Part shown: piece after piece, positions 1 through 64,000 of the stretch
Numbering within the stretch: position 1 is the stretch's first letter
How the letters are laid out: every line of letters begins with the position of its first letter
Assembly (NCBI GenBank): GCA_032620915.1
Contig: CP136052.1
Location: 1,588,501 to 1,652,500, forward strand
Source: Oscillospiraceae bacterium NTUH-002-81
Lineage (GTDB): Bacteria; Bacillota; Clostridia; Lachnospirales; Lachnospiraceae
Length of the DNA: 64,000 bases
Reading direction: 5' to 3'
The notes under the pieces: generated by a model
What the model was told of the DNA's origin: nothing
The model's database searches: none
The model's input: only the letters and a program-made list of their open reading frames with translations
Position numbers and translations under genes: made by a program

Positions 1-1618
1 GCAGCTGCGAAGGCTGCAGATCGTGAAAAAGGTGCGGGAAGAGCTGAATCTCCCGGTGGCAGCCATGCTGGATACCAAGGGACCGGAGATCCGCCTGCGA
101 AATTTCAAGGATCACAAGAAGGTGCTTCTGAAAGAGGGCCAGACGTTTACACTGACTACAGATGAGATCGAGGGAGACGAAACCAGGGTTTCCATTTCCT
201 ATAAAGAACTGGTGCATGATATCAAGCCGGGCGGCCGGGTACTGATCGATGATGGCCTGGTGGAGCTGACGGTGCTGAGCGTTACCGATACAGACATTGT
301 ATGCCGGGTGCTCAACGAGGGCACGGTGTCCGACCACAAGGGTGTGAATGTGCCGGGGACAGAGCTTTCCATGCCGTTCATCAGTGAACAGGACTACAGC
401 GATATCTGCTTTGGTATCGAACAGGGCTTTGATTTTATCGCCGCATCCTTCGTGCGTAATGCAGAGGATGTACTGGAGATCCGCCGGATCTTCCAGGAGA
501 AAGGCTGCAATTCCATCAATATCATTTCCAAGATTGAGAATATGCAGGGTGTGAAAAATATTGACGAGATCATCCGGGTATCGGACGGCATCATGGTAGC
601 CAGAGGCGACATGGGCGTGGAGGTACCGCTGGAGGATGTGCCGATCATCCAGAAGATGATCATTCATAAAGTATACAATGCGGGCAAGCAGGTCATCACG
701 GCGACCCAGATGCTGGATTCCATGATCCGCAATCCCCGTCCCACCAGAGCAGAGGCTGCTGACGTGGCCAACGCCATTTACGACGGCACCAGCGCTATCA
801 TGCTGTCCGGCGAGACCGCTGCGGGCGAGTACCCCATCGAGGCTGTCCGCACCATGGTGAAGATTGCCGAGCGCACAGAGGAAGATATTGACTATACCGA
901 TATTTTGAGAAAACGCGTGATCCCGGATAATCCGGATGTGACCAACGCCATTTCTCATGCCACCTGTACCACAGCCAGTGACCTGAAGGCTGCCGCAGTC
1001 ATTACGGTGACCAAGAGCGGCAAGACGGCAAGAATGCTGTCCAAGTACCGCCCGGCATGCCCCATTGTGGGCTGTACGCCTTATGAAAATGTATGCCGAC
1101 AGATGAACCTTTCCTGGGGTGTTTATCCGTTCCTGGTACCGGAGAAGACGACCACAGACGAGCTGTTTGAGTGTGCGGTGGAGGCTGCAGAGAAGGGCGG
1201 CATTGTAAAAGCAGGCGAGCTGACGGTTATCACCGCCGGGATCCCGCTGGGCATTTCCGGCACCACCAATATGATCAAGGTGCATGTGGTGGGCCACATT
1301 CTGGTGACCGGCAAGGGCCTGTCCCACAAGAAAGCATGCGCAGGCCTGTGTGTATGCGAGACGGCAGAGGAGCTGGCCGCACATTATAAGACAGGAGATA
1401 TCATCGTGGTTCCGGCCACCAACAACTGCATGCTTCCGCAGATCCGTACCTGTTCCGGCCTGATCGTGGAGGAGGGAGGCATCAACTCCCACGCAGCCAT
1501 TGTGGGCCTGAGCCTGGACATTCCTGTCATCCTGGAAGCAAAGCATGCAACAAAGATTCTGAAATCCGGCGCGATCGTGACGATCGACGGCGAGAAGGGA
1601 ATTGTCAGCTGCAACTAG
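1..1618 (+). CDS. pyk: Pyruvate kinase with C-terminal PEP-utiliser mobile domain, 5' end cut off
   Basis: Converts phosphoenolpyruvate and ADP to pyruvate and ATP at the end of glycolysis. The reading frame is open from base 2, so the true start lies before the window; the GTG at 23 is internal, because the conserved N-terminal strand with its substrate-binding Arg is missing. The visible 538 residues hold the barrel and B domain (MLDTKGPEIR near the left edge), the active-site block ATQMLDSM and SGETAAGEYP, the C domain, and an extra C-terminal phosphohistidine-type domain with the motif INSHAAIVG. That extension is common in Firmicutes pyruvate kinases. It ends 60 bases before the next gene. 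A second, shorter pyruvate-kinase paralogue lies at 61408-62398. Confidence 0.95.
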   Translation, partial: QLRRLQIVKKVREELNLPVAAMLDTKGPEIRLRNFKDHKKVLLKEGQTFTLTTDEIEGDETRVSISYKELVHDIKPGGRVLIDDGLVELTVLSVTDTDIVCRVLNEGTVSDHKGVNVPGTELSMPFISEQDYSDICFGIEQGFDFIAASFVRNAEDVLEIRRIFQEKGCNSINIISKIENMQGVKNIDEIIRVSDGIMVARGDMGVEVPLEDVPIIQKMIIHKVYNAGKQVITATQMLDSMIRNPRPTRAEAADVANAIYDGTSAIMLSGETAAGEYPIEAVRTMVKIAERTEEDIDYTDILRKRVIPDNPDVTNAISHATCTTASDLKAAAVITVTKSGKTARMLSKYRPACPIVGCTPYENVCRQMNLSWGVYPFLVPEKTTTDELFECAVEAAEKGGIVKAGELTVITAGIPLGISGTTNMIKVHVVGHILVTGKGLSHKKACAGLCVCETAEELAAHYKTGDIIVVPATNNCMLPQIRTCSGLIVEEGGINSHAAIVGLSLDIPVILEAKHATKILKSGAIVTIDGEKGIVSCN

Positions 1619-1678
1619 CAGTTTGCAATAGATAAGCAGCTGCCTGTTTTTCGGGCAGATAAAAAGAGGAGGAGCATC

Positions 1679-2392
1679 ATGGAATTGTTATCCATCGAGA
1701 AGGAACTGAAAAAAAATGCATACCCGGGAAGAGGAATCATCATCGGGCGTTCGAAAGACGGAACGAAGGCAGTCACTGCCTACTTCATCATGGGAAGAAG
1801 CGAGAACAGCCGCAACCGTGTATTTGTGGAAGACGGAGACGGCATCCGCACCCAGGCATTTGACCCATCCAAGCTTACCGATCCCAGTCTGATCATTTAC
1901 GCACCTGTGCGTGTGTTGGGCAACAAGACGATCGTCACCAACGGAGACCAGACAGATACGATCTATGAGCTGATGGATCGTCAGCATACCTTTGAGCAGG
2001 CTCTTCGGACGAGAGAGTTCGAGCCGGATGCTCCCAACTATACCCCCCGTATTTCCGGTATCCTGCATATCGAGAACGGAACCTACAATTTTGCCATGTC
2101 TATTCTGAAGAGCGACAACGGCAATCCGGCATCCTGTAACCGCTACACTTTTGCCTACAACAACTGTCCTGCAGGCGAGGGCCGTTTCATCCATACCTAC
2201 CGCTGTGACGGCAACCCGCTGCCCAGCTTTGAGGGTGAGCCGAAGCGGATCGCTATTCCCGATGACTGTGATGCCTTTGCAGACCTGCTCTGGGAGAGCT
2301 TAAATGCAGACAACAAGGTGTCCCTGTTTGTGCGGTACATTGACATTGCCACCGGCGCGGTACAGTCGAAGATCATCAACAAGAATAAATAG
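1679..2392 (+). CDS. purO: IMP cyclohydrolase, archaeal PurO-like family
   Basis: Predicted to close the ring of FAICAR to IMP, the last step of de novo purine synthesis. The 237 residues match the PurO-like IMP cyclohydrolase family in length and pattern (PGRGIIIGRS near the N-terminus, YTPRISGILH, AYNNCPAGEG). The start follows AGAGGAGGAGC at good spacing. The next gene, 14 bases downstream, is the AICAR transformylase, so the two activities that most bacteria fuse in PurH are here separate neighbouring proteins. The symbol rests on family resemblance. Confidence 0.85.
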   Translation: MELLSIEKELKKNAYPGRGIIIGRSKDGTKAVTAYFIMGRSENSRNRVFVEDGDGIRTQAFDPSKLTDPSLIIYAPVRVLGNKTIVTNGDQTDTIYELMDRQHTFEQALRTREFEPDAPNYTPRISGILHIENGTYNFAMSILKSDNGNPASCNRYTFAYNNCPAGEGRFIHTYRCDGNPLPSFEGEPKRIAIPDDCDAFADLLWESLNADNKVSLFVRYIDIATGAVQSKIINKNK

Positions 2393-2406
2393 GAGGAGTA
2401 CGCAAG

Positions 2407-3582
2407 ATGAAGGAACTGGAATTAAAATACGGATGTAACCCTAACCAGAAGCCGTCCCGGATTTTCATGGAGGAGGGTGAGCTGCCCATTCAGGTGCTGT
2501 GCGGCAGACCGGGATATATTAACTTTCTGGACGCTTTCAACGGCTGGCAGCTGGTCAAGGAATTAAAGGAGGCCACCGGTCTTCCGGCAGCTACCTCTTT
2601 CAAACACGTTTCTCCGGCAGGGGCAGCAGTAGGCCTGCCCTTAAGCCCGGTGGAGGCGAAGATTTACTGGGTGGATGATCTGGGAGAGCTTTCGCCCCTG
2701 GCAAGCGCCTATGCCAGAGCCAGAGGTGCAGACCGCATGTCCTCCTTCGGAGATTTCATTTCTCTGTCGGATGTCTGTGACGTGTCCACCGCGAAGCTGA
2801 TCAAGAGAGAGGTGTCCGACGGTGTCATCGCACCGGGCTATGAGCCGGAGGCACTGGAGATTTTAAAGGGCAAGAAAAAGGGCAATTACAACATCATCCA
2901 GATCGACCCGGACTATGTACCGGCACCGCTGGAGCGCAAGCAGGTATACGGCATCACCTTTGAGCAGGGCAGAAACGAACTGCATATCGGCAAGGATTTC
3001 TTTGACAATATCGTCACCGAGAACAAGGAGCTGCCGGATACGGCAAAGATCGACCTGACCATTGCCATGATCACCCTGAAATACACCCAGTCCAACTCCG
3101 TCTGCTATGTAAAGGATGGACAGGCCATCGGTATCGGGGCAGGACAGCAGTCCCGGATCCACTGTACCCGTCTGGCCGGCAGCAAGGCAGACAACTGGTT
3201 CCTGCGGCAGTCTCCTCAGGTGCTGAACCTGCAGTTTGCAGATAAGATTGGCAGGGCAGACCGGGACAACGCCATCGATCTGTACATCGGAGAGGACTAT
3301 ATGGATGTGCTGGCAGAGGGTGCATGGCAGAAGATTTTCAAAGAGAAGCCGCCGGTATTTACCCGGGAGGAGAAGCGGGCATGGCTGGATCAGATGCAAA
3401 ACGTGGCGCTGGGTTCCGATGCATTCTTCCCCTTCGGCGACAATATCGAGCGTGCCCACAAGAGCGGCGTGAAATATGTGGCACAGCCGGGCGGCTCCAT
3501 CCGTGACGACAATGTCATTGAGACCTGCAACAAATACGGCATGGTCATGAGCTTCACAGGCATCCGTCTGTTCCATCACTAA
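2407..3582 (+). CDS. Phosphoribosylaminoimidazolecarboxamide formyltransferase, stand-alone PurH-type domain
   Basis: Formylates AICAR to FAICAR using 10-formyltetrahydrofolate. The 391 residues correspond to the AICAR transformylase half of PurH only. Visible motifs: LKYGCNPNQKPSR near the N-terminus, the catalytic-loop block SFKHVSPAGAAVG around residues 58-70, and the C-terminal PGGSIRDDNVI with the ending MVMSFTGIRLFHH. No MGS-like IMP cyclohydrolase domain is attached. Start follows GGAGGAGTACGCAAG. Downstream, 27 bases away, is a NiaR-type regulator. The split-PurH arrangement with a PurO-like partner is known in some Clostridia and archaea. Confidence 0.9.
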   Translation: MKELELKYGCNPNQKPSRIFMEEGELPIQVLCGRPGYINFLDAFNGWQLVKELKEATGLPAATSFKHVSPAGAAVGLPLSPVEAKIYWVDDLGELSPLASAYARARGADRMSSFGDFISLSDVCDVSTAKLIKREVSDGVIAPGYEPEALEILKGKKKGNYNIIQIDPDYVPAPLERKQVYGITFEQGRNELHIGKDFFDNIVTENKELPDTAKIDLTIAMITLKYTQSNSVCYVKDGQAIGIGAGQQSRIHCTRLAGSKADNWFLRQSPQVLNLQFADKIGRADRDNAIDLYIGEDYMDVLAEGAWQKIFKEKPPVFTREEKRAWLDQMQNVALGSDAFFPFGDNIERAHKSGVKYVAQPGGSIRDDNVIETCNKYGMVMSFTGIRLFHH

Positions 3583-3609
3583 GAAGAAGGGACGGCAGGA
3601 GGAGAAAAC

Positions 3610-4128
3610 ATGGACGCAGAGGAAAGACGCGGACAGATCATTACGCTTCTGAAGGACAGCAGCAAGCCGATTTCCGGTACGGAGCTGGCAAAAAGGCTGT
3701 CTGTGAGCAGGCAGGTGATCGTGCAGGACATTGCCCTGCTTCGGGCAGGTAACAAGAATATCCTTTCCACCAACAAGGGGTATCTGCTGTATGACGATCA
3801 TGCGCCGGAGAAAACTTACCGGAGAACGGTGCGGGTGCGGCACACTAACGACCAGATCCTGGACGAGCTGTATACCATCGTGGATTACGGCGGCCGCGTG
3901 CGGGATGTGGTGGTAGAGCATGATATTTACGGGCAGATCACGGTAGATCTGATCATCAACAACCGGCAGGATGCGGATGAGTTCGTCCGCCGTCTGCAGG
4001 CCAATCAGACCCGCCCGCTGAATGAACTGACCTACGGCTATCATTACCATACCATTGAGGCCGAAAAGGAAGCGTATCTGGATCGGATCGAAGAAAAATT
4101 AAATGAAAAAGGGTACTTGATAAAATAG
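3610..4128 (+). CDS. niaR: NiaR-type nicotinate-responsive transcriptional repressor (HTH_11 + 3H domain)
   Basis: The 172-residue protein has an N-terminal winged helix (SGTELAKRLSVSRQVIVQ DI, about residues 22-41) and a C-terminal 3H domain with conserved histidines in VRHTND, VVEHDIYG and YHYHTIEAE. Family members repress NAD-biosynthesis and niacin-uptake genes when nicotinate is bound. It follows the purine genes and precedes a PTS EIIC-like membrane protein, with an inverted repeat between them that could be its operator. Function is assigned by family; the target genes are inferred. Confidence 0.88.
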   Translation: MDAEERRGQIITLLKDSSKPISGTELAKRLSVSRQVIVQDIALLRAGNKNILSTNKGYLLYDDHAPEKTYRRTVRVRHTNDQILDELYTIVDYGGRVRDVVVEHDIYGQITVDLIINNRQDADEFVRRLQANQTRPLNELTYGYHYHTIEAEKEAYLDRIEEKLNEKGYLIK

Positions 4129-4163
4129 ATCATTTGTGGTATCTTCTTTCTAGTGACAAGACA

Positions 4164-4202
4164 GTGGGCTATACAGCTGATAATCACGGTTGTATAGTCC
4201 AC
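4164..4202 (+). promoter_or_regulatory. 12-bp inverted repeat between niaR and the EIIC-like gene (terminator or operator)
   Basis: Arms GTGGGCTATACA (4164-4175) and TGTATAGTCCAC (4191-4202) pair over 12 positions with one G-T wobble around a 15-base loop, followed by ACTTTTG. As RNA it could end niaR transcripts; as DNA the TATACA/TGTATA dyad could be an operator. It differs from the classical NiaR box as I know it, so neither role is certain. Confidence 0.55.
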
Positions 4203-4227
4203 TTTTGTAAAAAGGAGATATCAGGTT

Positions 4228-5298
4228 ATGGAAAAAGTAAAGAAAGCGTTGAATCACGTATTTATCGACGGTTTGAGCGGCATGGCGCTGGGATTGTTCG
4301 CCACACTGATCATCGGAACGATCATTCAGCAGATCGGCAACCTCATCGGTGGCACGGTGGGAGACACCCTTTATCTGTTTGGAAAGGCAGCCTCTGTCAT
4401 GACCAGTGCGGGCATCGGTGTGGGCGTGGCCTATAAGTTTAAGGAGCCGGTGTATGTGACCCTGTCGGCAGCCACCGCAGGCATGATCGGCGGCTATGCT
4501 TCCAAGATCCTGGCAGGCACCCTCATCGGAGAGGGCGGCGTGGTGGTGCTGGCAGGTCCGGGAGAGCCGCTGGGAGCCTTTATTGCAGCAATTGTCGGTA
4601 TTGAACTGGGTCACCTGGTGGCGGGCAAGACGAAGATCGACCTGCTGGTGACACCGTTTGTTACCATTGTCACCGGTTCCACAGTGGGACTGCTGGTAGG
4701 GCCGCCCATTACCCGGTTTATGACCGGGCTTGGCGCCATCATCAACTGGGGTACTGAGCAGCAGCCCTTCCTTATGGGTATTGTAGTATCGGTACTCATG
4801 GGCATGATCCTGACGCTGCCCATCAGCTCTGCAGCGCTGGGCATCATCCTGAACCTGTCCGGTCTGGCAGCCGGCGCTGCTGTAGTGGGCTGCTGCTGCA
4901 ACATGGTTGGTTTTGCGGTGGCCAGCTATCGGGAAAATAAGATCGGTGGTCTGCTGGCTCAGGGCGTGGGAACGTCCATGCTCCAGGTGCCCAACATTGT
5001 GCGAAAACCGGTGATCTGGCTGCCTGCTATTATTTCCAGTGCGATTCTGGGACCGGTGAGTACCCTGGTGTTCCATATGACCAGCAATGCCACGGGTTCC
5101 GGTATGGGAACAGCAGGTCTGGTGGGACAGATCATGACCTATCAGGTAATGACAGAGACACTGCCGGCGGTTGTCGTGCTGGCAGAAATCGCTCTCATGC
5201 ATTTCCTTCTGCCGGCTGCTATTTCTCTTGCTGTTTCTGAGGTGATGAGAAAGAAAGCCTGGATCAAGTTCGGGGATATGAAGCTGGATGTAGCATAG
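4228..5298 (+). CDS. PTS EIIC-like integral membrane protein (PTS_EIIC_2 family)
   Basis: A 356-residue, highly hydrophobic protein with about nine or ten predicted membrane segments. Glycine-rich blocks such as DGLSGMALGLFATLI, GPGEPLGAF and the long TGSTVGLLVGPP segment match a family of EIIC-like permeases that occurs without linked EIIA or EIIB. Substrate unknown. It has its own AAAGGAGATATCAGGTT ribosome site and ends in a bidirectional terminator. Its position after niaR suggests, but does not show, a link to niacin or cofactor metabolism. Confidence 0.8.
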   Translation: MEKVKKALNHVFIDGLSGMALGLFATLIIGTIIQQIGNLIGGTVGDTLYLFGKAASVMTSAGIGVGVAYKFKEPVYVTLSAATAGMIGGYASKILAGTLIGEGGVVVLAGPGEPLGAFIAAIVGIELGHLVAGKTKIDLLVTPFVTIVTGSTVGLLVGPPITRFMTGLGAIINWGTEQQPFLMGIVVSVLMGMILTLPISSAALGIILNLSGLAAGAAVVGCCCNMVGFAVASYRENKIGGLLAQGVGTSMLQVPNIVRKPVIWLPAIISSAILGPVSTLVFHMTSNATGSGMGTAGLVGQIMTYQVMTETLPAVVVLAEIALMHFLLPAAISLAVSEVMRKKAWIKFGDMKLDVA

Positions 5299-5311
5299 AC
5301 AGATAGACAGA

Positions 5312-5352
5312 AACGGAGGCCTGTATCAGGAAAATACAGACCTCCGTTTTTT
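5312..5352. terminator. Bidirectional rho-independent terminator
   Basis: A 15-bp stem (AACGGAGGCCTGTAT with ATACAGACCTCCGTT, one mismatch) with a 7-base loop, flanked by A and T runs. It separates the plus-strand EIIC-like gene from the convergent ABC permease. Confidence 0.9.
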
Positions 5353-5370
5353 ATGGTTATGTGCCGGGTT

Positions 5371-6171
5371 TTATTCCAGGTTCAGGTGTTTGCTGATGAG
5401 CCAGGTGCAGCCGAAGAAGTACAGGCCGCCAAGTACCAGATCCTGGATCAGCTCCACCAGAAAACTGGTGTGCAGGAACTGGCCGCGCAGTACCGTGGTC
5501 AGTGCGCCGTTGTTGCTGGGCAGATAGTCCATGGCGCCCATGATGCTTGTGGCCGCCAGGGACAGCACGCTGGTCAGGATGACATAGGCGATGAAAGCGG
5601 CCAGCACCCGGTGCTTGTTGAACCGCTGTCCCACACAGATGCAGAAGAACGCAGCCAGCCCTCTGCGCAGCAGCTGTACCGCAAAGGTGACGATAAAGAT
5701 CACGATCAGGCTACCCTGGTTGACCCGCAGATCTGTTGCCAGGGAAGTGGTGAACACGCTGACATAATAGGGGATATCCCGGACAAAGGTGGCATCCACC
5801 GTGGACAGGATGAACATGCACAGCAGGATAATGGCGCCGTCGATGACCTGCCAGAAAAACAGGCCGGTCAGCTTGGAAGCCACCAGCTGCCAGGGCTTCA
5901 CCGGCAGCGTATGCATCAGGTATCCCTCATCCGTAAACAGATTTTTATAAAACCAGTAAATGAAATAGAAGGAGCTGATGACGCCAACGACAATGACCAT
6001 CATAACGTAAAAGATGACAAGCAGGGCGAAGATTTCATCCGGCATCTGCATCAGAAAATCCGACCCTAGCGTGATCCGCCCGAGAATGGTGAAGATCAGC
6101 AGCGCAATGTGCAGCGGCACCAGCAGCCTGGCGGAATTTTTCAGATCAAAAGCAATCAAATTGGTCAGCAT
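5371..6171 (-). CDS. ABC transporter permease, ABC-2-like
   Basis: 266 residues with about six hydrophobic segments (for example RLLVPLHIALLIFTIL near 15-30 and IVTFAVQLLRRGLAAFF later) and the motif DEGYLMHTLPVKP, typical of small permeases paired with YtrA-regulated ATPases. It overlaps the upstream ATPase gene by 7 bases. Substrate unknown; such systems often respond to cell-envelope stress or export peptides. Confidence 0.82.
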   Translation of the reverse strand: MLTNLIAFDLKNSARLLVPLHIALLIFTILGRITLGSDFLMQMPDEIFALLVIFYVMMVIVVGVISSFYFIYWFYKNLFTDEGYLMHTLPVKPWQLVASKLTGLFFWQVIDGAIILLCMFILSTVDATFVRDIPYYVSVFTTSLATDLRVNQGSLIVIFIVTFAVQLLRRGLAAFFCICVGQRFNKHRVLAAFIAYVILTSVLSLAATSIMGAMDYLPSNNGALTTVLRGQFLHTSFLVELIQDLVLGGLYFFGCTWLISKHLNLE

Positions 6172-6863
6172 CGGAACACCTCCCTGAATAAAGCATCGAC
6201 AGATTTCCCCTCCGAAGCACGCACCTCTTCCACGGTGGTGTGCATGCGGACTTCGCCGTTCTGGAGGAAGATCACCTCGTCCAGGATGTTCTCAATGTCC
6301 GAGATCAGATGGGTGGCAATGAGAACGGAGGCGTTGGGATTGTAGTTGGTAAGGATCGTGCGCAGGATATAATCCCGGGCCGCCGGGTCTACGCCGCCAA
6401 TGGGCTCATCCAGAACGTACAGCTTTGCATCCCGGCTCATGACCAGAATGAGCTGTACCTTTTCCTTGGTGCCCTTGGACATGGTTTTCAGCCGGTCATT
6501 TACAGAAATGTGCAGCGCTTCCAGCATTTCCAGAGCGCGTTTGCGGTTGAAATTCCGGTAAAAAGAAGAAAAGAAATCCAACAGATCCTTTACCTTCATC
6601 CAGCTGTTCAGATAAGTCCGCTCCGGCAGATAGGCAACTTCCGCCTTGGTCTGTACGCCCGGGGCGATGCCCTCGATGAGCACTTCCCCTTCTGTGGGCA
6701 CCAGAAGGCCGTTGATCAGCTTGATCAGTGTGGATTTGCCGCTTCCGTTGGGCCCCAGAAGGCCGATGATGCGGCCGGATGAAATGGTCAGATTCACGTC
6801 TGTCAGCGCATACTTGGAATCGTATCGTTTGCACAGATTCCGGCATGTCAGCAGTTCACTCAT
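6165..6863 (-). CDS. ABC transporter ATP-binding protein
   Basis: 232-residue ATPase: Walker A GPNGSGKST (residues 37-45), an atypical signature region MSKGTKEKVQLIL in place of LSGGQ, Walker B LYVLDEPIGGVDP, and H-loop ATHLISD. I take the ATG at 6863 (MSELLTC) rather than the longer frame, because it forms an ATGA overlap with the stop of the GntR gene and follows GAGGGAACC. Together with the downstream permease it forms an exporter-like pair. The degenerate signature motif (SKGTKEK) is common in this YtrB-like group. Confidence 0.9.
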   Translation of the reverse strand: MSELLTCRNLCKRYDSKYALTDVNLTISSGRIIGLLGPNGSGKSTLIKLINGLLVPTEGEVLIEGIAPGVQTKAEVAYLPERTYLNSWMKVKDLLDFFSSFYRNFNRKRALEMLEALHISVNDRLKTMSKGTKEKVQLILVMSRDAKLYVLDEPIGGVDPAARDYILRTILTNYNPNASVLIATHLISDIENILDEVIFLQNGEVRMHTTVEEVRASEGKSVDALFREVFRC

Positions 6864-7231
6864 AAGGTTCCCTCCTCGATGATTTTCTGGGCCAGTGCCA
6901 GCGCCTGCTCCCTCTCGTAGCCAAGGCGGCGGATATTGGAAAGATAGCTCTGGGTGCATTCCCGGGCCAGTTCCTCCCGCACTCGGGAGATGCGTTCCTG
7001 ATCCTCGGTAATGTACCGTCCGTTCGTCCGTTGGGTGTACACAAGCCCGCTTCGCTCCAGTTCTGTAAAAGCTTTCTGCATGGTATTGGGATTCACGGCA
7101 GCGTCCGCCGCCAGCTCCCGCACAGAGGGGAGCTTGTCCCCGGCATGATATACGCCGGATACGATATCCATCTGGATCCGCTCCACGAGCTGAAGATAGA
7201 TGGGTCTGTTGTTATCCAGGTTCCATGGCAT
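6860..7231 (-). CDS. GntR family regulator, YtrA subfamily
   Basis: A short (about 123-residue) GntR protein. Its winged helix runs over PIYLQLVERI, KLPSVRELAADAAVNPNTMQKAF and ELERSGLVYTQRTNGRYI; it has only a small C-terminal helical tail for dimerisation, as in the YtrA group. The ATG at 7231 is preferred over the GTG at 7243, since the AAAGGAA site sits too close to the latter. It is the first gene of a three-gene operon with the ABC ATPase and permease, which it probably represses through the palindrome over its own promoter. Confidence 0.88.
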   Translation of the reverse strand: MPWNLDNNRPIYLQLVERIQMDIVSGVYHAGDKLPSVRELAADAAVNPNTMQKAFTELERSGLVYTQRTNGRYITEDQERISRVREELARECTQSYLSNIRRLGYEREQALALAQKIIEEGTL

Positions 7232-7259
7232 ACAGGCATCCACTTCCTTTCTGTATTGC

Positions 7260-7305
7260 TGTACTAGTCTATTAATACAATAACAAAACCTGTAAAATTT
7301 GTCAA
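7260..7305 (-). promoter_or_regulatory. Promoter and probable autoregulatory operator of the GntR-ABC operon
   Basis: On the minus strand TTGACA (7305-7300), a 17-base spacer and TATTGT (7282-7277) form a strong promoter. A 20-base near-palindrome (7260-7279), outer half-sites TGTA and TACA with internal TA steps, overlaps the -10 and the transcription start. That is where a repressor would block initiation. Confidence 0.8.
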
Positions 7306-7447
7306 CTAAATTATTTATTCGCAGTGTTGACTCTGTGCTGTGGATTAGCGGTCAATCAGATATGCACCTGCAATGACTACGGCGACAGCAGGAGGACAAA
7401 TATTTATCCGAGCGATGTGCAGGAGATCATACGCCTGCTATGATGCT

Positions 7448-8347
7448 TTACTGTCCACTGCAGATTTTATCAAGTAATTCCGAATCAAATTTCCCTTCCC
7501 GCAGCATGGCGATCTCATACTGATAGGGCGGGTATTTTTTCTTGTCCTCCCCCGGCGCGGCCACGTAGGGTGTCTCCAGAATTTTCGGGATCGCCGCAAA
7601 ATCGGGATGGTGGGCGATGGCGTTCAGCGTGTCAAAACCGATCTGGCCGAAGCCGATGTTTTCGTGGCGGTCTTTTCCGGCGCCCCGCCCGTTTTTGCTG
7701 TCATTGAGATGGAAAACTGCGATCTGGTCTTTACCCAGAATGCGGTCAAACTGGTCGATCACCCCGTCGAAATCCTGCACGATGTCATAACCGGCATCGT
7801 GGACGTGGCAGGTGTCAAAGCAGACCCGCAGCTTGTCGTTGCAGACAACGCCGTCGTAGATGGCAGCCAGTTCCTCAAAGCTGCGGCCCAGCTCGGAGCC
7901 TTTTCCGGCCATGGTTTCCAGCGCCACACAGACAGGTGTCTCCGGGGTCAGCACCTCGTTGAGTCCTTTGACGATCTGCGCGATGCCGGCCTCCACACCG
8001 GCGCCCACGTGAGATCCGGGATGCAGCACCAGCACCGGGCTTCCCATAGCTGCCGTCCGGGTCAGCTCCAGCGCCAGAAATTCCACCGCAAGCTCAAAGG
8101 TGCGGGGTGTGGTGGTGTTGGCCAGATTGATGATGTAGGGCGCGTGGACAACGAACGTTTCAATGCCGTGTTCCTTCATATATGCCTGCCCGGCGGGAAT
8201 GTTCAGCTCCGGGATTTCCTTCCGGCGCGTGTTCTGGGGCGCACCGGTATATACCATAAACGTATTCGCACCATAAGATACGGCTTCCTTTACGGAATTC
8301 AAAAACATATCCTTGCCGCTCATACTCACATGAGAACCAATGATCAT
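7448..8347 (-). CDS. nfo: Endonuclease IV (apurinic/apyrimidinic endonuclease)
   Basis: 299 residues, a normal length for the family. The TIM-barrel metal-binding motifs are present: GSHVSM near the N-terminus, [39 protein letters not shown] and HENIGFG. Predicted to nick DNA 5' of abasic sites in base-excision repair using three zinc ions. The start follows GGAGGATTTTTCCT. The gene is transcribed alone, divergent from argS and convergent with nothing nearby. Confidence 0.95.
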
Positions 8348-8408
8348 AGGAAAAATCCTCCGTTTTTTATTTCATTATAGGGATAAAAGATCAATTTTTC
8401 AATTCCTC

Positions 8409-8437
8409 TTTCCCAAACTGTTTCAGGATGTTATAAT
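8409..8437 (+). promoter_or_regulatory. Promoter of argS
   Basis: TTTCCC (8409-8414), a 17-base spacer and a perfect TATAAT (8432-8437). Transcription would start near 8444, exactly at the left end of the palindromic repeat element A. Confidence 0.7.
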
Positions 8438-8442
8438 AAACT

Positions 8443-8517
8443 TTACAGTTCACTCCATGAATAGACGAATGGCGCGCCTCGTTATGAGCAAAAGGGAGCT
8501 GCGCTCGTGAACTGTAA
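8443..8517. repeat. Palindromic element A in the argS leader
   Basis: A 75-base element with perfect 11-base inverted ends, TTACAGTTCAC (8443-8453) and GTGAACTGTAA (8507-8517). Inside are GAATGGCGCG and ATGAGCAAAA, blocks also found, in the same relative orientation, in element C and in the reverse complement of element B. It is a short member of the repeat family and would be transcribed in the argS 5' leader. Confidence 0.75.
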
Positions 8518-8545
8518 CGAATACCATAAGGAGCGAATCAGATAA

Positions 8546-10312
8546 ATGAAGAAGATACTGGATTTGATTTCGGAACAGGTGACGGCGGCGTTTGTGCAGG
8601 CCGGATACGAAGAAAAATATGGAAAGGTGACGGTGTCCAACCGCCCCGATCTGTGTGAATATCAGTGCAACGGCGCATTGGCGGCTGCCAAGCAGTACCA
8701 CAAAGCGCCCATCATGATCGCCAGGGACGTGGCTGCCATCCTGGAGACAGAGGACATGTTTTCTCAGGTGGATGCAGTGGCACCGGGATTCCTGAACCTG
8801 AAAGTGAAGGAGGCTTTTGTCGGCGATTACTTAAATGAGATGCGTGGCAGTGAGAAGTTCGGCCTGGAACCGGTGGCACATCCCAAGACCATCATGATCG
8901 ACTACGGCGGCCCCAACGTGGCAAAACCGCTGCATGTGGGACATCTGCGTTCTGCCATCATCGGCGAGAGCATCAAGCGGATGGGCCGTTATGTGGGCCA
9001 TACGATGATCGGCGACGTGCATCTGGGCGACTGGGGCCTGCAGATGGGCCTCATCATCACCGAGCTGCACAAGAGAAAACCGGAGCTGGTTTATTTTGAT
9101 GAGGCATATGAAGGAGAATACCCGGAAGAGGCGCCTTTTACCATCTCCGAGCTGGAAGAAATTTACCCGGCGGCCAGTGCTTATTCCAAGGAGCATGCGG
9201 ACTACAAGGAAGCTGCCATGCAGGCTACCTATGAGCTGCAGCACGGCAGACGGGGCTATCGGGCGCTGCTGGCACATATTTTAAACGTGTCTGTCACCGA
9301 CCTGAAGAAGAATTATAAGAACTTAAATGTGGATTTTGACCTGTGGAAGGGTGAATCTGATGCCCAGCCCTATATCCCGCAGATGGTGCAGGATATGAAG
9401 GATAAGGGCTTTGCCCATATGAGTGACGGCGCACTGGTGGTGGATGTAAAAGAGGATACGGACACCAAAGAGATTCCACCGTGCATGATCCTCAAATCCG
9501 ACGGAGCTTCCCTGTACAATACCACGGATTTGGCAACCATCGTGTGGAGAATGCAGGATTATCATCCGGATCAGCTGATCTACGTGGTGGACAAGCGGCA
9601 GGAGCTGTATTTCACCCAGGTGTTCCGCTGCGCCAGAAAGACCGGGCTGGTAAAACCGGAGACAGAGCTGACGTTCTTAGGGTTCGGCACCATGAATGGC
9701 AAGGACGGCAAGCCCTTCAAGACGAGAGAGGGCGGCGTTATGCGTCTGGAGAAGCTGATTTCCGGCATCAATGAGGAAATGTACCGGAAGATTATGGATA
9801 ATCATGAGGCAGACCCGGAGGAGGCAAAGGAGACGGCAAAGATCGTGGGCCTTTCCGCCATCAAATACGGTGATCTGTCCAACCAGGCGTCCAAGGATTA
9901 TATTTTTGATATTGACAGATTTACCTCCTTTGAGGGGAATACCGGCCCGTATATCCTGTATACCATTGTCCGGATCAAGTCTATTTTGAATAAATACAGG
10001 GACAACGGCGGTACCCTGGAAGGGCTGTCCATCCGTCCGGCCGGCAGTGCCAGCGAGAAAGCACTCATGCTGGAATTGGCAAGATTCAACAGCGTGATGG
10101 AGAATGCCTTTGAGGAGATCGCGCCCCACAAGATCTGTTCCTACATTTATGATCTGGCCAACGAGTTCAACCATTTCTACCATGAGACGAAGATCCTGGC
10201 TGAGACGGATGCGGAGAAGCAGAAGGGCTACATCGCGCTGCTGCTGCTGACCAGAGGCATTCTGGAGGACTGCATCGACGTACTTGGCTTCTCCGCACCG
10301 GAGCGTATGTAA
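8546..10312 (+). CDS. argS: Arginyl-tRNA synthetase
   Basis: 588-residue class I synthetase. The HIGH-like motif is in NVAKPLHVGHLRSA (about residues 133-146), the KMSKS region is replaced by the degenerate loop NGKDGKPFKTREGG, and the C-terminal DALR helical domain ends CIDVLGFSAPERM. It charges tRNA-Arg in the cytoplasm. AAGGAG lies 12 bases before the ATG. It heads a probable operon with an AlaX-like editing protein, a HAD phosphatase and a CPBP protease. Confidence 0.96.
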   Translation: MKKILDLISEQVTAAFVQAGYEEKYGKVTVSNRPDLCEYQCNGALAAAKQYHKAPIMIARDVAAILETEDMFSQVDAVAPGFLNLKVKEAFVGDYLNEMRGSEKFGLEPVAHPKTIMIDYGGPNVAKPLHVGHLRSAIIGESIKRMGRYVGHTMIGDVHLGDWGLQMGLIITELHKRKPELVYFDEAYEGEYPEEAPFTISELEEIYPAASAYSKEHADYKEAAMQATYELQHGRRGYRALLAHILNVSVTDLKKNYKNLNVDFDLWKGESDAQPYIPQMVQDMKDKGFAHMSDGALVVDVKEDTDTKEIPPCMILKSDGASLYNTTDLATIVWRMQDYHPDQLIYVVDKRQELYFTQVFRCARKTGLVKPETELTFLGFGTMNGKDGKPFKTREGGVMRLEKLISGINEEMYRKIMDNHEADPEEAKETAKIVGLSAIKYGDLSNQASKDYIFDIDRFTSFEGNTGPYILYTIVRIKSILNKYRDNGGTLEGLSIRPAGSASEKALMLELARFNSVMENAFEEIAPHKICSYIYDLANEFNHFYHETKILAETDAEKQKGYIALLLLTRGILEDCIDVLGFSAPERM

Positions 10313-10347
10313 AAAAGCGGGCAGCAGGAACAAAGGAGTAGAAAACA

Positions 10348-11515
10348 TTGACGGAAAAATTATATAACACGGACAGCCATATGCACACCTTCACGGCTCA
10401 GGTGCTTTCCTGCGGCATGGAAGGGGAGCACTTTGGCCTGGTACTGGATCGTACCGCCTTCTTCCCGGAGGGTGGCGGCCAGTGCGCGGACACGGGTGTG
10501 CTCATCTGTCCGGACGGCGCCCAGGTACAGGTGCTGGACGTGCAGGAAAAAGACGGCCGCATTGTTCATGTGACCGATCAGGCCGTGGAGTCCGGTACGG
10601 CTGTGGAAGGACAGCCGGACTGGGCACAGCGGTTTTCCAATATGCAGCAGCACACAGGAGAGCATATCGTCTCCGGTCTGGTGCATGCCGCCTACGGCTA
10701 TGACAATGTGGGCTTTCATCTGGGAAGAGAGATCGTTACCATGGATTTTAACGGCGCGATCCCGGCAGAGGATGTGCCGGAGCTGGAACGCCGGGCCAAT
10801 GCAGTGGTGTTTGCCAACCTGCCGGTGCAGGTGACATATCCTTCTCCGGAGGAGTTGAAAACACTGGAATACCGGAGCAAGCTGGAACTGAAAGACAATG
10901 TGCGCATTGTGACCATTCCCGGTGTAGATGTGTGTGCCTGCTGCGCACCCCATGTGTCGTACACCGGAGAGATTGGCCTCATCAAGATCGTGCATCTGCA
11001 GAAGTATAAGGGCGGCGTGCGCATGACGATCCGGTGCGGCAATCGTGCACTGGCAGATTACCAGACGAAACAGGACAATATTGCGGCGATTTCCAAGGCA
11101 CTTTCTGCCAGGCAGGAGGAAACTGCGGCTGCGGTGGAGCGGCAGAAGGCAGAGCTGGCAGCCATGGAAGGAAAAATGTGCGGCCATTCAGGGAGAACTG
11201 ACCATGCTGCGGGCAGAGACAATCCCGGCTACAGAGAGCAGCATCTGTCTGGTGGAGGCGGATATGGATGCCAAAGCCATGCGCACCCTGGTCAATCTGC
11301 TGACGGAGAAGGCCGGCCGGGTGGCCGCCGTGTTTGCAGGCAATGACCGGGACGGTTACCGCTATATCATTGGCAGCAAACAAGTAGATCTGCGGGCTCT
11401 TTCCAAAGAACTGAATGTGGTGCTGAACGGCCGGGGCGGCGGATCTGCTGCCATGATCCAGGGCAGCGCACAGACAGACGAGACAACGATCAGGGAGTAT
11501 ATCAATGGCATTTAA
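10348..11515 (+). pseudogene. AlaX-type alanyl-tRNA editing protein with DHHA1 domain, frameshifted
   Basis: The first frame (10348 onward, TTG start) encodes the second-additional domain of alanyl-tRNA synthetases, with zinc/editing motifs HTGEH (around residue 105) and CACCAPH. At an A5 run (11172-11176) the frame breaks. The +1 frame carries on seamlessly from GELTMLRAE through a DHHA1 domain with GRGGGSAAMIQG to a stop at 11515. Removing one A restores a full-length protein of about 388 residues that would hydrolyse mischarged Ser- or Gly-tRNA-Ala. The stop overlaps the next start by 11 bases. The break may be a sequencing error or a real lesion. Confidence 0.85.
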
Positions 11516-12164
11516 GACGATTTTATTTGATTTGGACGGTACGCTGACAGATCCGAAGGTAGGCATCACCACCTGCTGTCAGTACGGCCTGCGGGCAGTG
11601 GGTGTGGATGTGCCGGACTTAAAAGAACTGGAGCAGTTTATCGGCCCGCCGCTGATTCCTGCTTTTCAGGAGGTATATGGCATCACGGAAGATCAGGCCA
11701 GAATGGCGCTGGAAAAATACCGGGAGCGTTTTACGGATATCGGCATTTATGAGAATGAGCTGCTGCCCGGTGTACCGCAGATGCTGGAAGCGCTGAAAGC
11801 AGCAGGAAAAGTGGTGGCGACTGCTTCTTCCAAACCGGAGCCTTTTGTAAAACGGATCCTGGAGCATTTTTCCATCGACCGTTACTTTGACGAAATTGCC
11901 GGCAGTACCATGGATGAGAAGCATGCGGGAAAGGCAGAGGTGGTGGCAGATGTGCTGCGCCGTCTCCACATCCCGGAGGAAGAGAAGGATTCTGTTATCA
12001 TGGTGGGAGACCGGAAGCATGATGTGGAAGGGGCAGCAGCCCATGGCATCCGCACCATTGCGGTGACTTTTGGATATGGCAGTGTGGAGGAGCTGACTAC
12101 CGTCGGCGCCTGGAAGCTTGCCCATACAATGGAAGAGCTGACGGCCCTTCTTCTGGAGGCGTAG
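11505..12164 (+). CDS. HAD family phosphatase, phosphoglycolate phosphatase-like
   Basis: 219 residues with all HAD motifs: I LFDLDGTLTD near the N-terminus, II ATASSKPE, III Lys in the KHAGKAEV region, IV MVGDRKHDVEGAAAHG. An alpha-helical C1 cap follows motif I, as in the Gph/PnpA group. The substrate is not predictable. It starts inside the tail of the alaX frame and is followed 1 base later by the CPBP gene, so translation is probably coupled. Confidence 0.88.
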   Translation: MAFKTILFDLDGTLTDPKVGITTCCQYGLRAVGVDVPDLKELEQFIGPPLIPAFQEVYGITEDQARMALEKYRERFTDIGIYENELLPGVPQMLEALKAAGKVVATASSKPEPFVKRILEHFSIDRYFDEIAGSTMDEKHAGKAEVVADVLRRLHIPEEEKDSVIMVGDRKHDVEGAAAHGIRTIAVTFGYGSVEELTTVGAWKLAHTMEELTALLLEA

Positions 12165-12165
12165 G

Positions 12166-13053
12166 ATGAGAAAACATTTGGATATCCGGGGATTTTTCCA
12201 GATTGTCATTCCGCCCGTTATTTATGTGATCATTCAGCGGATCGCCGGGTATGTGGTGGTGTTTGGCATGACCCTGATGAGTTTTGGAGCCATGACAGGT
12301 ATTCTCCGGGGACGTTCCTTTTCTGTCAATCTGGACTGGAATGAGATGGGCTTTGTGGCTATGGCGCTGGCAGCGCTGGTGAGCATCCCGCTTTTCCTGT
12401 CCATGAAAAACCGGGATGAGCTGCAGTACCCGTCGGATTATCGCTATGAGCCGGTGGCCCGGTGGCGGTATGTGTATGTGCCGGCGGTGGGATTTCTCAT
12501 GGCGGTGGGCACCAACCAGCTCATCAGCCTTTTGAACATTGACCGTTTTTTCCCGGGGTATGAGGAAACATCCCAGACCTTGTACGCCATGAATGTGTGG
12601 GCGGAGCTGGTAGTGCTGGGAATCCTGGTGCCCATCGTGGAGGAGCTGATCTTCCGGGCGGTGGTATATGAGCGGATCCGCCGGTACTGTTCGGTGACGG
12701 CGGCAGCGCTGTGGACCAGCTTTTTCTTCGGCGTATACCATGGCAATATGTCCCAGGGCATTTATGCTTTTCTGTTAAGTCTTCTGATGGTGTACGTGAA
12801 AGAGAAGTACCACACCATGACTGCACCCATCTTATTTCACATGAGTGCCAATATCTATTCGGTGCTGGCTACGGAGACCGCCTTGGTGGACTGGGTGACG
12901 GAGTCTCTGGAGCTGTATCTGGCGGTAATGGTGCTGTCATTTGCAATTTCTTTGCTGGCAATCTGGCGGATACAGGAGGAAGTTGCACCGGAACGGGTGA
13001 AAAAGAACCGGGAATGGCATAATGATTCTGAAAATTATAATACAAACTTATAA
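12166..13053 (+). CDS. CPBP family intramembrane glutamic endopeptidase
   Basis: 295 residues with about eight membrane segments. The CAAX-protease-like motifs are EELIFRAVVYERIRR (EExxxR, around residue 163), FGVYHGNMSQG (FxxxH) and ILFHMSANI (HxxxN/S). Family members are membrane proteases involved in prenyl-protein processing, bacteriocin immunity or signalling; the substrate here is unknown. It starts 1 base after the HAD stop and ends the argS operon; no clear terminator hairpin follows. Confidence 0.88.
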   Translation: MRKHLDIRGFFQIVIPPVIYVIIQRIAGYVVVFGMTLMSFGAMTGILRGRSFSVNLDWNEMGFVAMALAALVSIPLFLSMKNRDELQYPSDYRYEPVARWRYVYVPAVGFLMAVGTNQLISLLNIDRFFPGYEETSQTLYAMNVWAELVVLGILVPIVEELIFRAVVYERIRRYCSVTAAALWTSFFFGVYHGNMSQGIYAFLLSLLMVYVKEKYHTMTAPILFHMSANIYSVLATETALVDWVTESLELYLAVMVLSFAISLLAIWRIQEEVAPERVKKNREWHNDSENYNTNL

Positions 13054-13090
13054 TTTACAAATAATCTGATAATTTAACAAAAATTTCCTA

Positions 13091-13119
13091 TTTACAAGTC
13101 AGCTAATGTGTAGTATAGT
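13091..13119 (+). promoter_or_regulatory. Promoter of gltBD
   Basis: TTTACA (13091-13096), 17-base spacer, TATAGT (13114-13119), in a very AT-rich stretch. The predicted leader of about 195 bases contains element B almost entirely. Confidence 0.75.
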
Positions 13120-13138
13120 GTGTCCATACGAAATGCCG

Positions 13139-13294
13139 CAGTTCACACGCGCCATTCGCAAAATCGCATCTTTGATGCTTTCCGCTGCTTCACAGCTCAT
13201 TTTTGCTCATTACATGGCGCTCCCTTCGTATGTTCATGCAGTCAGATTTTCATGCAAGCATGAAATCTGTCTACAAGAGCATACGAGTGAACTG
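13139..13294. repeat. Structured palindromic element B in the gltB leader
   Basis: 156 bases bounded by CAGTTCAC and GTGAACTG. Read on the minus strand it folds as: outer stem; a stem of CGTATG with CATACG holding a hairpin with CTTG loop flanked by CATG pairs; then GCGCCAT with ATGGCGC enclosing smaller hairpins, one of them GCATC-AAA-GATGC. The same architecture, with different base pairs, is seen in element C. The opposite orientation to elements A and C points to a dispersed insertion-like repeat rather than a gene-specific leader. Confidence 0.78.
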
Positions 13295-13318
13295 TAACTA
13301 AAAAAGAAAGGATAAAGT

Positions 13319-16300
13319 ATGGTGAACAAGGAAAACCGCACGAACCGGTTGACTGGACTGTACGATCCGAGTTTTGAGCATGATAACTGCGGAATCGGAG
13401 CGGTCGTCAACATTAAGGGTATCAAGTCGCACGAGACAGTCGTGAACGCACTGAAGATTGTAGAACATTTAGAACATAGAGCTGGCAAAGACGCCGAGGG
13501 CAAAACAGGTGACGGAGTTGGAATTCTCTTACAGATTTCCCACAAATTTTTCTCCAAAGCCTGTGAGCCACTCGGCATTTTTTTGGGCTCAGAACGGGAT
13601 TACGGCGTGGGTATGTTCTTCTTCCCCCAGGAGGAAATGAAGCGCAACCAGGCAAAGAAGATGTTTGAGATCATCGTTGCCAAGGAAGGGCTGGAGTTCT
13701 TGGGCTGGAGAGAAGTGCCCATTGATGAGGATATCCTGGGACACAAGGCCAGAGAATGTATGCCTTTTATCATGCAGGCATTCATCCGCAGACCTGCGGA
13801 CATTCCCCAGGGACTGGATTTTGACCGCCGCCTGTACGTGGTGCGCCGGGTATTCGAACAGAGTAACGATAACACCTATGTGGTATCTCTTTCCAGCAGA
13901 ACCATCGTGTACAAGGGTATGTTCCTGGTACATCAGCTTCGGAAATTCTTCGGTGATCTGCAGCATCCCGATTATGAATCGGCCATTGCCATCGTGCATT
14001 CCCGGTTCAGCACCAACACGAACCCCAGCTGGGAGCGGGCACATCCCAATCGGCTCATTGTTCATAACGGTGAGATCAACACCATTCGCGGAAATGCGGA
14101 CAACATGCTGGCCAGAGAAGAGACAATGGAATGCGGATGTCTCAAGAGCGAGATGCACAAGGTACTGCCGGTCATCAACGTGGCAGGTTCTGATTCCGCC
14201 ATGCTGGATAACACGCTGGAGTTCCTGTACATGAACGGTATGGAGCTGCCGCTGGCAGTGATGATCACCATCCCGGAGCCCTGGGCCAACAATCGGATCA
14301 TGTCCCAGAAGAAGAAAGATTTCTATCAGTATTTTGCAACCATGATGGAGCCCTGGGACGGCCCGGCAGCCATTGTGTTCTCTGACGGCGATGTGATGGG
14401 GGCTGTGCTGGACCGCAACGGCCTGCGTCCTTCCCGGTATTATATCACCGACGATGATTACCTGATCCTTTCCTCCGAGGTAGGCGTCATGGATCTGGCA
14501 CCGGGCCGGATCGTGGCAAAAGAACGCCTCCGTCCGGGCAAAATGCTGCTGGTGGATACGGTAAAAGGCAAGGTTATTGACGATGATGAACTGAAAGAGG
14601 GCTATGCGGCAAGACAGCCTTACGGTGAATGGCTGGATCACTATCTGGTAGAACTGAAGGATCTGAAGATCCCAAACCAGAAGATTCCCACCTACAGCAA
14701 GGAAGAATGCGTACTTATGCAGAAGGCCTTCGGTTACACCTACGAGGATCTGACCACCGCCATCCTTCCCATGGCAAAGAATGGGGCAGAGAGCATTGCC
14801 GCCATGGGTGTGGATACGCCGCTGGCCGTATTGTCCAAGAAGCATCAGCCGCTGTTCAATTATTTCAAGCAGCTGTTTGCCCAGGTAACCAATCCGCCGA
14901 TAGACGCTATTCGAGAGGAAATCGTCACATCCACCACCGTTTACATCGGCGAGGACGGCAACCTGTTGCAGGAGCGGGCGGAAAACTGCCAGGTGCTGAA
15001 GGTGAATAACCCGATCCTGACCAATACCGATATCCTGAAAATTAAAAATATGAAGGTAGAGGGCTTTAAGGTAGCTGAGATTCCCATTACCTATTATAAT
15101 AACACCAACCTGGAACGGGCACTGGATCGTTTGTATGTGGAGATCGACCGTGCCCACAGAGACGGGGCCAACATCCTGATCCTGACAGACCGGGGGGTGG
15201 ATGAGTACCATGAAGCCATTCCGTCCCTGCTGGCAGTGGCTGCGGTGCATCAGCATCTGGTCATTACGAAGAAGCGTACCTCCGTGGCAATCATCCTGGA
15301 GAGCGGCGAACCGAGAGATGTGCACCATTTTGCAACACTGCTGGGCTATGGCGCCTGTGCCATCAACCCGTATCTGGCCCAGGAGAGCATCCGGCATATG
15401 ATCGAGGATGGAACGCTGGACAAAGATTACTATGCTGCTGTGGATGATTACAACGCTGCTATTTTACACGGCATTGTCAAGATTGCATCCAAGATGGGAA
15501 TTTCTACCATCCAGTCCTACCAGGGTGCCAAGATTTTTGAGGCCATTGGTATCGACCGCAGCGTCATTGACAAATACTTTACGAACACCATCAGCCGGAT
15601 CGGCGGCATTACCCTGGAGGATATCCAAAAGGATGTGGATTACCTGCATTCCAGAGCTTTCGATCCGCTGGGACTGGGGACAGATTCCACCCTGGACAGC
15701 ATTGGAAACCACAAAATGCGCAGCGGCCAGGAGGAGCATCTGTACAATCCCCAGACCATCCATTTGCTGCAGATGGCAGCCAGAACCGGCGACTACAGCC
15801 TGTTCAAGCAGTACACGGCCCTGATCAATTCCGAGACCAATACCGGTAACTTACGCGGCCTGATGGATTTCAAATTCCCGGAAAAAGGCGTGCCCATCGA
15901 TGAGGTGGAGAGCGTGGACTCCATTGTGCAACGGTTTAAGACCGGCGCCATGTCTTACGGCTCCATTTCCCAGGAGGCCCATGAGACACTGGCCATTGCC
16001 ATGAACCGGCTGAAAGGAAAGTCCAACAGCGGTGAGGGCGGTGAGAGCCTGGAGCGTCTGACCATCGGGCCGGACGGCGTGAACCGGTGTTCTGCCATCA
16101 AGCAGGTGGCATCGGGCCGGTTCGGCGTGACCAGCCGGTATCTGGTCAGCGCCAAAGAGATCCAGATCAAGATGGCCCAGGGCGCAAAGCCCGGCGAGGG
16201 CGGCCATCTGCCTGCTGCCAAGGTATATCCGTGGGTGGCAAAGACGAGACATTCCACCCCTGGCGTGGGCCTGATCTCCCCGCCGCCGCATCACGATATT

Positions 16301-17872
16301 TATTCCATTGAGGATCTGGCCGAGCTGATCTACGACCTGAAAAATGCCAACAAGGATGCGCGGATTTCTGTCAAACTGGTATCTGAGGCCGGTGTGGGAA
16401 CAGTAGCTGCCGGTGTGGCAAAGGCTGGTGCTCAGGTCATCCTGGTATCCGGTTATGACGGCGGTACCGGTGCGGCACCCAAGAGTTCCATCCACAATGC
16501 AGGGCTGCCCTGGGAGCTGGGACTGGCGGAGACCCATCAGACGCTGATCATGAACGGCCTGCGGAACAAGGTTCGCATCGAAACGGATGGAAAACTCATG
16601 AGCGGCCGGGATGTGGCCATCGCAGCTCTTCTCGGTGCTGAGGAATTCGGTTTCGCCACCGCACCGCTGGTAACCATGGGCTGTGTCATGATGCGCGTAT
16701 GTAATCTGGACACCTGCCCGGTAGGCGTGGCAACCCAGAATCCGGAGCTGCGCAAACGGTTTGCAGGTAAGCCGGAATATGTCATGAACTTTATGAAATT
16801 TGTTGCCCAGGAGCTGCGGGAATATATGGCCAGGCTGGGTGTGCGCACCGTGGATGAACTGGTGGGCCGTACCGACCTTCTGAAGATGAAAGAGCATCCG
16901 GATGCACCCCGGGCAAAACGGGTAGATTTGAGTGCCATCCTGAATAATCCTTTTGCAAAAGAGGGGGAGAAGGTGACCTTTGATCCGAAGCAGATATATG
17001 ACTTCCAGCTGGAGAAGACGGCAGATGAGCGGATCCTCATGAAAAAGCTGAAAAGTGCCCTGGAATCCGGTCAGAAGAAGAGCATCGAGGTGGATGTAAG
17101 CAACACCGACCGTGCCTTCGGAACCATTTTCGGTTCTGAGATCACCAAACGCTACGGCGATGATCTGGAAGAAGACAGCTATGTGATCAAATGTAAGGGT
17201 GCAGGCGGACAGAGCTTTGGTGCCTTTATCCCCAGGGGCCTGACCTTGGAGCTTACCGGTGATTCCAATGATTACTTCGGCAAGGGCCTGTCCGGCGGCA
17301 AGCTGATCGTCTATCCGCCCAAGGGCGTGCGCTTCAAGCAGGATGAGAACATCATCATCGGTAACGTGGCCCTCTACGGCGCCACCAGCGGCAAAGCCTA
17401 TATCGGTGGTGTGGCAGGTGAGCGGTTCTGTGTCCGCAACTCCGGCGCCATCGCCGTTGTGGAAGGTGTGGGTGACCACGGCTGTGAGTACATGACCGGC
17501 GGCCGCGTGGTCGTGCTGGGTAGCACCGGCAAGAACTTCGCCGCAGGTATGAGCGGCGGTATCGCTTATGTGCTGGATGAAAACAGCGATCTGTATACAA
17601 GAATCAATAAAGAAATGGTTTCCATCCGGGAACTGACGAATAAATACGACGTGCTGGAGCTGAAGGATATGATCAAGGAACATGTGGCCTACACCAATTC
17701 GGAGAAGGGCAAGATGATCCTGGAAAACTTCGGAGAGTACCTGCCGAAATTCAAAAAGATCATTCCGCACGACTATGAGCGGATGCTCAACGCCATCGTC
17801 CAGATGGAGGAAAAAGGTTTAAGCAGCGAGCAGGCACAGATCGAAGCATTTTATGCAAATACGAGAGGTTAG
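13319..17872 (+). CDS. gltB: Glutamate synthase large subunit
   Basis: 1517 residues, full length. The class II glutaminase domain begins with a short propeptide before the nucleophile Cys24 (HDNCGIG). A central domain follows, then the FMN-binding synthase barrel (GEGGESLERL, KPGEGGHLPAAKV, YDGGTGAAP), the 3Fe-4S cysteines in GCVMMRVCNLDTCPVG and a C-terminal GXGXG beta-helix. It transfers glutamine amide nitrogen to 2-oxoglutarate, yielding two glutamates, and pairs with GltD 12 bases downstream. Start follows AAGAAAGGATAAAGT. Confidence 0.97.
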   Translation: MVNKENRTNRLTGLYDPSFEHDNCGIGAVVNIKGIKSHETVVNALKIVEHLEHRAGKDAEGKTGDGVGILLQISHKFFSKACEPLGIFLGSERDYGVGMFFFPQEEMKRNQAKKMFEIIVAKEGLEFLGWREVPIDEDILGHKARECMPFIMQAFIRRPADIPQGLDFDRRLYVVRRVFEQSNDNTYVVSLSSRTIVYKGMFLVHQLRKFFGDLQHPDYESAIAIVHSRFSTNTNPSWERAHPNRLIVHNGEINTIRGNADNMLAREETMECGCLKSEMHKVLPVINVAGSDSAMLDNTLEFLYMNGMELPLAVMITIPEPWANNRIMSQKKKDFYQYFATMMEPWDGPAAIVFSDGDVMGAVLDRNGLRPSRYYITDDDYLILSSEVGVMDLAPGRIVAKERLRPGKMLLVDTVKGKVIDDDELKEGYAARQPYGEWLDHYLVELKDLKIPNQKIPTYSKEECVLMQKAFGYTYEDLTTAILPMAKNGAESIAAMGVDTPLAVLSKKHQPLFNYFKQLFAQVTNPPIDAIREEIVTSTTVYIGEDGNLLQERAENCQVLKVNNPILTNTDILKIKNMKVEGFKVAEIPITYYNNTNLERALDRLYVEIDRAHRDGANILILTDRGVDEYHEAIPSLLAVAAVHQHLVITKKRTSVAIILESGEPRDVHHFATLLGYGACAINPYLAQESIRHMIEDGTLDKDYYAAVDDYNAAILHGIVKIASKMGISTIQSYQGAKIFEAIGIDRSVIDKYFTNTISRIGGITLEDIQKDVDYLHSRAFDPLGLGTDSTLDSIGNHKMRSGQEEHLYNPQTIHLLQMAARTGDYSLFKQYTALINSETNTGNLRGLMDFKFPEKGVPIDEVESVDSIVQRFKTGAMSYGSISQEAHETLAIAMNRLKGKSNSGEGGESLERLTIGPDGVNRCSAIKQVASGRFGVTSRYLVSAKEIQIKMAQGAKPGEGGHLPAAKVYPWVAKTRHSTPGVGLISPPPHHDIYSIEDLAELIYDLKNANKDARISVKLVSEAGVGTVAAGVAKAGAQVILVSGYDGGTGAAPKSSIHNAGLPWELGLAETHQTLIMNGLRNKVRIETDGKLMSGRDVAIAALLGAEEFGFATAPLVTMGCVMMRVCNLDTCPVGVATQNPELRKRFAGKPEYVMNFMKFVAQELREYMARLGVRTVDELVGRTDLLKMKEHPDAPRAKRVDLSAILNNPFAKEGEKVTFDPKQIYDFQLEKTADERILMKKLKSALESGQKKSIEVDVSNTDRAFGTIFGSEITKRYGDDLEEDSYVIKCKGAGGQSFGAFIPRGLTLELTGDSNDYFGKGLSGGKLIVYPPKGVRFKQDENIIIGNVALYGATSGKAYIGGVAGERFCVRNSGAIAVVEGVGDHGCEYMTGGRVVVLGSTGKNFAAGMSGGIAYVLDENSDLYTRINKEMVSIRELTNKYDVLELKDMIKEHVAYTNSEKGKMILENFGEYLPKFKKIIPHDYERMLNAIVQMEEKGLSSEQAQIEAFYANTRG

Positions 17873-17884
17873 GAGGGGAGTATC

Positions 17885-19369
17885 ATGGGAAAACCAACAG
17901 GATTTTTAGAGTTTGCAAGAGAGACAAGTACGGCGATTTCGCCCAAAGACAGAATTAAAAATTTTGACGAGTTCCATATTCCGCTCCCGCTGGAAAAACA
18001 ACGGCAGCAGGGCGGCCGCTGCATGGACTGCGGCGTTCCCTTCTGTCAGTCCGGTATGATGCTGTTTGGCATGACCAGCGGATGTCCGCTGCATAACCTG
18101 GTTCCCGAGTGGAATGACTGTGTGTATACCGGCAATCTGGAGGAGGCCTATGAGCGGCTGCACAAGACCAACAACTTCCCGGAGTTTACCTCCCGGGTGT
18201 GCCCGGCTCTGTGCGAAGCAGCCTGCACCTGCGGCCTTAACGGAGACCCGGTGTCCACCAAGGAAAACGAGTATACCATCATTGAGAATGCTTACGAAAA
18301 AGGTTATGCGGCACCAAAGCCACCCAAAGCGAGAACCGGTAAGAAGATTGCAGTCATCGGTTCCGGCCCTTCCGGGCTGGCGGCGGCAGATCAGCTGAAC
18401 CGCAGAGGCCACAGCGTCACTGTTTTCGAACGAAATGACCGGATCGGCGGACTGCTCATGTATGGCATTCCCAATATGAAGCTGGATAAGCGGATCGTGG
18501 AACGGAAAGTGGAAGTGATGAAAGCGGAAGGCGTGGAATTTGTCACCGGTGTCAACGTGGGTGTGGACAAAAAAGCCGCAGAGCTTTTGAAAGAGTACGA
18601 CCGGGTGATTCTGGCCTGCGGTGCTTCCAATCCGAGAGACATCAAGGTACCGGGAAGAGAAGGAAAAGGTATCTACTTTGCGGTGGATTTTCTCACAGCT
18701 ACCACAAAGAGCCTGCTCAATTCCTCTTTCCGAGACAAACAGTTCATCCCGGCCAAAGGAAAGAAAGTGCTGGTCATCGGCGGCGGTGACACCGGTAATG
18801 ACTGTGTGGGCACATCCATCCGTCTGGGAGCGGCTTCTGTCATCCAGCTGGAAATGATGCCAAAGCTTCCTTCCAAACGGACAGAGCAGAATCCCTGGCC
18901 CCAGTGGCCCAGGGTGCTGAAAACCGATTACGGACAGGAAGAGGCCATTGTGGTGTTCGGCAAAGACCCGCGGGTGTACCAGACCACGGTAAAGGAATTC
19001 CTGCTGGATAAAGGCGGCAATGTCACCAGGGCCAAGCTGGTGAAGCTGGAACCGAAGAAAGACGAGAAAACCGGACGTACCGTCATGGAAGAAGTGCCCG
19101 GCAGCGAGAACATCATCGATGTGGATCTGGTGCTCATTGCCGCAGGCTTCCTGGGAAGCCAGGACTATGTGACCAGGGCCTTCGGTGTCAAGACCGATGC
19201 CAGAACCAATGTGGCCACGGAGGGTGACAGCTACCGTACCAGTCAGCCCGCCGTGTTTGCGGCAGGAGATGTGAGAAGAGGACAGTCCCTGGTTGTGTGG
19301 GCCATTGCAGAGGGCAGAAATGTAGCCCGGGCAGTAGACGAGAGCCTCATGGGATACACGAACTTGTAA
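17885..19369 (+). CDS. gltD: Glutamate synthase small subunit
   Basis: 494-residue FAD/4Fe-4S oxidoreductase. The N-terminal cluster-binding cysteines lie in RCMDCGVPFCQSG, SGCPLHNLVPEW and CPALCEAACTCG. The FAD motif is VIGSGPSGLAAA (around residue 158) and the NADPH motif VIGGGDTGNDC (around 298). It feeds electrons from NADPH to GltB. Start ATG follows GGAGGGGAGTATC. The stop codon is built into the left end of the palindrome at 19364-19444. Confidence 0.96.
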   Translation: MGKPTGFLEFARETSTAISPKDRIKNFDEFHIPLPLEKQRQQGGRCMDCGVPFCQSGMMLFGMTSGCPLHNLVPEWNDCVYTGNLEEAYERLHKTNNFPEFTSRVCPALCEAACTCGLNGDPVSTKENEYTIIENAYEKGYAAPKPPKARTGKKIAVIGSGPSGLAAADQLNRRGHSVTVFERNDRIGGLLMYGIPNMKLDKRIVERKVEVMKAEGVEFVTGVNVGVDKKAAELLKEYDRVILACGASNPRDIKVPGREGKGIYFAVDFLTATTKSLLNSSFRDKQFIPAKGKKVLVIGGGDTGNDCVGTSIRLGAASVIQLEMMPKLPSKRTEQNPWPQWPRVLKTDYGQEEAIVVFGKDPRVYQTTVKEFLLDKGGNVTRAKLVKLEPKKDEKTGRTVMEEVPGSENIIDVDLVLIAAGFLGSQDYVTRAFGVKTDARTNVATEGDSYRTSQPAVFAAGDVRRGQSLVVWAIAEGRNVARAVDESLMGYTNL

Positions 19370-19444
19370 TACCAAGGTAGTAAGTCAGAAAACCACGATA
19401 CGCTTGCGTATGAGTGGTTGAATGACTTAACGATAGTATTACAA
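19364..19444. repeat. Palindromic element D overlapping the gltD stop
   Basis: Perfect 9-base outer arms TTGTAATAC and GTATTACAA enclose nested stems: AAGTCA with TGACTT, ACCAC with GTGGT, and ATACG-CTTG-CGTAT. The CTTG tetraloop with G-C closure is the same as in the apical hairpins of elements B and C. No T-run follows directly, so it is not a standard terminator. Confidence 0.65.
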
Positions 19445-19457
19445 AACATATATAATA

Positions 19458-19515
19458 GGAAAGGCTTGCTTTATTTACACATACAAATGTGTAGAAAAGG
19501 CAGGTCTTTTCTTAT
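19458..19515 (+). terminator. Probable terminator of gltBD
   Basis: A long imperfect stem: CTTGCTTT pairs with AAAAGGCAGG, and ACACAT with ATGTGT around an ACAA loop. It ends in GTCTTTTCTTATT. It lies about 90 bases after gltD. Confidence 0.6.
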
Positions 19516-19544
19516 TCGAATTTTAGCAGATACAAATACAGGAG

Positions 19545-19710
19545 AGATACAAGTTCGAAGTGACGATAGCGAGGCTTTCGAAATGACGAGTACGCGAACA
19601 GCGACAGTGAGCGCATGTTTGAACCTCGAAGAGGTGAGTTTGCGCAGCAGCTGGAGCGAAAAAGTGCGTACGAGGAGTAGAAAACGAAGCGTGTCACGAG
19701 AACTGTATCT
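19545..19710. repeat. Large palindromic element E between gltD and mgtE
   Basis: 166 bases with inverted ends AGATACAAGTTC and GAACTGTATCT. Internal stems include GTGAC with GTCAC, GTACGC with GCGTAC, GCGCA with TGCGC and the apical hairpin ACCTC-GAA-GAGGT. No credible coding potential. The end motif GTTC/GAAC and the nested stems place it with the other palindromic elements here, though its sequence is divergent. Confidence 0.6.
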
Positions 19711-19747
19711 GTAATGTCTTAATTCAGAAGGTCTTTGTTTTCCATAC

Positions 19748-19776
19748 TGGACAATTCTTGCTACTTTTAGTATAGT
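19748..19776 (+). promoter_or_regulatory. Promoter of mgtE
   Basis: TGGACA (19748-19753), 17-base spacer, TATAGT (19771-19776). It predicts a leader of about 130 bases. That leader contains a possible stem (AAGCCCTG with CAGGCTT) and a short upstream reading frame. I do not see the consensus of the M-box magnesium riboswitch in it. Confidence 0.75.
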
Positions 19777-19820
19777 TAAAGAATAGGCGCAAAGATAAGC
19801 CCTGAAAGGTGGTGGTTTTT

Positions 19821-19940
19821 ATGGTAAAAAATACAGAGGGACAGGCTTCTGATGTTCCAGGTCGAATGTGTATGAAAAATATCATAAAAATTTCATCTGG
19901 AGGAAGCTTATCATGGATATGGACATTGTCATGGATTTAG
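19821..19940 (+). CDS. Possible 39-codon leader peptide overlapping the mgtE start
   Basis: ATG at 19821 follows AAAGGTGG at a good distance and reads 39 codons (MVKNTEGQ...) to a TAG at 19938-19940. It runs 28 bases past the mgtE start in another frame. Its translation would cross the mgtE ribosome site, so it could couple or attenuate mgtE expression. No homologue is recognised, so it may be chance. Confidence 0.35.
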   Translation: MVKNTEGQASDVPGRMCMKNIIKISSGGSLSWIWTLSWI

Positions 19941-21271
19941 ACAAAATCAAGGAACTGATCGAGACCAAGCAATATTCCCTTCTGCGGGAAATGCTGTCGG
20001 AGATGAACGAGGCGGATATTGCGGCAATGATGGAGGAGCTGACCGGCGACGACATGCTGACGGTATTCCGTTTTCTGCCGAAGGATATGGCGGCGGATGT
20101 ATTTTCCTATCTGCCCATCGAGTATCAGCAGGATATCATCACCGATCTGTCAGATAAAGAGGCGGCCAATGTCATCGACAGCCTGATGGCGGATGATGCG
20201 GCGGACCTGATGGAGGAAATGCCGGCCAACGTGGTGAAGAAGCTGCTGGCCAACGCAAGCCCGGAGACACGGCGGGATATCAACCTGCTGCTGCGCTACC
20301 CGGAGGATTCCGCCGGAAGCATCATGACGGTGGAGTTTGTGGATCTGAAGGAGACGCTGACGGTGGAGCAGGCGATCCTGCGTATCCGCCGAACCGGTGT
20401 GGACAAAGAAACCATTGATGTTTGTTATGTGTTGGATAACCGGAGAAAGCTCATTGGCTCCGTGACGCTGCGGCGTCTGTTGCTGAGTTCCTCTGACGAA
20501 CTCATTGAAAATATCATGAACGAGCATGTGATCTCCGTTCACACGCTCATGGACCAGGAGGAAGTATCCCGGCAGTTCCAGAAATACGACTTTACTTCCA
20601 TGCCGGTTGTGGACAACGAGAACCGGCTGGTGGGCATTATCACCGTCGATGATATCGTGGATATCCTGCAGGAAGAGACCACGGAGGATATCGAGAAGAT
20701 GGCTGCTATCGTGCCGAACGACAAGCCGTACATGCGAACCGGCATCATCGATACGTGGAAAAAACGTATCCCCTGGCTGTTGTTCCTCATGGTGTCGGCC
20801 ACCTTTACCGGCGCCATCATTTCTTCCTTTGAGGATGCCCTGAGCAGCTATGTGGTGCTGACAGCCTTCATTCCCATGCTCATGGATACCGGCGGAAATG
20901 CCGGTGGTCAGGCTTCGGCGACGATCATCCGTGGACTGTCCTTGGAAGAGATCGAGTTCGGGGATATTCTGCGCGTCATGTGGAAGGAAATGCGGGTCGG
21001 CGTGTTCTGCGGCGTGACGCTGGCGGGCGCCAATTTTATAAAAATGCTGGTATTCGACCGGACAGGAGTTCCGGTGGCCTGTGTCGTCTGCCTGACCCTG
21101 ATCGTGGCAGTTACTGTGGCCAAGCTGATCGGCTGCTCCCTGCCGATGATCGCCCGCAGGATCGGTTTTGACCCTGCCGTCATGGCCAGCCCTTTTATTA
21201 CAACGATAGTGGATGCATTGTCTCTGCTGGTATATTTCCGGTTTGCGACGTTGATCCTTCACATCGGATAA
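19913..21271 (+). CDS. mgtE: Magnesium transporter MgtE
   Basis: 452 residues: N-terminal superhelical MgtE_N repeats, including MMEEMPANVV-type segments (about 40-130), two CBS domains (about 130-255), then five membrane helices with the conserved AFIPMLMDTGGNAGGQAS block that forms the ion path. It imports Mg2+ and is gated by Mg2+ binding in the N and CBS domains. I use the ATG at 19913 after GGAGGAAGC, not the upstream in-frame ATG, which lacks a ribosome site. It lies 27 bases before the NSS transporter gene. Confidence 0.95.
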   Translation: MDMDIVMDLDKIKELIETKQYSLLREMLSEMNEADIAAMMEELTGDDMLTVFRFLPKDMAADVFSYLPIEYQQDIITDLSDKEAANVIDSLMADDAADLMEEMPANVVKKLLANASPETRRDINLLLRYPEDSAGSIMTVEFVDLKETLTVEQAILRIRRTGVDKETIDVCYVLDNRRKLIGSVTLRRLLLSSSDELIENIMNEHVISVHTLMDQEEVSRQFQKYDFTSMPVVDNENRLVGIITVDDIVDILQEETTEDIEKMAAIVPNDKPYMRTGIIDTWKKRIPWLLFLMVSATFTGAIISSFEDALSSYVVLTAFIPMLMDTGGNAGGQASATIIRGLSLEEIEFGDILRVMWKEMRVGVFCGVTLAGANFIKMLVFDRTGVPVACVVCLTLIVAVTVAKLIGCSLPMIARRIGFDPAVMASPFITTIVDALSLLVYFRFATLILHIG

Positions 21272-21298
21272 AAAAATAAAAAGAGAGAGAAAGAGAAA

Positions 21299-22666
21299 AT
21301 GGAAAGAGAAACATTTCAATCAAGACTTGGTTTCCTGCTGTTGTCTGCAGGCTGCGCCATCGGCATCGGAAACGTATGGAGATTTCCCTATATCACGGGA
21401 AAATACGGCGGCGGCGTATTTGTGCTGCTGTACATATTTTTCCTGGTGCTGGTGGGCGTGCCTGTGATGACCATGGAGTTTGCCATCGGCAGAGCCAGTC
21501 AGAAGAGCACGGTGCGTGCCTATCATGTACTGGAAAAACCGGGACAGAAATGGCATGTACACGGCTATATCGCCCTTGCCGGCAACTTTGTTCTGATGAT
21601 GTTCTACACCTCCGTAGCCGGATGGATGATCCACTATTTTTACCGGTATGTCACCGGTTCCATGGAGGGCATCCACGGCGATGCCACAGCAGCGGCTTTC
21701 GGTGAGATGCTGGCTTCCCCGGGAACGGTCACCATCTGGATGGTGCTCATCGTTGCGGCAGGATTTTTTATCTGCTCCAGAGGCCTGCAGAAGGGGGTGG
21801 AAAACGTTTCCAAATGGATGATGGTATCTCTGCTCATCCTCATGCTTGTGCTGGCGGTGCACAGCTTTACCCTGGAGGGCGGCGGAGAGGGCCTGAAGTT
21901 CTATCTGATGCCCGATTTCCAGAGAACGCTGGACAGCGGCCTGTTTGAAACCGTCACCGCAGCCATGAACCAGGCATTTTTCACCCTGAGCCTTGGCATC
22001 GGCGCCATGCTGATCTTCGGCAGCTACCTGAAAAAAGACAAAACCCTGCTGGGTGAGTCCATCAGCATTGCCTGCCTGGACACCTTTGTGGCATTCGTAT
22101 CCGGCCTCATCATTTTCCCGGCCTGCTTTGCCTACAACGTCAGCCCGGACAGCGGCCCGTCCCTGATCTTTATCACCCTGCCCAACATTTTCAATTCCAT
22201 GGCGGGCGGCAGGATCTGGGGCAGCCTGTTCTTCTTGTTTATGTTTTTTGCATCCTTCTCCACGATCATCGCCGTGTTTGAGAACATTATGGCGTGTACA
22301 AGAGATCTGTTCCATATTGGAAGAGGAAAAGCGGCCGTGATCAACGGCATCCTCATGGTGATCCTGTCCATGCCGTGCGTGCTGGGCTACAATGTATGGT
22401 CGGCCTTCCAGCCCTTGGGCGCAGGCTCCACCGTTCTGGATCTGGAGGACTTCATCGTCAGCAACTTCCTGCTGCCGCTGGGCTCCCTCGTATATCTGCT
22501 CTTCTGTGTCAGCCGCGTGGGCTGGGGCTTTGAAAACTACCGGGCAGAGGCCAATGCGGGCGAGGGTGTGAAGATTCCCAAAGGCATCCGGTTCTATGTG
22601 ACCTGGATCCTGCCGATCTTCGTCATCATCGTATTTTTACAGGGCCTGATCGCAAAGTTTTCGTAA
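21299..22666 (+). CDS. Sodium-dependent transporter, neurotransmitter:sodium symporter family
   Basis: 455 residues with 11-12 membrane segments. The family signature is at the N-terminus: GFLLLSAGCAIGIGNVWRFPY with the unwound TM1 Gly/Asn positions that bind sodium and substrate, plus FFTLSLGIGAML in TM6. Bacterial members import amino acids such as tryptophan, tyrosine or leucine with Na+. The ligand here is not predictable. It likely shares a transcript with mgtE. Its stop codon lies inside the left arm of palindromic element C. Confidence 0.92.
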   Translation: MERETFQSRLGFLLLSAGCAIGIGNVWRFPYITGKYGGGVFVLLYIFFLVLVGVPVMTMEFAIGRASQKSTVRAYHVLEKPGQKWHVHGYIALAGNFVLMMFYTSVAGWMIHYFYRYVTGSMEGIHGDATAAAFGEMLASPGTVTIWMVLIVAAGFFICSRGLQKGVENVSKWMMVSLLILMLVLAVHSFTLEGGGEGLKFYLMPDFQRTLDSGLFETVTAAMNQAFFTLSLGIGAMLIFGSYLKKDKTLLGESISIACLDTFVAFVSGLIIFPACFAYNVSPDSGPSLIFITLPNIFNSMAGGRIWGSLFFLFMFFASFSTIIAVFENIMACTRDLFHIGRGKAAVINGILMVILSMPCVLGYNVWSAFQPLGAGSTVLDLEDFIVSNFLLPLGSLVYLLFCVSRVGWGFENYRAEANAGEGVKIPKGIRFYVTWILPIFVIIVFLQGLIAKFS

Positions 22667-22825
22667 ACAGTTCAGATTATGCCGAACGAGAACAGCGATC
22701 GTGCTTGCACGAATAGCTGAGCGAGGAAAGGCATAAGAAGAGCGCCAGAAAATGAGCAGAAAGTAGATGCGAAGCAGTGGAGAGTGCGGAAGCACGATTC
22801 TGCGAATGGCGCGGCTGAACTGTTT
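22665..22825. repeat. Structured palindromic element C, between the NSS transporter and rpsB
   Basis: 161 bases with perfect 11-base ends AAACAGTTCAG and CTGAACTGTTT. The fold parallels element B (minus strand): TTATGCC with GGCATAA holding a TCGTG-CTTG-CACGA hairpin, then GCGCCA with TGGCGC enclosing GTGC-GGAA-GCAC. Loops and single-stranded blocks (GAGCGCCA, ATGAGCA, GCGAATGGCGCG) are shared with B, while paired bases differ in a compensatory way. It sits directly upstream of the rpsB promoter. Confidence 0.8.
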
Positions 22826-22857
22826 AGACAATGTTGTAAACAACGTGAAAAAATATC

Positions 22858-22886
22858 TTGAAATAGTATAGCCTCTGTGCTATACT
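22858..22886 (+). promoter_or_regulatory. Promoter of rpsB-tsf
   Basis: TTGAAA (22858-22863), 17-base spacer, TATACT (22881-22886). The spacer and -10 also form an inverted repeat, AGTATAGC with GCTATACT. Confidence 0.8.
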
Positions 22887-22998
22887 ATTTTAGTCTATGA
22901 GAAAACACGCGGGTGGATTCTGGAGATGGTGCCGTTTCGACGGTCTATCCGGAAAGTGGATATCCGCGGAAGAATTTAACCAAATGGAGGAAAGAAAC
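22887..22998 (+). promoter_or_regulatory. Structured 5' leader of rpsB
   Basis: About 105 bases of leader with a CCGT-TTCG-ACGG hairpin closed by GGAT with TATCC, and a second hairpin, CGGA..TATCCG. Ribosomal protein S2 leaders that bind S2 are known in several bacterial groups; whether this one matches a described class needs a covariance search. Confidence 0.5.
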
Positions 22999-23736
22999 AT
23001 GAGCGTTATTTCAATGAAGCAGTTACTCGAAGCCGGTGTGCATTTCGGACACCAGACCAGAAGATGGAACCCTAAGATGGCTCCTTACATCTACACAGAG
23101 AGAAATGGTATCTACATCATCGACCTGCAGAAGTCCGTTGGCAAAGTGGACGAGGCTTACAAGGCAATCTTCGATATCGCAGCAGACGGCGGCAGCATTC
23201 TGTTCGTAGGAACCAAGAAGCAGGCACAGGACGCTATCCGTGTAGAGGCTGAGAGATGCGGCATGTATTTTGTAAATGAGAGATGGCTCGGCGGTATGCT
23301 GACTAACTTCAAGACCATCCAGAGCAGAATCGCAAGACTGAAAGCAATCGAGACCATGTCCGAGGACGGCACCTTCGACGTACTTCCGAAGAAAGAAGTT
23401 ATCGCTCTGAAGAAAGAGTGGGAGAAGCTGGAGAAGAACCTTGGCGGTATCAAGAACATGAAGAAGCTTCCGGATGCCATCTTCATCGTTGACCCGAAGA
23501 AGGAGAGAATCTGCGTACAGGAAGCTCACACACTGGGTATTCCGCTGATCGGTATCGCTGATACCAACTGCGATCCGGAAGAGCTGGATTACGTGATCCC
23601 GGGTAACGACGATGCCATCCGTGCAGTAAAACTCATCGTTTCCAAGATGGCAGACGCTGTCATCGAGGCAAACCAGGGCGCTGCTGAGGAAGTTGCAGAG
23701 GCAGCTGCAGAAGAGGCAGAGGCTACAGAAGAGTAA
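22999..23736 (+). CDS. rpsB: 30S ribosomal protein uS2
   Basis: 245 residues. Family motifs [22 protein letters not shown] at the N-terminus, the coiled-coil insert around [21 protein letters not shown] and the [12 protein letters not shown] block; the tail is Glu/Ala rich. Start ATG at 22999 follows TGGAGGAAAGAAAC; the longer upstream frame is leader RNA. The classical operon partner tsf follows 40 bases later. Confidence 0.97.
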
Positions 23737-23776
23737 TCATAACCGAGATTCTACACGCTAATTGGAGGAAGATAAC

Positions 23777-24715
23777 ATGGCTATTACAGCAGCAATGGTA
23801 AAAGAGTTAAGAGAGATGAGCGGCGCCGGCATGATGGACTGCAAGAAAGCTCTTACCGCTACAGACGGTGATATGGACAAGGCAGTAGAGTTCTTAAGAG
23901 AGAAAGGCCTTGCAACCGCACAGAAGAAGGCAGGAAGAATCGCAGCAGAGGGTATCGTTATGCTGAAGGTTTCCGATGATTCCAAGAAGGCAGTCGCTGT
24001 AGAAGTAAACGCAGAGACAGACTTCGTTGCAAAGAACGAGAAGTTTCAGGGATACGTTGCACAGGTTGCTGAGCAGGCTCTGGACACCACAGCAGCAGAT
24101 ATCGACGCTTTCCTGGCTGAGCCCTGGAAATTCGATACAACCAAGACTGTAAACGAGGCACTTGCAGGACAGATCGCTGTCATCGGTGAGAACATGAAGA
24201 TCCGTCGTTTCCAGCAGGTTGAGGAGGCAGACGGTTTCGTAGCTTCCTACACCCATATGGGCGGCAAGATCGGCGTTCTCGTTGACGTTGTCACAGATGT
24301 TGTCAACGATGCTGTCAAAGAGATGGCTAAGAACGTAGCAATGCAGGTTGCAGCTCTGAAACCGCAGTACACAAGCCGTGCAGAGGTAAGCGCTGACTAC
24401 ATCGAGCATGAGAAAGGCATCCTTCTTGCACAGATCAAGAACGACCCGAAGGAGTCCCAGAAGCCGGAGAAGGTTATCGAGGGCATGATCACAGGCCGTA
24501 TCAACAAAGAGCTCAAAGAGATCTGCCTGCTTGACCAGGTATACGTAAAGGCTGAGGACGGCAAGCAGTCCGTTGGCAAGTACGTTGAGGAAGTTGCCAA
24601 GACAAACGGCGCAAAGATCACCATCAAAGGCTTCGTTCGTTTCGAGACCGGTGAGGGCCTGGAGAAGAAGGAAGAGGATTTTGCAGCAGAAGTTGCAAAG
24701 CAGATGAACGCATAA
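23777..24715 (+). CDS. tsf: Elongation factor Ts
   Basis: 312 residues: N-terminal UBA-like domain ELREMSGAGMMDCKKAL, the core with AAEGIVMLKV and NAETDFVAKNE (EF-Tu contact TDFV), and a C-terminal coiled domain. It recycles EF-Tu by GDP release. I use ATG 23777 (MAITAAMV) after TTGGAGGAAGATAAC instead of the in-frame TTG at 23762, which lies in the ribosome site. Confidence 0.97.
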   Translation: MAITAAMVKELREMSGAGMMDCKKALTATDGDMDKAVEFLREKGLATAQKKAGRIAAEGIVMLKVSDDSKKAVAVEVNAETDFVAKNEKFQGYVAQVAEQALDTTAADIDAFLAEPWKFDTTKTVNEALAGQIAVIGENMKIRRFQQVEEADGFVASYTHMGGKIGVLVDVVTDVVNDAVKEMAKNVAMQVAALKPQYTSRAEVSADYIEHEKGILLAQIKNDPKESQKPEKVIEGMITGRINKELKEICLLDQVYVKAEDGKQSVGKYVEEVAKTNGAKITIKGFVRFETGEGLEKKEEDFAAEVAKQMNA

Positions 24716-24766
24716 TCTTACAGTTCGCATAAGAATTTGAACCGTAATTTTATCATGTAAATCACC

Positions 24767-24815
24767 GAAAAACCTTGAATTTCCTATGAAAATGGGATAA
24801 TTCAAGGTTTTTTTT
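24767..24815 (+). terminator. Terminator of rpsB-tsf
   Basis: AAAAACCTTGAAT pairs with ATTCAAGGTTTTT across a 19-base loop, followed by further T residues. Confidence 0.9.
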
Positions 24816-24888
24816 GCGCGTTGGGGAATAAATTTTGACTTATCGTAAATTATCGCTAGGGCATGTAATTTGTGCTTCAAAATTTTAT

Positions 24889-24917
24889 GTGACAAACGTA
24901 ATAACCTATGGTATTAT
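24889..24917 (+). promoter_or_regulatory. Probable promoter upstream of a gene remnant
   Basis: GTGACA (24889-24894), 17-base spacer, TATTAT (24912-24917). It probably once drove the HTH regulator whose tail remains at 25003-25173. Confidence 0.55.
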
Positions 24918-25002
24918 AAAAACGATATAAGAGAAAATGACTTTTGCGAAAACGAAAGTATCTTTATGTTTTTTGCGCGTATACTTCCTTTTGTGGAAAT
25001 AA

Positions 25003-25173
25003 ATACTTGAAAAAATATATACAGCATTGGGCGTAACATTATCGCAGTTTTTTCAGGAAGGTAATTCGGAGAATCTGACAGAAAAACGGAAAGAAGTTTT
25101 AAGGATATGGAACGATCTGAGTACAAATGAGCAGGAAACAGTAATGTCAATGCTGCGTGGACTTCAGAAGTAG
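25003..25173 (+). pseudogene. Remnant of an XRE-type HTH regulator (C-terminal part only)
   Basis: 57 codons, opened by a stop at 25000-25002, encode LEKIYTALGVTLSQFF followed by KRKEVLRIWNDLS and SMLRGLQK. This closely resembles the end of small cro/CI-type regulators common in Lachnospiraceae (last DNA-binding helix, then a short tail). The helix-turn-helix core upstream is missing: in the same frame an ATG at 24937 gives only a 21-codon unrelated peptide. The gene therefore appears to have decayed by internal deletion next to the riboswitch. Confidence 0.65.
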
Positions 25174-25302
25174 GCGAACAGTTCGAATATATATCGGCTG
25201 TTCTCTTTCTGTTTTAAGCGTTAAAACGGTAATGTTTTACTTGTGTACAATGGGGTGCGGGAATGTAAGTACATCAATATTTTTGCATAAGTTTAAAAGC
25301 TA

Positions 25303-25385
25303 TAATAAGGAAACCGGCAAAACAGATGAAAGTCTGAGACGCAAAGCTACAGGGCCTGTAAAATGGCAGCCAGTTGCATGAAATG
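25303..25385 (+). ncRNA. Cyclic di-GMP-I (GEMM-I) riboswitch aptamer
   Basis: The conserved core is present in order: ACCGGCAAAAC, a P2 hairpin (CAGA-TGAAAG-TCTG) with GNRA-like loop, GACGCAAAGC, ACAGGGCCTGT (P3 base) and GGCAGCCAGTTGC. This is the GEMM-I pattern in which the G of GACGCAAAG and neighbouring bases hold c-di-GMP. A TATAAT at 25301-25306 would start transcripts near 25313, right at the aptamer. A terminator hairpin lies 6 bases downstream and the first signalling gene at 25471, so c-di-GMP probably controls read-through into the island. Confidence 0.9.
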
Positions 25386-25390
25386 AGGTG

Positions 25391-25416
25391 CACTGTCTGG
25401 CGGACAGTGTTTTTTT
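25391..25416 (+). terminator. Riboswitch expression-platform terminator
   Basis: CACTGTC and GACAGTG (7 bp, 5-base loop) followed by seven T residues. Its closeness to the aptamer suggests transcription control. I could not deduce from the sequence whether ligand turns the terminator on or off. Confidence 0.85.
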
Positions 25417-25470
25417 CGGTGTTATTTCATAGACGTAACCATAATGATTTTATTAGGAAAGAGAAAAAAT

Positions 25471-27243
25471 ATGAACATCAAAAAAGTACAAAGTGCAAGC
25501 CTTTTTCTGGCATGTATAGCAGCAACAGGACTTATGGGATGTGGGAAAACAGATGAAACATCAAAGAAACACGAAGCAATTACTTTTATGGCTCCTTATA
25601 TGGATGTGGACAGCTTTATAGAAGAAGTGCATAAAACATATCCGGAGATTGCGCTTGAAGTAATCCCGTACAGCGGAGCAAATACAACGGTGTATCTGAA
25701 TACGATACTGAAGGAAAATGATCTGCCGGATATCTGCACACTTTCCCTTTATGATCCGGAGCTGTTGGATCTCAGTGACAGGATGCTTGATCTTTCGGGT
25801 TATGCTTTCACAGATAATTATGTAGAATCCCGTCTGAAGGAGGTATCAGATGAAGGGGCGATCTATATGCTTCCATCTGCGTATAACTGTTTTGGTATTA
25901 CCCATAACAAAACATTATTAGAAAAACATGGATGGACAGTTCCGCAGTCGTTCCGGGAACTCGAACAGCTTGCCAAAGAAGCAGAGGAATCCGGGGTTCA
26001 GTTATGTTTGTCCCAGATCCAGTATCCGGGATATGGTTTCCAGTATTTATGCAATATTGCAGATACCGGATTTTTAAGCTCTCTGGATGGAAGACAGTGG
26101 CAGAAGGATTATCTGTCAGGGAAAGCAAATGTCAGTGATACAAAGGGTATGATGGACAGCATGGAATATATCCGGAAATGGAAAGACCTTGGTATGCTTG
26201 ACGGTAGCAACAGCGATCCGATCGATGATGCAGTAACAAGAGATGATTTTATTAAGGGAAATACGCTGTTTATGCTTGGATCACAGAATGGTATCACGGA
26301 TTCAGATGCTACAACAGATGAATTTGGACTGATGCCGTATCTGTCAGAAGATGGAAGTAAGAATGTCTACATATTGTCAGTGGGACGTTATTATGGGTTG
26401 AATAAAAAGTTAGAGGATGATCCGCAGAAACTGGAAGATGCGTTAAAGGTAATGGAAGTGCTGTCTACTGTTGAGGGAACATCTTCCCTTTACCCAGAGG
26501 CATCACTAAAAGCCAGTCTCCTTCCATTTAAGGATGCAAAGGCAGACGATACCTATTATGGTGATATCGTAGATGCGATCAATGCAGGAAATACGGCGCC
26601 GCTTATTTACTCTGGCTGGGAAAATACACTTGTCACTACAGGAACAAAAATGCTGGAGTATATGCAGGATAAAGCAACGATAGAAGATGTGGTAAAGCAG
26701 CTTGAGCATGATCAGGAAAGCGTGGTAAACAATAAGCCGGAAGTCATTACCACAACAACGGAAGTTATTTCTCAGGAGAATTGTGCAAAGCTGGTAGGCA
26801 GATGTTTTGCACAGGCAACTGACAGTGATCTGGCACTTGTTTCCCTGGGAACATGGATCAGTGGTAACGGGTTGAATCAGAACAATGACTGCGTAAGTTC
26901 AAAGATGTATGCAAAAGAACTTACAGTGGATGATCTCAGTGCGATCATTCCGACAGGCTGGTCGAGGACAATTCAGACGGTCAGTTTAACAGGAAAACAG
27001 ATAAGAGACCTATATAAAGAGGGATATGATGCAGTCGGTACAGGAAACAATTATCCTTATGTGCTGGTAAGTCCGGTGGAACTGGAAGGTGAGAAGCCTT
27101 ATCAGGTGGCTGTTTCCGGAATCAGCGAAAAACTTGCTTCGGAAGTGGAAGTGACAGACAGTGGTATTGTAGGCCTGGATGCGGCAAAAGAGTTTTTTGG
27201 GCAATTTAAGACTTTAAGTGAAGCAGACGCTGAATGGAAATAA
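25471..27243 (+). CDS. Lipoprotein solute-binding protein fused to a 5'-nucleotidase C-like domain (A)
   Basis: 590 residues. Lipobox LMGC with acylated Cys24. Residues of about 35-420 form a family 1 extracellular solute-binding domain (ITFMAPYMDV, NDLPDICTLS, GAIYMLPSAYNC). About 425-560 resemble the C-terminal domain of 5'-nucleotidases: NCAKLVGRCFAQATDSDLALVS, then DLSAIIPTGWSRTIQTVSLTGKQI. No metallophosphatase domain is present, so catalysis is unlikely. No permease or ATPase is nearby. The kinase gene starts 13 bases downstream, so it is probably a ligand receptor on the outer membrane face. ATG 25471 follows AGGAAAGAG. First gene after the c-di-GMP riboswitch. Confidence 0.82.
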   Translation: MNIKKVQSASLFLACIAATGLMGCGKTDETSKKHEAITFMAPYMDVDSFIEEVHKTYPEIALEVIPYSGANTTVYLNTILKENDLPDICTLSLYDPELLDLSDRMLDLSGYAFTDNYVESRLKEVSDEGAIYMLPSAYNCFGITHNKTLLEKHGWTVPQSFRELEQLAKEAEESGVQLCLSQIQYPGYGFQYLCNIADTGFLSSLDGRQWQKDYLSGKANVSDTKGMMDSMEYIRKWKDLGMLDGSNSDPIDDAVTRDDFIKGNTLFMLGSQNGITDSDATTDEFGLMPYLSEDGSKNVYILSVGRYYGLNKKLEDDPQKLEDALKVMEVLSTVEGTSSLYPEASLKASLLPFKDAKADDTYYGDIVDAINAGNTAPLIYSGWENTLVTTGTKMLEYMQDKATIEDVVKQLEHDQESVVNNKPEVITTTTEVISQENCAKLVGRCFAQATDSDLALVSLGTWISGNGLNQNNDCVSSKMYAKELTVDDLSAIIPTGWSRTIQTVSLTGKQIRDLYKEGYDAVGTGNNYPYVLVSPVELEGEKPYQVAVSGISEKLASEVEVTDSGIVGLDAAKEFFGQFKTLSEADAEWK

Positions 27244-27256
27244 GCGGAGGGGAAGG

Positions 27257-29560
27257 ATGCAGAAGGCAAAGAGTTACCGAAATTTAATATTGGGCTGCTG
27301 TATGGCTGGTATAGCGATGCTTCTTGCATTCTTTTTCCTGTATCATACTTATATCCGGGATATTATCTATGAAGAACGGTTAAACCAGATGGAAGAGATT
27401 ACCCGTCAGATGTTTCAAAATCTGGAGGATGTGATCGATTCCCACTGGGATCGGGTAACGGAAGAGTGCAATTACCTGAAAGATGCAAATATACAGACTA
27501 CAGATGAACTCTGTAAATATATGAAAAAGAAATATGACTTATCAGCATATGCAGATCATAAGATCACGTTGATGGCAGTGGATTCAGAGGGCGGATATTA
27601 CACAGAAGCTGGAAACAGAGGACTTTTCCGGGATCTGGATTATTTTGAAGATAATCCCGAACAGATCAGCTTTGTTTTTGATTCTATGACGGATAATCAG
27701 TCAGAGATGGTATTTGTGGATCGTCTGCCGGAACCAATACATCTTCAGAATGGAGAAAAGAAAACTTCAATCCTCTATTTTGGAATTGCCCAGGACATGG
27801 AACAGCTGAATCCTTATTTTAACTGCGATGCATATAATGGGAACAACAGTGTGTATGTTCTGGATGATAATGGCCTTAAACTGTTCAACAGCAATCAGGT
27901 GGAACTGATCAAGGGGCATAATGTTTTTTCTGTTTTACAGAATATGAAGTATCTTCACAGTTCTTCTTTTGACAAAATAAAGGCGGAACTGGAAGAAAAA
28001 GGCTGTAGTTATTCTAATGCGGTGTTGGATGGAACAGAATATTTTTACGGATTAAGAAGAATGGACAATGCCGAATGGACACTTATCTTTCTGGTTCCGG
28101 CAGAGTATGTTGCTACGAATACATTAAGACTTGTGAATTTTGTAACACTATTTATCGTTATCTTTACGGTTATCGCATCTGTCTGCGTTATGCTGGGAAT
28201 TTCTTTTGTTATGCGTAGAAACCAGCAGGAAGCGATCCGCGTGGAGCGGGAAAATAATGCGAAGCTGGAAACAGTGAATACAGAACTGCGGCAGGCAAAA
28301 AAGGCGGCAGAGGAAGCTTTTCAGGTAGCGCAGGAAGCGAGCAGATCCAAGAGCAGTTTTCTTGCAAATATGTCTCACGATATACGTACCCCTATGAATG
28401 CGATCATTGGTATTACATCATTGATCAGACATGATGCCGGTGATAAAAGCAAGGTAATAGAGTATGCGGATAAAATTGACACTTCCTCAAAGCATCTGTT
28501 AGGGATCATTAATGATGTTCTGGACATGAGTAAGATTGAAGCCGGAAAAACTGTTTTCAAATATTCTGACTTTTCTATTGTGGATCTTATACAGGAACTT
28601 GACACGATATTTTATTCTCAAATATATGAAAAGAAGCAGATTTTTACAATTACAAAAGAAAATATTTGGCATGAGTGGGTGAATGGGGATCGCGTCCATT
28701 TGATGCAGATTTTCAGCAACCTGCTGTCTAATGCAATAAAATATACACAGGAAGGTGGAGAAATTCAGCTTCTGGCGGAAGAATGTGAATCAAATTCATC
28801 TGTTTACGCAAAATACCGCTTTTTAGTCAGCGATAACGGTATGGGAATGTCGGCAGCTTTCAAGGATACGATCTTTGATGCGTTTACGCGTGCGGAAAGT
28901 TCCCTTACAAACAAAATACAGGGAACCGGACTTGGAATGGCGATTACCAGGAACCTGGTTGAGGCAATGGGAGGTACCATTGATGTGGAGAGTGAACCGG
29001 GACAGGGAAGCTGTTTTGAGGTTCTCATAGATCTGAAAATTGCAGAGGATAGAACAGCTGCTCTGGCGGCACAAGAAGAAACAGACGAGCAGGATGGTAA
29101 TATCCTGCAGGGAATGAGGTTCCTGTGTGCAGAGGATAATGAGCTGAATGCGGAGATCCTGACGGAACTGTTAAAGATTGAGGGTGCGAAGTGCACCATC
29201 TGTGAAAATGGTGAAGAGCTTTTGAAGTCATTTGAAAAGTCTGCTCCGGGGGATTATGACATGATCCTGATGGATGTGCAGATGCCTGTTATGAATGGTT
29301 ATGAGGCAACAAAAGCAATCCGCAGAAGTTCCCATGAACTGGCAAAGAAGATTCCGGTCATTGCCATGACCGCCAATGCATTCTCGGAGGATATTCAGCA
29401 TTCTCTGGCAGCCGGTATGAATGCACATGTTTCAAAACCGGTTGAGATGAGGGTACTGGAAAAGACGATCAGAAGCATAAAATCCTGCGGGGGGGTACCG
29501 AACCGCAGGTCATTGAATAGTAACAAATGGCAGGGAATCAGATATGAAAAGGATAGTTAG
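27257..29560 (+). CDS. Hybrid sensor histidine kinase with receiver domain (HK-A)
   Basis: 767 residues, intact. TM1 about 10-30, extracellular Cache-like sensor about 35-285, TM2 about 288-315, a short coiled linker, HisKA with His374 (NMSHDIRTPMNAI), HATPase with N box NLLSNAIKYT and G boxes DNGMGM and GTGLGMAI, then a receiver with Asp673 (ILMDVQMPVMNGYEA). ATG follows GGAGGGGAAGG. It partners the solute-binding lipoprotein just upstream. No HPt domain or DNA-binding output is in the window, so the output is unknown. The other three hybrid kinases here are broken; this is the only one read in a single frame. Confidence 0.92.
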   Translation: MQKAKSYRNLILGCCMAGIAMLLAFFFLYHTYIRDIIYEERLNQMEEITRQMFQNLEDVIDSHWDRVTEECNYLKDANIQTTDELCKYMKKKYDLSAYADHKITLMAVDSEGGYYTEAGNRGLFRDLDYFEDNPEQISFVFDSMTDNQSEMVFVDRLPEPIHLQNGEKKTSILYFGIAQDMEQLNPYFNCDAYNGNNSVYVLDDNGLKLFNSNQVELIKGHNVFSVLQNMKYLHSSSFDKIKAELEEKGCSYSNAVLDGTEYFYGLRRMDNAEWTLIFLVPAEYVATNTLRLVNFVTLFIVIFTVIASVCVMLGISFVMRRNQQEAIRVERENNAKLETVNTELRQAKKAAEEAFQVAQEASRSKSSFLANMSHDIRTPMNAIIGITSLIRHDAGDKSKVIEYADKIDTSSKHLLGIINDVLDMSKIEAGKTVFKYSDFSIVDLIQELDTIFYSQIYEKKQIFTITKENIWHEWVNGDRVHLMQIFSNLLSNAIKYTQEGGEIQLLAEECESNSSVYAKYRFLVSDNGMGMSAAFKDTIFDAFTRAESSLTNKIQGTGLGMAITRNLVEAMGGTIDVESEPGQGSCFEVLIDLKIAEDRTAALAAQEETDEQDGNILQGMRFLCAEDNELNAEILTELLKIEGAKCTICENGEELLKSFEKSAPGDYDMILMDVQMPVMNGYEATKAIRRSSHELAKKIPVIAMTANAFSEDIQHSLAAGMNAHVSKPVEMRVLEKTIRSIKSCGGVPNRRSLNSNKWQGIRYEKDS

Positions 29561-29573
29561 GGATAGACAGAAA

Positions 29574-30389
29574 ATGAAAGGAAAAAGAGTGATCGCAGGC
29601 ATTATGCTTGTAGGAATCTTAGCAGTCACCCTGGCAGGGTGCAAAAATACAGATGACAGTAAAAAAGAAACGGAAAAACCCGTCATTACGCTCGGCAGTG
29701 ACAATTATCCACCATACAATTATCTGAATGAGGATGGGGTACCGACAGGCATCGATGTAGAACTGGCTACAGAAGCCTTCAAAAGAATGGGCTATCAGGT
29801 GGAGGTTGTCCAGATCAACTGGGAGAAGAAAAAAGAACTGGTGGAGAGCGGAGAGATTGACTGTATCATGGGCTGCTTTTCCATGGAAGGACGCCTTGAC
29901 GATTACCGCTGGGCAGGGCCGTACATAGCAAGCCGTCAGGTGGTCGCTGTAAATAAGAACAGTGATATCTATAAACTGACTGACCTGGAGGGAAAGAACC
30001 TGGCTGTCCAGTCCACAACCAAACCGGAAAGCATCTTTCTGAACCGGACAGATGAAAGAATCCCAAAACTGGGAAATCTGATCAGTCTTGGACATCGGGA
30101 ACTGATCTATACGTTTCTGGGGAAAGGATATGTAGATGCAGCTGCAGCACACGAGGAATCTATCGTTCAGTATATGAAGGATTATGATGCAAGCTTTCGT
30201 ATCCTGGAAGAGCCTCTGATGATCACCGGAATAGGTGTCGCTTTTGCAAAAGAGGATGACAGAGGAATCTGTGAGCAGATGGACCAGACGCTGGAAGAAA
30301 TGCGTCTGGATGGCACATCCCTGAAAATCATTGAAAAATATCTGGATGATCCGGAAAAGTATCTGGAGGTGGATGATCTTGGATATTAA
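29574..30389 (+). CDS. Lipoprotein solute-binding protein, family 3 (B)
   Basis: About 271 residues. Lipobox LAGC after a hydrophobic signal (IAGIMLVGILAVTLAGC), then a family 3 (amino-acid/BvgS-like) binding fold: ITLGSDNYPPYNYLNEDGVPTGIDVEL and a second lobe with DLEGKNLAVQ. Start could be 29574 (used) or 29544, which overlaps the kinase by 17 bases. With no transport genes adjacent, it probably presents a small ligand, perhaps an amino acid, to the following kinase. Confidence 0.85.
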   Translation: MKGKRVIAGIMLVGILAVTLAGCKNTDDSKKETEKPVITLGSDNYPPYNYLNEDGVPTGIDVELATEAFKRMGYQVEVVQINWEKKKELVESGEIDCIMGCFSMEGRLDDYRWAGPYIASRQVVAVNKNSDIYKLTDLEGKNLAVQSTTKPESIFLNRTDERIPKLGNLISLGHRELIYTFLGKGYVDAAAAHEESIVQYMKDYDASFRILEEPLMITGIGVAFAKEDDRGICEQMDQTLEEMRLDGTSLKIIEKYLDDPEKYLEVDDLGY

Positions 30390-32584
30390 GAAAAAGAAAA
30401 AAGAAAAACGAATCCAGCTGCTCGGAGGCCTGCTCGGAATCTGTGTGGCTGTAGTCTCCCTGTTTTATTTCTTCCACGCAGAAAAGGCGGAAGCAGAGAA
30501 AAGAATGGTGGAGATTGTAAACTATGTGAAAGTGCAGTGTTCCACCTACACCCATTATAATGAATCTTCGGAATCCAAAAGCCTCCTCCGTGCCATTGAA
30601 AGTGCCAGACAGATGAGTACAAATATTTACATGGAAACAGAAAACGGCGGGCAGCTAAGCGAGGATTTCCTGAGAGAAAACCTGCAGACGCTCTGGGTGG
30701 ATGGTATCATTGTGCTGGATACAGAAGGAAAGACGGACTGTGAATACAGCACAGATGAATTTCTGGCAAACGAAATTACGGAGTATTTGCAAAAAGACAT
30801 TATCATGGATTTTGCCGGATATGAAGAAAGAACTTATTCGGAACGATTTGACAGGAAAGAGGGATCACATATCGACATTGCAGCCTGTGCCAGAAAAGAT
30901 GTGCCGGGTATGGTTGCAATTTACTATTACACCTCTCCCGAATTTGCCAGAAACTATACCCTGACGCTACAAGGGCTTTTAAATGGTTATAGCGTTCAGA
31001 AGGATGGAACGATTCTTGTAGCAGACGACGGGATCGTTGTTGCCAGTAATGATGAGAGTCTGTTAGGGCAGAATACAGCCGACAACGGAGTTGTTCAGGC
31101 AATGAAAAAGCATACAGACAGTCAGCACATTTATCATTTGAAGAATGAAGGATCCGGATGTTACGGAATCATGCTGAAGCAGCGGGATTATTATATTTAT
31201 GCGTATCTCCCGGATACGGAAGTCTTTCATAATCTTCCATTAAGTGTAGCAGGTGTTATTTTTCTTTATCTCCTGATATTCAGTATATTCTGGTTCTGGT
31301 CATACAGAACCGATCAGGCACATCAGAAACAGGAACAGGAAAAAGATGAAAAATATAAAGCAGAACTTCTGATAGCAGCAAAAAAGGCAGAAGCTGCCAA
31401 TGAGGCAAAAACCGAGTTTCTCCAGCGGATGAGCCATGATATCCGGACTCCGATCAATGGGATCTGCGGTTTGGTCAATATGGCAGACTATTACGCAGAC
31501 GATATGGAGAAGCAGACGGAATACAGGGAAAAGGTGAAAGCGGCCTCCAATCTGTTGCTGGAACTGGTAAATGATGTCCTGGACATGAGTAAGCTTGAGG
31601 CAGGTGAAATCGTTCTGGAAGAGGTTCCATTTAATCTGAGCAGTATTTTCAGGGAAGTATTTGTTGTGATCGAGCAGATGGCTGCAGAACAGAATATCCG
31701 GATCTTGTGGGAGAAAAAAAGAAATCACACACCGGGATTTTATTGGAAGTCCGGAGTATGTGAAACGGGTGATGATGAATATCCTGTCGAATGCGATAAA
31801 ATATAACAGAGAAAACGGACAGATCTATATCAGCTGCATGGAAATTCCATCCGAACAGCCGGAAATGACGATAATGGAATTTGTCTGCCGGGATACAGGA
31901 ATCGGAATGACTGAGGAGTTCCAGAAATATGTGTTTGAACCATTTGCACAGGAACACACAGGAAGCCGCACAAAATTTGCAGGAACAGGCCTGGGAATGT
32001 CGATTGCAAAGAATCTGGTCGAGAAAATGGGCGGAAGCATTACCTTTGAAAGTGAACAAGGTACGGGAACTACATTTGTGATCCGGGTTCCGTTCCGCAT
32101 TGATACAGAAAGGGATGGCAGAGTTGAAACTGGAGAAAAAACAGAAGCTTCCATCCGCGGGCTGCACATTCTTCTGGCAGAAGATAATGAGCTGAACATG
32201 GAAATCGCTGAATTTATGCTTCAGAATGAAGGCGCCGATGTGACAAAAGCATGGAATGGTCAGGAAGCTGTTGAACTATTCAGAAATAGTGAACCTGGTG
32301 AATTTGATGTCATTCTCATGGACATTATGATGCCGGTCATGAATGGTTATGAAGCCACAAAGATGATCAGGTCTCTGGACAGAGAGGATGCAAAGGCAAT
32401 ACCGATCATTGCAATGACAGCAAATGCGTTCACGGAGGACAGAATAAGAGCAAAAGAAGCAGGAATGGATGAACATATTGCGAAGCCTGTTGATGTGGAA
32501 TTACTGATAAAAGTAATTCATAATTATAAAAACCACACGGATAAAGGGAATAAAATAATATGGATAAAAAACAAAAAATCCTGA
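30373..32584 (+). pseudogene. Hybrid sensor histidine kinase with receiver domain (HK-B), frameshifted
   Basis: First frame: TM1 (LLGGLLGICVAVVSLFYFF), extracellular sensor, TM2 (VAGVIFLYLLIFSIFWFW), HisKA with His355 (RMSHDIRTPINGI). It runs out of frame at an A7 run (31714-31720), where the protein turns to nonsense before a stop at 31804-31806. The +1 frame continues exactly at the expected place (FIGSPEYVKRVMMNILSNAI, HATPase) through GTGLGMSI and a receiver (ILMDIMMPVMNGYEA) to 32584. One A fewer restores about 736 residues. Start chosen at ATG 30373, inside the tail of the binding-protein gene and behind GGAGG. Error, slippage or pseudogene cannot be told apart from sequence alone. Confidence 0.85.
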
Positions 32585-32927
32585 TTGTAGATATTTCTTT
32601 AAATCAAAGAGCGGCATGCATTCGATTGATTACAATGCAATTTCAGGTCAATTAATGATCCTGAACGGAAAACAGCAGATATTATGTCAGAGGTATAATC
32701 CGAAATTTGATCTGTTCAAAGAATTCGGAGTAAATGAAGAAGACGTTCAATATATTCGGGTTTTGTTACATCAGACATCTGTACAAAATAAAGAAATCTC
32801 TGTACAGATAAAAGCAAAGGTGGAAAATGACAGTCAGATGTACAAGTTGAAATTGCATACGTTGTGGCCGCCTTTAAAGAAGGATGGATACATTGGAATC
32901 GTTGGATATTTTGACGCTGTAAAATAG
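32560..32927 (+). pseudogene. Decayed response-regulator-like gene
   Basis: ATG 32560 begins MDKKQKILIVDISLNQRAAC, the first strand of a receiver domain (normally ILIVDDS), but the frame stops after 31 codons. A second open frame (to 32927) encodes a soluble fragment, ILNGKQQILCQRYNPKFDLF then YIRVLLHQ and GYIGIVGYFDAV, which could be part of a PAS-like sensor. The receiver middle with its phospho-acceptor Asp is missing. It looks like a regulator gene reduced by internal deletion between two kinase modules. Confidence 0.5.
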
Positions 32928-32961
32928 AAGAATGCAAAGGAAGCTCAGAGGGGGATTTGTA

Positions 32962-34812
32962 ATGGAAAAGAAAAAATGGAAAAAGGTTTTGTCTGTATCT
33001 TTCGTGATGGTGACAGCGATATCACTTCTGTCAGGCTGCGGCGGGAAGAGTGCAGAAAAAGAAGCTGCAGAAACGATCACGGTGTATTTATGGAGCACAA
33101 ACCTGTATGAAAAATATGCACCATACATTCAGGAACAGCTCCCGGATATCAATGTTGAATTTGTAGTCGGGAATAATGATCTGGATTTCTATAAGTTTCT
33201 GAATGAAAACGGTGGTTTGCCGGATATTATAACCTGCTGTCGGTTTTCCCTGCATGACGCAAGTCCCCTGAAAGACAGTCTGATGGATCTTTCCACAACC
33301 AATGTTGCCGGTGCTGTCTATGATACATACCTCAACAATTTTATGAATGAGGATGGAAGCGTAAACTGGCTTCCCGTGTGTGCGGATGCCCATGGTTTTG
33401 TAGTCAACAAAGATCTTTTTGAAAAGTATGATATCCCGTTGCCAACAGATTATGAAAGCTTTGTCTCTGCCTGCCAGGCATTTGACCAGGTGGGAATCCG
33501 TGGCTTTACTGCAGACTATTATTATGATTATACCTGCATGGAGACATTGCAGGGTCTGTCAGTATCAGACCTGTCTTCTGTGGACGGACGCAAGTGGCGT
33601 ACCACCTACAGTGACCCGGATAATACAAAGAGAGAAGGTCTGGACAGCACAGTCTGGCCGCAGGCGTTTGAACGTATGGAGCAGTTCATCCGAGATACCG
33701 GCCTGAGTCAGGAGGATCTGAATCTGAATTATGATGATATCGTTGAGATGTATCAAAGTGGCAGGCTTGCCATGTACTTTGGCAGTTCTGCCGGTGTAAA
33801 AATGTTTCAGGATCAGGGCATCAACACAACCTTTCTTCCATTCTTTCAGGAGAACGGTGAAAAGTGGATTATGACTACGCCATATTTCCAGGTGGCTTTA
33901 AACCGTGACCTGACAAAGGATGAGACACGTAGAAAGAAAGCAATGCAGGTACTGAACACAATGCTTTCAGAGAATGCACAGAACCGGGTCGTTAGTGAGG
34001 GGCAGGATCTGTTAAGCTATAGTCAGGATGTGGATATCCATCTTACGGAATATATGAAAGATGTAAAATCCGTGATCGAGGAAAATCACATGTATATCCG
34101 CATTGCATCAAATGACTTTTTCTCTGTGTCAAAGGACGTGGTTTCGAAGATGATCTCAGGCGAATACGATGCAGGGCAGGCTTACCAGTCATTTGCTTCT
34201 CAGCTTCTTGAGGAAGAAGCTGCTTCTGAGGATATCGTGCTGGATTCACAGAAGTCTTATTCCAACCGCTTTCACAGCAGTGGCGGGAACGCGGCATATT
34301 CGGTTATGGCAAACACTCTGCGCGGCATGTATGGGGCGGATGTGCTGATCGCAACCGGAAACAGTTTTACGGGAAATGTGCTGAAAGCCGGTTACACAGA
34401 AAAAATGGCAGGTGATATGATCATGCCAAATGGTCTTTCGGCTTACAGCAGCAAGATGAGCGGTGCCGAACTGAAAGAGACAGTCAGAAACTTTGTAGAA
34501 GGCTATGAGGGAGGCTTTATTCCGTTTAACCGTGGCTCTCTGCCAGTGGTCAGTGGTATTTCTGTGGAAGTCAAAGAAACAGATGATGGCTACACATTGA
34601 GCAAAGTTACAAAAGACGGAAAAAAAGTTCAGGACAATGATACTTTCACGGTAACCTGTCTTGCAATACCAAAACACATGGAAGCTTATCCGGCAGATGA
34701 GAATATTGTGTTTGCTGGAGGAGATACCACTGTGAGAGACACCTGGACAGGATATATTTCAGATGGTGATGCTATTCTTGCAGAGCCTGAAGATTACATG
34801 ACTTTGAGGTGA
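32962..34812 (+). CDS. Lipoprotein solute-binding protein fused to a 5'-nucleotidase C-like domain (C)
   Basis: 616 residues, a paralogue of the protein at 25471 with the same layout: lipobox LLSGC near residue 24, a family 1 binding domain (TITVYLWSTNLYEKYAP, GGLPDIITCC, FVVNKDLFEKYD), then from about 440 a 5'-nucleotidase C-like domain (MANTLRGMYGADVLIATGN, KMSGAELKETVRNFVEGYEGG, TFTVTCLAIPKHM). ATG 32962 follows AGAGGGGGATTTG. It ends 5 bases before the kinase start. The repeat of the binding-protein/kinase pair supports a sensory partnership. Confidence 0.82.
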   Translation: MEKKKWKKVLSVSFVMVTAISLLSGCGGKSAEKEAAETITVYLWSTNLYEKYAPYIQEQLPDINVEFVVGNNDLDFYKFLNENGGLPDIITCCRFSLHDASPLKDSLMDLSTTNVAGAVYDTYLNNFMNEDGSVNWLPVCADAHGFVVNKDLFEKYDIPLPTDYESFVSACQAFDQVGIRGFTADYYYDYTCMETLQGLSVSDLSSVDGRKWRTTYSDPDNTKREGLDSTVWPQAFERMEQFIRDTGLSQEDLNLNYDDIVEMYQSGRLAMYFGSSAGVKMFQDQGINTTFLPFFQENGEKWIMTTPYFQVALNRDLTKDETRRKKAMQVLNTMLSENAQNRVVSEGQDLLSYSQDVDIHLTEYMKDVKSVIEENHMYIRIASNDFFSVSKDVVSKMISGEYDAGQAYQSFASQLLEEEAASEDIVLDSQKSYSNRFHSSGGNAAYSVMANTLRGMYGADVLIATGNSFTGNVLKAGYTEKMAGDMIMPNGLSAYSSKMSGAELKETVRNFVEGYEGGFIPFNRGSLPVVSGISVEVKETDDGYTLSKVTKDGKKVQDNDTFTVTCLAIPKHMEAYPADENIVFAGGDTTVRDTWTGYISDGDAILAEPEDYMTLR

Positions 34813-34817
34813 GAAAA

Positions 34818-37767
34818 ATGGACAGTAAGAATCATAATACAAAAAGAGAGAAACATGTCATAAGAAAACGGTTAAAGATAGCTGTCTTTATTGCTGTTTC
34901 TCTTGGAATTGTTTTGATGGTTTTCCGATATTTTAGATATGTGTCGAAAACTGTTTATGACGAAAGTGTTTCTCATCTGACGGAAGTGTTTCATCAGTCT
35001 GATAACATGCTGCGGGAACTGACAGATAAGAATCTGACCTATCTTCATATGTGGAGTGAGAACCTGCAGAATATTTCCGGCGAAGATGAAATTCGTGATT
35101 ATATAAAGAAAGCGCAGGAAAATGCCGGATTTTTGGAATTCTTTTTTCTGTCGGACGGCGGAAACTATAAGATGGCAACAGGGGAAACCGGGTACCTTGG
35201 ATTACAGGAAAATATTGAAGAGGAGATCCGGCAGGGAAATGATGTGATTGCGAATGCGGCAGTTCCCGGAAAATCTCAGCTGCTTGTTTTTGCCACTCCT
35301 AAGGCTCACGGAACTTATCAGGGATTTGAATATGATGCCATTGCCATTGCCTATGAAAATTCTGATATCGTAGATGTACTGGATATTTCTGCTTTCGATG
35401 GAAATGCCCGGAGTTTTGTTGTTCGTCCGGATGGCCGTGTTGTGGTTGATCATTCTTCTGAGGCATGGGGAAATGTGTATAATTTCCTCGGTGTTCTGAG
35501 AGAACATTCGGATATGTCTGAAAAAGAGATCGATGAACTTTCAGAGAAGTTTAAAGCGGGACGTACCGATGCGATGCTGCTAAATCTGGATGGAAGGAAC
35601 TACTATCTGGTCTATGAAAAATCGGATATCCAGGACTGGATGTTTTTGGGACTTGTCCAGGCGGATATTGTCAATGCCAGTATGAACAGTTTGCAGTTTC
35701 ATACAATGCTTCTCGTGGGAGCGGTCGTGCTCTGTATTGCGGCTTTTTTTATCAGTTTTATTATTCAAAAAGGCAGAACGGACCTCAGGAGGAAGGATAC
35801 GGAGATTCTGTATCGGGATGAGCTGTTTCAAAAGCTTTCAATGAAAGTGGATGACGTTTTCCTGATGCTGGACGCAAAAACATATCAGGCAGAGTACGTC
35901 AGTCCGAATGCGGAAAGGCTGCTGGGCATTACGGTAGAACAGATTCGTAAAGATATTTGTGTCCTGGGAAAACTGCATCTGGCAGAACAGGAAGATCCAG
36001 AAAAAAATTATCTGGAGGAAATCCGGGTTCATGAACAGAGGGAATGGGATTTTGAATATGTTCATCTGAAGACAGGAGAAAGACGCTGGTTCCATAATAT
36101 TGCAATGGGCAGTGAGGTAAACGGGAAAAAGAAATATATCCTGGTTATGTCAGACCGTACCTCTGACTGGAAAATGAACCAGGCACTTTCCGAGGCAGTA
36201 CGTGCGGCGGAGACAGCAAACAGGGCAAAGAGTACTTTTCTTTCCAATATGTCTCACGATATCCGGACGCCAATGAATGCGATCATCGGTTTTACCACAC
36301 TGGCTGTAAGTAATATTGATGACAAGAAAAAGGTTCGGGATTATCTGGGTAAGATTCTTTCATCCGGCAATCATCTGCTTTCACTGCTCAACGATATACT
36401 GGATATGAGCCGGATTGAGAGTGGAAAGATCCATCTGGAAGAAACGGAGGTCAGTCTGTCGGATGTGCTTCATGATCTGAAGACAATCATCAGTGGGCAG
36501 ATCCATGCGAAGCAGCTGGAGCTTTATATGGATGCCATGGATGTGACGAATGAGGATGTCTATTGTGATAAGACGCGGCTAAACCAGGTGCTGCTGAATC
36601 TTTTGTCAAATGCAGTTAAGTTTACACCTGCAGGAGGAACCGTTTCTGTCCGGATCAGACAGTGTCCCGGAACACAGAAGGGCAGTGAGCTGTACGAGAT
36701 CCGGGTAAAGGATAATGGAATCGGCATGAGCCGGGAATTCGTACAGAAGATTTTTTTCTCCATTTGAGAGGGAGCGGACTTCCACCGTCAGCAGGACCCA
36801 GGGTACAGGGCTTGGCATGGCCATTACCAAGAACATTGTGGATATGATGGGCGGAAGCATTGAGGTTCAGACAGAACAGGGCAAAGGTACCGAATTTATT
36901 GTCCGTCTGCCATTCCGGATCCAGACTGAGCACCAACGGATAGAGAAGATCGCAGAGCTGGAAGGCCTTAAGGCGCTGGTTGTGGATGATGACTTCAATA
37001 CCTGTGACAGCGTGACAAAAATGCTCGTGAGGGTTGGAATGCGTTCGGAATGGACACTTTCCGGCAGGGAAGCTGTTCTCCGCGCACGACAGTCTATGGA
37101 ACTGGGAGATGCGTTCCACGCTTATATCATCGACTGGTGTCTGCCGGACATGAATGGCATTGAAGTTACCCGCCAGATCCGCAGTCTTGGGGATGATACA
37201 CCGATCATTATCCTGACTGCATATGACTGGTCAGATATCGAAGTGGAAGCAAGAGCGGCCGGGGTAACTGCTTTCTGCGCAAAACCAATGTTCATGTCAG
37301 ATATCAGAGATACCCTGATGACTGCTATCGGCCAGAAGCAGGCAGAGGCAGAGGATACAATCCTTCCGGCAGCAGATTCGGATTTCAGGGGCAGATGTAT
37401 ACTGCTTGTAGAAGACAATGAACTGAACAGCGAAATTGCGGTGGAGATCCTTAATGAATATGGCTTCCTGGTTGATACCGCAGAAAATGGTGCAGAAGCA
37501 GTGGAGAAAGTTAAGAATTCAGCGCCAGGTAATTATGATCTGGTGCTGATGGATATACAGATGCCGGTAATGAATGGATATGAGGCTACCAGACAGATCC
37601 GTGCGCTGGATGATCCGGCCCGGGCGGGAATTACCATTCTTGCCATGACTGCCAATGCCTTTGATGAGGACAGAAAGAAAGCCCTGGAATGTGGTATGGA
37701 TGGGTTCTTATCCAAGCCTGTCGTTGTTGAGGAACTGCTTGCCGTATTACAGAAGAATCTGGATTAA
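34818..37767 (+). pseudogene. Hybrid sensor histidine kinase with PAS and two receivers (HK-C), frameshifted
   Basis: First frame: TM1 (IAVFIAVSLGIVLMVF), extracellular sensor, TM2 (MLLVGAVVLCIAAFFISFI), PAS (VDDVFLMLDAKTYQAEYVS), HisKA with His480 (NMSHDIRTPMNAI) and HATPase N box (LLNLLSNAVKFT). At a T7 run (36751-36757) it hits a stop (KIFFSI). The +1 frame resumes with FERERTSTVSRTQGTGLGMAI and two receivers (IIDWCLPDMNG and LMDIQMPVMNG). One T fewer gives about 982 residues. ATG 34818 follows GAGGTGAG. Last gene of the island. Confidence 0.85.
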
Positions 37768-37839
37768 GTGTTTGTAACTTCAGGAAAAATAGCAAAGCCG
37801 ATGGTAGAGTTGGATGAGGAACGGAAGGCGGCATTATTT

Positions 37840-37907
37840 AAAAGACCTGTTCCCGGAAACTTCTGAAAAGATGATGAAGAAGTGTTTCCGGTACAGGTCT
37901 TTTTTAT
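37840..37907. terminator. Terminator at the end of the signalling island
   Basis: AAAGACCTGTTCCCGGAAAC pairs with GTTTCCGGTACAGGTCTTT with small bulges, followed by TTTTTAT. It lies between convergent genes and could serve both. Confidence 0.85.
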
Positions 37908-37945
37908 AGTATCACAGGATGCGTATGTTTTACGTATTGGAAAAC

Positions 37946-40900
37946 TTACTCCGCCGCCTGCTTTTTCAGATTCTTATTGGCGGTGGACAGCATGAGCTTG
38001 ATCCGGTTCAGCTGGTTGACTTCGCTGGCACCGGGGTCATAGTCGATGGCCACGATATTTGCCAGCGGGTACTGGTGCCGCAGCTCTTTGATGACGCCTT
38101 TTCCTACCACATGGTTGGGCAGACAGCCGAAGGGCTGGGTACACACGATGTTCGGTGTGCCGCTGTGGATCAGCTCCAGCATTTCTCCTGTCAGGAACCA
38201 TCCCTCACCGGTCTGGTTACCCAGGGAAACGATGTCTTTTGCCATGGCAGCGGTGTCCTCGATCCGTGCCGGCGGTGTGAAGTGACGGCTCTTCTCAAAT
38301 TCTTTCCGGGCCGTGTTCCGCACCTTTTCCAGGAACCAGATACCTAAGTTGCACAGCCGGGCGGTCTTCTTGCTCATGCCCAGCTTCTCAGCCTTGAAGT
38401 TGGCGTTGTAGAAGCAGTAGAAAAAGAAGTCCAGCAGGTCGGGAACGACAGCCTCAGCGCCCTCACTTTCCAGAAGATCCACCAGATAGTTGTTGGCAGC
38501 GGGCAGGAATTTGACGAGGATCTCGCCGACAATGCCCACCCGGGGCTTCTGCTCATCGGTGATGGGCAGGCTGTCAAAGTCTTCGATGATCTCCCGGCAG
38601 AGCTTCTTGAACCTGCTGTAGGAAACCTTGGGTGCTGTCAGGAATCTGATGCAGGCAGCTACCCATTTCTCATGCATGGCGTTGGCGCTTCCGGGCTCTT
38701 TTTCATAAGGGCGCATCCGGTACAGGCAGCGCATGAAAATGTCACCGAACACAATCGCGTACACGGCTTTCATTGCCAGGGGGAGGGTCAGCTTGAAGCC
38801 CGGGTTGGATTCCAGACCGCTTAGGTTGATGGAAATCACCGGAATCTGCTCATAACCGGCTTTTTTCAGTGCCCGGCGGATGAAGCCGATGTAGTTGGAA
38901 GCCCGGCAGCCACCGCCTGTCTGGGAAATAATGACAGCTGTTTTACGCAGGTCATATTCTCCGGACAGCAGGGCATCCATGATCTGGCCCACCACCATCA
39001 GGGATGGATAGCAGGCATCGTTGTTGACATATTTCAGGCCGGTATTGACGGCGTTCTTATTGTCGTTGGGCAGTACCACCAGATGGTAACCGCAGGAATT
39101 TAAGGCCGGTTCCAGAAGCTCGAAATGGATCGGGGACATCTGAGGGCACAGGATTGTATAATTCTTGCGCATTTCCTCGGTGAATACCACGCGCTCGATG
39201 TTGGCCGGATGGATGGTGCGCTCCTCCGGATATTTTTTCCCGCACGCGCACGGCGGACAGCAGGGAACGGATGCGGATGCGGGCGGCGCCCAGGTTGTTC
39301 ACCTCGTCGATCTTCAGGCAGGTGTAGATCTTGCCGGAATTGCTCAGAATATCGTTGACTGCATCGGTGGTCACGGCGTCCAGCCCACAGCCGAAGGAGT
39401 TCAGCTGGATGAGATCCAGATCCTCCCGCAGCTTCACATAGTTGGCTGCTGCATACAGACGGGAGTGGTACATCCACTGATCCATGACGATCAGCGGCCG
39501 CTCCACCGGATTCAGGTGGGCCACAGATTCTTCGGTCAGCACGGCAATGCCGTAGGAGGTGATGAGCTCCGGGATACCGTGGTTGATCTCGGGATCCAGA
39601 TGATAGGGACGGCCTGCCAGAACGATGCCACGGCGCTTGTGTTCTTCCATCCAGCGTAGTACTTCCTCTCCCTTTTTCTGCATATCTTTGTGAAGCTGCT
39701 GCATTTCTGCCCAGGCAGCGTGTACGGCCTCGGTGATTTCGCCCTTGGAAATGTGGAAATCGTTGCCCAGCTCCTCATACAGCCGGGGGATGAGAACCTC
39801 TTCGCTCTGGAAGGAGAGGAAAGGATTGCGGAAATCAATGTCCGGATTGCGCAGCTCTTCAATATTATTTTTGATGTTCTCCGCGTAGGAGGTGACAATG
39901 GGGCAGTTGTAGTGGTTGTTGGCATCCGCATACTCGATGCGCTCGTAGGGGATGCACGGGTAGAAGATGAATTTCAGCCCCTGTTTCAGCAGCCATTCCA
40001 CATGTCCGTGGGCCAGCTTGGCCGGGTAGCACTCGGATTCACTGGGGATGGACTCGATGCCCATCTCGTAGATCTTCCGGTTGGATTCCGGGGAAAGGAT
40101 CACGCGGAAGCCCAGTTTGGTAAAGAACGTATACCAGAACGGGTAGTTCTCGTACATGTTCAGTACCCGGGGGATACCCACCGTGCCACGGGGCGCTTCC
40201 TCCTCCGGAAGAGGATCATAGGAAAACAGCCGCTCGTTCTTGTATGTAAACAGGTTCGGTACATCCTTGCCGGTCTTTTCCTTACCCACACCTTTTTCAC
40301 AGCGGTTGCCGGTGATGAACCGCCGGCCGTTGCTGAATTTGTTGATGGTCATGAGACAGTTGTTCGTACAGCCGTGGCAGCGGGCCATGGAGGTGGAGAA
40401 GGTCAGATTCTCGATCTCCTCAATGGAAAGCATGGAGCTGACCGTGCCCGCCTCGTAGCGCTCCCGGGCGATGAGGGCAGCGCCGAAGGCGCCCATGATA
40501 CCGGCGATATCCGGGCGGATGGCCTCGCAGTCGGCGATCTTCTCAAAGCTGCGGAGAACGGCATTATTATAGAAGGTACCGCCCTGGACGACAATATTTT
40601 TGCCCAGCTCTGCGGCGGAAGACACCTTGATGACCTTGAACAGGGCGTTTTTGATGACGGAGTAAGCCAGCCCTGCGGAGATGTCCGCCACGGAAGCGCC
40701 CTCCTTCTGCGCCTGTTTTACCTTGGAGTTCATGAAAACGGTGCAGCGGGTACCCAGATCGATGGGGTGCTTGGCAAACAGTGCCTCCCTGGCGAAATCC
40801 TGCACCGAGTAGTTCAACGACTGGGCAAAGGTCTCGATGAAGGAGCCGCAGCCCGAGGAACAGGCCTCGTTGAGCTGTACGCTGTCAACCGTATGATTTT

Positions 40901-42200
40901 TGATCTTGATGCATTTCATGTCCTGGCCGCCGATGTCCAGAATGCAGTCTACGTTTTTGTCAAAGAACGCGGCAGCATAGTAGTGGGCGACAGTCTCCAC
41001 CTCACCCTCATCCAGCATCAGGGCAGCTTTGATCAGCGCTTCCCCGTAACCGGTGGAGCAGGAGTAGACGATATGGGCGTCTTCGGGAAGCAGCCGGTGG
41101 ATCTCCCTGATGGACTCGATGGTGGTAGCCAGCGGACTTCCGTTGTTGCTGTGATAAAAGGAGTACAGAAGGGAGCCGTCCTCGCCCACCAGCGCCGTCT
41201 TGGTGGTGGTGGAACCGGCGTCAATGCCCAGATAGCAGTTGCCCTTGTAGGTGGAAAGATCGCCCTTCTTTACTTTATACTGGTTCTGGCGCTCCAGGAA
41301 ACGGTCAAAATCCGCCTCATCGGTGAACAGCGGATCCAGACGTTCCACCTCGAACTCCATCTTGATCTTGCCGGAAAGCTTTTTCACCATGTCAGAGAGG
41401 GTCAGGGACACCTCCTCCTTGTGGTTCATGGCCGAACCGATAGCCGCAAACAGGTGAGAATGGTTCGGGATGATGGTGTGCTCCTCGTCCAGCTTCAGCG
41501 TGCGGATGAATGCGTTGCGAAGCTCCGGCAGGAAATGTAAGGGGCCGCCCAGGAAAGCGATATGGCCGCGGATCGGTTTGCCGCAGGCCAGGCCGCTGAT
41601 GGTCTGGTTCACCACTGCCTGGAAAATGGAGGCGGACAGGTCTTCCTTTGTTGCGCCCTCGTTGATCAGCGGCTGGATATCTGTCTTGGCGAAAACGCCG
41701 CAGCGGGCTGCGATGGGATAAATGGCCTTGTAATCTCTGGCATATTCGTTCAGTCCCACAGCGTCTGTCTGCAGCAGTGCGGCCATCTGGTCGATGAAGG
41801 AGCCGGTACCGCCTGCGCAGATGCCGTTCATCCGCTGTTCCACGTTGCCGCCCTCAAAATAAATGATCTTGGCGTCCTCGCCGCCCAGCTCGATGGCCAC
41901 GTCCGTCTTCGGGGCATAGTAGGTCAGCGCGGTGGATACGGCGATCACCTCCTGGACGAAGGGAACGCCCAGATGTTTGGCCAGCGTCAGGCCGCCGGAA
42001 CCGGTGATCATGGGGGAAACCTGCAGGTCGCCCAGCTCCGCGTGCGCGTCGGAAAGCAGGGAGCTCAGCGTCTCCTGGATGTTGGCGTAGTGTCGTTTGT
42101 ATGCGGAAAAAAGAATCTTCTGATCAGGGTCAAGAATAGAAATCTTTACTGTGGTGGAACCGATATCTATTCCGAGACTGTTCATCTTAGACTGTTCCAT
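37946..42200 (-). pseudogene. Giant acyl-CoA dehydratase activase (HgdC-like, BadF/BadG type), frameshifted
   Basis: Restored length is about 1417 residues, the usual size of this family. Two tandem ASKHA ATPase domains ([14 protein letters not shown] at the N-terminus and [14 protein letters not shown] around 325), cluster-type cysteines ([18 protein letters not shown]), a cysteine-rich stretch [11 protein letters not shown], then DUF2229 and a dehydratase-subunit-like C-terminal region (TGGGCRASNYIGF). The frame breaks at a T6 run (39233-39238; A6 on the coding strand), and removal of one base joins REK to YPEERT. Such proteins activate or resemble 2-hydroxyacyl-CoA dehydratases with an ATP-driven Fe-S electron jump. 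No separate dehydratase subunits are encoded nearby. Confidence 0.88.
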
Positions 42201-42300
42201 ATGTAATCTTTACCTTACCTTTCTGAAAAAATATCTGTTTCATATGAAAAATTGCTTCTATATTAAATGGATAACCGCTAAAGGTCACGCATGATTCTCC

Positions 42301-42329
42301 ATTATACGACAGATACCGATAAATGACAA
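42301..42329 (-). promoter_or_regulatory. Promoter of the dehydratase-activase gene
   Basis: On the minus strand TTGTCA (42329-42324), 17-base spacer, perfect TATAAT (42306-42301), giving a leader of about 95 bases. Confidence 0.8.
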
Positions 42330-42337
42330 ATAAAATC

Positions 42338-42358
42338 TTTGTTTAAAAAATAAACAAA
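42338..42358. promoter_or_regulatory. AT-rich palindrome between divergent genes
   Basis: TTTGTTTA and TAAACAAA separated by five A. It lies just upstream of the -35 of the activase promoter and about 80 bases before the LysM gene. It resembles, but does not equal, Rex-type redox operators. Confidence 0.5.
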
Positions 42359-42434
42359 ATATGGCAGGAGAGGAACCAGGAGACTGCCCGGCGAATAGAA
42401 TAAGGTAACAATGCAAACCAGAGGATGCGCTGTT

Positions 42435-43121
42435 ATGGAAGATCGAAACACAAATTTTGACCGCTGTTATGGGTTCACCCATGTGATCCAGAAGGGGGAT
42501 ACCCTTTATAAACTGAGCAAACAATACCATGTGAAGGTGTCAGCCCTCATTCTTGCCAACCCTTTTGTCAATATTTACAATCTGCAGGTGGGGGATGAGA
42601 TCTGCATTCCCCGGATCCGTCCGGTGGTCATCCCGGTGACACCCTATCCCCAGCCGCCCTACACCCGCCCCGGCGTGATCCAGCCCCGAAGTGCGGAAGA
42701 GGACAATGGCAGAAGCGTGGACAGTGGAGAACAGATGGACAGTGGGGAAATGGAGGATGCCATGCATGCGTATGATAACGGGATGCGGCAGAGAACCACG
42801 GATGACCCTATGCGAAGAGAGCAGGAGCGCACAACTGTGGTGCCGGAAAACCAGAAAATGTCCACTCCGGTTGGGGATGGCAGCTCGTGGGACAGGGAAG
42901 ATGTTCCTGCAGAATCGGAAATGGAGCTGTCAGAGCTGCCGCCTGCGGGAACAGACAGAAAAATGCCGGAAACGGGAGCAGACAGTGCCTCCGTGGAAAC
43001 CGCTTCCTGCCCCTGCGAGGAGGAGCGGATCCGGGCCATGACCGTGGACGCCCTGCTGGAGGAATGGGATCTCTCCTATGCGGCTTTCGCCTCCTGCCTG
43101 GAACTTCTGAAAAAAATGTGA
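42435..43121 (+). CDS. LysM-domain protein
   Basis: 228 residues from the ATG at 42435 (MEDRNTNF), chosen because GAGGA lies 9 bases upstream. One LysM domain (FTHVIQKGDTLYKLSKQYHVKVSA ... LQVGDEICIP, residues of about 15-60), then a Pro-rich hinge and a low-complexity acidic/Glu-Met linker, and a C-terminal helix (MTVDALLEEWDLSYAAFASCLELLKKM). No signal peptide is visible, so it could act on cytoplasmic or spore-coat structures, as SafA-like LysM proteins do. That role is inference. Confidence 0.78.
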   Translation: MEDRNTNFDRCYGFTHVIQKGDTLYKLSKQYHVKVSALILANPFVNIYNLQVGDEICIPRIRPVVIPVTPYPQPPYTRPGVIQPRSAEEDNGRSVDSGEQMDSGEMEDAMHAYDNGMRQRTTDDPMRREQERTTVVPENQKMSTPVGDGSSWDREDVPAESEMELSELPPAGTDRKMPETGADSASVETASCPCEEERIRAMTVDALLEEWDLSYAAFASCLELLKKM

Positions 43122-43158
43122 AAAAAGTATGATAAAAGGCTAATCTGTGGGGCTTTCG

Positions 43159-43187
43159 TTGACAAACGTTTCACCTGTATTTATAAT
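43159..43187 (+). promoter_or_regulatory. Promoter of the rhomboid-like gene
   Basis: Consensus TTGACA (43159-43164), 17-base spacer, TATAAT (43182-43187). Confidence 0.88.
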
Positions 43188-43226
43188 GGGTCATAGAACT
43201 TTTGAAGGACGAAGGAGAAGATATCC

Positions 43227-44075
43227 ATGAATTTTTTAAATAAAATGGAACGGAAATTCGGGAAATACGCCATTCACAATCTGATGTTTTACATCATTGT
43301 GCTGTACGGCTGCGGTTTCCTCATCATGAACTTTGCACCGGCGATGTACTGGTCGTACCTGAGCCTGGATGTGCGGGCGATCCTGCACGGGCAGATCTGG
43401 CGGCTGGTGACCTTCCTCATGTATCCGCCCAGCAGTGATTTCCTGTTCATCGTATTTTCCCTGTATCTGTATTATATGATCGGGAGACAGCTGGAATACC
43501 AGTGGGGCGCGTTCCGGTTCAACGTGTATTTCTTTGTGGGCGTCATCGGCCACATTCTGGCGGCGTTTATCGCGTATTTTGCGCTGGGGCTGACGGGCAT
43601 CACCTTCCCCATGACGACCTATTACCTGAACTTGTCCCTGTTCATGGCCTTTGCGGCCCAGTACCCGGATATGGAATTCCTGCTGTTTTTCATCATCCCG
43701 GTGAAAGCCAAGTGGCTTGGTATGCTGGATGGGGTGCTGTTCGCCTGGGATATTTTCCGTTCGGTGAAAAACGGCATCCTCATCAGTCCGTCCTACTTTG
43801 CGACGGCGGTGTGTGCACTGATGGCCGTCATGAACTTCATCATTTTCTTTGCCATGACAAGAAACATGAAGAAATACAGCTACAAGGAAGTGCACCGCAA
43901 GAAGGTCTATCGCCAGGAGGTGCACCGTGCGGCATCCGGCCCGCGGCACAAGTGCGCCATCTGCGGACGGACAGAGGCGGACGGCGACCATCTGGAATTC
44001 CGTTACTGCTCCAAATGCAACGGCAATTACGAGTACTGCCAGGATCATCTGTTCACACACGAGCATATAAAATGA
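43227..44075 (+). CDS. Rhomboid-like membrane protein with C-terminal zinc ribbon
   Basis: 282 residues: six or so membrane segments in a rhomboid/Derlin-like arrangement (ILHGQIWRLVTFLMYPPSS, GRQLEYQWGAFRFNVYFF), then a cytosolic tail with a zinc site: CAICGRTEADGDHLEFRYCSKC, followed by CQDHLFTHEH. The Gly-x-Ser-x-Gly serine motif and catalytic His of active rhomboids are not seen, so it may be an inactive relative. The gene ends immediately before the -35 of the tRNA promoter. Confidence 0.75.
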   Translation: MNFLNKMERKFGKYAIHNLMFYIIVLYGCGFLIMNFAPAMYWSYLSLDVRAILHGQIWRLVTFLMYPPSSDFLFIVFSLYLYYMIGRQLEYQWGAFRFNVYFFVGVIGHILAAFIAYFALGLTGITFPMTTYYLNLSLFMAFAAQYPDMEFLLFFIIPVKAKWLGMLDGVLFAWDIFRSVKNGILISPSYFATAVCALMAVMNFIIFFAMTRNMKKYSYKEVHRKKVYRQEVHRAASGPRHKCAICGRTEADGDHLEFRYCSKCNGNYEYCQDHLFTHEHIK

Positions 44076-44104
44076 TTGACACAAATGTGAGAATCTGGTA
44101 TCAT
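44076..44104 (+). promoter_or_regulatory. Promoter of tRNA-Leu
   Basis: TTGACA (44076-44081) immediately after the upstream stop codon, 17-base spacer, TATCAT (44099-44104). The tRNA begins 20 bases later. Confidence 0.85.
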
Positions 44105-44123
44105 ATTTAAGTCAATCCGAGTT

Positions 44124-44205
44124 GCCGGTGTGGCGGAATTGGCAGACGCACATGACTCAAAATCATGCGGAGCGATCCGTGCCGGTTCGAGTCCGGCCAC
44201 CGGCA
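44124..44205 (+). tRNA. tRNA-Leu (anticodon CAA)
   Basis: 82 bases. Acceptor GCCGGTG pairs with CACCGGC, discriminator A at 44205. The anticodon arm is CATGA-CTCAAAA-TCATG with CAA at 44158-44160. It has a long class II variable arm (CGGAGCGATCCG) and T arm GCCGG-TTCGAGT-CCGGC. CCA is not encoded. It decodes UUG. Confidence 0.95.
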
Positions 44206-44211
44206 TGATAA

Positions 44212-44240
44212 GGAAGTCCATTTTATGGGCTTCCTTTTTT
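44212..44240 (+). terminator. Terminator after tRNA-Leu
   Basis: GGAAGTCCAT pairs with ATGGGCTTCC (one G-T wobble), 3-base loop, then six T. Confidence 0.9.
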
Positions 44241-44265
44241 ATGTGTTGTATTTCGTGTTATAATT

Positions 44266-44664
44266 TTATTTTTGCTGTACTTTCTGGAGCAAAGCTTCCT
44301 GCAGAACCTGTGAAAAATTAAGTCCCATGGAAGCGGCTGCTTCGTTGAGCCATTCCGGAATGGTCAGCGTCTTTTTGACAGCCTTGTTGTTGTACATTTT
44401 TCTATAGCGCAAAGTATCGCAGGCAATATAATTAACGAAAGCATTTCCTGAAAGTGGGATAGCGGCAGGTGCAGACGGAGCCGGAATTTCACGTCCATCT
44501 TTTTCATATCCATATAAAACTAAGGCGAGAGCATCCGCAGCCATTTCGATGCCATCTTCCAGACTGTCCCCGCAGGTGTAGCAGCCTTCCAGATCAGGAA
44601 AGTTGATAGAATAAGAACCGTCTTCTTCCGGTGTAAAAATTGCAGGGTAAGCATATTTGGCCAT
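44266..44664 (-). CDS. hicB: HicB-like antitoxin
   Basis: 132 residues from the ATG at 44664 after AAAGGAGGACTCAAA. N-terminal partial RNase H-like fold (YAYPAIFTPEEDGSYSINFPDLEGCYTCGDSLEDGIEMA) and a C-terminal ribbon-helix-helix DNA-binding segment (KTLTIPEWLNEAAASMGLNFSQVLQEAL). HicB neutralises the HicA mRNA interferase and represses its operon. Only a fragment of hicA remains upstream, so this is an orphan antitoxin. Confidence 0.87.
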   Translation of the reverse strand: MAKYAYPAIFTPEEDGSYSINFPDLEGCYTCGDSLEDGIEMAADALALVLYGYEKDGREIPAPSAPAAIPLSGNAFVNYIACDTLRYRKMYNNKAVKKTLTIPEWLNEAAASMGLNFSQVLQEALLQKVQQK

Positions 44665-44707
44665 TTTGAGTCCTCCTTTAATCAGAATAAAATATGAAGA
44701 ATGAGAA

Positions 44708-44791
44708 TTATTTGATTCCAGCATCCCTCAATATGTTGTTCAATGTTCCAAATGGAATTTCGGCTTTATGCCGGTTTTCATGATTCCTCCC
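44708..44791 (-). pseudogene. C-terminal remnant of hicA toxin
   Basis: 27 codons on the minus strand ending in NRHKAEIPFGTLNNILRDAGIK, which matches the end of HicA toxins (EIPxGTLxxILRxAGI). The frame is closed by a stop at 44794-44792. The double-stranded-RNA-binding-like N-terminal part with the catalytic His is absent, so no active toxin is made. Confidence 0.65.
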
Positions 44792-44927
44792 TTATGATAA
44801 TACGTGCAGATACGTGTGCCAACGAAAAATAAGTATAAGCACGTACAAAATGAGTTGTTTTTTCTGTGAAAACAGAGAAATTTAGACTTTGTGTGTGATG
44901 GACCTGTTCCATGATGTGTCTAAAGAT

Positions 44928-44956
44928 TTGTTTTAGAATTTTATATGAATGATAAT
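44928..44956 (+). promoter_or_regulatory. Possible promoter of HK-D
   Basis: TTGTTT (44928-44933), 17-base spacer, GATAAT (44951-44956), 150 bases before the kinase start. The stretch 44795-45091 shows no coding region otherwise. Confidence 0.4.
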
Positions 44957-45105
44957 AGAAAGTATAGATGAAGTCTTCTGAAATGGCAATAGGAAATATA
45001 TCCGTTGGAATTGTTGTAAAACCTTCCCCGGTGTGATAAATTGTAAAGTAGATATGCAAAATTTTGCGAAATCAGTTGTTTTTTGCAGGATGAGGGGGAA
45101 CTGCA

Positions 45106-48034
45106 TTGAAAAATACGGAAAAAGGGCTGACGCGTCACCTGATCGCCAATGTGATCCTGCTGCTTGTGGCAGTGTCGGCGATTCTGATGCTGTCGGGGCG
45201 GGAAAATTATGCAAGGCAGATGCAGCAGATGGAGGCGTACATCCAGGGGCTGAGCGGGCGGACTGCTCAGCATGCCAGCGATGTTTTTTGCGGATAAGCA
45301 GGCGGCCATCACGTCCATTGCCTATCTTTACGGGGAGGCGGCGCGTACCTCGCAGCTGGGGCAGGAGTGCCTGGCTGCGTTGGAGGAGAATTCAGGTTTC
45401 GACCGGATCAGGTTTGTGAATCTGGAAGGGGAGAGTTTTGCCAGCGACGGGAAGATTGCCGATGTGGCAGACCGGGATTATTTTACCCGCGGCGTGCAGG
45501 GAGAAAGCGGCGCGGCAGTGATCATGCAGTCCCATTTTGACGGGACAAAGCTCATCGGTTTTTATGCGCCGGTGCGGATGAACGGGGAGATCTGCGGCGT
45601 GATGATCGGTTTCCTGGAGGAGGAGACAGTGTCGGATATACTGGAAACCGATGTGTACGGCTATCCGGCGTTTACGATGATCGTGGATCAGGATGGTGCC
45701 TCACTGGGCCAGTATCTGGCAGAAGGATATGAGAAAGCGACAGGATTTTCGTCTCTTTTGCCTTACATTCAGGAAGAGGAGCGGAAAACGACCCGGGAGG
45801 CGCTGGAAGCGCAGACAGCTGTCAGCTTTTCTTTCACTGGCTCTCATGGCCTTTCTGCCGGAAACATTCAGCCCATTGCCGGGACGGACTGGTCACTGGT
45901 ACAGCTTTTTTCTTCCAAAATCACGAAACAGTTTGTGGATGAGGTGAACCGGGATGAGTGGTTTGCCATGCTGTTGTTTGCACTGGTGCTGGTGGCTTCC
46001 GGTGTGCAGTTTATTTATTTTTCCAGAAAGAAAGCGGCGCTGGAGCATCATAAGGAAGAGCGGGAACGGATGATTGGCCTGCTGCAGAGCGTGGCGGATG
46101 AGTATATCTGTCTGATCAGGGTGAACCTGCGGACGGGAAAGGAGGAACAGTTCCGGCTGTCCCGCGGAGGGGAACTGAAGGACTGGGCAGAGGGCAACTA
46201 TACATACGACCACTGCATCGAAAGCTATGCGGATCATATTGTATGTGAGCAGGATCGCTCCCGGTTCCGCCATGCGACGCAGCTGGTCTTTTTGCGGGAA
46301 ATACTGGAAAACAGAAGGATTTTATCATAGAATATGACGGTATGCTGGACGGAGAAAAACGCAGACTCCAGAGCCGGTGTACCATCAGCCGGGAGGAGCC
46401 GGATGGGCCGTACATGCTTGTGGGCATCCGGGACATCACGGCGCTGACAAGGGAACGGATCCGCACCCGGACGAGTATGGAGCTGATTGTGTCGGCGGCC
46501 AGCACGGTGTATCCGTTTATTCTGGAGGAAAATCTGACGAAAAACCGGGTGTTTACGATCTATAACCACGGCATTGTCCATGCGGGCAGAATGGATCATT
46601 TTACCATGGAAGAGATGCTGGAGAGCCTGAAGGACACGGTGGAGATTCCGGAGGATTACCAGACCCTTTACGACTGTATGAACCGGGAAGCGCAGCTGGA
46701 TGCTTATGCAAGAGGAGAACGTATCCTGCATCTGCAGGTGCGCCAGCGCGGGGATGATGGCCGGATACATTGGATGGAGACACGGAACATTCTGATGAAA
46801 AATGAGGCCGATGATATCTGCTGTATTTCCATGACCCGCTGCATTGACGAGGATATGCAGCGCACTGCGGAGCTGGAGCAGGCGAAGGATGCGGCGGAGA
46901 GCGCCAACCGGGCCAAGAGTACCTTCCTTTTTAATATGTCACACGATATCCGGACCCCCATGAATGCCATCATCGGATTTTCTGATCTGGCGCAGAAGCA
47001 TGTGGATGATCCGGCACGGGTGAAGGACTGCCTGCAGAAGATCCAGGTGTCAGGTTCTTATCTGCTGAAGCTGATCAACAATGTGCTGGATCTGGCGCGG
47101 ATCGAGAACGGCAAGCTGGAGCTCCATGTGGAGGCCCATGATCTGGAGGCGGCTGTCAATCATGCCAGATATATTTTTTGAAGCGGATCTGAAGAAAAAA
47201 CAGCTGGAAATGACCGTTTCCTGTGAACTGGAGGATCGGATCGTTTTCTGCGATCTGCTGAAATTAAAACAGATCGAACTGAATCTCATCGGGAATGGCA
47301 TCAAATACACGCCGGCTGGCGGCAGGATTTTCTGTCAGGTGCGCCAGCTGGGCCGGGAGGGTGCCTATGGCCAGTATCAGTGTGTTGTGCGGGATACAGG
47401 CATCGGCATGAGTGAGCAGTTCCAGCAGCATCTGTTTGCCGCCTTTGAGCGGGAAAGCAGCGGCGTGACTACGGGGATCGAGGGATCCGGCCTGGGTCTT
47501 GCCATCACCAAGCGGCTGGTGGAGGCGATGGGAGGAACCATTTCCTGCGAAAGCACCAGGGGAAAGGGCACTGTTTTTACATGTACATTTTCTTTTGCCA
47601 TTGGCACGGAGGCGGATCTCGCCGGTGAGGCCCAGGAGGAGTCCCACAGAGATATGCGGGGCAAACGGGTACTGCTGGTGGAGGACAATGCGCTGAACCG
47701 GGAGATTTCCAGGGAGCTGCTGGAAGGAGAAGGATTCGCGGTGGAGGAAGCCGCGGACGGCGACGAGGCGGTGGAAAAGCTCTGGCAGGAGGGACCGGGC
47801 CGGTACGACCTGGTTCTCATGGACATTCAGATGCCGCGGATGGACGGATTTACAGCGACGAGACAGATCCGAAAGCTTCCGGATCCATACTTTTCTTCGG
47901 TACCGATTGTGGCGCTGACGGCCAATGCGTTTGAGGAGGACCGGAAAGCGGCGCTGGAGGCAGGCATGAACGGCCATGTGGCCAAGCCCATTGATATGCG
48001 GGAACTGCGCAGACAGCTGGATCAATGCTTTTAA
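45106..48034 (+). pseudogene. Hybrid sensor histidine kinase with receiver domain (HK-D), three frame breaks
   Basis: TTG start at 45106 behind GAGGGGGAA. Reading across the breaks gives TM1 (LIANVILLLVAVSAILML), extracellular dCache-like sensor (GKIADVADRDYFTRGVQG), TM2 (WFAMLLFALVLVASGVQFIYF), a PAS-like region, HisKA (NMSHDIRTPMNAI, His at 46942), HATPase (GSGLGLAI) and a receiver (LMDIQMPRMDG). Breaks: a T6 run at 45284-45289 (one T too many), near 46312-46323 (one base too few, between ENR and DFIIEYDG), and a T6 run at 47174-47179 (one T too many). No solute-binding protein gene is next to it. With three lesions a real pseudogene is more plausible here than for the others. Confidence 0.8.
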
Positions 48035-48064
48035 AATTATTTGAAAAAAATCTGAGAAACAGTG

Positions 48065-48093
48065 TTGACAAATACAAAACAGAGTGTTATAAC
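48065..48093 (+). promoter_or_regulatory. Promoter of the bL25 gene
   Basis: TTGACA (48065-48070), 17-base spacer, TATAAC (48088-48093). Confidence 0.82.
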
Positions 48094-48159
48094 ACAAGTA
48101 TAGCAGATAGAGCTAATAGAACTTGATCCGCTAAATCAGATTTTTGGAGGAAAAGATAA

Positions 48160-48744
48160 ATGAATACTTTAAAAGCTGAAAAAAGAGATCTGGCCGTGAA
48201 GGCAAAACGACTGAGAAGAGAAGGTTACGTGACCGGTAACATATTTGGAAGGGAAGTGAAAGGCTCCATTCCGATCAAGATAGAGCGCAAGGACGTGGAT
48301 CGGCTTCTGAAAACGGACAATAAGGGAAGTCAGATCATGCTGGATGTGGAAGGAACCATGTATGATGTCCTGATCAAGGATGTTGAGTTCAATCCGCTGG
48401 CCGGCAAGGTAGACGAGATTGACTTCCAGGCGCTGGTAAGCAATGAGGAAGTACATTCCACCGCAGAGGTCATTCTGCTGAACCATGAGAAGATCGTGGA
48501 AGGCGTCTTGCAGCTGGAGATGGAAGAGGTTGCCTATAAGGCACTGCCCGCAGCCTTGGTAGATAAGGTGAAGATTGATGTGGCCGAGATGAAGATCGGC
48601 GACGCTGTGAAGGTAAAGGATCTGCCGCTGGCTTCGGCAGCCGGTATTACACTGATTTCCGATCCGGAAGCCGTTGTTGTACGGGTAACACCGGTTCGCG
48701 GCGGTGAGGTTCCGGAGGAAGCAGAAGAGGAAGCTGCAGAATAA
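48160..48744 (+). CDS. rplY: 50S ribosomal protein bL25, Ctc/TL5 form
   Basis: 194 residues. The N-terminal 5S-rRNA-binding domain (LKAEKRDLAVKAKRLRREGYVTGNIFG) is followed by the TL5/Ctc beta domain (EVHSTAEVILLNHEKIVEGVL, ALPAALVDKVKIDVAEMKIGD) and an acidic tail. The longer Ctc form is linked to general stress in Bacillus. TTTGGAGGAAAAGATAA precedes the ATG. It stands alone between its own promoter and terminator. Confidence 0.93.
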   Translation: MNTLKAEKRDLAVKAKRLRREGYVTGNIFGREVKGSIPIKIERKDVDRLLKTDNKGSQIMLDVEGTMYDVLIKDVEFNPLAGKVDEIDFQALVSNEEVHSTAEVILLNHEKIVEGVLQLEMEEVAYKALPAALVDKVKIDVAEMKIGDAVKVKDLPLASAAGITLISDPEAVVVRVTPVRGGEVPEEAEEEAAE

Positions 48745-48758
48745 TATTTTAAATAAAG

Positions 48759-48820
48759 AAGTCCCGGATGGTTTCAGATACGCCTGAAGAAGGAGAAAAG
48801 AAGCCGTCCGGGGCTTTTTT
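48759..48820 (+). terminator. Terminator after the bL25 gene
   Basis: AAGTCCCGGATGG pairs with CCGTCCGGGGCTT across a long loop, then six T. Confidence 0.8.
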
Positions 48821-49034
48821 GCATGATCGGAAATTACGTCGTCGATGGCGCCTGTTATACCCTGCCCGAAGGGAAACGGAGACGCACGCGGTACTTTCCC
48901 TGTTGTCCTTACAGCACAGGTATGTTAAAATGAAGACAACAGGAAAGCGTGACAAAAGTATAAAAAAATCAAATAAAAGAAAACTATATATGATTCCCGG
49001 GAATCATAAGATCTACGAAAGGAGAAGGATCACT

Positions 49035-49262
49035 ATGGAAATGAAGATCAGAATTGCAACTGTACAGGATGCTGCGATGTTTGTGACGAAGATGGAGAAT
49101 GTTGCCGGTGATGCGGATCTGAAGTTGGGGAGCCGTACCGTGGATGCCAAGTCGCTGATCGGTGTGCTGCAGCTCGGCGTGGGTCAGGAGACCGTTCTGG
49201 ATATTCACAGTGATCAGGAAGGCGAGCGGATGAAGGATGTGCTGAAAGCGTACATTGTCTGA
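49035..49262 (+). CDS. HPr-like protein lacking the active-site histidine
   Basis: 75 residues with the HPr fold pattern (FVTKMENVAGDADLKLGSRTVDAKSLIGVLQLGVGQE, ending with a C-terminal helix RMKDVLKAYIV). The phosphoryl-accepting His15 region (normally GIHARPA) reads TVQDAAM, so it cannot take PEP-derived phosphate. The residue at the HPr Ser46 position (AKSLIGV) is retained, as in Crh-like regulators. ATG 49035 follows AAAGGAGAAGG; the longer frame upstream lacks support. A LysR gene follows 79 bases downstream. Confidence 0.75.
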   Translation: MEMKIRIATVQDAAMFVTKMENVAGDADLKLGSRTVDAKSLIGVLQLGVGQETVLDIHSDQEGERMKDVLKAYIV

Positions 49263-49341
49263 GACAGAGGCACAGCAAAAGAAAAGCAATGATCACGGCG
49301 GATCGTTTCAAATGGGCGATCCATACAGCAGGAGACAGAAG

Positions 49342-50235
49342 ATGAACACAAATCTGGAGCATTACCGGATCTTTTATTATGCAGGAAAATATGGTTCCAT
49401 TACCCAGGCTGCGGAGGAGCTGTCCATTTCTCAGCCTGCGGTAAGCCAGGCGCTGAAGCAGCTGGAGCATACACTGGGGACAGCACTTTTTATCCGCACG
49501 GTCAAGGGCGTGCGTTTCACGGCGGAGGGAGAGATGCTCTATTCCTACGTGGCCCGGGGGTATGAGTACATACAGAACGGGGAAGAGAAGCTGATGCAGA
49601 TGCTGAACCTGTCCACTGGTGAGATCCGGATCGGCGCCAGTGACATGTCCCTGCAGTATTACCTGCTGCCTTATCTGGAACAGTTTCATGAAAAATATCC
49701 GAAGATCAAGATCACGGTGTCCAATGCCACCACGCCGGAGACGTTGGTGAATTTGCAGGAGGGTAAGATCGATTTTGGTCTGGTGACAGCGCCGTTTCAT
49801 ATGAGGAAGGATCTGCGCAGCCAGGAGGTGCGGAAGCTCCAGGATATCTTTGTGGCGGGCAGCCGTTTCGCCCATCTGCAGGGGAAAAAGCTTTCCTATG
49901 AGGAGCTGCTGTCCCTGCCGCTGATCCTGCTGGAGGATAATACGAGCACGAGAAGATACACCGATGAATTTCTGCGAGAGCAGGGCGTGGTCATCCGACC
50001 GGAGTTCGAGCTGGCCACCAGTGACATGCTTGTCCAGTTTGCCCGGAAAAATCTGGGGATCGCCTGTGTGGTATCGGACTTCGCGCAGGAGTATATGGAC
50101 AGCGGGGAACTGTTTGAGCTGGAATTTGACCGGCGCATTCCCCAGCGCAGCATGTATATGATCGTGGACCGGCACAATCCCGTGTCGCTGGCGGCGAAGA
50201 ACCTTCTGCAGATGCTGCACGTGAAGTTGATATGA
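49342..50235 (+). CDS. LysR family transcriptional regulator
   Basis: 297 residues. Winged helix at the N-terminus (YAGKYGSITQAAEELSISQ then PAVSQALKQLEHTLG), then a two-lobed effector domain (EIRIGASDMSLQYYLLPYLEQF, KIDFGLVTAPF). ATG 49342 follows AGGAGACAGAAG. No divergent target gene is adjacent; the HPr-like gene upstream and purA downstream are on the same strand. Effector unknown. Confidence 0.9.
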   Translation: MNTNLEHYRIFYYAGKYGSITQAAEELSISQPAVSQALKQLEHTLGTALFIRTVKGVRFTAEGEMLYSYVARGYEYIQNGEEKLMQMLNLSTGEIRIGASDMSLQYYLLPYLEQFHEKYPKIKITVSNATTPETLVNLQEGKIDFGLVTAPFHMRKDLRSQEVRKLQDIFVAGSRFAHLQGKKLSYEELLSLPLILLEDNTSTRRYTDEFLREQGVVIRPEFELATSDMLVQFARKNLGIACVVSDFAQEYMDSGELFELEFDRRIPQRSMYMIVDRHNPVSLAAKNLLQMLHVKLI

Positions 50236-50243
50236 AGGAGCAA

Positions 50244-50283
50244 AAGAAAAATAAGCGACGCGTCAGCGGCATTTATTTTTCTT
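50244..50283. terminator. AT-rich hairpin after the LysR gene
   Basis: AAGAAAAATAA (50244-50254) and TTATTTTTCTT (50273-50283) form an 11-bp stem around a GC-rich loop that itself can pair. The A- and T-rich arms would work as a terminator in both directions. Confidence 0.65.
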
Positions 50284-50290
50284 GCGACTT

Positions 50291-50350
50291 CATCGAACGA
50301 ACCGCCTGCGGGGCAGGCGAATGAGCGCGTCAGCGCGGGTTCGTGAGATG
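50291..50350. repeat. Palindromic element F: three-way junction upstream of purA
   Basis: Outer arms CATC-GAA-CGAACC and GGTTCG-TGA-GATG enclose two hairpins, GCCTGC-GGG-GCAGGC and GCGC-GTCA-GCGC. It resembles the other structured elements in design but not clearly in sequence. It lies about 50 bases before the purA promoter. Confidence 0.6.
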
Positions 50351-50402
50351 GACCTTTGAAACGATATAAACAATAGTTATGGAAAATATAATAAATATTG
50401 AT

Positions 50403-50431
50403 TTTACTTATGCAGACTCCTGTAGTATACT
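50403..50431 (+). promoter_or_regulatory. Promoter of purA
   Basis: TTTACT (50403-50408), 17-base spacer ending TGTAG, TATACT (50426-50431). Confidence 0.65.
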
Positions 50432-50507
50432 TGTGAAGTAAAAGGGCTTGTATCTTTTACAAAATTACATGATACGAAAAAAGGTATCCATTTAGGAGGA
50501 ATTTGTA

Positions 50508-51782
50508 ATGGTAAAAGCAGTTGTTGGAGCAAACTGGGGCGATGAGGGCAAAGGTAAGATCACAGATATGCTGGCAGAGACCGCTGACATTATCGTTCGT
50601 TTTCAGGGCGGTGCCAATGCGGGACATACGATCGTAAATAACTACGGTAAATTTGCACTGCATACCCTGCCGTCTGGTGTATTTTACAACCACACCACCA
50701 GCGTGATCGGCAACGGCGTTGCGCTGAATATCCCTGTATTCTGCAAGGAGCTGGAGTCTGTTGTATCCAGAGGAGTTCCCATGCCGAAGATCCTCGTTTC
50801 TGACCGGGCACAGATGGTGATGTCCTATCACATTCTGTTTGACCAGTGTGAGGAAGAGCGCCTGGGCAAGCACTCCTTTGGTTCCACCAAATCAGGAATT
50901 GCACCATTTTATTCAGATAAATATGCGAAGATCGGTTTCCAGATCAGCGAGCTGTACGATGAGGAATCTCTGATGGAGCGCGTGAAGAGCGTATGCGAGC
51001 AGAAGAGCGTGATCCTGGAGCATCTGTATCACAAACCGGCACTGAAACCGGAGGACGTTTTCGCAGAACTGATGGAATATAAGAAAATGATCTCTCCTTA
51101 TGTATGCGATACATCCGCTTTCTTATATCAGGCCATCCAGGAAGGCAAGACCATCCTGCTGGAGGGTCAGCTGGGAACCCTGAAGGATCCTGATCACGGC
51201 ATTTACCCGATGGTTACTTCCTCTTCCACACTGGCTGCTTACGGCGCCATCGGCGCAGGCATCCCGCCTTACGAGATCAAGCAGGTGGTAACGGTGTGCA
51301 AGGCATATTCCAGTGCTGTAGGCGCAGGCGCATTCGTCAGCGAGATCTTTGGCGATGAGGCACAGGAGCTGCGTGACCGTGGCGGCGACGGCGGAGAGTA
51401 CGGCGCTACTACAGGCCGTCCGAGAAGAGTGGGCTGGTTTGACTGTGTGGCTTCCAAATATGGCTGCCGCCTGCAGGGAACCACAGATGTAGCCTTCACC
51501 GTACTGGATGTACTGGGCTATCTGGACGAGATTCCGGTTTGCGTCGCTTACGACATCGACGGCAAGATCACCACCGAGTTCCCGACTACCGCAATGCTGG
51601 AGAAGGCAAAACCGGTGATCGAGAAGCTGCCTGGCTGGAAGTGCGACATCCGCGGCATCAAGAAGTACGAGGATCTTCCGGAGAACTGCCGGAACTATAT
51701 TGAATTTATTGAAAAGAAGATCGGCTTCCCGATCCGCATGATTTCCAACGGACCGGAGAGACACGACATCATTTATCGTTAA
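50508..51782 (+). CDS. purA: Adenylosuccinate synthetase
   Basis: 424 residues. GTP-binding and catalytic motifs: VVGANWGDEGKGKITD at the N-terminus (catalytic Asp and Lys), FQGGANAGHTI with the catalytic His, GTTGRPRRVGW-type block read here as GATTGRPRRVGWFD, and C-terminal SNGPERHDII. It joins aspartate to IMP using GTP, the first step from IMP to AMP. Start follows AGGAGGAATTTGTA. It is monocistronic, distant from the IMP-forming genes at 1.7-3.6 kb. Confidence 0.97.
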   Translation: MVKAVVGANWGDEGKGKITDMLAETADIIVRFQGGANAGHTIVNNYGKFALHTLPSGVFYNHTTSVIGNGVALNIPVFCKELESVVSRGVPMPKILVSDRAQMVMSYHILFDQCEEERLGKHSFGSTKSGIAPFYSDKYAKIGFQISELYDEESLMERVKSVCEQKSVILEHLYHKPALKPEDVFAELMEYKKMISPYVCDTSAFLYQAIQEGKTILLEGQLGTLKDPDHGIYPMVTSSSTLAAYGAIGAGIPPYEIKQVVTVCKAYSSAVGAGAFVSEIFGDEAQELRDRGGDGGEYGATTGRPRRVGWFDCVASKYGCRLQGTTDVAFTVLDVLGYLDEIPVCVAYDIDGKITTEFPTTAMLEKAKPVIEKLPGWKCDIRGIKKYEDLPENCRNYIEFIEKKIGFPIRMISNGPERHDIIYR

Positions 51783-51806
51783 GATTGCTTGCGTGAAAAC
51801 TGGCAG

Positions 51807-51847
51807 AAAAACGGGCTTGGACGGCGGCTGCCGGAGAGCCCGTTTTT
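51807..51847 (+). terminator. Terminator of purA
   Basis: AAAAACGGGCT (51807-51817) pairs with AGCCCGTTTTT (51837-51847). Confidence 0.92.
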
Positions 51848-51957
51848 CGTATGCATGGGGAAAAACTGCTGATGACAGGGAAGATATGTCTGTATAGGCA
51901 GCGCTGAGAATCTGCACGGGCGAATCGGAAAGGAAGAAAAAGGGGAGGACTTTACGG

Positions 51958-52566
51958 ATGGTAAAAAATATTGTGTTTGATATTGGCCGTGTGCTGGTAG
52001 ACTATGACTGGGAAAGCTATCTGGATTCGTTCGGATTTTCGCCGGAGGTGCGCGCCCGGGTGGCAGCAGCGGTATTTCGGAACAAGGACTGGGGAGAGCT
52101 GGATCGGGGCGCGATCCCCGAGGAAGAGGTGCTGGCCCGTTTTATCGCGAAAGCACCGGAGGTGGAGACAGAGATCCGTAAGGTCTGGGGCCATGTGTTT
52201 GAGACGATTCATGAACGACCCTATCCGCCCCGGTGGATACAGACCTTGAAAAAGAGAGGCTTCGGCGTCTATTATCTGTCCAACTATTCCTGGCGGGGCT
52301 GTAAGGATACGAAAGAGATTCTGGACACCTTCGTGCCGCTGATGGATGGCGGTATTTTCTCCTGTGAGGTGGAGCTGATCAAGCCTGATCCGGCCATTTA
52401 CCGGACATTTGTGGAGAAATTCGGTCTGCGGCCGGAGGAATGCCTGTTCGTGGACGACATCCCGGCCAATGTGGAGGGAGCCAGATCCATTGGTATGCGG
52501 GCAGAGGTGTTCACCACAGCGGAAGAGGTGTGGAAGCTGCTGGAGGCACTGCCGGATCCCCAATAA
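51958..52566 (+). CDS. HAD family hydrolase, YihX-like
   Basis: 202 residues with motif I IVFDIGRVLVDYD, motif II YLSNYSW, motif III Lys in VELIKPDPAIY and motif IV LFVDDIPANVEGARSIG. The pattern matches the FMN/alpha-D-glucose-1-phosphate phosphatase-like HAD group; substrate not predictable. In motif I, Asp-x-Gly replaces Asp-x-Asp, so the general acid may be changed; Gly-containing variants are common in this subgroup. AAAGGGGAGGACTTTACGG precedes ATG. Confidence 0.85.
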   Translation: MVKNIVFDIGRVLVDYDWESYLDSFGFSPEVRARVAAAVFRNKDWGELDRGAIPEEEVLARFIAKAPEVETEIRKVWGHVFETIHERPYPPRWIQTLKKRGFGVYYLSNYSWRGCKDTKEILDTFVPLMDGGIFSCEVELIKPDPAIYRTFVEKFGLRPEECLFVDDIPANVEGARSIGMRAEVFTTAEEVWKLLEALPDPQ

Positions 52567-52593
52567 AGATTTCTGTGGCTGCAGCATGAAATT

Positions 52594-52815
52594 TTATTTG
52601 TCGTCGGACTTTTTTTCGTGATCTCTGGTCACGACTTTATAGATCCACAGATAGATGTACAGCAGCGCTGGGAACAGGAAGGTGCACGCCAGGGAGGCGA
52701 TGAACCACCGGCCGGCGGCTTCTGATCTGGAGAATGCCAGGATCAGGGTGACCACATACATGGCAGCGATGAGGATGAGTGCGATCACTGCCAGAATTCG
52801 TTTTATGGATTTCAT
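52594..52815 (-). CDS. Small two-helix membrane protein
   Basis: 73 residues with two hydrophobic segments (ILAVIALILIAAMYVVTLIL and FIASLACTFLFPALLYIYLWIY) and a charged tail (TRDHEKKSDDK). AAAGGAGCATTTTCC precedes the ATG. No function recognised; it is divergent from murI. Confidence 0.75.
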   Translation of the reverse strand: MKSIKRILAVIALILIAAMYVVTLILAFSRSEAAGRWFIASLACTFLFPALLYIYLWIYKVVTRDHEKKSDDK

Positions 52816-52881
52816 GGAAAATGCTCCTTTCGGATAAATTGCTATCTGTTATTATACATGAATAAAAGGGATGAAACAATC

Positions 52882-53679
52882 ATGGATATACAAAATCACC
52901 CCATCGGGGTGCTGGATTCCGGCCTTGGTGGCATCAGTGTCCTGCGGGAGCTGGTGCGGCTCATGCCGGAGGAGGATTATCTTTATTTTGGGGACTCGAA
53001 AAACGCCCCCTACGGGACGAAGACCGCAGAGGAAGTGCTGCGGCTGACACGAAATACCGTTTCCTTCCTGCTGGAGCAGGGGGCCAAGGCCATTGTGGTC
53101 GCCTGCAATACCGCCACCAGTGTGGCGATCCGGGAGCTGCGGCAGGAATACCCTTCGATTCCCATGATCGGCATTGAACCGGCGCTGAAACCGGCGGTGG
53201 AGGCCAAGGCCCATTCCACGGTACTGGTGATGGCCACGCCCATGACGCTGAAAAAAGAGAAATTTTCGGATCTGATGCATCGCTACGAATCCGACGCGAA
53301 GATCATCAAGGTGCCCTGCCCGGGGCTGGTGGAGCTTATTGAGGGAGGCGTTCTGGAAGGCCCGCAGATGGAAGCTTATCTGCAAAAGGTGTTTGCCGGG
53401 GTTGGCAAAGAGCACATGGACGCGGTGGTGCTGGGCTGCACCCATTTTCCGCTGGTGAAGGAGGAGATCCGCAAAGCACTGCCCGCGGAGGTAAAGATCT
53501 ATGACGGCGGCGCCGGAACGGCCCGGGAGACGAGACGGCGGCTGGTGGCAGCCGGGCTTCGCCGGGAACGGAAGGAAAAGGGCCGGGTGATCTTTTACAA
53601 CAGCAGCGAGGATGAAAAAATGCTGGAGCTGAGCAGATATCTGCTGGATAAAGCCGGAGAGGAAGAGAGAAAATCATGA
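52882..53679 (+). CDS. murI: Glutamate racemase
   Basis: 265 residues from ATG 52882. Racemase signature: IGVLDSGLGGISVLRE, DSKNAPYGTKT, catalytic Cys in VACNTATS and second catalytic Cys in LGCTHFPLV. It converts L- to D-glutamate for peptidoglycan. Start 52882 sits behind AAAAGGGATG; the ATG at 52858 is possible but has no ribosome site. The last 4 bases overlap the next gene. Confidence 0.95.
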   Translation: MDIQNHPIGVLDSGLGGISVLRELVRLMPEEDYLYFGDSKNAPYGTKTAEEVLRLTRNTVSFLLEQGAKAIVVACNTATSVAIRELRQEYPSIPMIGIEPALKPAVEAKAHSTVLVMATPMTLKKEKFSDLMHRYESDAKIIKVPCPGLVELIEGGVLEGPQMEAYLQKVFAGVGKEHMDAVVLGCTHFPLVKEEIRKALPAEVKIYDGGAGTARETRRRLVAAGLRRERKEKGRVIFYNSSEDEKMLELSRYLLDKAGEEERKS

Positions 53680-53906
53680 GCAGAGTAGAAAAGTTTAAAA
53701 TGGAGCGGGAGGGATTGGTAAAGCCCGGGGACGAAGTGCATATTTCCGAGCACAAATCCGGTCTGTATGCCTATATCATCGAACCGGCCGTGGCCATGTC
53801 CGGCTGCTATGCGTTCCGCGACCGGATCTTAAGCCGCACCGGAACGGTGGTGCAGGTGGAGACGCTGGAGAGCGGCTTCATGGTGTACGTGGAATTCGAA
53901 AATTAG
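53676..53906 (+). CDS. Small conserved-looking protein coupled to murI
   Basis: 76 residues, starting in an ATGA overlap with the murI stop, so probably translated with it. It is beta-rich, with SGLYAYIIEPAVAMSGCYAF and TGTVVQVETLESGFMVYVEF; no membrane segment or known motif. The fold could be a small SH3-like barrel, which is a guess. Function unknown. Confidence 0.75.
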   Translation: MSRVEKFKMEREGLVKPGDEVHISEHKSGLYAYIIEPAVAMSGCYAFRDRILSRTGTVVQVETLESGFMVYVEFEN

Positions 53907-53932
53907 ACAATCAATAAAAAGAATATTCGATA

Positions 53933-54006
53933 TTGACAATGCGTGTCTAATAGTGTTAGACTAAAGAAAGAGATAAGTCTAACACTATTAGACACGCATT
54001 TTTTAT
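53933..54006 (+). promoter_or_regulatory. Promoter/operator with a perfect 25-bp inverted repeat upstream of blaI-like gene
   Basis: TTGACA (53933-53938) runs into a perfect 25-base inverted repeat (53938-53962 and 53976-54000, 13-base spacer), followed by TTTTTT. Each arm itself holds a dyad, GTCTAA-5 bases-TTAGAC, so there are two equivalent operator-like sites, one over the likely -10 region and one just past the start. In RNA the whole forms a strong terminator-like hairpin after murI. Confidence 0.75.
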
Positions 54007-54051
54007 GGATACACCAGGGAACATGCTTTATCACAGAAGGAGAAAGTGGGA

Positions 54052-54414
54052 GTGGAACAGTATCAGTTGGGAGAAATGGAAGAACGGCTGGCGGATCTGA
54101 TCTGGGAAAAGGAGCCGCTGACCTCCGCAGAGCTGGTGAAGGCCTGCGGGGAGGCTTTTGACTGGAAAAGAACCACCACCTACACGATGCTGAAACGGCT
54201 GATCGTGCGGGGGATTTTTGTCAATGAAAAAGGTGTGGTGAAAGCCTGCATGACAAAGGAGGAATTTCTGGCGGCCCAGGGAGAACAGTTCCTGGAGGAA
54301 CGGTTTGAGGGGTCGCTCCCGAAGTTTCTGGCGGCCTTTTCCAAGCGAAAGAAGCTCAGCGACGCGGATGTGGCGGAGCTTCGGAAGCTCATTGACGAAT
54401 ACGAGGAGGAGTAG
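54052..54414 (+). CDS. BlaI/MecI family repressor
   Basis: 120 residues: winged helix QLGEMEERLADLIWEKEPLTSAELVKACGE, RTTTYTMLKRLIVRGI with the wing GVVKACMTKEEF, then a dimerisation helix. I use GTG 54052 because AAGGAG lies 9 bases upstream; GTG 54046 is too close. It sits behind the double-dyad operator and 3 bases before a M56 peptidase gene, the classical BlaI-BlaR1 layout, although no beta-lactamase is encoded nearby. Confidence 0.88.
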   Translation: MEQYQLGEMEERLADLIWEKEPLTSAELVKACGEAFDWKRTTTYTMLKRLIVRGIFVNEKGVVKACMTKEEFLAAQGEQFLEERFEGSLPKFLAAFSKRKKLSDADVAELRKLIDEYEEE

Positions 54415-54417
54415 CGG

Positions 54418-56478
54418 ATGGTCGGATGGGAGGGTGCTTTGACAGGGGCGTTTATCGGTGTGCTGAATATGAGCCTCACGGCCTGTGTGATGGTGCTGGC
54501 TGTCCTGGTGATCCGGGCGTTGCTGTGCCGGAGGGCGCGAATCTTTTCCTATCTGCTCTGGGCGGTGGTACTGTTCCGGCTGCTGTGTCCGGTGTCCATA
54601 CCGGGGCCGGGTTCGCTGCTGGGGATGCTCCAGAGTGGCACAAATGTACATGGACGGATGGAATATGTGACGGAGGAGCTGGGCTTTCAGGCGCAGCCGG
54701 AGGTGAAGCTTTCCGAGCTTGGCGGCGGAGACGGGATCCGCGTGAAGCTGCCGGAGGCGACACCGGAAACTTCAGTGCATCCGGTGCAGGTGGGGCTGTT
54801 TGCGGGAAGCGTGATCTGGGTGCTGGGAATGGCAGGGATGGGGTGCTATACGGCTGTGTCCTGGGGAAAGCTTCACAGACGGCTGCGAAATGGCAGGCGG
54901 GAACGGGGACGAATCTACCGGCTCCCGGGCGCGGGAACGCCCTTTGTATATGGTGTTTTTCGAACGAAAATTTTTCTGCCAGAGGAACTGGAGGCAGAGG
55001 AGGAAGCCTTTGTTCTGCGCCATGAGGAGATTCATGTCCAAAGACGGGATCCTCTCTGGCGGATGCTGGCCTGGCTGGCGCTTTGTATCCACTGGTTCAA
55101 TCCGCTGGTGTGGCTGGCCTACGGGCTCAGTGAAAAGGATATGGAAATGTCCTGTGATGAGGCTGTGATCCGTGAGCTGGGGCCGGGCGTGAAAAAGGCG
55201 TATACCACCTCTCTGCTGTCCATGGCAGCAGGGCGGAGCCGGCTGGCCAGGACGCCTATCGCTTTTGGCGAGCAGGATACGGGCAGCCGGATCAGGCATG
55301 TGCTCCGGTATAAAAAGCCCGGGAAGTGGATGACGGTTCTGCTGACGTTCCTTTGCGCGGTGCTGGCGGGCTGGATGCTGGTGAATCCGGGCAGCAGCGC
55401 GGCAGGCGAGGATACGGCCTCCGGGACGATGGATGACGGGCAGGGCAATTCCGGCGCAGTGGACGGGCAGGGAGATTCCGGTGTGTCAGACGGCGTTGCG
55501 GCGACGGAAGCTGTTGCCATGGATACGGGGAGCTATGCGGAAATGGCAGAGGTCACACTGAAAGACGGCCAGGTGCCGGATGGAAATTACGCTGTGCGTG
55601 CCCTTTCGATAGACTGGACGGAAAAAGCCGTTGACCGGTATCTGATAGAGGACATAGAAGCGGCGGATCATTATCCGGCCCTGCCATTTTCCGAAGACTG
55701 TACCTATAAAGGAAATAGTTCCATGAACCGGGTGGAGATCCGGGAGTTCAGTTACGATGCGTTTGAGCGCATGATCAGGGAAAATGGGATCGACAATTAT
55801 GTGGTTTTGTACTGTGTGATCAAAGACGGCCAGATTCGGCAGGTGTATATGCCCGGCAGTTATTATGGCTACGGGATCGCCTATGCCGCGCCGTCGGATT
55901 GGGATGAATTTACATGGCAGCAGGAGGCGGTGAGAATGGATGGGGAAGAACTGTTGGAGACCTATTATTCCCTGGACAACACAGAAACGGCCGATGTCAG
56001 TGATGCGCCGGGCACGGAACAGATCCAGGTCTATACCGGCAATGTGGATGACGGCCAGAGCGGCTACGTCCTGATCCGGGATGCCGAAGGGAGTCTCCTG
56101 CACGCCGAATGGGCCCATGAAAGCCGGGCAGGCTGGAACAATATCTATCTGGGCGAACAGGACGGAGTCTCCTATCTCATGACCCTCCACGTGGAGAACC
56201 GGGAGGAGTACGGCTCCTACGGTTATCAGGTCTACCGGCTGGCTGCAGACGGGGCAGTACGCCAGATCGCGGGCAGTACACTGGACTGGAACGCGGGCGT
56301 TACCCGCTACAGGGAAGACCTTTTCCGGCAATGGGCCGACCAGATGAGCGCCTATCTGGAAAACAGCCACCTCCTCCTCAGTACCCAGGATGGCATCTTG
56401 CGGACAGAGAAGGTGAACGAGGCAGATCGGTATGATTTTGATGCCTGGAAAGGCTATGGGAACGATTGCAGACAATAA
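54418..56478 (+). CDS. M56 (BlaR1/MecR1-type) membrane zinc peptidase with a non-PBP sensor domain
   Basis: 686 residues. Membrane segments near 10-40, 115-130 and 300-325. The zinc peptidase motif HEEIH lies in LRHEEIHVQRRDP around residue 203, with the downstream acidic motif DMEMSCDEAVIREL. After the last helix comes a Gly/Ser/Asp linker and about 330 extracellular residues. There I see no SxxK or KTG penicillin-binding motifs, so the signal is probably not a beta-lactam. Expected role: senses an envelope signal and cleaves the neighbouring BlaI-type repressor. Confidence 0.85.
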   Translation: MVGWEGALTGAFIGVLNMSLTACVMVLAVLVIRALLCRRARIFSYLLWAVVLFRLLCPVSIPGPGSLLGMLQSGTNVHGRMEYVTEELGFQAQPEVKLSELGGGDGIRVKLPEATPETSVHPVQVGLFAGSVIWVLGMAGMGCYTAVSWGKLHRRLRNGRRERGRIYRLPGAGTPFVYGVFRTKIFLPEELEAEEEAFVLRHEEIHVQRRDPLWRMLAWLALCIHWFNPLVWLAYGLSEKDMEMSCDEAVIRELGPGVKKAYTTSLLSMAAGRSRLARTPIAFGEQDTGSRIRHVLRYKKPGKWMTVLLTFLCAVLAGWMLVNPGSSAAGEDTASGTMDDGQGNSGAVDGQGDSGVSDGVAATEAVAMDTGSYAEMAEVTLKDGQVPDGNYAVRALSIDWTEKAVDRYLIEDIEAADHYPALPFSEDCTYKGNSSMNRVEIREFSYDAFERMIRENGIDNYVVLYCVIKDGQIRQVYMPGSYYGYGIAYAAPSDWDEFTWQQEAVRMDGEELLETYYSLDNTETADVSDAPGTEQIQVYTGNVDDGQSGYVLIRDAEGSLLHAEWAHESRAGWNNIYLGEQDGVSYLMTLHVENREEYGSYGYQVYRLAADGAVRQIAGSTLDWNAGVTRYREDLFRQWADQMSAYLENSHLLLSTQDGILRTEKVNEADRYDFDAWKGYGNDCRQ

Positions 56479-56546
56479 AAACAGAAAAGAAGAGGGATAT
56501 GCCTGAAAAACAGACATATCCCTTTTGAATAACGATAAAATAAGGA

Positions 56547-57047
56547 TTATCTTCCGCAGCACTTCTTGTACTTCTTTCCGCTGCCGCAGGGACAGGGATC
56601 GTTACGGCCAATCTTGGCGCCCTTGACGATGGTGCCGGACTTCTTCTGCTCCAGGTAGAGCTCTTTCTGACGCTCCTTTGTGAAGATCTCATCCCACTGA
56701 GGAAGCTGATACAGCCAGTCTGCCTTGGCATCCACCATGTTCTTGTATAATTTCTCTTTGTCGTAGATCAGGTTGACCTCGGTGTCCTCCTCCATCTCCT
56801 CGATGGGGTTCGGAGTTACCAGGCTGTCGTTGATGCCGTCCAGGAAGCCGGTCATGGTAAATACATCCAGACCCAGGCGTTCAGCCAGCTCCTTTACTGT
56901 GCCCTTGTATTCTTCCTCGGGATTGGACAGAAGACGGATATAAATGTTCTTCTCAGTCTCAAAATAATTTGCCCAGAATCTCTGCAGATCCCCTTTATTT
57001 GCTTTCTCGTTGTAGGCAACGTCTCTCCATTCCTTTAATAATGCCAT
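56547..57047 (-). CDS. SEC-C motif protein
   Basis: 166 residues from ATG 57047 (MALLKEW). Mostly helical body, ending in the SEC-C zinc motif [19 protein letters not shown] (CxC...CC), as at the end of SecA and in YecA-like proteins, where it binds zinc and ribosomes or SecB. Has its own promoter. Function of this subgroup is not known to me. Confidence 0.85.
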
Positions 57048-57105
57048 GCTTTCTACCATCCTTTGTTCTTGAAACTTTCTGCGGTTCCATCCGCAGGACA
57101 GATAT

Positions 57106-57134
57106 AGTATATACCATTTTGTCCGAATAGGCAA
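57106..57134 (-). promoter_or_regulatory. Promoter of the SEC-C gene
   Basis: On the minus strand TTGCCT (57134-57129), 17-base spacer, TATACT (57111-57106). Confidence 0.75.
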
Positions 57135-57181
57135 AATATTTTTTCACGGCGGTGTATAAGCCGGGCAAAAGGGGACATACT

Positions 57182-57362
57182 GATAATATCTTATCGGACA
57201 GGCCGATGAAAAAAGCCTGCCGGGTAAGAAAAACAGCGTATGCTTTTGGCAGTCTGGAATCCCCCTTTCCGACTGCAGGGACAAAAGAAAAAAGTAATAC
57301 TTATCCTCCCCTTTTTGGAAATCCTCCGGACATGTCAAAGGTGATGTGCCCGGGGATTTTTT
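57182..57362 (+). ncRNA. Candidate structured RNA or leader ending in a terminator, upstream of yjjI
   Basis: A row of hairpins on the plus strand: GATAA-TATC-TTATC (57182-57195), CAGGC with GCCTG (57199-57219), GCAGTC with GACTGC enclosing GGAA/TTCC (57249-57276). The row ends in a stem from AATCCTCCGG to CCCGGGGATT and six T (57320-57362). A terminator with no plus-strand gene before it implies a small RNA or an attenuated leader. I could not assign it to a known class, and its promoter is unclear. Confidence 0.5.
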
Positions 57363-57364
57363 CG

Positions 57365-57393
57365 TTGACAAAACCTGACAGGACTGCTACGAT
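57365..57393 (+). promoter_or_regulatory. Promoter of yjjI
   Basis: TTGACA (57365-57370), 17-base spacer, TACGAT (57388-57393), immediately after the upstream terminator. Confidence 0.75.
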
Positions 57394-57418
57394 TATGGAT
57401 AGAAAAGGAGAGAGAAAA

Positions 57419-58903
57419 ATGTCTGAATTGATGGATATAATCAAAGATCCGACAATGGATTATCAGCAGCGCTGCATCGCCCTGGCAAAATATGCAGAGA
57501 ATCTGGAGGATCACATTGTCCTGAGTGATCGTACAAAATATTTTCAGGAAAAACAGGTGGTAACGGCGATGGGAGAAGGGGCATCCCCTTATCGTCCCCG
57601 CTATGTGACCATGGATTTTGAGAAGTTTTTTGCTCAGGGAAGCAAATTTCTGGAGCTGGAACCGCCGAAGGACATCTGGGAGGCGGTATCCGATCTGATG
57701 ATCATTTACCACCATATCCCCGGCGTGACCATGCAGCCGGTGTATATCGGTCATTTGGATCGCCTGCTGGAGCCCTTTTATACGACCTATGAGGAAACGA
57801 AACGTGCGGTGAAGATGCTGCTCATGCATCTGGACCGCACAATCCCGGACTCCTTCTGCCACTGTGATATCGGGCCGAAGGATACGAGGGTGGGAAGGAT
57901 CATTCTGGAACTGTCTGCAGAGATGCAGCGGCCGGTACCGAATATGTCCTTGGTTTATAATGAAGAGACACCGGATGATTTTGCACTGGAGGCCATCAAA
58001 ACCGGCCTGATCACGGCAAAACCCAGCTTTGTCAATGATGCCATGTACCGGAAGGACTGGGGAAGCAATTACTGTATTGCCAGTTGCTATAATGTGTTGC
58101 CGGTGGGTGGCGGCGGCTATACGCTGGGCAGAATGAATCTGCGGTATCTGGAGGAGATTACCCACAGCCGGGAAGAACTGATGGGAGGCCTTTTGAAAGA
58201 GGCGGTGCTGTGCGAGTGTGAGATCATTGATAAGCGGATCCGGTTCATTGTGGATGACTGTCATTTCTTTGAAAATTCCTTCCTGGCAGAGGAAGGACTG
58301 ATCTCCCGGGATAAATTTGTGGGTATGTTTGGCATCGTGGGGCTGGCAGAGCTGGTGAACGGTGTGCTGCATGCAGAGAAACAGGAGGATCGGTATGGCA
58401 CCGGTGAGGAGGCCAATACCTTCGGGGAGCAGATCCTGGATGTGATCCATGAGACTGTGGCTTCTTACCAGCCGAAATACGGCAAGATTTTCATGCATGG
58501 TCAGGTGGGTATTTCTACAGATGTCGGTACTACACCCAACGTGCGGGTGCCTGTGGGTGAGGAGCCGGAGTTTTATCAGCATCTGGCAGTGACGGCAAGA
58601 ATGCAGAAGAATTTTGAGACGGGTGTGGGGGATCTGTTCCCTTTTGATGCCACAGCCAAGAAAAATCCCCAGGCGGTGCTGGATGTGATCAAGGGTGCCT
58701 TTGCCATGAACATGCGGTATTTTTCCTTCTATTCCAAGGATACGGATGTGATCCGCGTCACCGGGTATCTGGTGAAGCTGTCCGAGATCGAGGAGTACAA
58801 CAAGGGAAAAGCTGTTCTGGACAACACCACCAACTTTGGCAGCGGTGCCAAGGAGGGGTTGAAGATCATGCAGCGTAAAGTGAGAGGTTTTGAGTATGCA
58901 TAG
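57419..58903 (+). CDS. yjjI: YjjI family glycyl-radical enzyme
   Basis: 494 residues from ATG 57419 after AAAGGAGAGAGAAAA. Glycyl-radical-enzyme fold with a glycine-rich core (NYCIASCYNVLPVGGGGY, about residues 215-235) and the C-terminal glycyl loop RVTGYLVKLSE, in which the Gly would carry the radical. It closely matches the uncharacterised YjjI family, shorter than pyruvate formate-lyase. Reaction unknown. The activase gene overlaps the last 8 bases, as in enteric yjjI-yjjW. Probably oxygen sensitive. Confidence 0.88.
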   Translation: MSELMDIIKDPTMDYQQRCIALAKYAENLEDHIVLSDRTKYFQEKQVVTAMGEGASPYRPRYVTMDFEKFFAQGSKFLELEPPKDIWEAVSDLMIIYHHIPGVTMQPVYIGHLDRLLEPFYTTYEETKRAVKMLLMHLDRTIPDSFCHCDIGPKDTRVGRIILELSAEMQRPVPNMSLVYNEETPDDFALEAIKTGLITAKPSFVNDAMYRKDWGSNYCIASCYNVLPVGGGGYTLGRMNLRYLEEITHSREELMGGLLKEAVLCECEIIDKRIRFIVDDCHFFENSFLAEEGLISRDKFVGMFGIVGLAELVNGVLHAEKQEDRYGTGEEANTFGEQILDVIHETVASYQPKYGKIFMHGQVGISTDVGTTPNVRVPVGEEPEFYQHLAVTARMQKNFETGVGDLFPFDATAKKNPQAVLDVIKGAFAMNMRYFSFYSKDTDVIRVTGYLVKLSEIEEYNKGKAVLDNTTNFGSGAKEGLKIMQRKVRGFEYA

Positions 58904-59753
58904 ACAACAGGAGAGGGGAGCGCTGACGGCGCCGGTCAATAAGATCATCCCTTTCAGTGTTGTGGACGGACCGGGCAGCCGGTCCGCCGTTTTTTTTCAG
59001 GGATGTGATTTTCACTGTGCCTACTGCCACAACCCGGAGACCATTGGCCTGTGTGCGCACTGTGGGGCCTGCGTATCGGTCTGTCCGGCGGGGGCGCTGG
59101 AAAACAGAGAGGGGAAGATTGCCTGGGATCCGGCAAAGTGCTGCGGCTGTGATGCCTGTATCCATGTCTGTCCCCACAGCAGCTCTCCCCGCATCCGCCA
59201 GATGACAACAGACGAGGTGCTGGCAGAGCTGAAAACTGCCCTGCCCTTTATCCGGGGGATCACGGTGTCCGGCGGCGAGTGCACCCTGCAGGAGGCATTT
59301 ATTACGGAGCTTTTCGAAAAGGTAAAAGCACTGGGCAAAACGGCCTTTGCGGACACCAACGGTCAGAAAGATTTCCGGCAGATGGAGGCGCTGACGGCGG
59401 TCATGGACAAGGCCATGCTGGACGTGAAAGCCTGGGACGAAGAGACCCACATCCGGCTCACGGGCAGCAGCAACCGGCTTGTGCGCGCCAATCTGGAATA
59501 CCTGGGAAGCATCGGCAAACTGTACGAGGTGCGCACGGTCATCGTACCGGATTTTCTGCCCAACGAGCAGACGGTGGAGGAGGTCAGCCGCCGGATCGCC
59601 CGTTTTTCGGGGGTACGCTATAAGCTGATCAAATTCCGTACCTTCGGTGTCAGAGGAGAATTAAAGGAACATGCCTCCCCGGACGACGCCTATATGCAGA
59701 AGCTGGAAAAAATGGCGAGAGATCTGGGCGTGCAGGATATCGTAGTGACGTAG
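58896..59753 (+). CDS. yjjW: YjjW family glycyl-radical enzyme activase (radical SAM)
   Basis: 285 residues. Radical SAM cysteines in CDFHCAYC (around residue 37-44), a bacterial ferredoxin-type insert with two cluster motifs (CAHCGACVSVCPAGA and CCGCDACIHVCP), then GGE motif TVSGGECTL and the later barrel strands (DVKAWDEETH, KLIKFRTFGVR). It installs the glycyl radical in YjjI using S-adenosylmethionine. ATG 58896 follows AGAGGTTTTGAGT and lies inside the end of yjjI. Confidence 0.92.
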   Translation: MHRQQERGALTAPVNKIIPFSVVDGPGSRSAVFFQGCDFHCAYCHNPETIGLCAHCGACVSVCPAGALENREGKIAWDPAKCCGCDACIHVCPHSSSPRIRQMTTDEVLAELKTALPFIRGITVSGGECTLQEAFITELFEKVKALGKTAFADTNGQKDFRQMEALTAVMDKAMLDVKAWDEETHIRLTGSSNRLVRANLEYLGSIGKLYEVRTVIVPDFLPNEQTVEEVSRRIARFSGVRYKLIKFRTFGVRGELKEHASPDDAYMQKLEKMARDLGVQDIVVT

Positions 59754-59871
59754 AGAAAAATATGAAAATCAAAGATTTTTTGTTCCTGCATGGGAGTGAA
59801 AGAACAAAAAATGGGCATAGTAATCCTGAAGCTGCCGGACAGATGCGGCAGCGGGAAAGGAGATTACAAAT

Positions 59872-60195
59872 ATGCCTGATTTAAGTTGTGCGGTAACCAG
59901 CTGTTTTTACAACAAGACCGATCGATGCTGTAAGGAAAACATCCAGGTGGAGGGCGCCGATGCCCGGGTGATGAATGAGACGAGCTGCGGAAGCTTCCGT
60001 CCCAGAAGAGGGGATTCCTTCGTAAACATGGAGGCGGGAACCCCGGAGGCCAAAACCAGCGTCCACTGTGAGGCACACGAGTGCGTGCACAATGACAACT
60101 GTAACTGTGTGGCTGACCGTATCGGCATTGCCGGTGCCCATGCCTGTGATTGCAAGGAGACCGAATGTTCCACCTTCTCCTGCGGATGTCGATAG
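59872..60195 (+). CDS. DUF1540 cysteine-rich protein
   Basis: 107 residues with two DUF1540-like cysteine clusters: LSCAVTSCFYNKTDRCCKENI ... SCGSF and VHCEAHECVHNDNCNC ... CDCKETECSTFSC. This suggests two bound metal ions, likely zinc. Common in spore-forming Clostridia; role unknown. AAAGGAGATTACAAAT precedes the ATG. In the spacer upstream, TTTTTTGTTC and GAACAAAAAA (59776-59811) form a hairpin that may end yjjW transcripts. Confidence 0.85.
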   Translation: MPDLSCAVTSCFYNKTDRCCKENIQVEGADARVMNETSCGSFRPRRGDSFVNMEAGTPEAKTSVHCEAHECVHNDNCNCVADRIGIAGAHACDCKETECSTFSCGCR

Positions 60196-60334
60196 GGGAG
60201 AATACTTCCCCGGGGTGATGCTCCCCATCGTGCAGCGGGATTTTCCTGCGAGAGCGTGATGCACTGCTGGTGTAAACTGGCAGCGGCGTATCCGTCAGGG
60301 AAAACGCAGAACGACGGTGAGCTTTGAGACTGAA

Positions 60335-60377
60335 AAGGCTGGTTTTCTGTAAAAATGCGGGAGGCCAGCCTTCTTTG
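60335..60377 (+). terminator. Terminator after the DUF1540 gene
   Basis: AAGGCTGG pairs with CCAGCCTT over a 22-base loop, followed by CTTTG; a weak T-run. The stretch 60196-60334 shows no coding region. Confidence 0.55.
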
Positions 60378-60400
60378 TTGCTGGTTTACAAAGACTTTCG

Positions 60401-60429
60401 TTGCGGCAGCCCGGGTTTCATGCTATAAT
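60401..60429 (+). promoter_or_regulatory. Promoter of uppP
   Basis: TTGCGG (60401-60406), 17-base spacer, perfect TATAAT (60424-60429). Confidence 0.78.
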
Positions 60430-60463
60430 AGCATACGCAAAATAAAATAAAGGGGACGTACAT

Positions 60464-61291
60464 ATGGATATATGGAATATTTTAAAAGCAGTGTTGTTTG
60501 GTATCGTGGAGGGCATCACCGAGTGGCTCCCCATCAGCAGTACCGGACATATGATCCTGCTGGATGAGTTTATCAAGATGAACGTCAGCGAAGCCTTTCT
60601 GGATATGTTCCTGGTGGTGATCCAGCTGGGCGCGATCCTGGCAGTGGTGGTGCTGTACTGGGATAAACTGTGGCCTTTTCGTTTCGGAGGCGGCCCGATC
60701 ATCAAGAAGAAAACCTTCAGCATGTGGTTCAAGATCGTGGTGGCCTGCATCCCGGCAGCCATCGTGGGTGTGCTGTTCGACGACGTGCTGACAGCGCTTT
60801 TCTACAATTATATTACGGTAGCGATCATGCTGATCCTGTTTGGTATTCTTTTCATTATCATTGAGAATACGAACAAATACAGAAGACCGCATATCCGCAA
60901 GATCAGCCAGATCACGTACCCGACAGCCATCATCATCGGTATTTTCCAGCTGATCGCGGCTGTATTCCCGGGCACCTCCCGTTCCGGTGCCACCATCGTG
61001 GGCGGTCTGCTGTGCGGTGTTTCCAGAACCGTTGCCGCTGAGTTTACGTTTTTCATGGCTGTGCCGGTGATGCTGGGCGCCAGCCTTCTGAAAATTGTGA
61101 AATTCGGTTTCGCGTTTACCGCCGGGGAACTGGTGGTGCTGGTGGTAGGCATGGTTGTGGCTTTTGTGGTATCTATCCTGACCATTCAGTTCCTGATGGG
61201 ATATATCAAAAAGCATGATTTCAAGGTGTTCGGCTGGTACCGGATCGTCCTCGGTATCCTGGTGCTGGTGTACTTCCTGATTTTCAACTAA
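60464..61291 (+). CDS. uppP: Undecaprenyl-diphosphatase
   Basis: 275 residues with eight or so membrane helices. The catalytic motifs are GIVEGITEWLPISSTGH near the N-terminus and FPGTSRSGATIVGGL around residue 170. It dephosphorylates undecaprenyl pyrophosphate to recycle the peptidoglycan lipid carrier, and extra copies give bacitracin tolerance. AAAGGGGACGTACAT precedes the ATG. Confidence 0.96.
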   Translation: MDIWNILKAVLFGIVEGITEWLPISSTGHMILLDEFIKMNVSEAFLDMFLVVIQLGAILAVVVLYWDKLWPFRFGGGPIIKKKTFSMWFKIVVACIPAAIVGVLFDDVLTALFYNYITVAIMLILFGILFIIIENTNKYRRPHIRKISQITYPTAIIIGIFQLIAAVFPGTSRSGATIVGGLLCGVSRTVAAEFTFFMAVPVMLGASLLKIVKFGFAFTAGELVVLVVGMVVAFVVSILTIQFLMGYIKKHDFKVFGWYRIVLGILVLVYFLIFN

Positions 61292-61407
61292 TACGTGTAG
61301 ACCCTTGAATCGTGGAAAGATACTTGAACTTTCAGCGATGATATGTGCGATATAAGATTTTGATGATTGTTATATCGTGGAAAACGGCCGAAAGAGGGGG
61401 GAGAGCA

Positions 61408-62398
61408 ATGGAATATTTTGGAACGATCGGTCCGGCCTGTGACCGGGAGGATATCCTCCGACAGATGTTCGTGGCCGGCATGACGGGCATCCGCATGAAT
61501 ATGTCCCACGGCAGTCTGGCAGAGCATCAGGACTGGGTGGAGTTGCTTCATCGGGCGGCGGCAGAGGCGGGACGGCCATTGAAGCTGCTCATCGATCTGC
61601 AGGGGCCGGAGCTTCGCATCGGCAAACTGCCCGGGCCGGTGGAACTCACCGATGGCAGTGAGGTACTTCTGGGCAAAGGCGTCATTTCCATTCCGGAGAC
61701 GATCTATGATTATGTACAGCGGGGCAGCAGTCTGTTGCTGGATGACGGCAAGATCCTGCTGGAGGTGCTGGAAAATTTCGGCGACTGCCTCAACTGCGAG
61801 GTGAAGCGGGGCGGCACCCCTGCTGTCAGAAAAGAGCATTGCCGTGCCGGACAGCACCCTTCGTCCCCCCACACTGACAGAATCCGATTTGGAAAATCTG
61901 TCGCTGGCTGCAGCCTGCGGGGTATCCGGTGTGATGCTGCCCTTCGTGCGGGATGTGCAGGATCTGGTGGCTCTGCGGCAGGCGTTGACGGATGCCGGGG
62001 CAGAGCATGTGCGCATCTATGCCAAGCTGGAGAACCGACAGGGCATCGCTTCTCTGCCGGAGCTTCTGGACTATGCGGATGTGTTTGTCATTGCCAGGGG
62101 CGATCTGGGCAATGATGTGCCGCTGTGGGAGCTTCCTGCGGTGCAGAAGCGGACGGCAGCATTTTTGCGGGCGGCAGGAAAGCCATTCGTCATCGTGACC
62201 CAGATGCTGGATTCCATGGAGCGTCGGCCGGTGCCCACCCGGGCAGAGGTGTGCGATATTTTCAATGCCGTGCTGGACGGGGCGGATGCGGTGATGCTCA
62301 CGGGCGAGACGGCTGCGGGAAAATATCCGGTACAGGCCATGGAGTATCTGGTGAAAACGGGAGAAGCAGCAGTAAAATACCTGAAAGAACCGGTATGA
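61408..62398 (+). pseudogene. Short pyruvate-kinase paralogue, frameshifted
   Basis: ATG 61408 behind AGAGGGGGGAGAG. First frame: FGTIGPACD, GITGIR-like GMTGIRMNMSHGSL, B-domain start DLQGPELRIGKL. At a C4 run (61817-61820) the frame breaks. One C fewer joins VKRGGT to LLSEKSIAVPDS and the barrel continues with IYAKLENRQG (catalytic Lys), VIARGDLGNDV, VTQMLDSMERRPVPTRAEV and MLTGETAAGKYP to 62398. The restored 329 residues lack the allosteric C domain of normal pyruvate kinases (about 470). Given the full-size enzyme at 1-1618 it may be regulatory, specialised or decaying. Confidence 0.82.
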
Positions 62399-62483
62399 TA
62401 ACTTTGTATCCTGCGTTTTTTACTGCTGTGCAGCTGCATCTGGCGCATGATCGGGAGTTTCATGCATATCTGTGAAATTTTCC

Positions 62484-62512
62484 TTGACAATGTGTATAGA
62501 GTATGGTAATTT
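62484..62512 (+). promoter_or_regulatory. Promoter of infC-rpmI-rplT
   Basis: TTGACA (62484-62489), 17-base spacer, TAATTT (62507-62512). Confidence 0.72.
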
Positions 62513-62519
62513 ATTAATG

Positions 62520-62688
62520 TTGCGAGAGCATAAAACAAAGCAGAGTATCCACTCTCACCCTGGCACGAGACAGTGACCCGGCGTTTATAGAGCTTTTGTA
62601 CGGCGCAGCCGTATGTATGAGATTTCTTGTGGATAGTCTGACTATCCACTTTTTTTATATTCAATATTTATTTTGGAGGTGTACTGTT
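62520..62688 (+). promoter_or_regulatory. infC operon leader with attenuator (L20-leader type)
   Basis: A leader of about 165 bases ends in the terminator GTGGATAGT-CTG-ACTATCCAC followed by seven T (62629-62656). An upstream segment, AGAGTATCCAC, can compete with the GTGGATAG arm, as expected of an antiterminator. In Firmicutes this operon is controlled by L20 binding its leader; position and layout fit, but I did not check the full consensus. Confidence 0.72.
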
Positions 62689-63195
62689 ATTAGCGAATTA
62701 ATGATTAACGAGCAGATCAGAGACAGAGAAGTACGTCTGATCGGGGAAGATGGCGAACAGCTTGGCATTATGTCAGCGAAGGATGCAATGAAGCTTGCCA
62801 GAGAAGCAGAGCTGGATCTGGTGAAGATTGCCCCGACTGCTAAGCCGCCGGTGTGTAAGATTATCGACTATGGCAAATATCGTTATGAGATGGCCCGTAA
62901 AGAGAAGGAAGCACGCAAGAAGCAGAAGATTATTGACATCAAGGAAGTGCGGCTTTCACCGAACATTGATTCCAACGACCTGAATACCAAGGTCAGCGCT
63001 GCCAAAAAATTTATTGAAAAAGGGGATAGAGTAAAAGTGACCCTGCGTTTCCGCGGCCGTGAGATGGCGCATATGCAGAGCAGCAAGCAGATCCTGGATG
63101 TGTTTGCAGAGAAGCTTGCCGACATCGCGGTGGTTGAGAAAGCCCCGAAGCTGGAAGGCAGAAGTATGACGATGTTCTTAACCGAAAAACGTTAG
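62689..63195 (+). CDS. infC: Translation initiation factor IF-3
   Basis: 168 residues. I place the start at the rare ATT codon 62689 (reads ISELMINEQIRDREVRL), because GGAGG ends 9 bases upstream, while the next ATG (62701) is 21 bases away. An ATT/AUU start is a hallmark of infC and allows autoregulation. Domains: N-terminal INEQIRDREVRLIGEDGEQLGIM, linker KEARKKQKIIDIKEVRLSP, C-terminal VKVTLRFRGREMAH. Confidence 0.95.
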   Translation: MSELMINEQIRDREVRLIGEDGEQLGIMSAKDAMKLAREAELDLVKIAPTAKPPVCKIIDYGKYRYEMARKEKEARKKQKIIDIKEVRLSPNIDSNDLNTKVSAAKKFIEKGDRVKVTLRFRGREMAHMQSSKQILDVFAEKLADIAVVEKAPKLEGRSMTMFLTEKR

Positions 63196-63234
63196 GAATA
63201 TTATAAGATTTATATTTAAGGAGGAAATCATAAA

Positions 63235-63432
63235 ATGCCAAAAATTAAGACAAACAGAGCTGCTGCAAAGAGATTTAAAAAGACAGCATCCGGACAGTTA
63301 AAGAGAAATAAAGCTTACAAGAGCCATATTCTTACAAAGAAGAGCACCAAGAGAAAGAGAAACCTCAGAAAAGCTACGATTACGGATGCAACAAATGTTA
63401 AGAATATGAAGAAGATTTTACCGTATCTGTAA
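63235..63432 (+). CDS. rpmI: 50S ribosomal protein bL35
   Basis: 65 residues, basic: [41 protein letters not shown] and the C-terminal KKILPYL. Start follows AAGGAGGAAATCATAAA. Middle gene of the infC operon. Confidence 0.97.
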
Positions 63433-63462
63433 GAGAAAGTAGTTAAGGAGGAATATTGAGAA

Positions 63463-63819
63463 ATGGCAAGAATTAAAGGCGGTTTAAACGCAAAGAAAAG
63501 ACATAACAGAACATTAAAGCTGGCTAAGGGTTACAGAGGAGCCAGATCCAAACAGTATAGAGTAGCAAAACAGTCTGTCATGAGAGCACTGACCTCTTCC
63601 TACGCTGGAAGAAAAGAGAGAAAGCGTCAGTTCAGACAGCTGTGGATCGCACGTATCAACGCTGCTGCAAGAATCAACGGCCTTTCCTACAGCAAGTTCA
63701 TGTTCGGCCTGAAGCAGGCTGGCGTTGAGCTGAACCGTAAGGTTCTGGCTGACATGGCTGTGAACGATGCAGAAGGCTTTGCAACACTGGCAGAGCTTGC
63801 AAAGAGCAAGATCGCTTAA
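63463..63819 (+). CDS. rplT: 50S ribosomal protein bL20
   Basis: 118 residues: [20 protein letters not shown], the long basic helix region [38 protein letters not shown] and LADMAV. Beyond 23S rRNA assembly it is the expected autoregulator that binds the operon leader. Start follows AAGGAGGAATATTGAGAA. Confidence 0.97.
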
Positions 63820-63830
63820 TCGATACAGAC

Positions 63831-63882
63831 AATGCCCCAGAGGCGAAGAGCAGAGAAGCTTTTCGCTTCCAGGGCATTTTTT
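63831..63882 (+). terminator. Terminator of the infC operon
   Basis: AATGCCC ... GAAGCG-type stem: AATGCCCCAG-AGGCGAA pairs with TTCGCTTC-CAGGGCATT, then TTTTT. Confidence 0.88.
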
Positions 63883-63919
63883 ATACCCGAAAGAATACGA
63901 AAGACAGAGAGGGAATGTA

Positions 63920-64000
63920 TGCGGATCAGTGTAAATGACATCATTATGTGGATCATGGCCATCGGCTTTGTGATCGGCGGTCTGGACTATATGGCGGGAG
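63920..64000 (+). CDS. Start of a membrane protein, probably EutH-like, cut by the window end
   Basis: 27 codons visible: MRISVNDIIMWIMAIGFVIG and then GLDYMAG, a first membrane segment that resembles the N-terminus of EutH ethanolamine permeases (NxIIxxIMxIxxxxGxxD). GAGGG lies 5 bases before the ATG; the nearby ATG at 63916 stops after seven codons. Too short to be sure. Confidence 0.5.

What the first reader, a model, noticed from the sequence alone, without database searches (positions are those of the whole stretch)
25303..37767. c-di-GMP riboswitch island of solute-binding lipoproteins paired with hybrid histidine kinases, without transport genes
Seen: a GEMM-I aptamer and terminator, then binding protein / hybrid kinase modules three times (25471/27257, 29574/30373, 32962/34818) with overlaps or gaps of at most 13 bases. 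All binding proteins have lipoboxes, all kinases have two membrane segments and an extracellular sensor. No ABC permease or ATPase lies in or beside the island. Known: solute-binding proteins can act as co-receptors for kinases (LuxP-LuxQ type). Inference: the lipoproteins capture ligands and present them to the partner kinases, and c-di-GMP sets the level of this sensory battery. Neither HPt nor DNA-binding output is present, so phosphate must go to distant partners.
Basis: partly seen in the sequence, partly recalled or inferred. Interest (0 to 1): 0.85.

Follow-up and report, generated by a model that had tools for sequence, protein, structure and literature searches.

The report
c-di-GMP-switched battery of paired sensors
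A gut bacterium keeps a row of surface 'catcher' proteins, each paired with its own signalling kinase, behind an RNA switch for the messenger c-di-GMP, and the evidence suggests that these kinases feed back on the same messenger.

Summary
The core observation holds. A c-di-GMP-I aptamer plus terminator (25306-25410) precedes three lipoprotein/hybrid-kinase pairs, with no ABC permease within 30 kb.
The pairing is real. In relatives the matching sensor follows SBP1 in 11 of 13 loci. A sensor or kinase follows SBP3/4-type genes in 27 of 30 loci (2 in this genome). In one set 32 of 32 adjacent pairs (30 distinct) are type-matched although cassette order differs; four distant pairs elsewhere are not. 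The leader family also serves single-chain SBP_bac_3-kinase fusions. All four c-di-GMP-I switches found in this genome precede kinase genes.
New here: a likely output. The only HPt gene detected in this genome adjoins a GGDEF-receiver-HD-GYP regulator. In two Faecalibacterium loci that regulator lies between SBP-kinase pairs. In G239 and a Blautia an HPt follows the kinases behind the switch. In that Blautia a regulator copy has its own c-di-GMP-I switch.
Best model: c-di-GMP (probably OFF) sets the level of exchangeable co-receptor/kinase cassettes whose relay ends in c-di-GMP turnover. Contacts, ligands, phosphotransfer and sign are inferred. New variant of known kinds.

The parts
25024..25173 (+). 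C-terminal 49 codons of a Cro/CI-type regulator whose 110-aa form precedes the same leader in L212 (remnant, island edge)
25306..25381 (+). c-di-GMP-I (GEMM-I) aptamer
   Evidence: RF01051 56.6 bits
25390..25410 (+). intrinsic terminator stem, followed by a T run
25471..27243 (+). SBP1: lipoprotein, sugar-type solute-binding fold plus extra C-terminal domain
27257..29560 (+). HK1: two membrane segments, dCache-like sensor, HisKA-HATPase-REC
29574..30389 (+). SBP2: lipoprotein, SBP_bac_3 (amino-acid type)
30373..31806 (+). HK2, first piece (sensor, HisKA); frame broken near an A run
31760..32584 (+). HK2, second piece (HATPase, REC)
32616..32927 (+). 103-aa ORF without Pfam match between pairs 2 and 3
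32962..34812 (+). SBP3: lipoprotein, SBP_bac_8/1 plus 5_nucleotid_C-like C-terminal domain
34818..36767 (+). HK3, first piece (dCache-like sensor, PAS, HisKA, part of HATPase); frame broken near a T run
36817..37767 (+). HK3, second piece (end of HATPase, two REC)

Best explanation
The island is one array of exchangeable co-receptor/kinase cassettes under a c-di-GMP-I riboswitch. Shown by sequence: the leader (promoter-like region, aptamer, terminator) and three lipoprotein binding proteins, each followed by a hybrid kinase of its own type. Inferred: each ligand-loaded lipoprotein (SBP1 sugar-like, SBP2 amino-acid-like) docks on the extracellular sensor of its partner and sets its kinase activity. 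The phosphoryl group passes His to Asp inside the kinase, then to the single HPt protein encoded at C1:2913547-2913753, then to the receiver of the neighbouring GGDEF-REC-HD-GYP protein, which makes or breaks c-di-GMP. c-di-GMP in turn acts on the four c-di-GMP-I switches found in this genome, all in front of kinase genes. By the terminator/antiterminator layout, and by analogy with C. difficile class I switches, c-di-GMP probably turns the array OFF, so it is on at low c-di-GMP.
For: Leader and aptamer. Adjacency: sensor directly downstream in 11 of 13 SBP1-type loci of relatives; sensor or kinase directly downstream in 27 of 30 SBP3/4-type loci, 2 of the 30 being this genome's own. Type matching: 32 of 32 adjacent pairs, 30 distinct. 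Single-chain fusions SBP_bac_3-HisKA-HATPase-REC in operons with this leader or aptamer: L065, L067, L071, L072, L081, L214, L078. All 4 own GEMM-I found precede kinase genes. Output: the only PF01627 match of the genome beside GGDEF-REC-HD; GGDEF, HDxGK and HHExxDGxGYP motifs in 6 of 6 homologues checked. GGDEF-REC-HD lies between HK1 and SBP2 in 2 Faecalibacterium loci and directly before an SBP2-type gene in 5 of 5. An HPt follows the kinases behind the switch in G239 and Blautia MSJ-9. In that Blautia a GGDEF-REC-HD gene itself lies behind a c-di-GMP-I aptamer. Co-occurrence in 250 genomes of SBP3/4-type genes and GGDEF-REC-HD aligned over all three domains: 9 genomes with both, 1.0 expected, p 9e-9, not corrected for relatedness.
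Against: No contact, phosphotransfer or c-di-GMP response was measured. In this genome HPt and GGDEF-REC-HD lie 1.3 Mb from the island, and that gene is frame-broken near its end. In the 21 module genomes 2 (G020, G029) lack a match at E 1e-60 and 2 (G302, G016) match over receiver-HD only. 9 of 18 SBP3/4 genomes lack the three-domain match and 5 of its 14 holders lack SBP3/4; counting any match (109 of 250) it is 14 of 18, p 0.003. HPt lies beside this regulator in 6 of 21 genomes, and 11 of 21 have more than one HPt match. My receiver-motif filter hit 3 of 6 homologues. Type matching fails for 4 of 27 pairs: distant SBP3-like genes (34-36%) followed by sensors nearest type 1. The aptamer is found at only 3 of 13 relatives' SBP1 loci, some with short upstream sequence. 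In L074 the short-type GEMM-I is followed by a PAS hybrid kinase and then an SBP_bac_3, a permease and an ABC ATPase, so such switches can also front a transporter. HK2 and HK3 are broken in this assembly.
Confidence: 0.58

Rival explanations
1. Open loop: c-di-GMP sets the level of the co-receptor/kinase array as described, but the relay ends in DNA-binding or other regulators, and the HPt/GGDEF-REC-HD pair serves other inputs.
For: Many receiver domains are encoded in the genome (many of the 32 matches align over the receiver only). HPt and GGDEF-REC-HD are unlinked to the island here. G020 and G029 have modules without a GGDEF-REC-HD match.
Against: Only one HPt found in the genome, beside GGDEF-REC-HD. 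Linkage in Faecalibacterium. A c-di-GMP-I aptamer in front of GGDEF-REC-HD in Blautia.
Confidence: 0.26
2. The lipoproteins are orphan transport binding proteins that deliver solutes to permeases encoded elsewhere, and the kinases sense their own ligands directly through dCache-like domains.
For: SBP1 resembles sugar-transport binding proteins such as RafE and SBP2 amino-acid ones. 25 permease matches exist elsewhere. The HK1 sensor model matches dCache domains solved with small ligands. In L074 a switch operon carries a complete SBP_bac_3 transporter.
Against: No PF00528 permease within 30 kb of the island or 24 kb of the second SBP-kinase operon. Conserved kinase adjacency. Single-chain SBP-kinase fusions. 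A C-terminal domain not covered by the listed transporter SBPs.
Confidence: 0.12
3. A decaying island: the frameshifts in HK2 and HK3 and the truncated upstream regulator show remnants of a once mobile sensory set.
For: Frame breaks in HK2, HK3, an SBP1 paralogue and GGDEF-REC-HD. Truncated regulator at 25024-25173.
Against: A 736-aa protein identical over 94% of the HK2 piece is in the collection. The two breaks looked at lie near homopolymer runs. SBP1, HK1, SBP2 and SBP3 are open, and HK2 and HK3 are open in relatives.
Confidence: 0.1

Closest known systems
XylFII-LytS and CuaD-CuaS-CuaR (clostridial three-component systems; PMC10384115, passages read)
   Same: Surface solute-binding protein acting through a two-segment membrane histidine kinase encoded next to it; the passages report a two-hybrid test of SBPs with the sensor ectodomain.
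   Different: There a separate regulator is encoded with the kinase (DNA-binding output recalled). Here the kinases are hybrid, several pairs are arrayed, no output lies in the island, and a c-di-GMP riboswitch stands in front.
LuxP-LuxQ (recalled; NCBIfam LuxQ model)
   Same: Binding protein plus hybrid kinase that relays through an HPt.
   Different: HK1 scores 289 bits against a LuxQ cut-off of 1200, and only over the kinase part. Lipoproteins; several inputs; c-di-GMP switch.
CmrRST of C. difficile (PMC6837544, passages; PMC11477304, passages)
   Same: A histidine-kinase operon whose level is set by a c-di-GMP riboswitch.
   Different: [quoted passage not shown] Here class I, predicted OFF, SBP-kinase pairs and a proposed c-di-GMP-turnover output.
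NspS-MbaA (PMC9993111, start of the abstract seen in the listing)
   Same: A binding protein that tunes c-di-GMP.
   Different: There NspS and MbaA are the sensing and transducing pair itself. Here a hybrid kinase and HPt are proposed in between.
EvgS/BvgS-type kinases (recalled; BvgS 4q0c and EvgS model seen)
   Same: SBP_bac_3 domain on a hybrid kinase, as in the fused relatives.
   Different: In the window the binding protein is a separate lipoprotein.

Membership tests
c-di-GMP-I riboswitch (RF01051) | aptamer above Rfam's gathering score | tested here: met
   56.6 bits against 35
c-di-GMP-I riboswitch (RF01051) | expression platform between aptamer and gene | tested here: met
   terminator 25390-25410, alike in relatives
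c-di-GMP-I riboswitch (RF01051) | binds c-di-GMP and changes expression | not testable with these tools
   needs in-line probing and a reporter
SBP-coupled three-component system (XylFII-LytS / CuaDSR type) | binding-protein gene next to a two-segment membrane kinase, kept in relatives | tested here: met
SBP-coupled three-component system (XylFII-LytS / CuaDSR type) | separate response regulator in the operon | tested here: not met
   only kinases with attached REC in the island; in two Faecalibacterium loci a GGDEF-REC-HD protein
SBP-coupled three-component system (XylFII-LytS / CuaDSR type) | physical SBP-sensor complex | not testable with these tools
   no co-folding of two chains offered
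LuxQ (NCBIfam NF041947) | score above curated cut-off | tested here: not met
   288.8 bits against 1200, kinase part only
Hybrid histidine kinase | HisKA, HATPase_c and REC on one chain | tested here: met
   HK1; HK2 and HK3 only as two pieces each here, on one chain in relatives
SBP_bac_3 (PF00497), SBP2 | score above gathering | tested here: met
   92.1 bits against 26.4
5_nucleotid_C (PF02872), C-terminal domain of SBP1 and SBP3 | score above gathering | tested here: inconclusive
   SBP3 23.9 against 23.6; SBP1 none, 11 of 21 members of the alignment match at E 0.001; only PDB hit up to E 1: NAD nucleotidase, E 0.022
dCache sensor domain | Pfam dCache_1 above gathering or fold match | tested here: inconclusive
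   HK3 24 bits against 45; HK1 model (pLDDT 72) matches dCache structures, best TM by target in the list 0.68
HPt phosphotransfer protein (C1:2913547-2913753) | PF01627 above gathering, His in AAHTLKG | tested here: met
   46.2 bits against 24.6; only match in the genome
c-di-GMP-turnover response regulator (GGDEF-REC-HD-GYP) | GGDEF, receiver and HD domains with catalytic motifs | tested here: met
   activity not tested, and the own copy is frame-broken near its C-terminus

The most novel reading that the evidence does not exclude
A widespread gut-Firmicutes signalling architecture: a c-di-GMP-I leader acts as a common 'socket' behind which exchangeable, horizontally moving co-receptor/kinase cassettes (split or fused) are plugged in. 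They converge through one or few HPt proteins on a bifunctional GGDEF-REC-HD-GYP enzyme, so that the cell's c-di-GMP level decides which outside signals may change c-di-GMP. This would be a closed sensory loop in which the messenger gates its own sensors.
Probability: 0.43. Interest if true: 0.82.

Novelty: new variant of a known kind. Interest (0 to 1): 0.7.

Why it matters
Hybrid kinases without an encoded HPt or output leave their wiring open. Here genome context gives a testable circuit with named parts: four switches, a battery of co-receptor/kinase pairs, one HPt and one c-di-GMP enzyme. It would make c-di-GMP riboswitches regulators of perception as well as of motility and adhesion, and it offers natural SBP-kinase fusions and shuffled cassettes for studying how binding proteins talk to sensors.

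Tried and rejected
Rejected: plain ABC-transport island here (no PF00528 permease within 30 kb), though a relative's switch operon (L074, G200) does hold a transporter after a PAS hybrid kinase, and Blautia L019 has an ABC ATPase gene (PF00005, kind not determined) 1.7 kb after HK1. Rejected: chance juxtaposition. Rejected: LuxQ membership. Not supported: site-specific cassette recombination; the repeats found are kinase-core homology and short matches, with none at cassette borders. The C-terminal domain of SBP1 was not assigned by fold: the VIA-align rows span model residues 28-424 only, and a profile search gave one weak NAD-nucleotidase hit. The ON or OFF sign was judged from the layout (antiterminator hairpin -4.8, terminator stem -7.4 kcal/mol in isolation) and from the C. 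difficile rule (PMC11477304, passages). Eight paper searches (capped listings, and passages of four papers) listed no title or abstract start that describes an SBP-kinase array under a c-di-GMP-I switch; this is not proof of absence.
Full report

HK2 and HK3 are each in two frames, with the break near an A or T run. In relatives the genes are open (HK2 in L020; most listed HK3 relatives have 983-993 aa), and a 736-aa protein listed without source matches the HK2 piece at 100% over 94%, so assembly indels are likely. The own GGDEF-REC-HD gene and an SBP1 paralogue are also broken, which fits an indel-prone assembly but does not prove it. The SBP2/HK2 overlap is 17 nt. Pair 3 is separated by 377 nt holding a 103-aa ORF without Pfam match. 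No terminator-like site was found between the pairs, but a single transcript is an inference.

The pairing is conserved. For SBP1, 11 of 13 relatives' loci (10 named, 3 unnamed) have the matching sensor directly downstream; L031 has a weak sensor match upstream and L027 has none. A broken SBP1 paralogue in this genome also has no kinase (L012). For SBP3/4-type proteins (E 1e-40), 18 of 250 family genomes, this one included, hold 30 loci; 27 of 30 have a sensor or kinase directly downstream. The exceptions are L227 (a second SBP follows, then a sensor), L232 (a tandem SBP near the end of the record) and L237 (no kinase found). In the set, 32 of 32 adjacent pairs (30 distinct) join an SBP to the sensor of its own type. 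In the set, which overlaps it, 23 of 27 do; the other four (L229, L230, L231, L238) are distant SBP3-like proteins (34-36% identity) followed by sensors nearest type 1. Cassette orders differ: 1-2-3 in the window, 1-2 in Brotaphodocola, 4-2, 2-3, 3 alone, and 4 followed by a fused kinase; one locus keeps a scrap of SBP4 between the switch and SBP3 (L069).

The leader is the constant part. A roughly 300-nt leader is 65-95% identical, pair by pair over aligned bases, among 15 loci whose first gene is SBP1, 2, 3 or 4, an SBP_bac_3-kinase fusion or a GGDEF gene. Of nine further kinases scanned, seven (L065, L067, L071, L072, L078, L081, L214) have SBP_bac_3, HisKA, HATPase_c and REC on one chain, and two (L074, L117) are PAS hybrid kinases. 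One short-type locus, L074, goes on from a kinase to a complete SBP_bac_3 ABC transporter. In this genome all four switches found precede kinase genes: the window; a second SBP-kinase pair with a divergent CHASE-GGDEF gene (L014); an ORF with HATPase and two REC but no HisKA match (L011); and a PAS kinase (L013).

Mobility. In Hominifimenecus SBP1 is 91% and SBP3 89% identical although EF-Ts is 72%, while Blautia has EF-Ts 85% but SBP1 76%. SBP3 identity does not follow EF-Ts (rho 0.09, 8 genomes); SBP1 follows weakly (rho 0.58, p 0.06, 11 genomes). G194 is taken as Hominifimenecus because its matches lie at the same places as those of G303. The window keeps only the end of a regulator gene that is complete before the same leader in L212. 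Exchange between lineages is likely; no mechanism was found.

The output. In two Faecalibacterium loci (L023, L025) the order is SBP1, HK1, a GGDEF-REC-HD protein, SBP2, then a sensor 28% identical to that of HK2; in 5 of 5 Faecalibacterium genomes the GGDEF-REC-HD gene is followed by an SBP2-type gene. The window's genome has one close homologue (56% identity), and the next gene is an HPt protein, the only PF01627 match in the genome. Over 21 chosen module genomes, 19 match the GGDEF-REC-HD query at E 1e-60, 17 of them over the GGDEF part as well, and 2 do not match. All 21 have an HPt match, exactly one in 10. HPt adjoins this regulator in 6 of 21 (in G302 a receiver-HD frame without a GGDEF motif), and a hybrid kinase in 5 (G239, G271 with a stop inside the match, G301, G016, G029). 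Behind the aptamer, G239 reads SBP4, HK4, fused kinase, HPt; Blautia MSJ-9 reads two kinases (one scanned: fused), then HPt. In that Blautia genome a GGDEF-REC-HD gene lies behind a c-di-GMP-I aptamer (59.4 bits) and, by eye, a terminator hairpin.

Co-occurrence. In 250 family genomes 109 match the GGDEF-REC-HD query at E 1e-60; matches over all three domains (E up to 1e-160, a class I set by eye) are in 14. Longer frames among the rest may carry diverged GGDEF domains. Of 18 SBP3/4 genomes 9 are in that class (1.0 expected, Fisher p 9e-9) and 14 have any match (p 0.003). GEMM-I occurs in 15 of 18 against 91 of 250 (p 3e-5). The three searches show the same tallies for the draw of 250, which I take to be one set; nearly all genomes come from different genera, but relatedness was not otherwise corrected.

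How it most likely works. c-di-GMP binding favours the terminator; the free leader can pair the 3' strand of the aptamer with the first arm of the terminator. This suggests OFF, as reported for C. difficile class I switches (PMC11477304, passages). When c-di-GMP is low the array is made; ligand-loaded lipoproteins engage their own sensors; phosphate goes kinase His, attached REC, HPt, then the receiver of GGDEF-REC-HD-GYP; c-di-GMP changes and acts back on the switches. Every step after 'array is made' is inference. Whether the loop amplifies or damps depends on whether phosphorylation favours synthesis or breakdown, which sequence does not tell.

Known or new. Binding-protein co-receptors (XylFII-LytS, CuaDSR, recalled LuxPQ), a c-di-GMP-switched kinase operon (CmrRST) and a binding protein that tunes c-di-GMP (NspS-MbaA) are each known. 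Eight searches of the open library (capped listings, with passages of four papers) showed no report of the combination. I rate it a new variant of a known kind.

Noticed in passing
window 25024-25173: In-frame C-terminal remnant of a 110-aa Cro/CI-type regulator that is complete before the same riboswitch leader in L212; its start is missing in the window.
   Followed up: partly
window 37946-39190 and 39057-42200 (- strand): Two overlapping ORFs in different frames look like one large activase/dehydratase-type gene split by a frameshift, another hint of assembly indels (family name recalled).
   Followed up: no
L012:7821-9448 (own genome 678.0-679.4 kb): Frame-broken SBP1 paralogue (46-50% identity) without kinase, beside a gene that looks like a serine recombinase and other mobile-element-like genes (gene names recalled).
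   Followed up: partly
L014:14610-16355: CHASE-GGDEF-PAS diguanylate cyclase divergent from the second GEMM-I/SBP/kinase operon of this genome.
   Followed up: partly
L070 and L072: A related c-di-GMP-I leader stands in front of GGDEF genes, i.e. a c-di-GMP switch before a probable c-di-GMP synthase.
   Followed up: partly
L171:1435-3665 (- strand), Blautia sp. MSJ-9: GGDEF-REC-HD response regulator behind a c-di-GMP-I aptamer and a terminator-like hairpin.
   Followed up: yes
L074 (G200): Short-type GEMM-I, then a PAS hybrid kinase, then SBP_bac_3, permease and ABC ATPase genes: a switch operon that does include a transporter.
   Followed up: partly
L229 and L232: Tandem SBP1-like and SBP3-like genes; in L229 a single kinase with a type-1-like sensor follows, perhaps two co-receptors for one kinase.
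   Followed up: no
L011:1765-3445: GEMM-I followed by an ORF with HATPase and two REC but without sensor or HisKA match: truncated, frame-broken or a soluble variant.
   Followed up: no
SBP1/SBP3 C-terminal domains (window 26743-27240, 34237-34809): A 5'-nucleotidase-C-like domain on binding proteins; no phosphatase domain was matched. A nucleoside-type ligand or a docking role is possible.
   Followed up: partly
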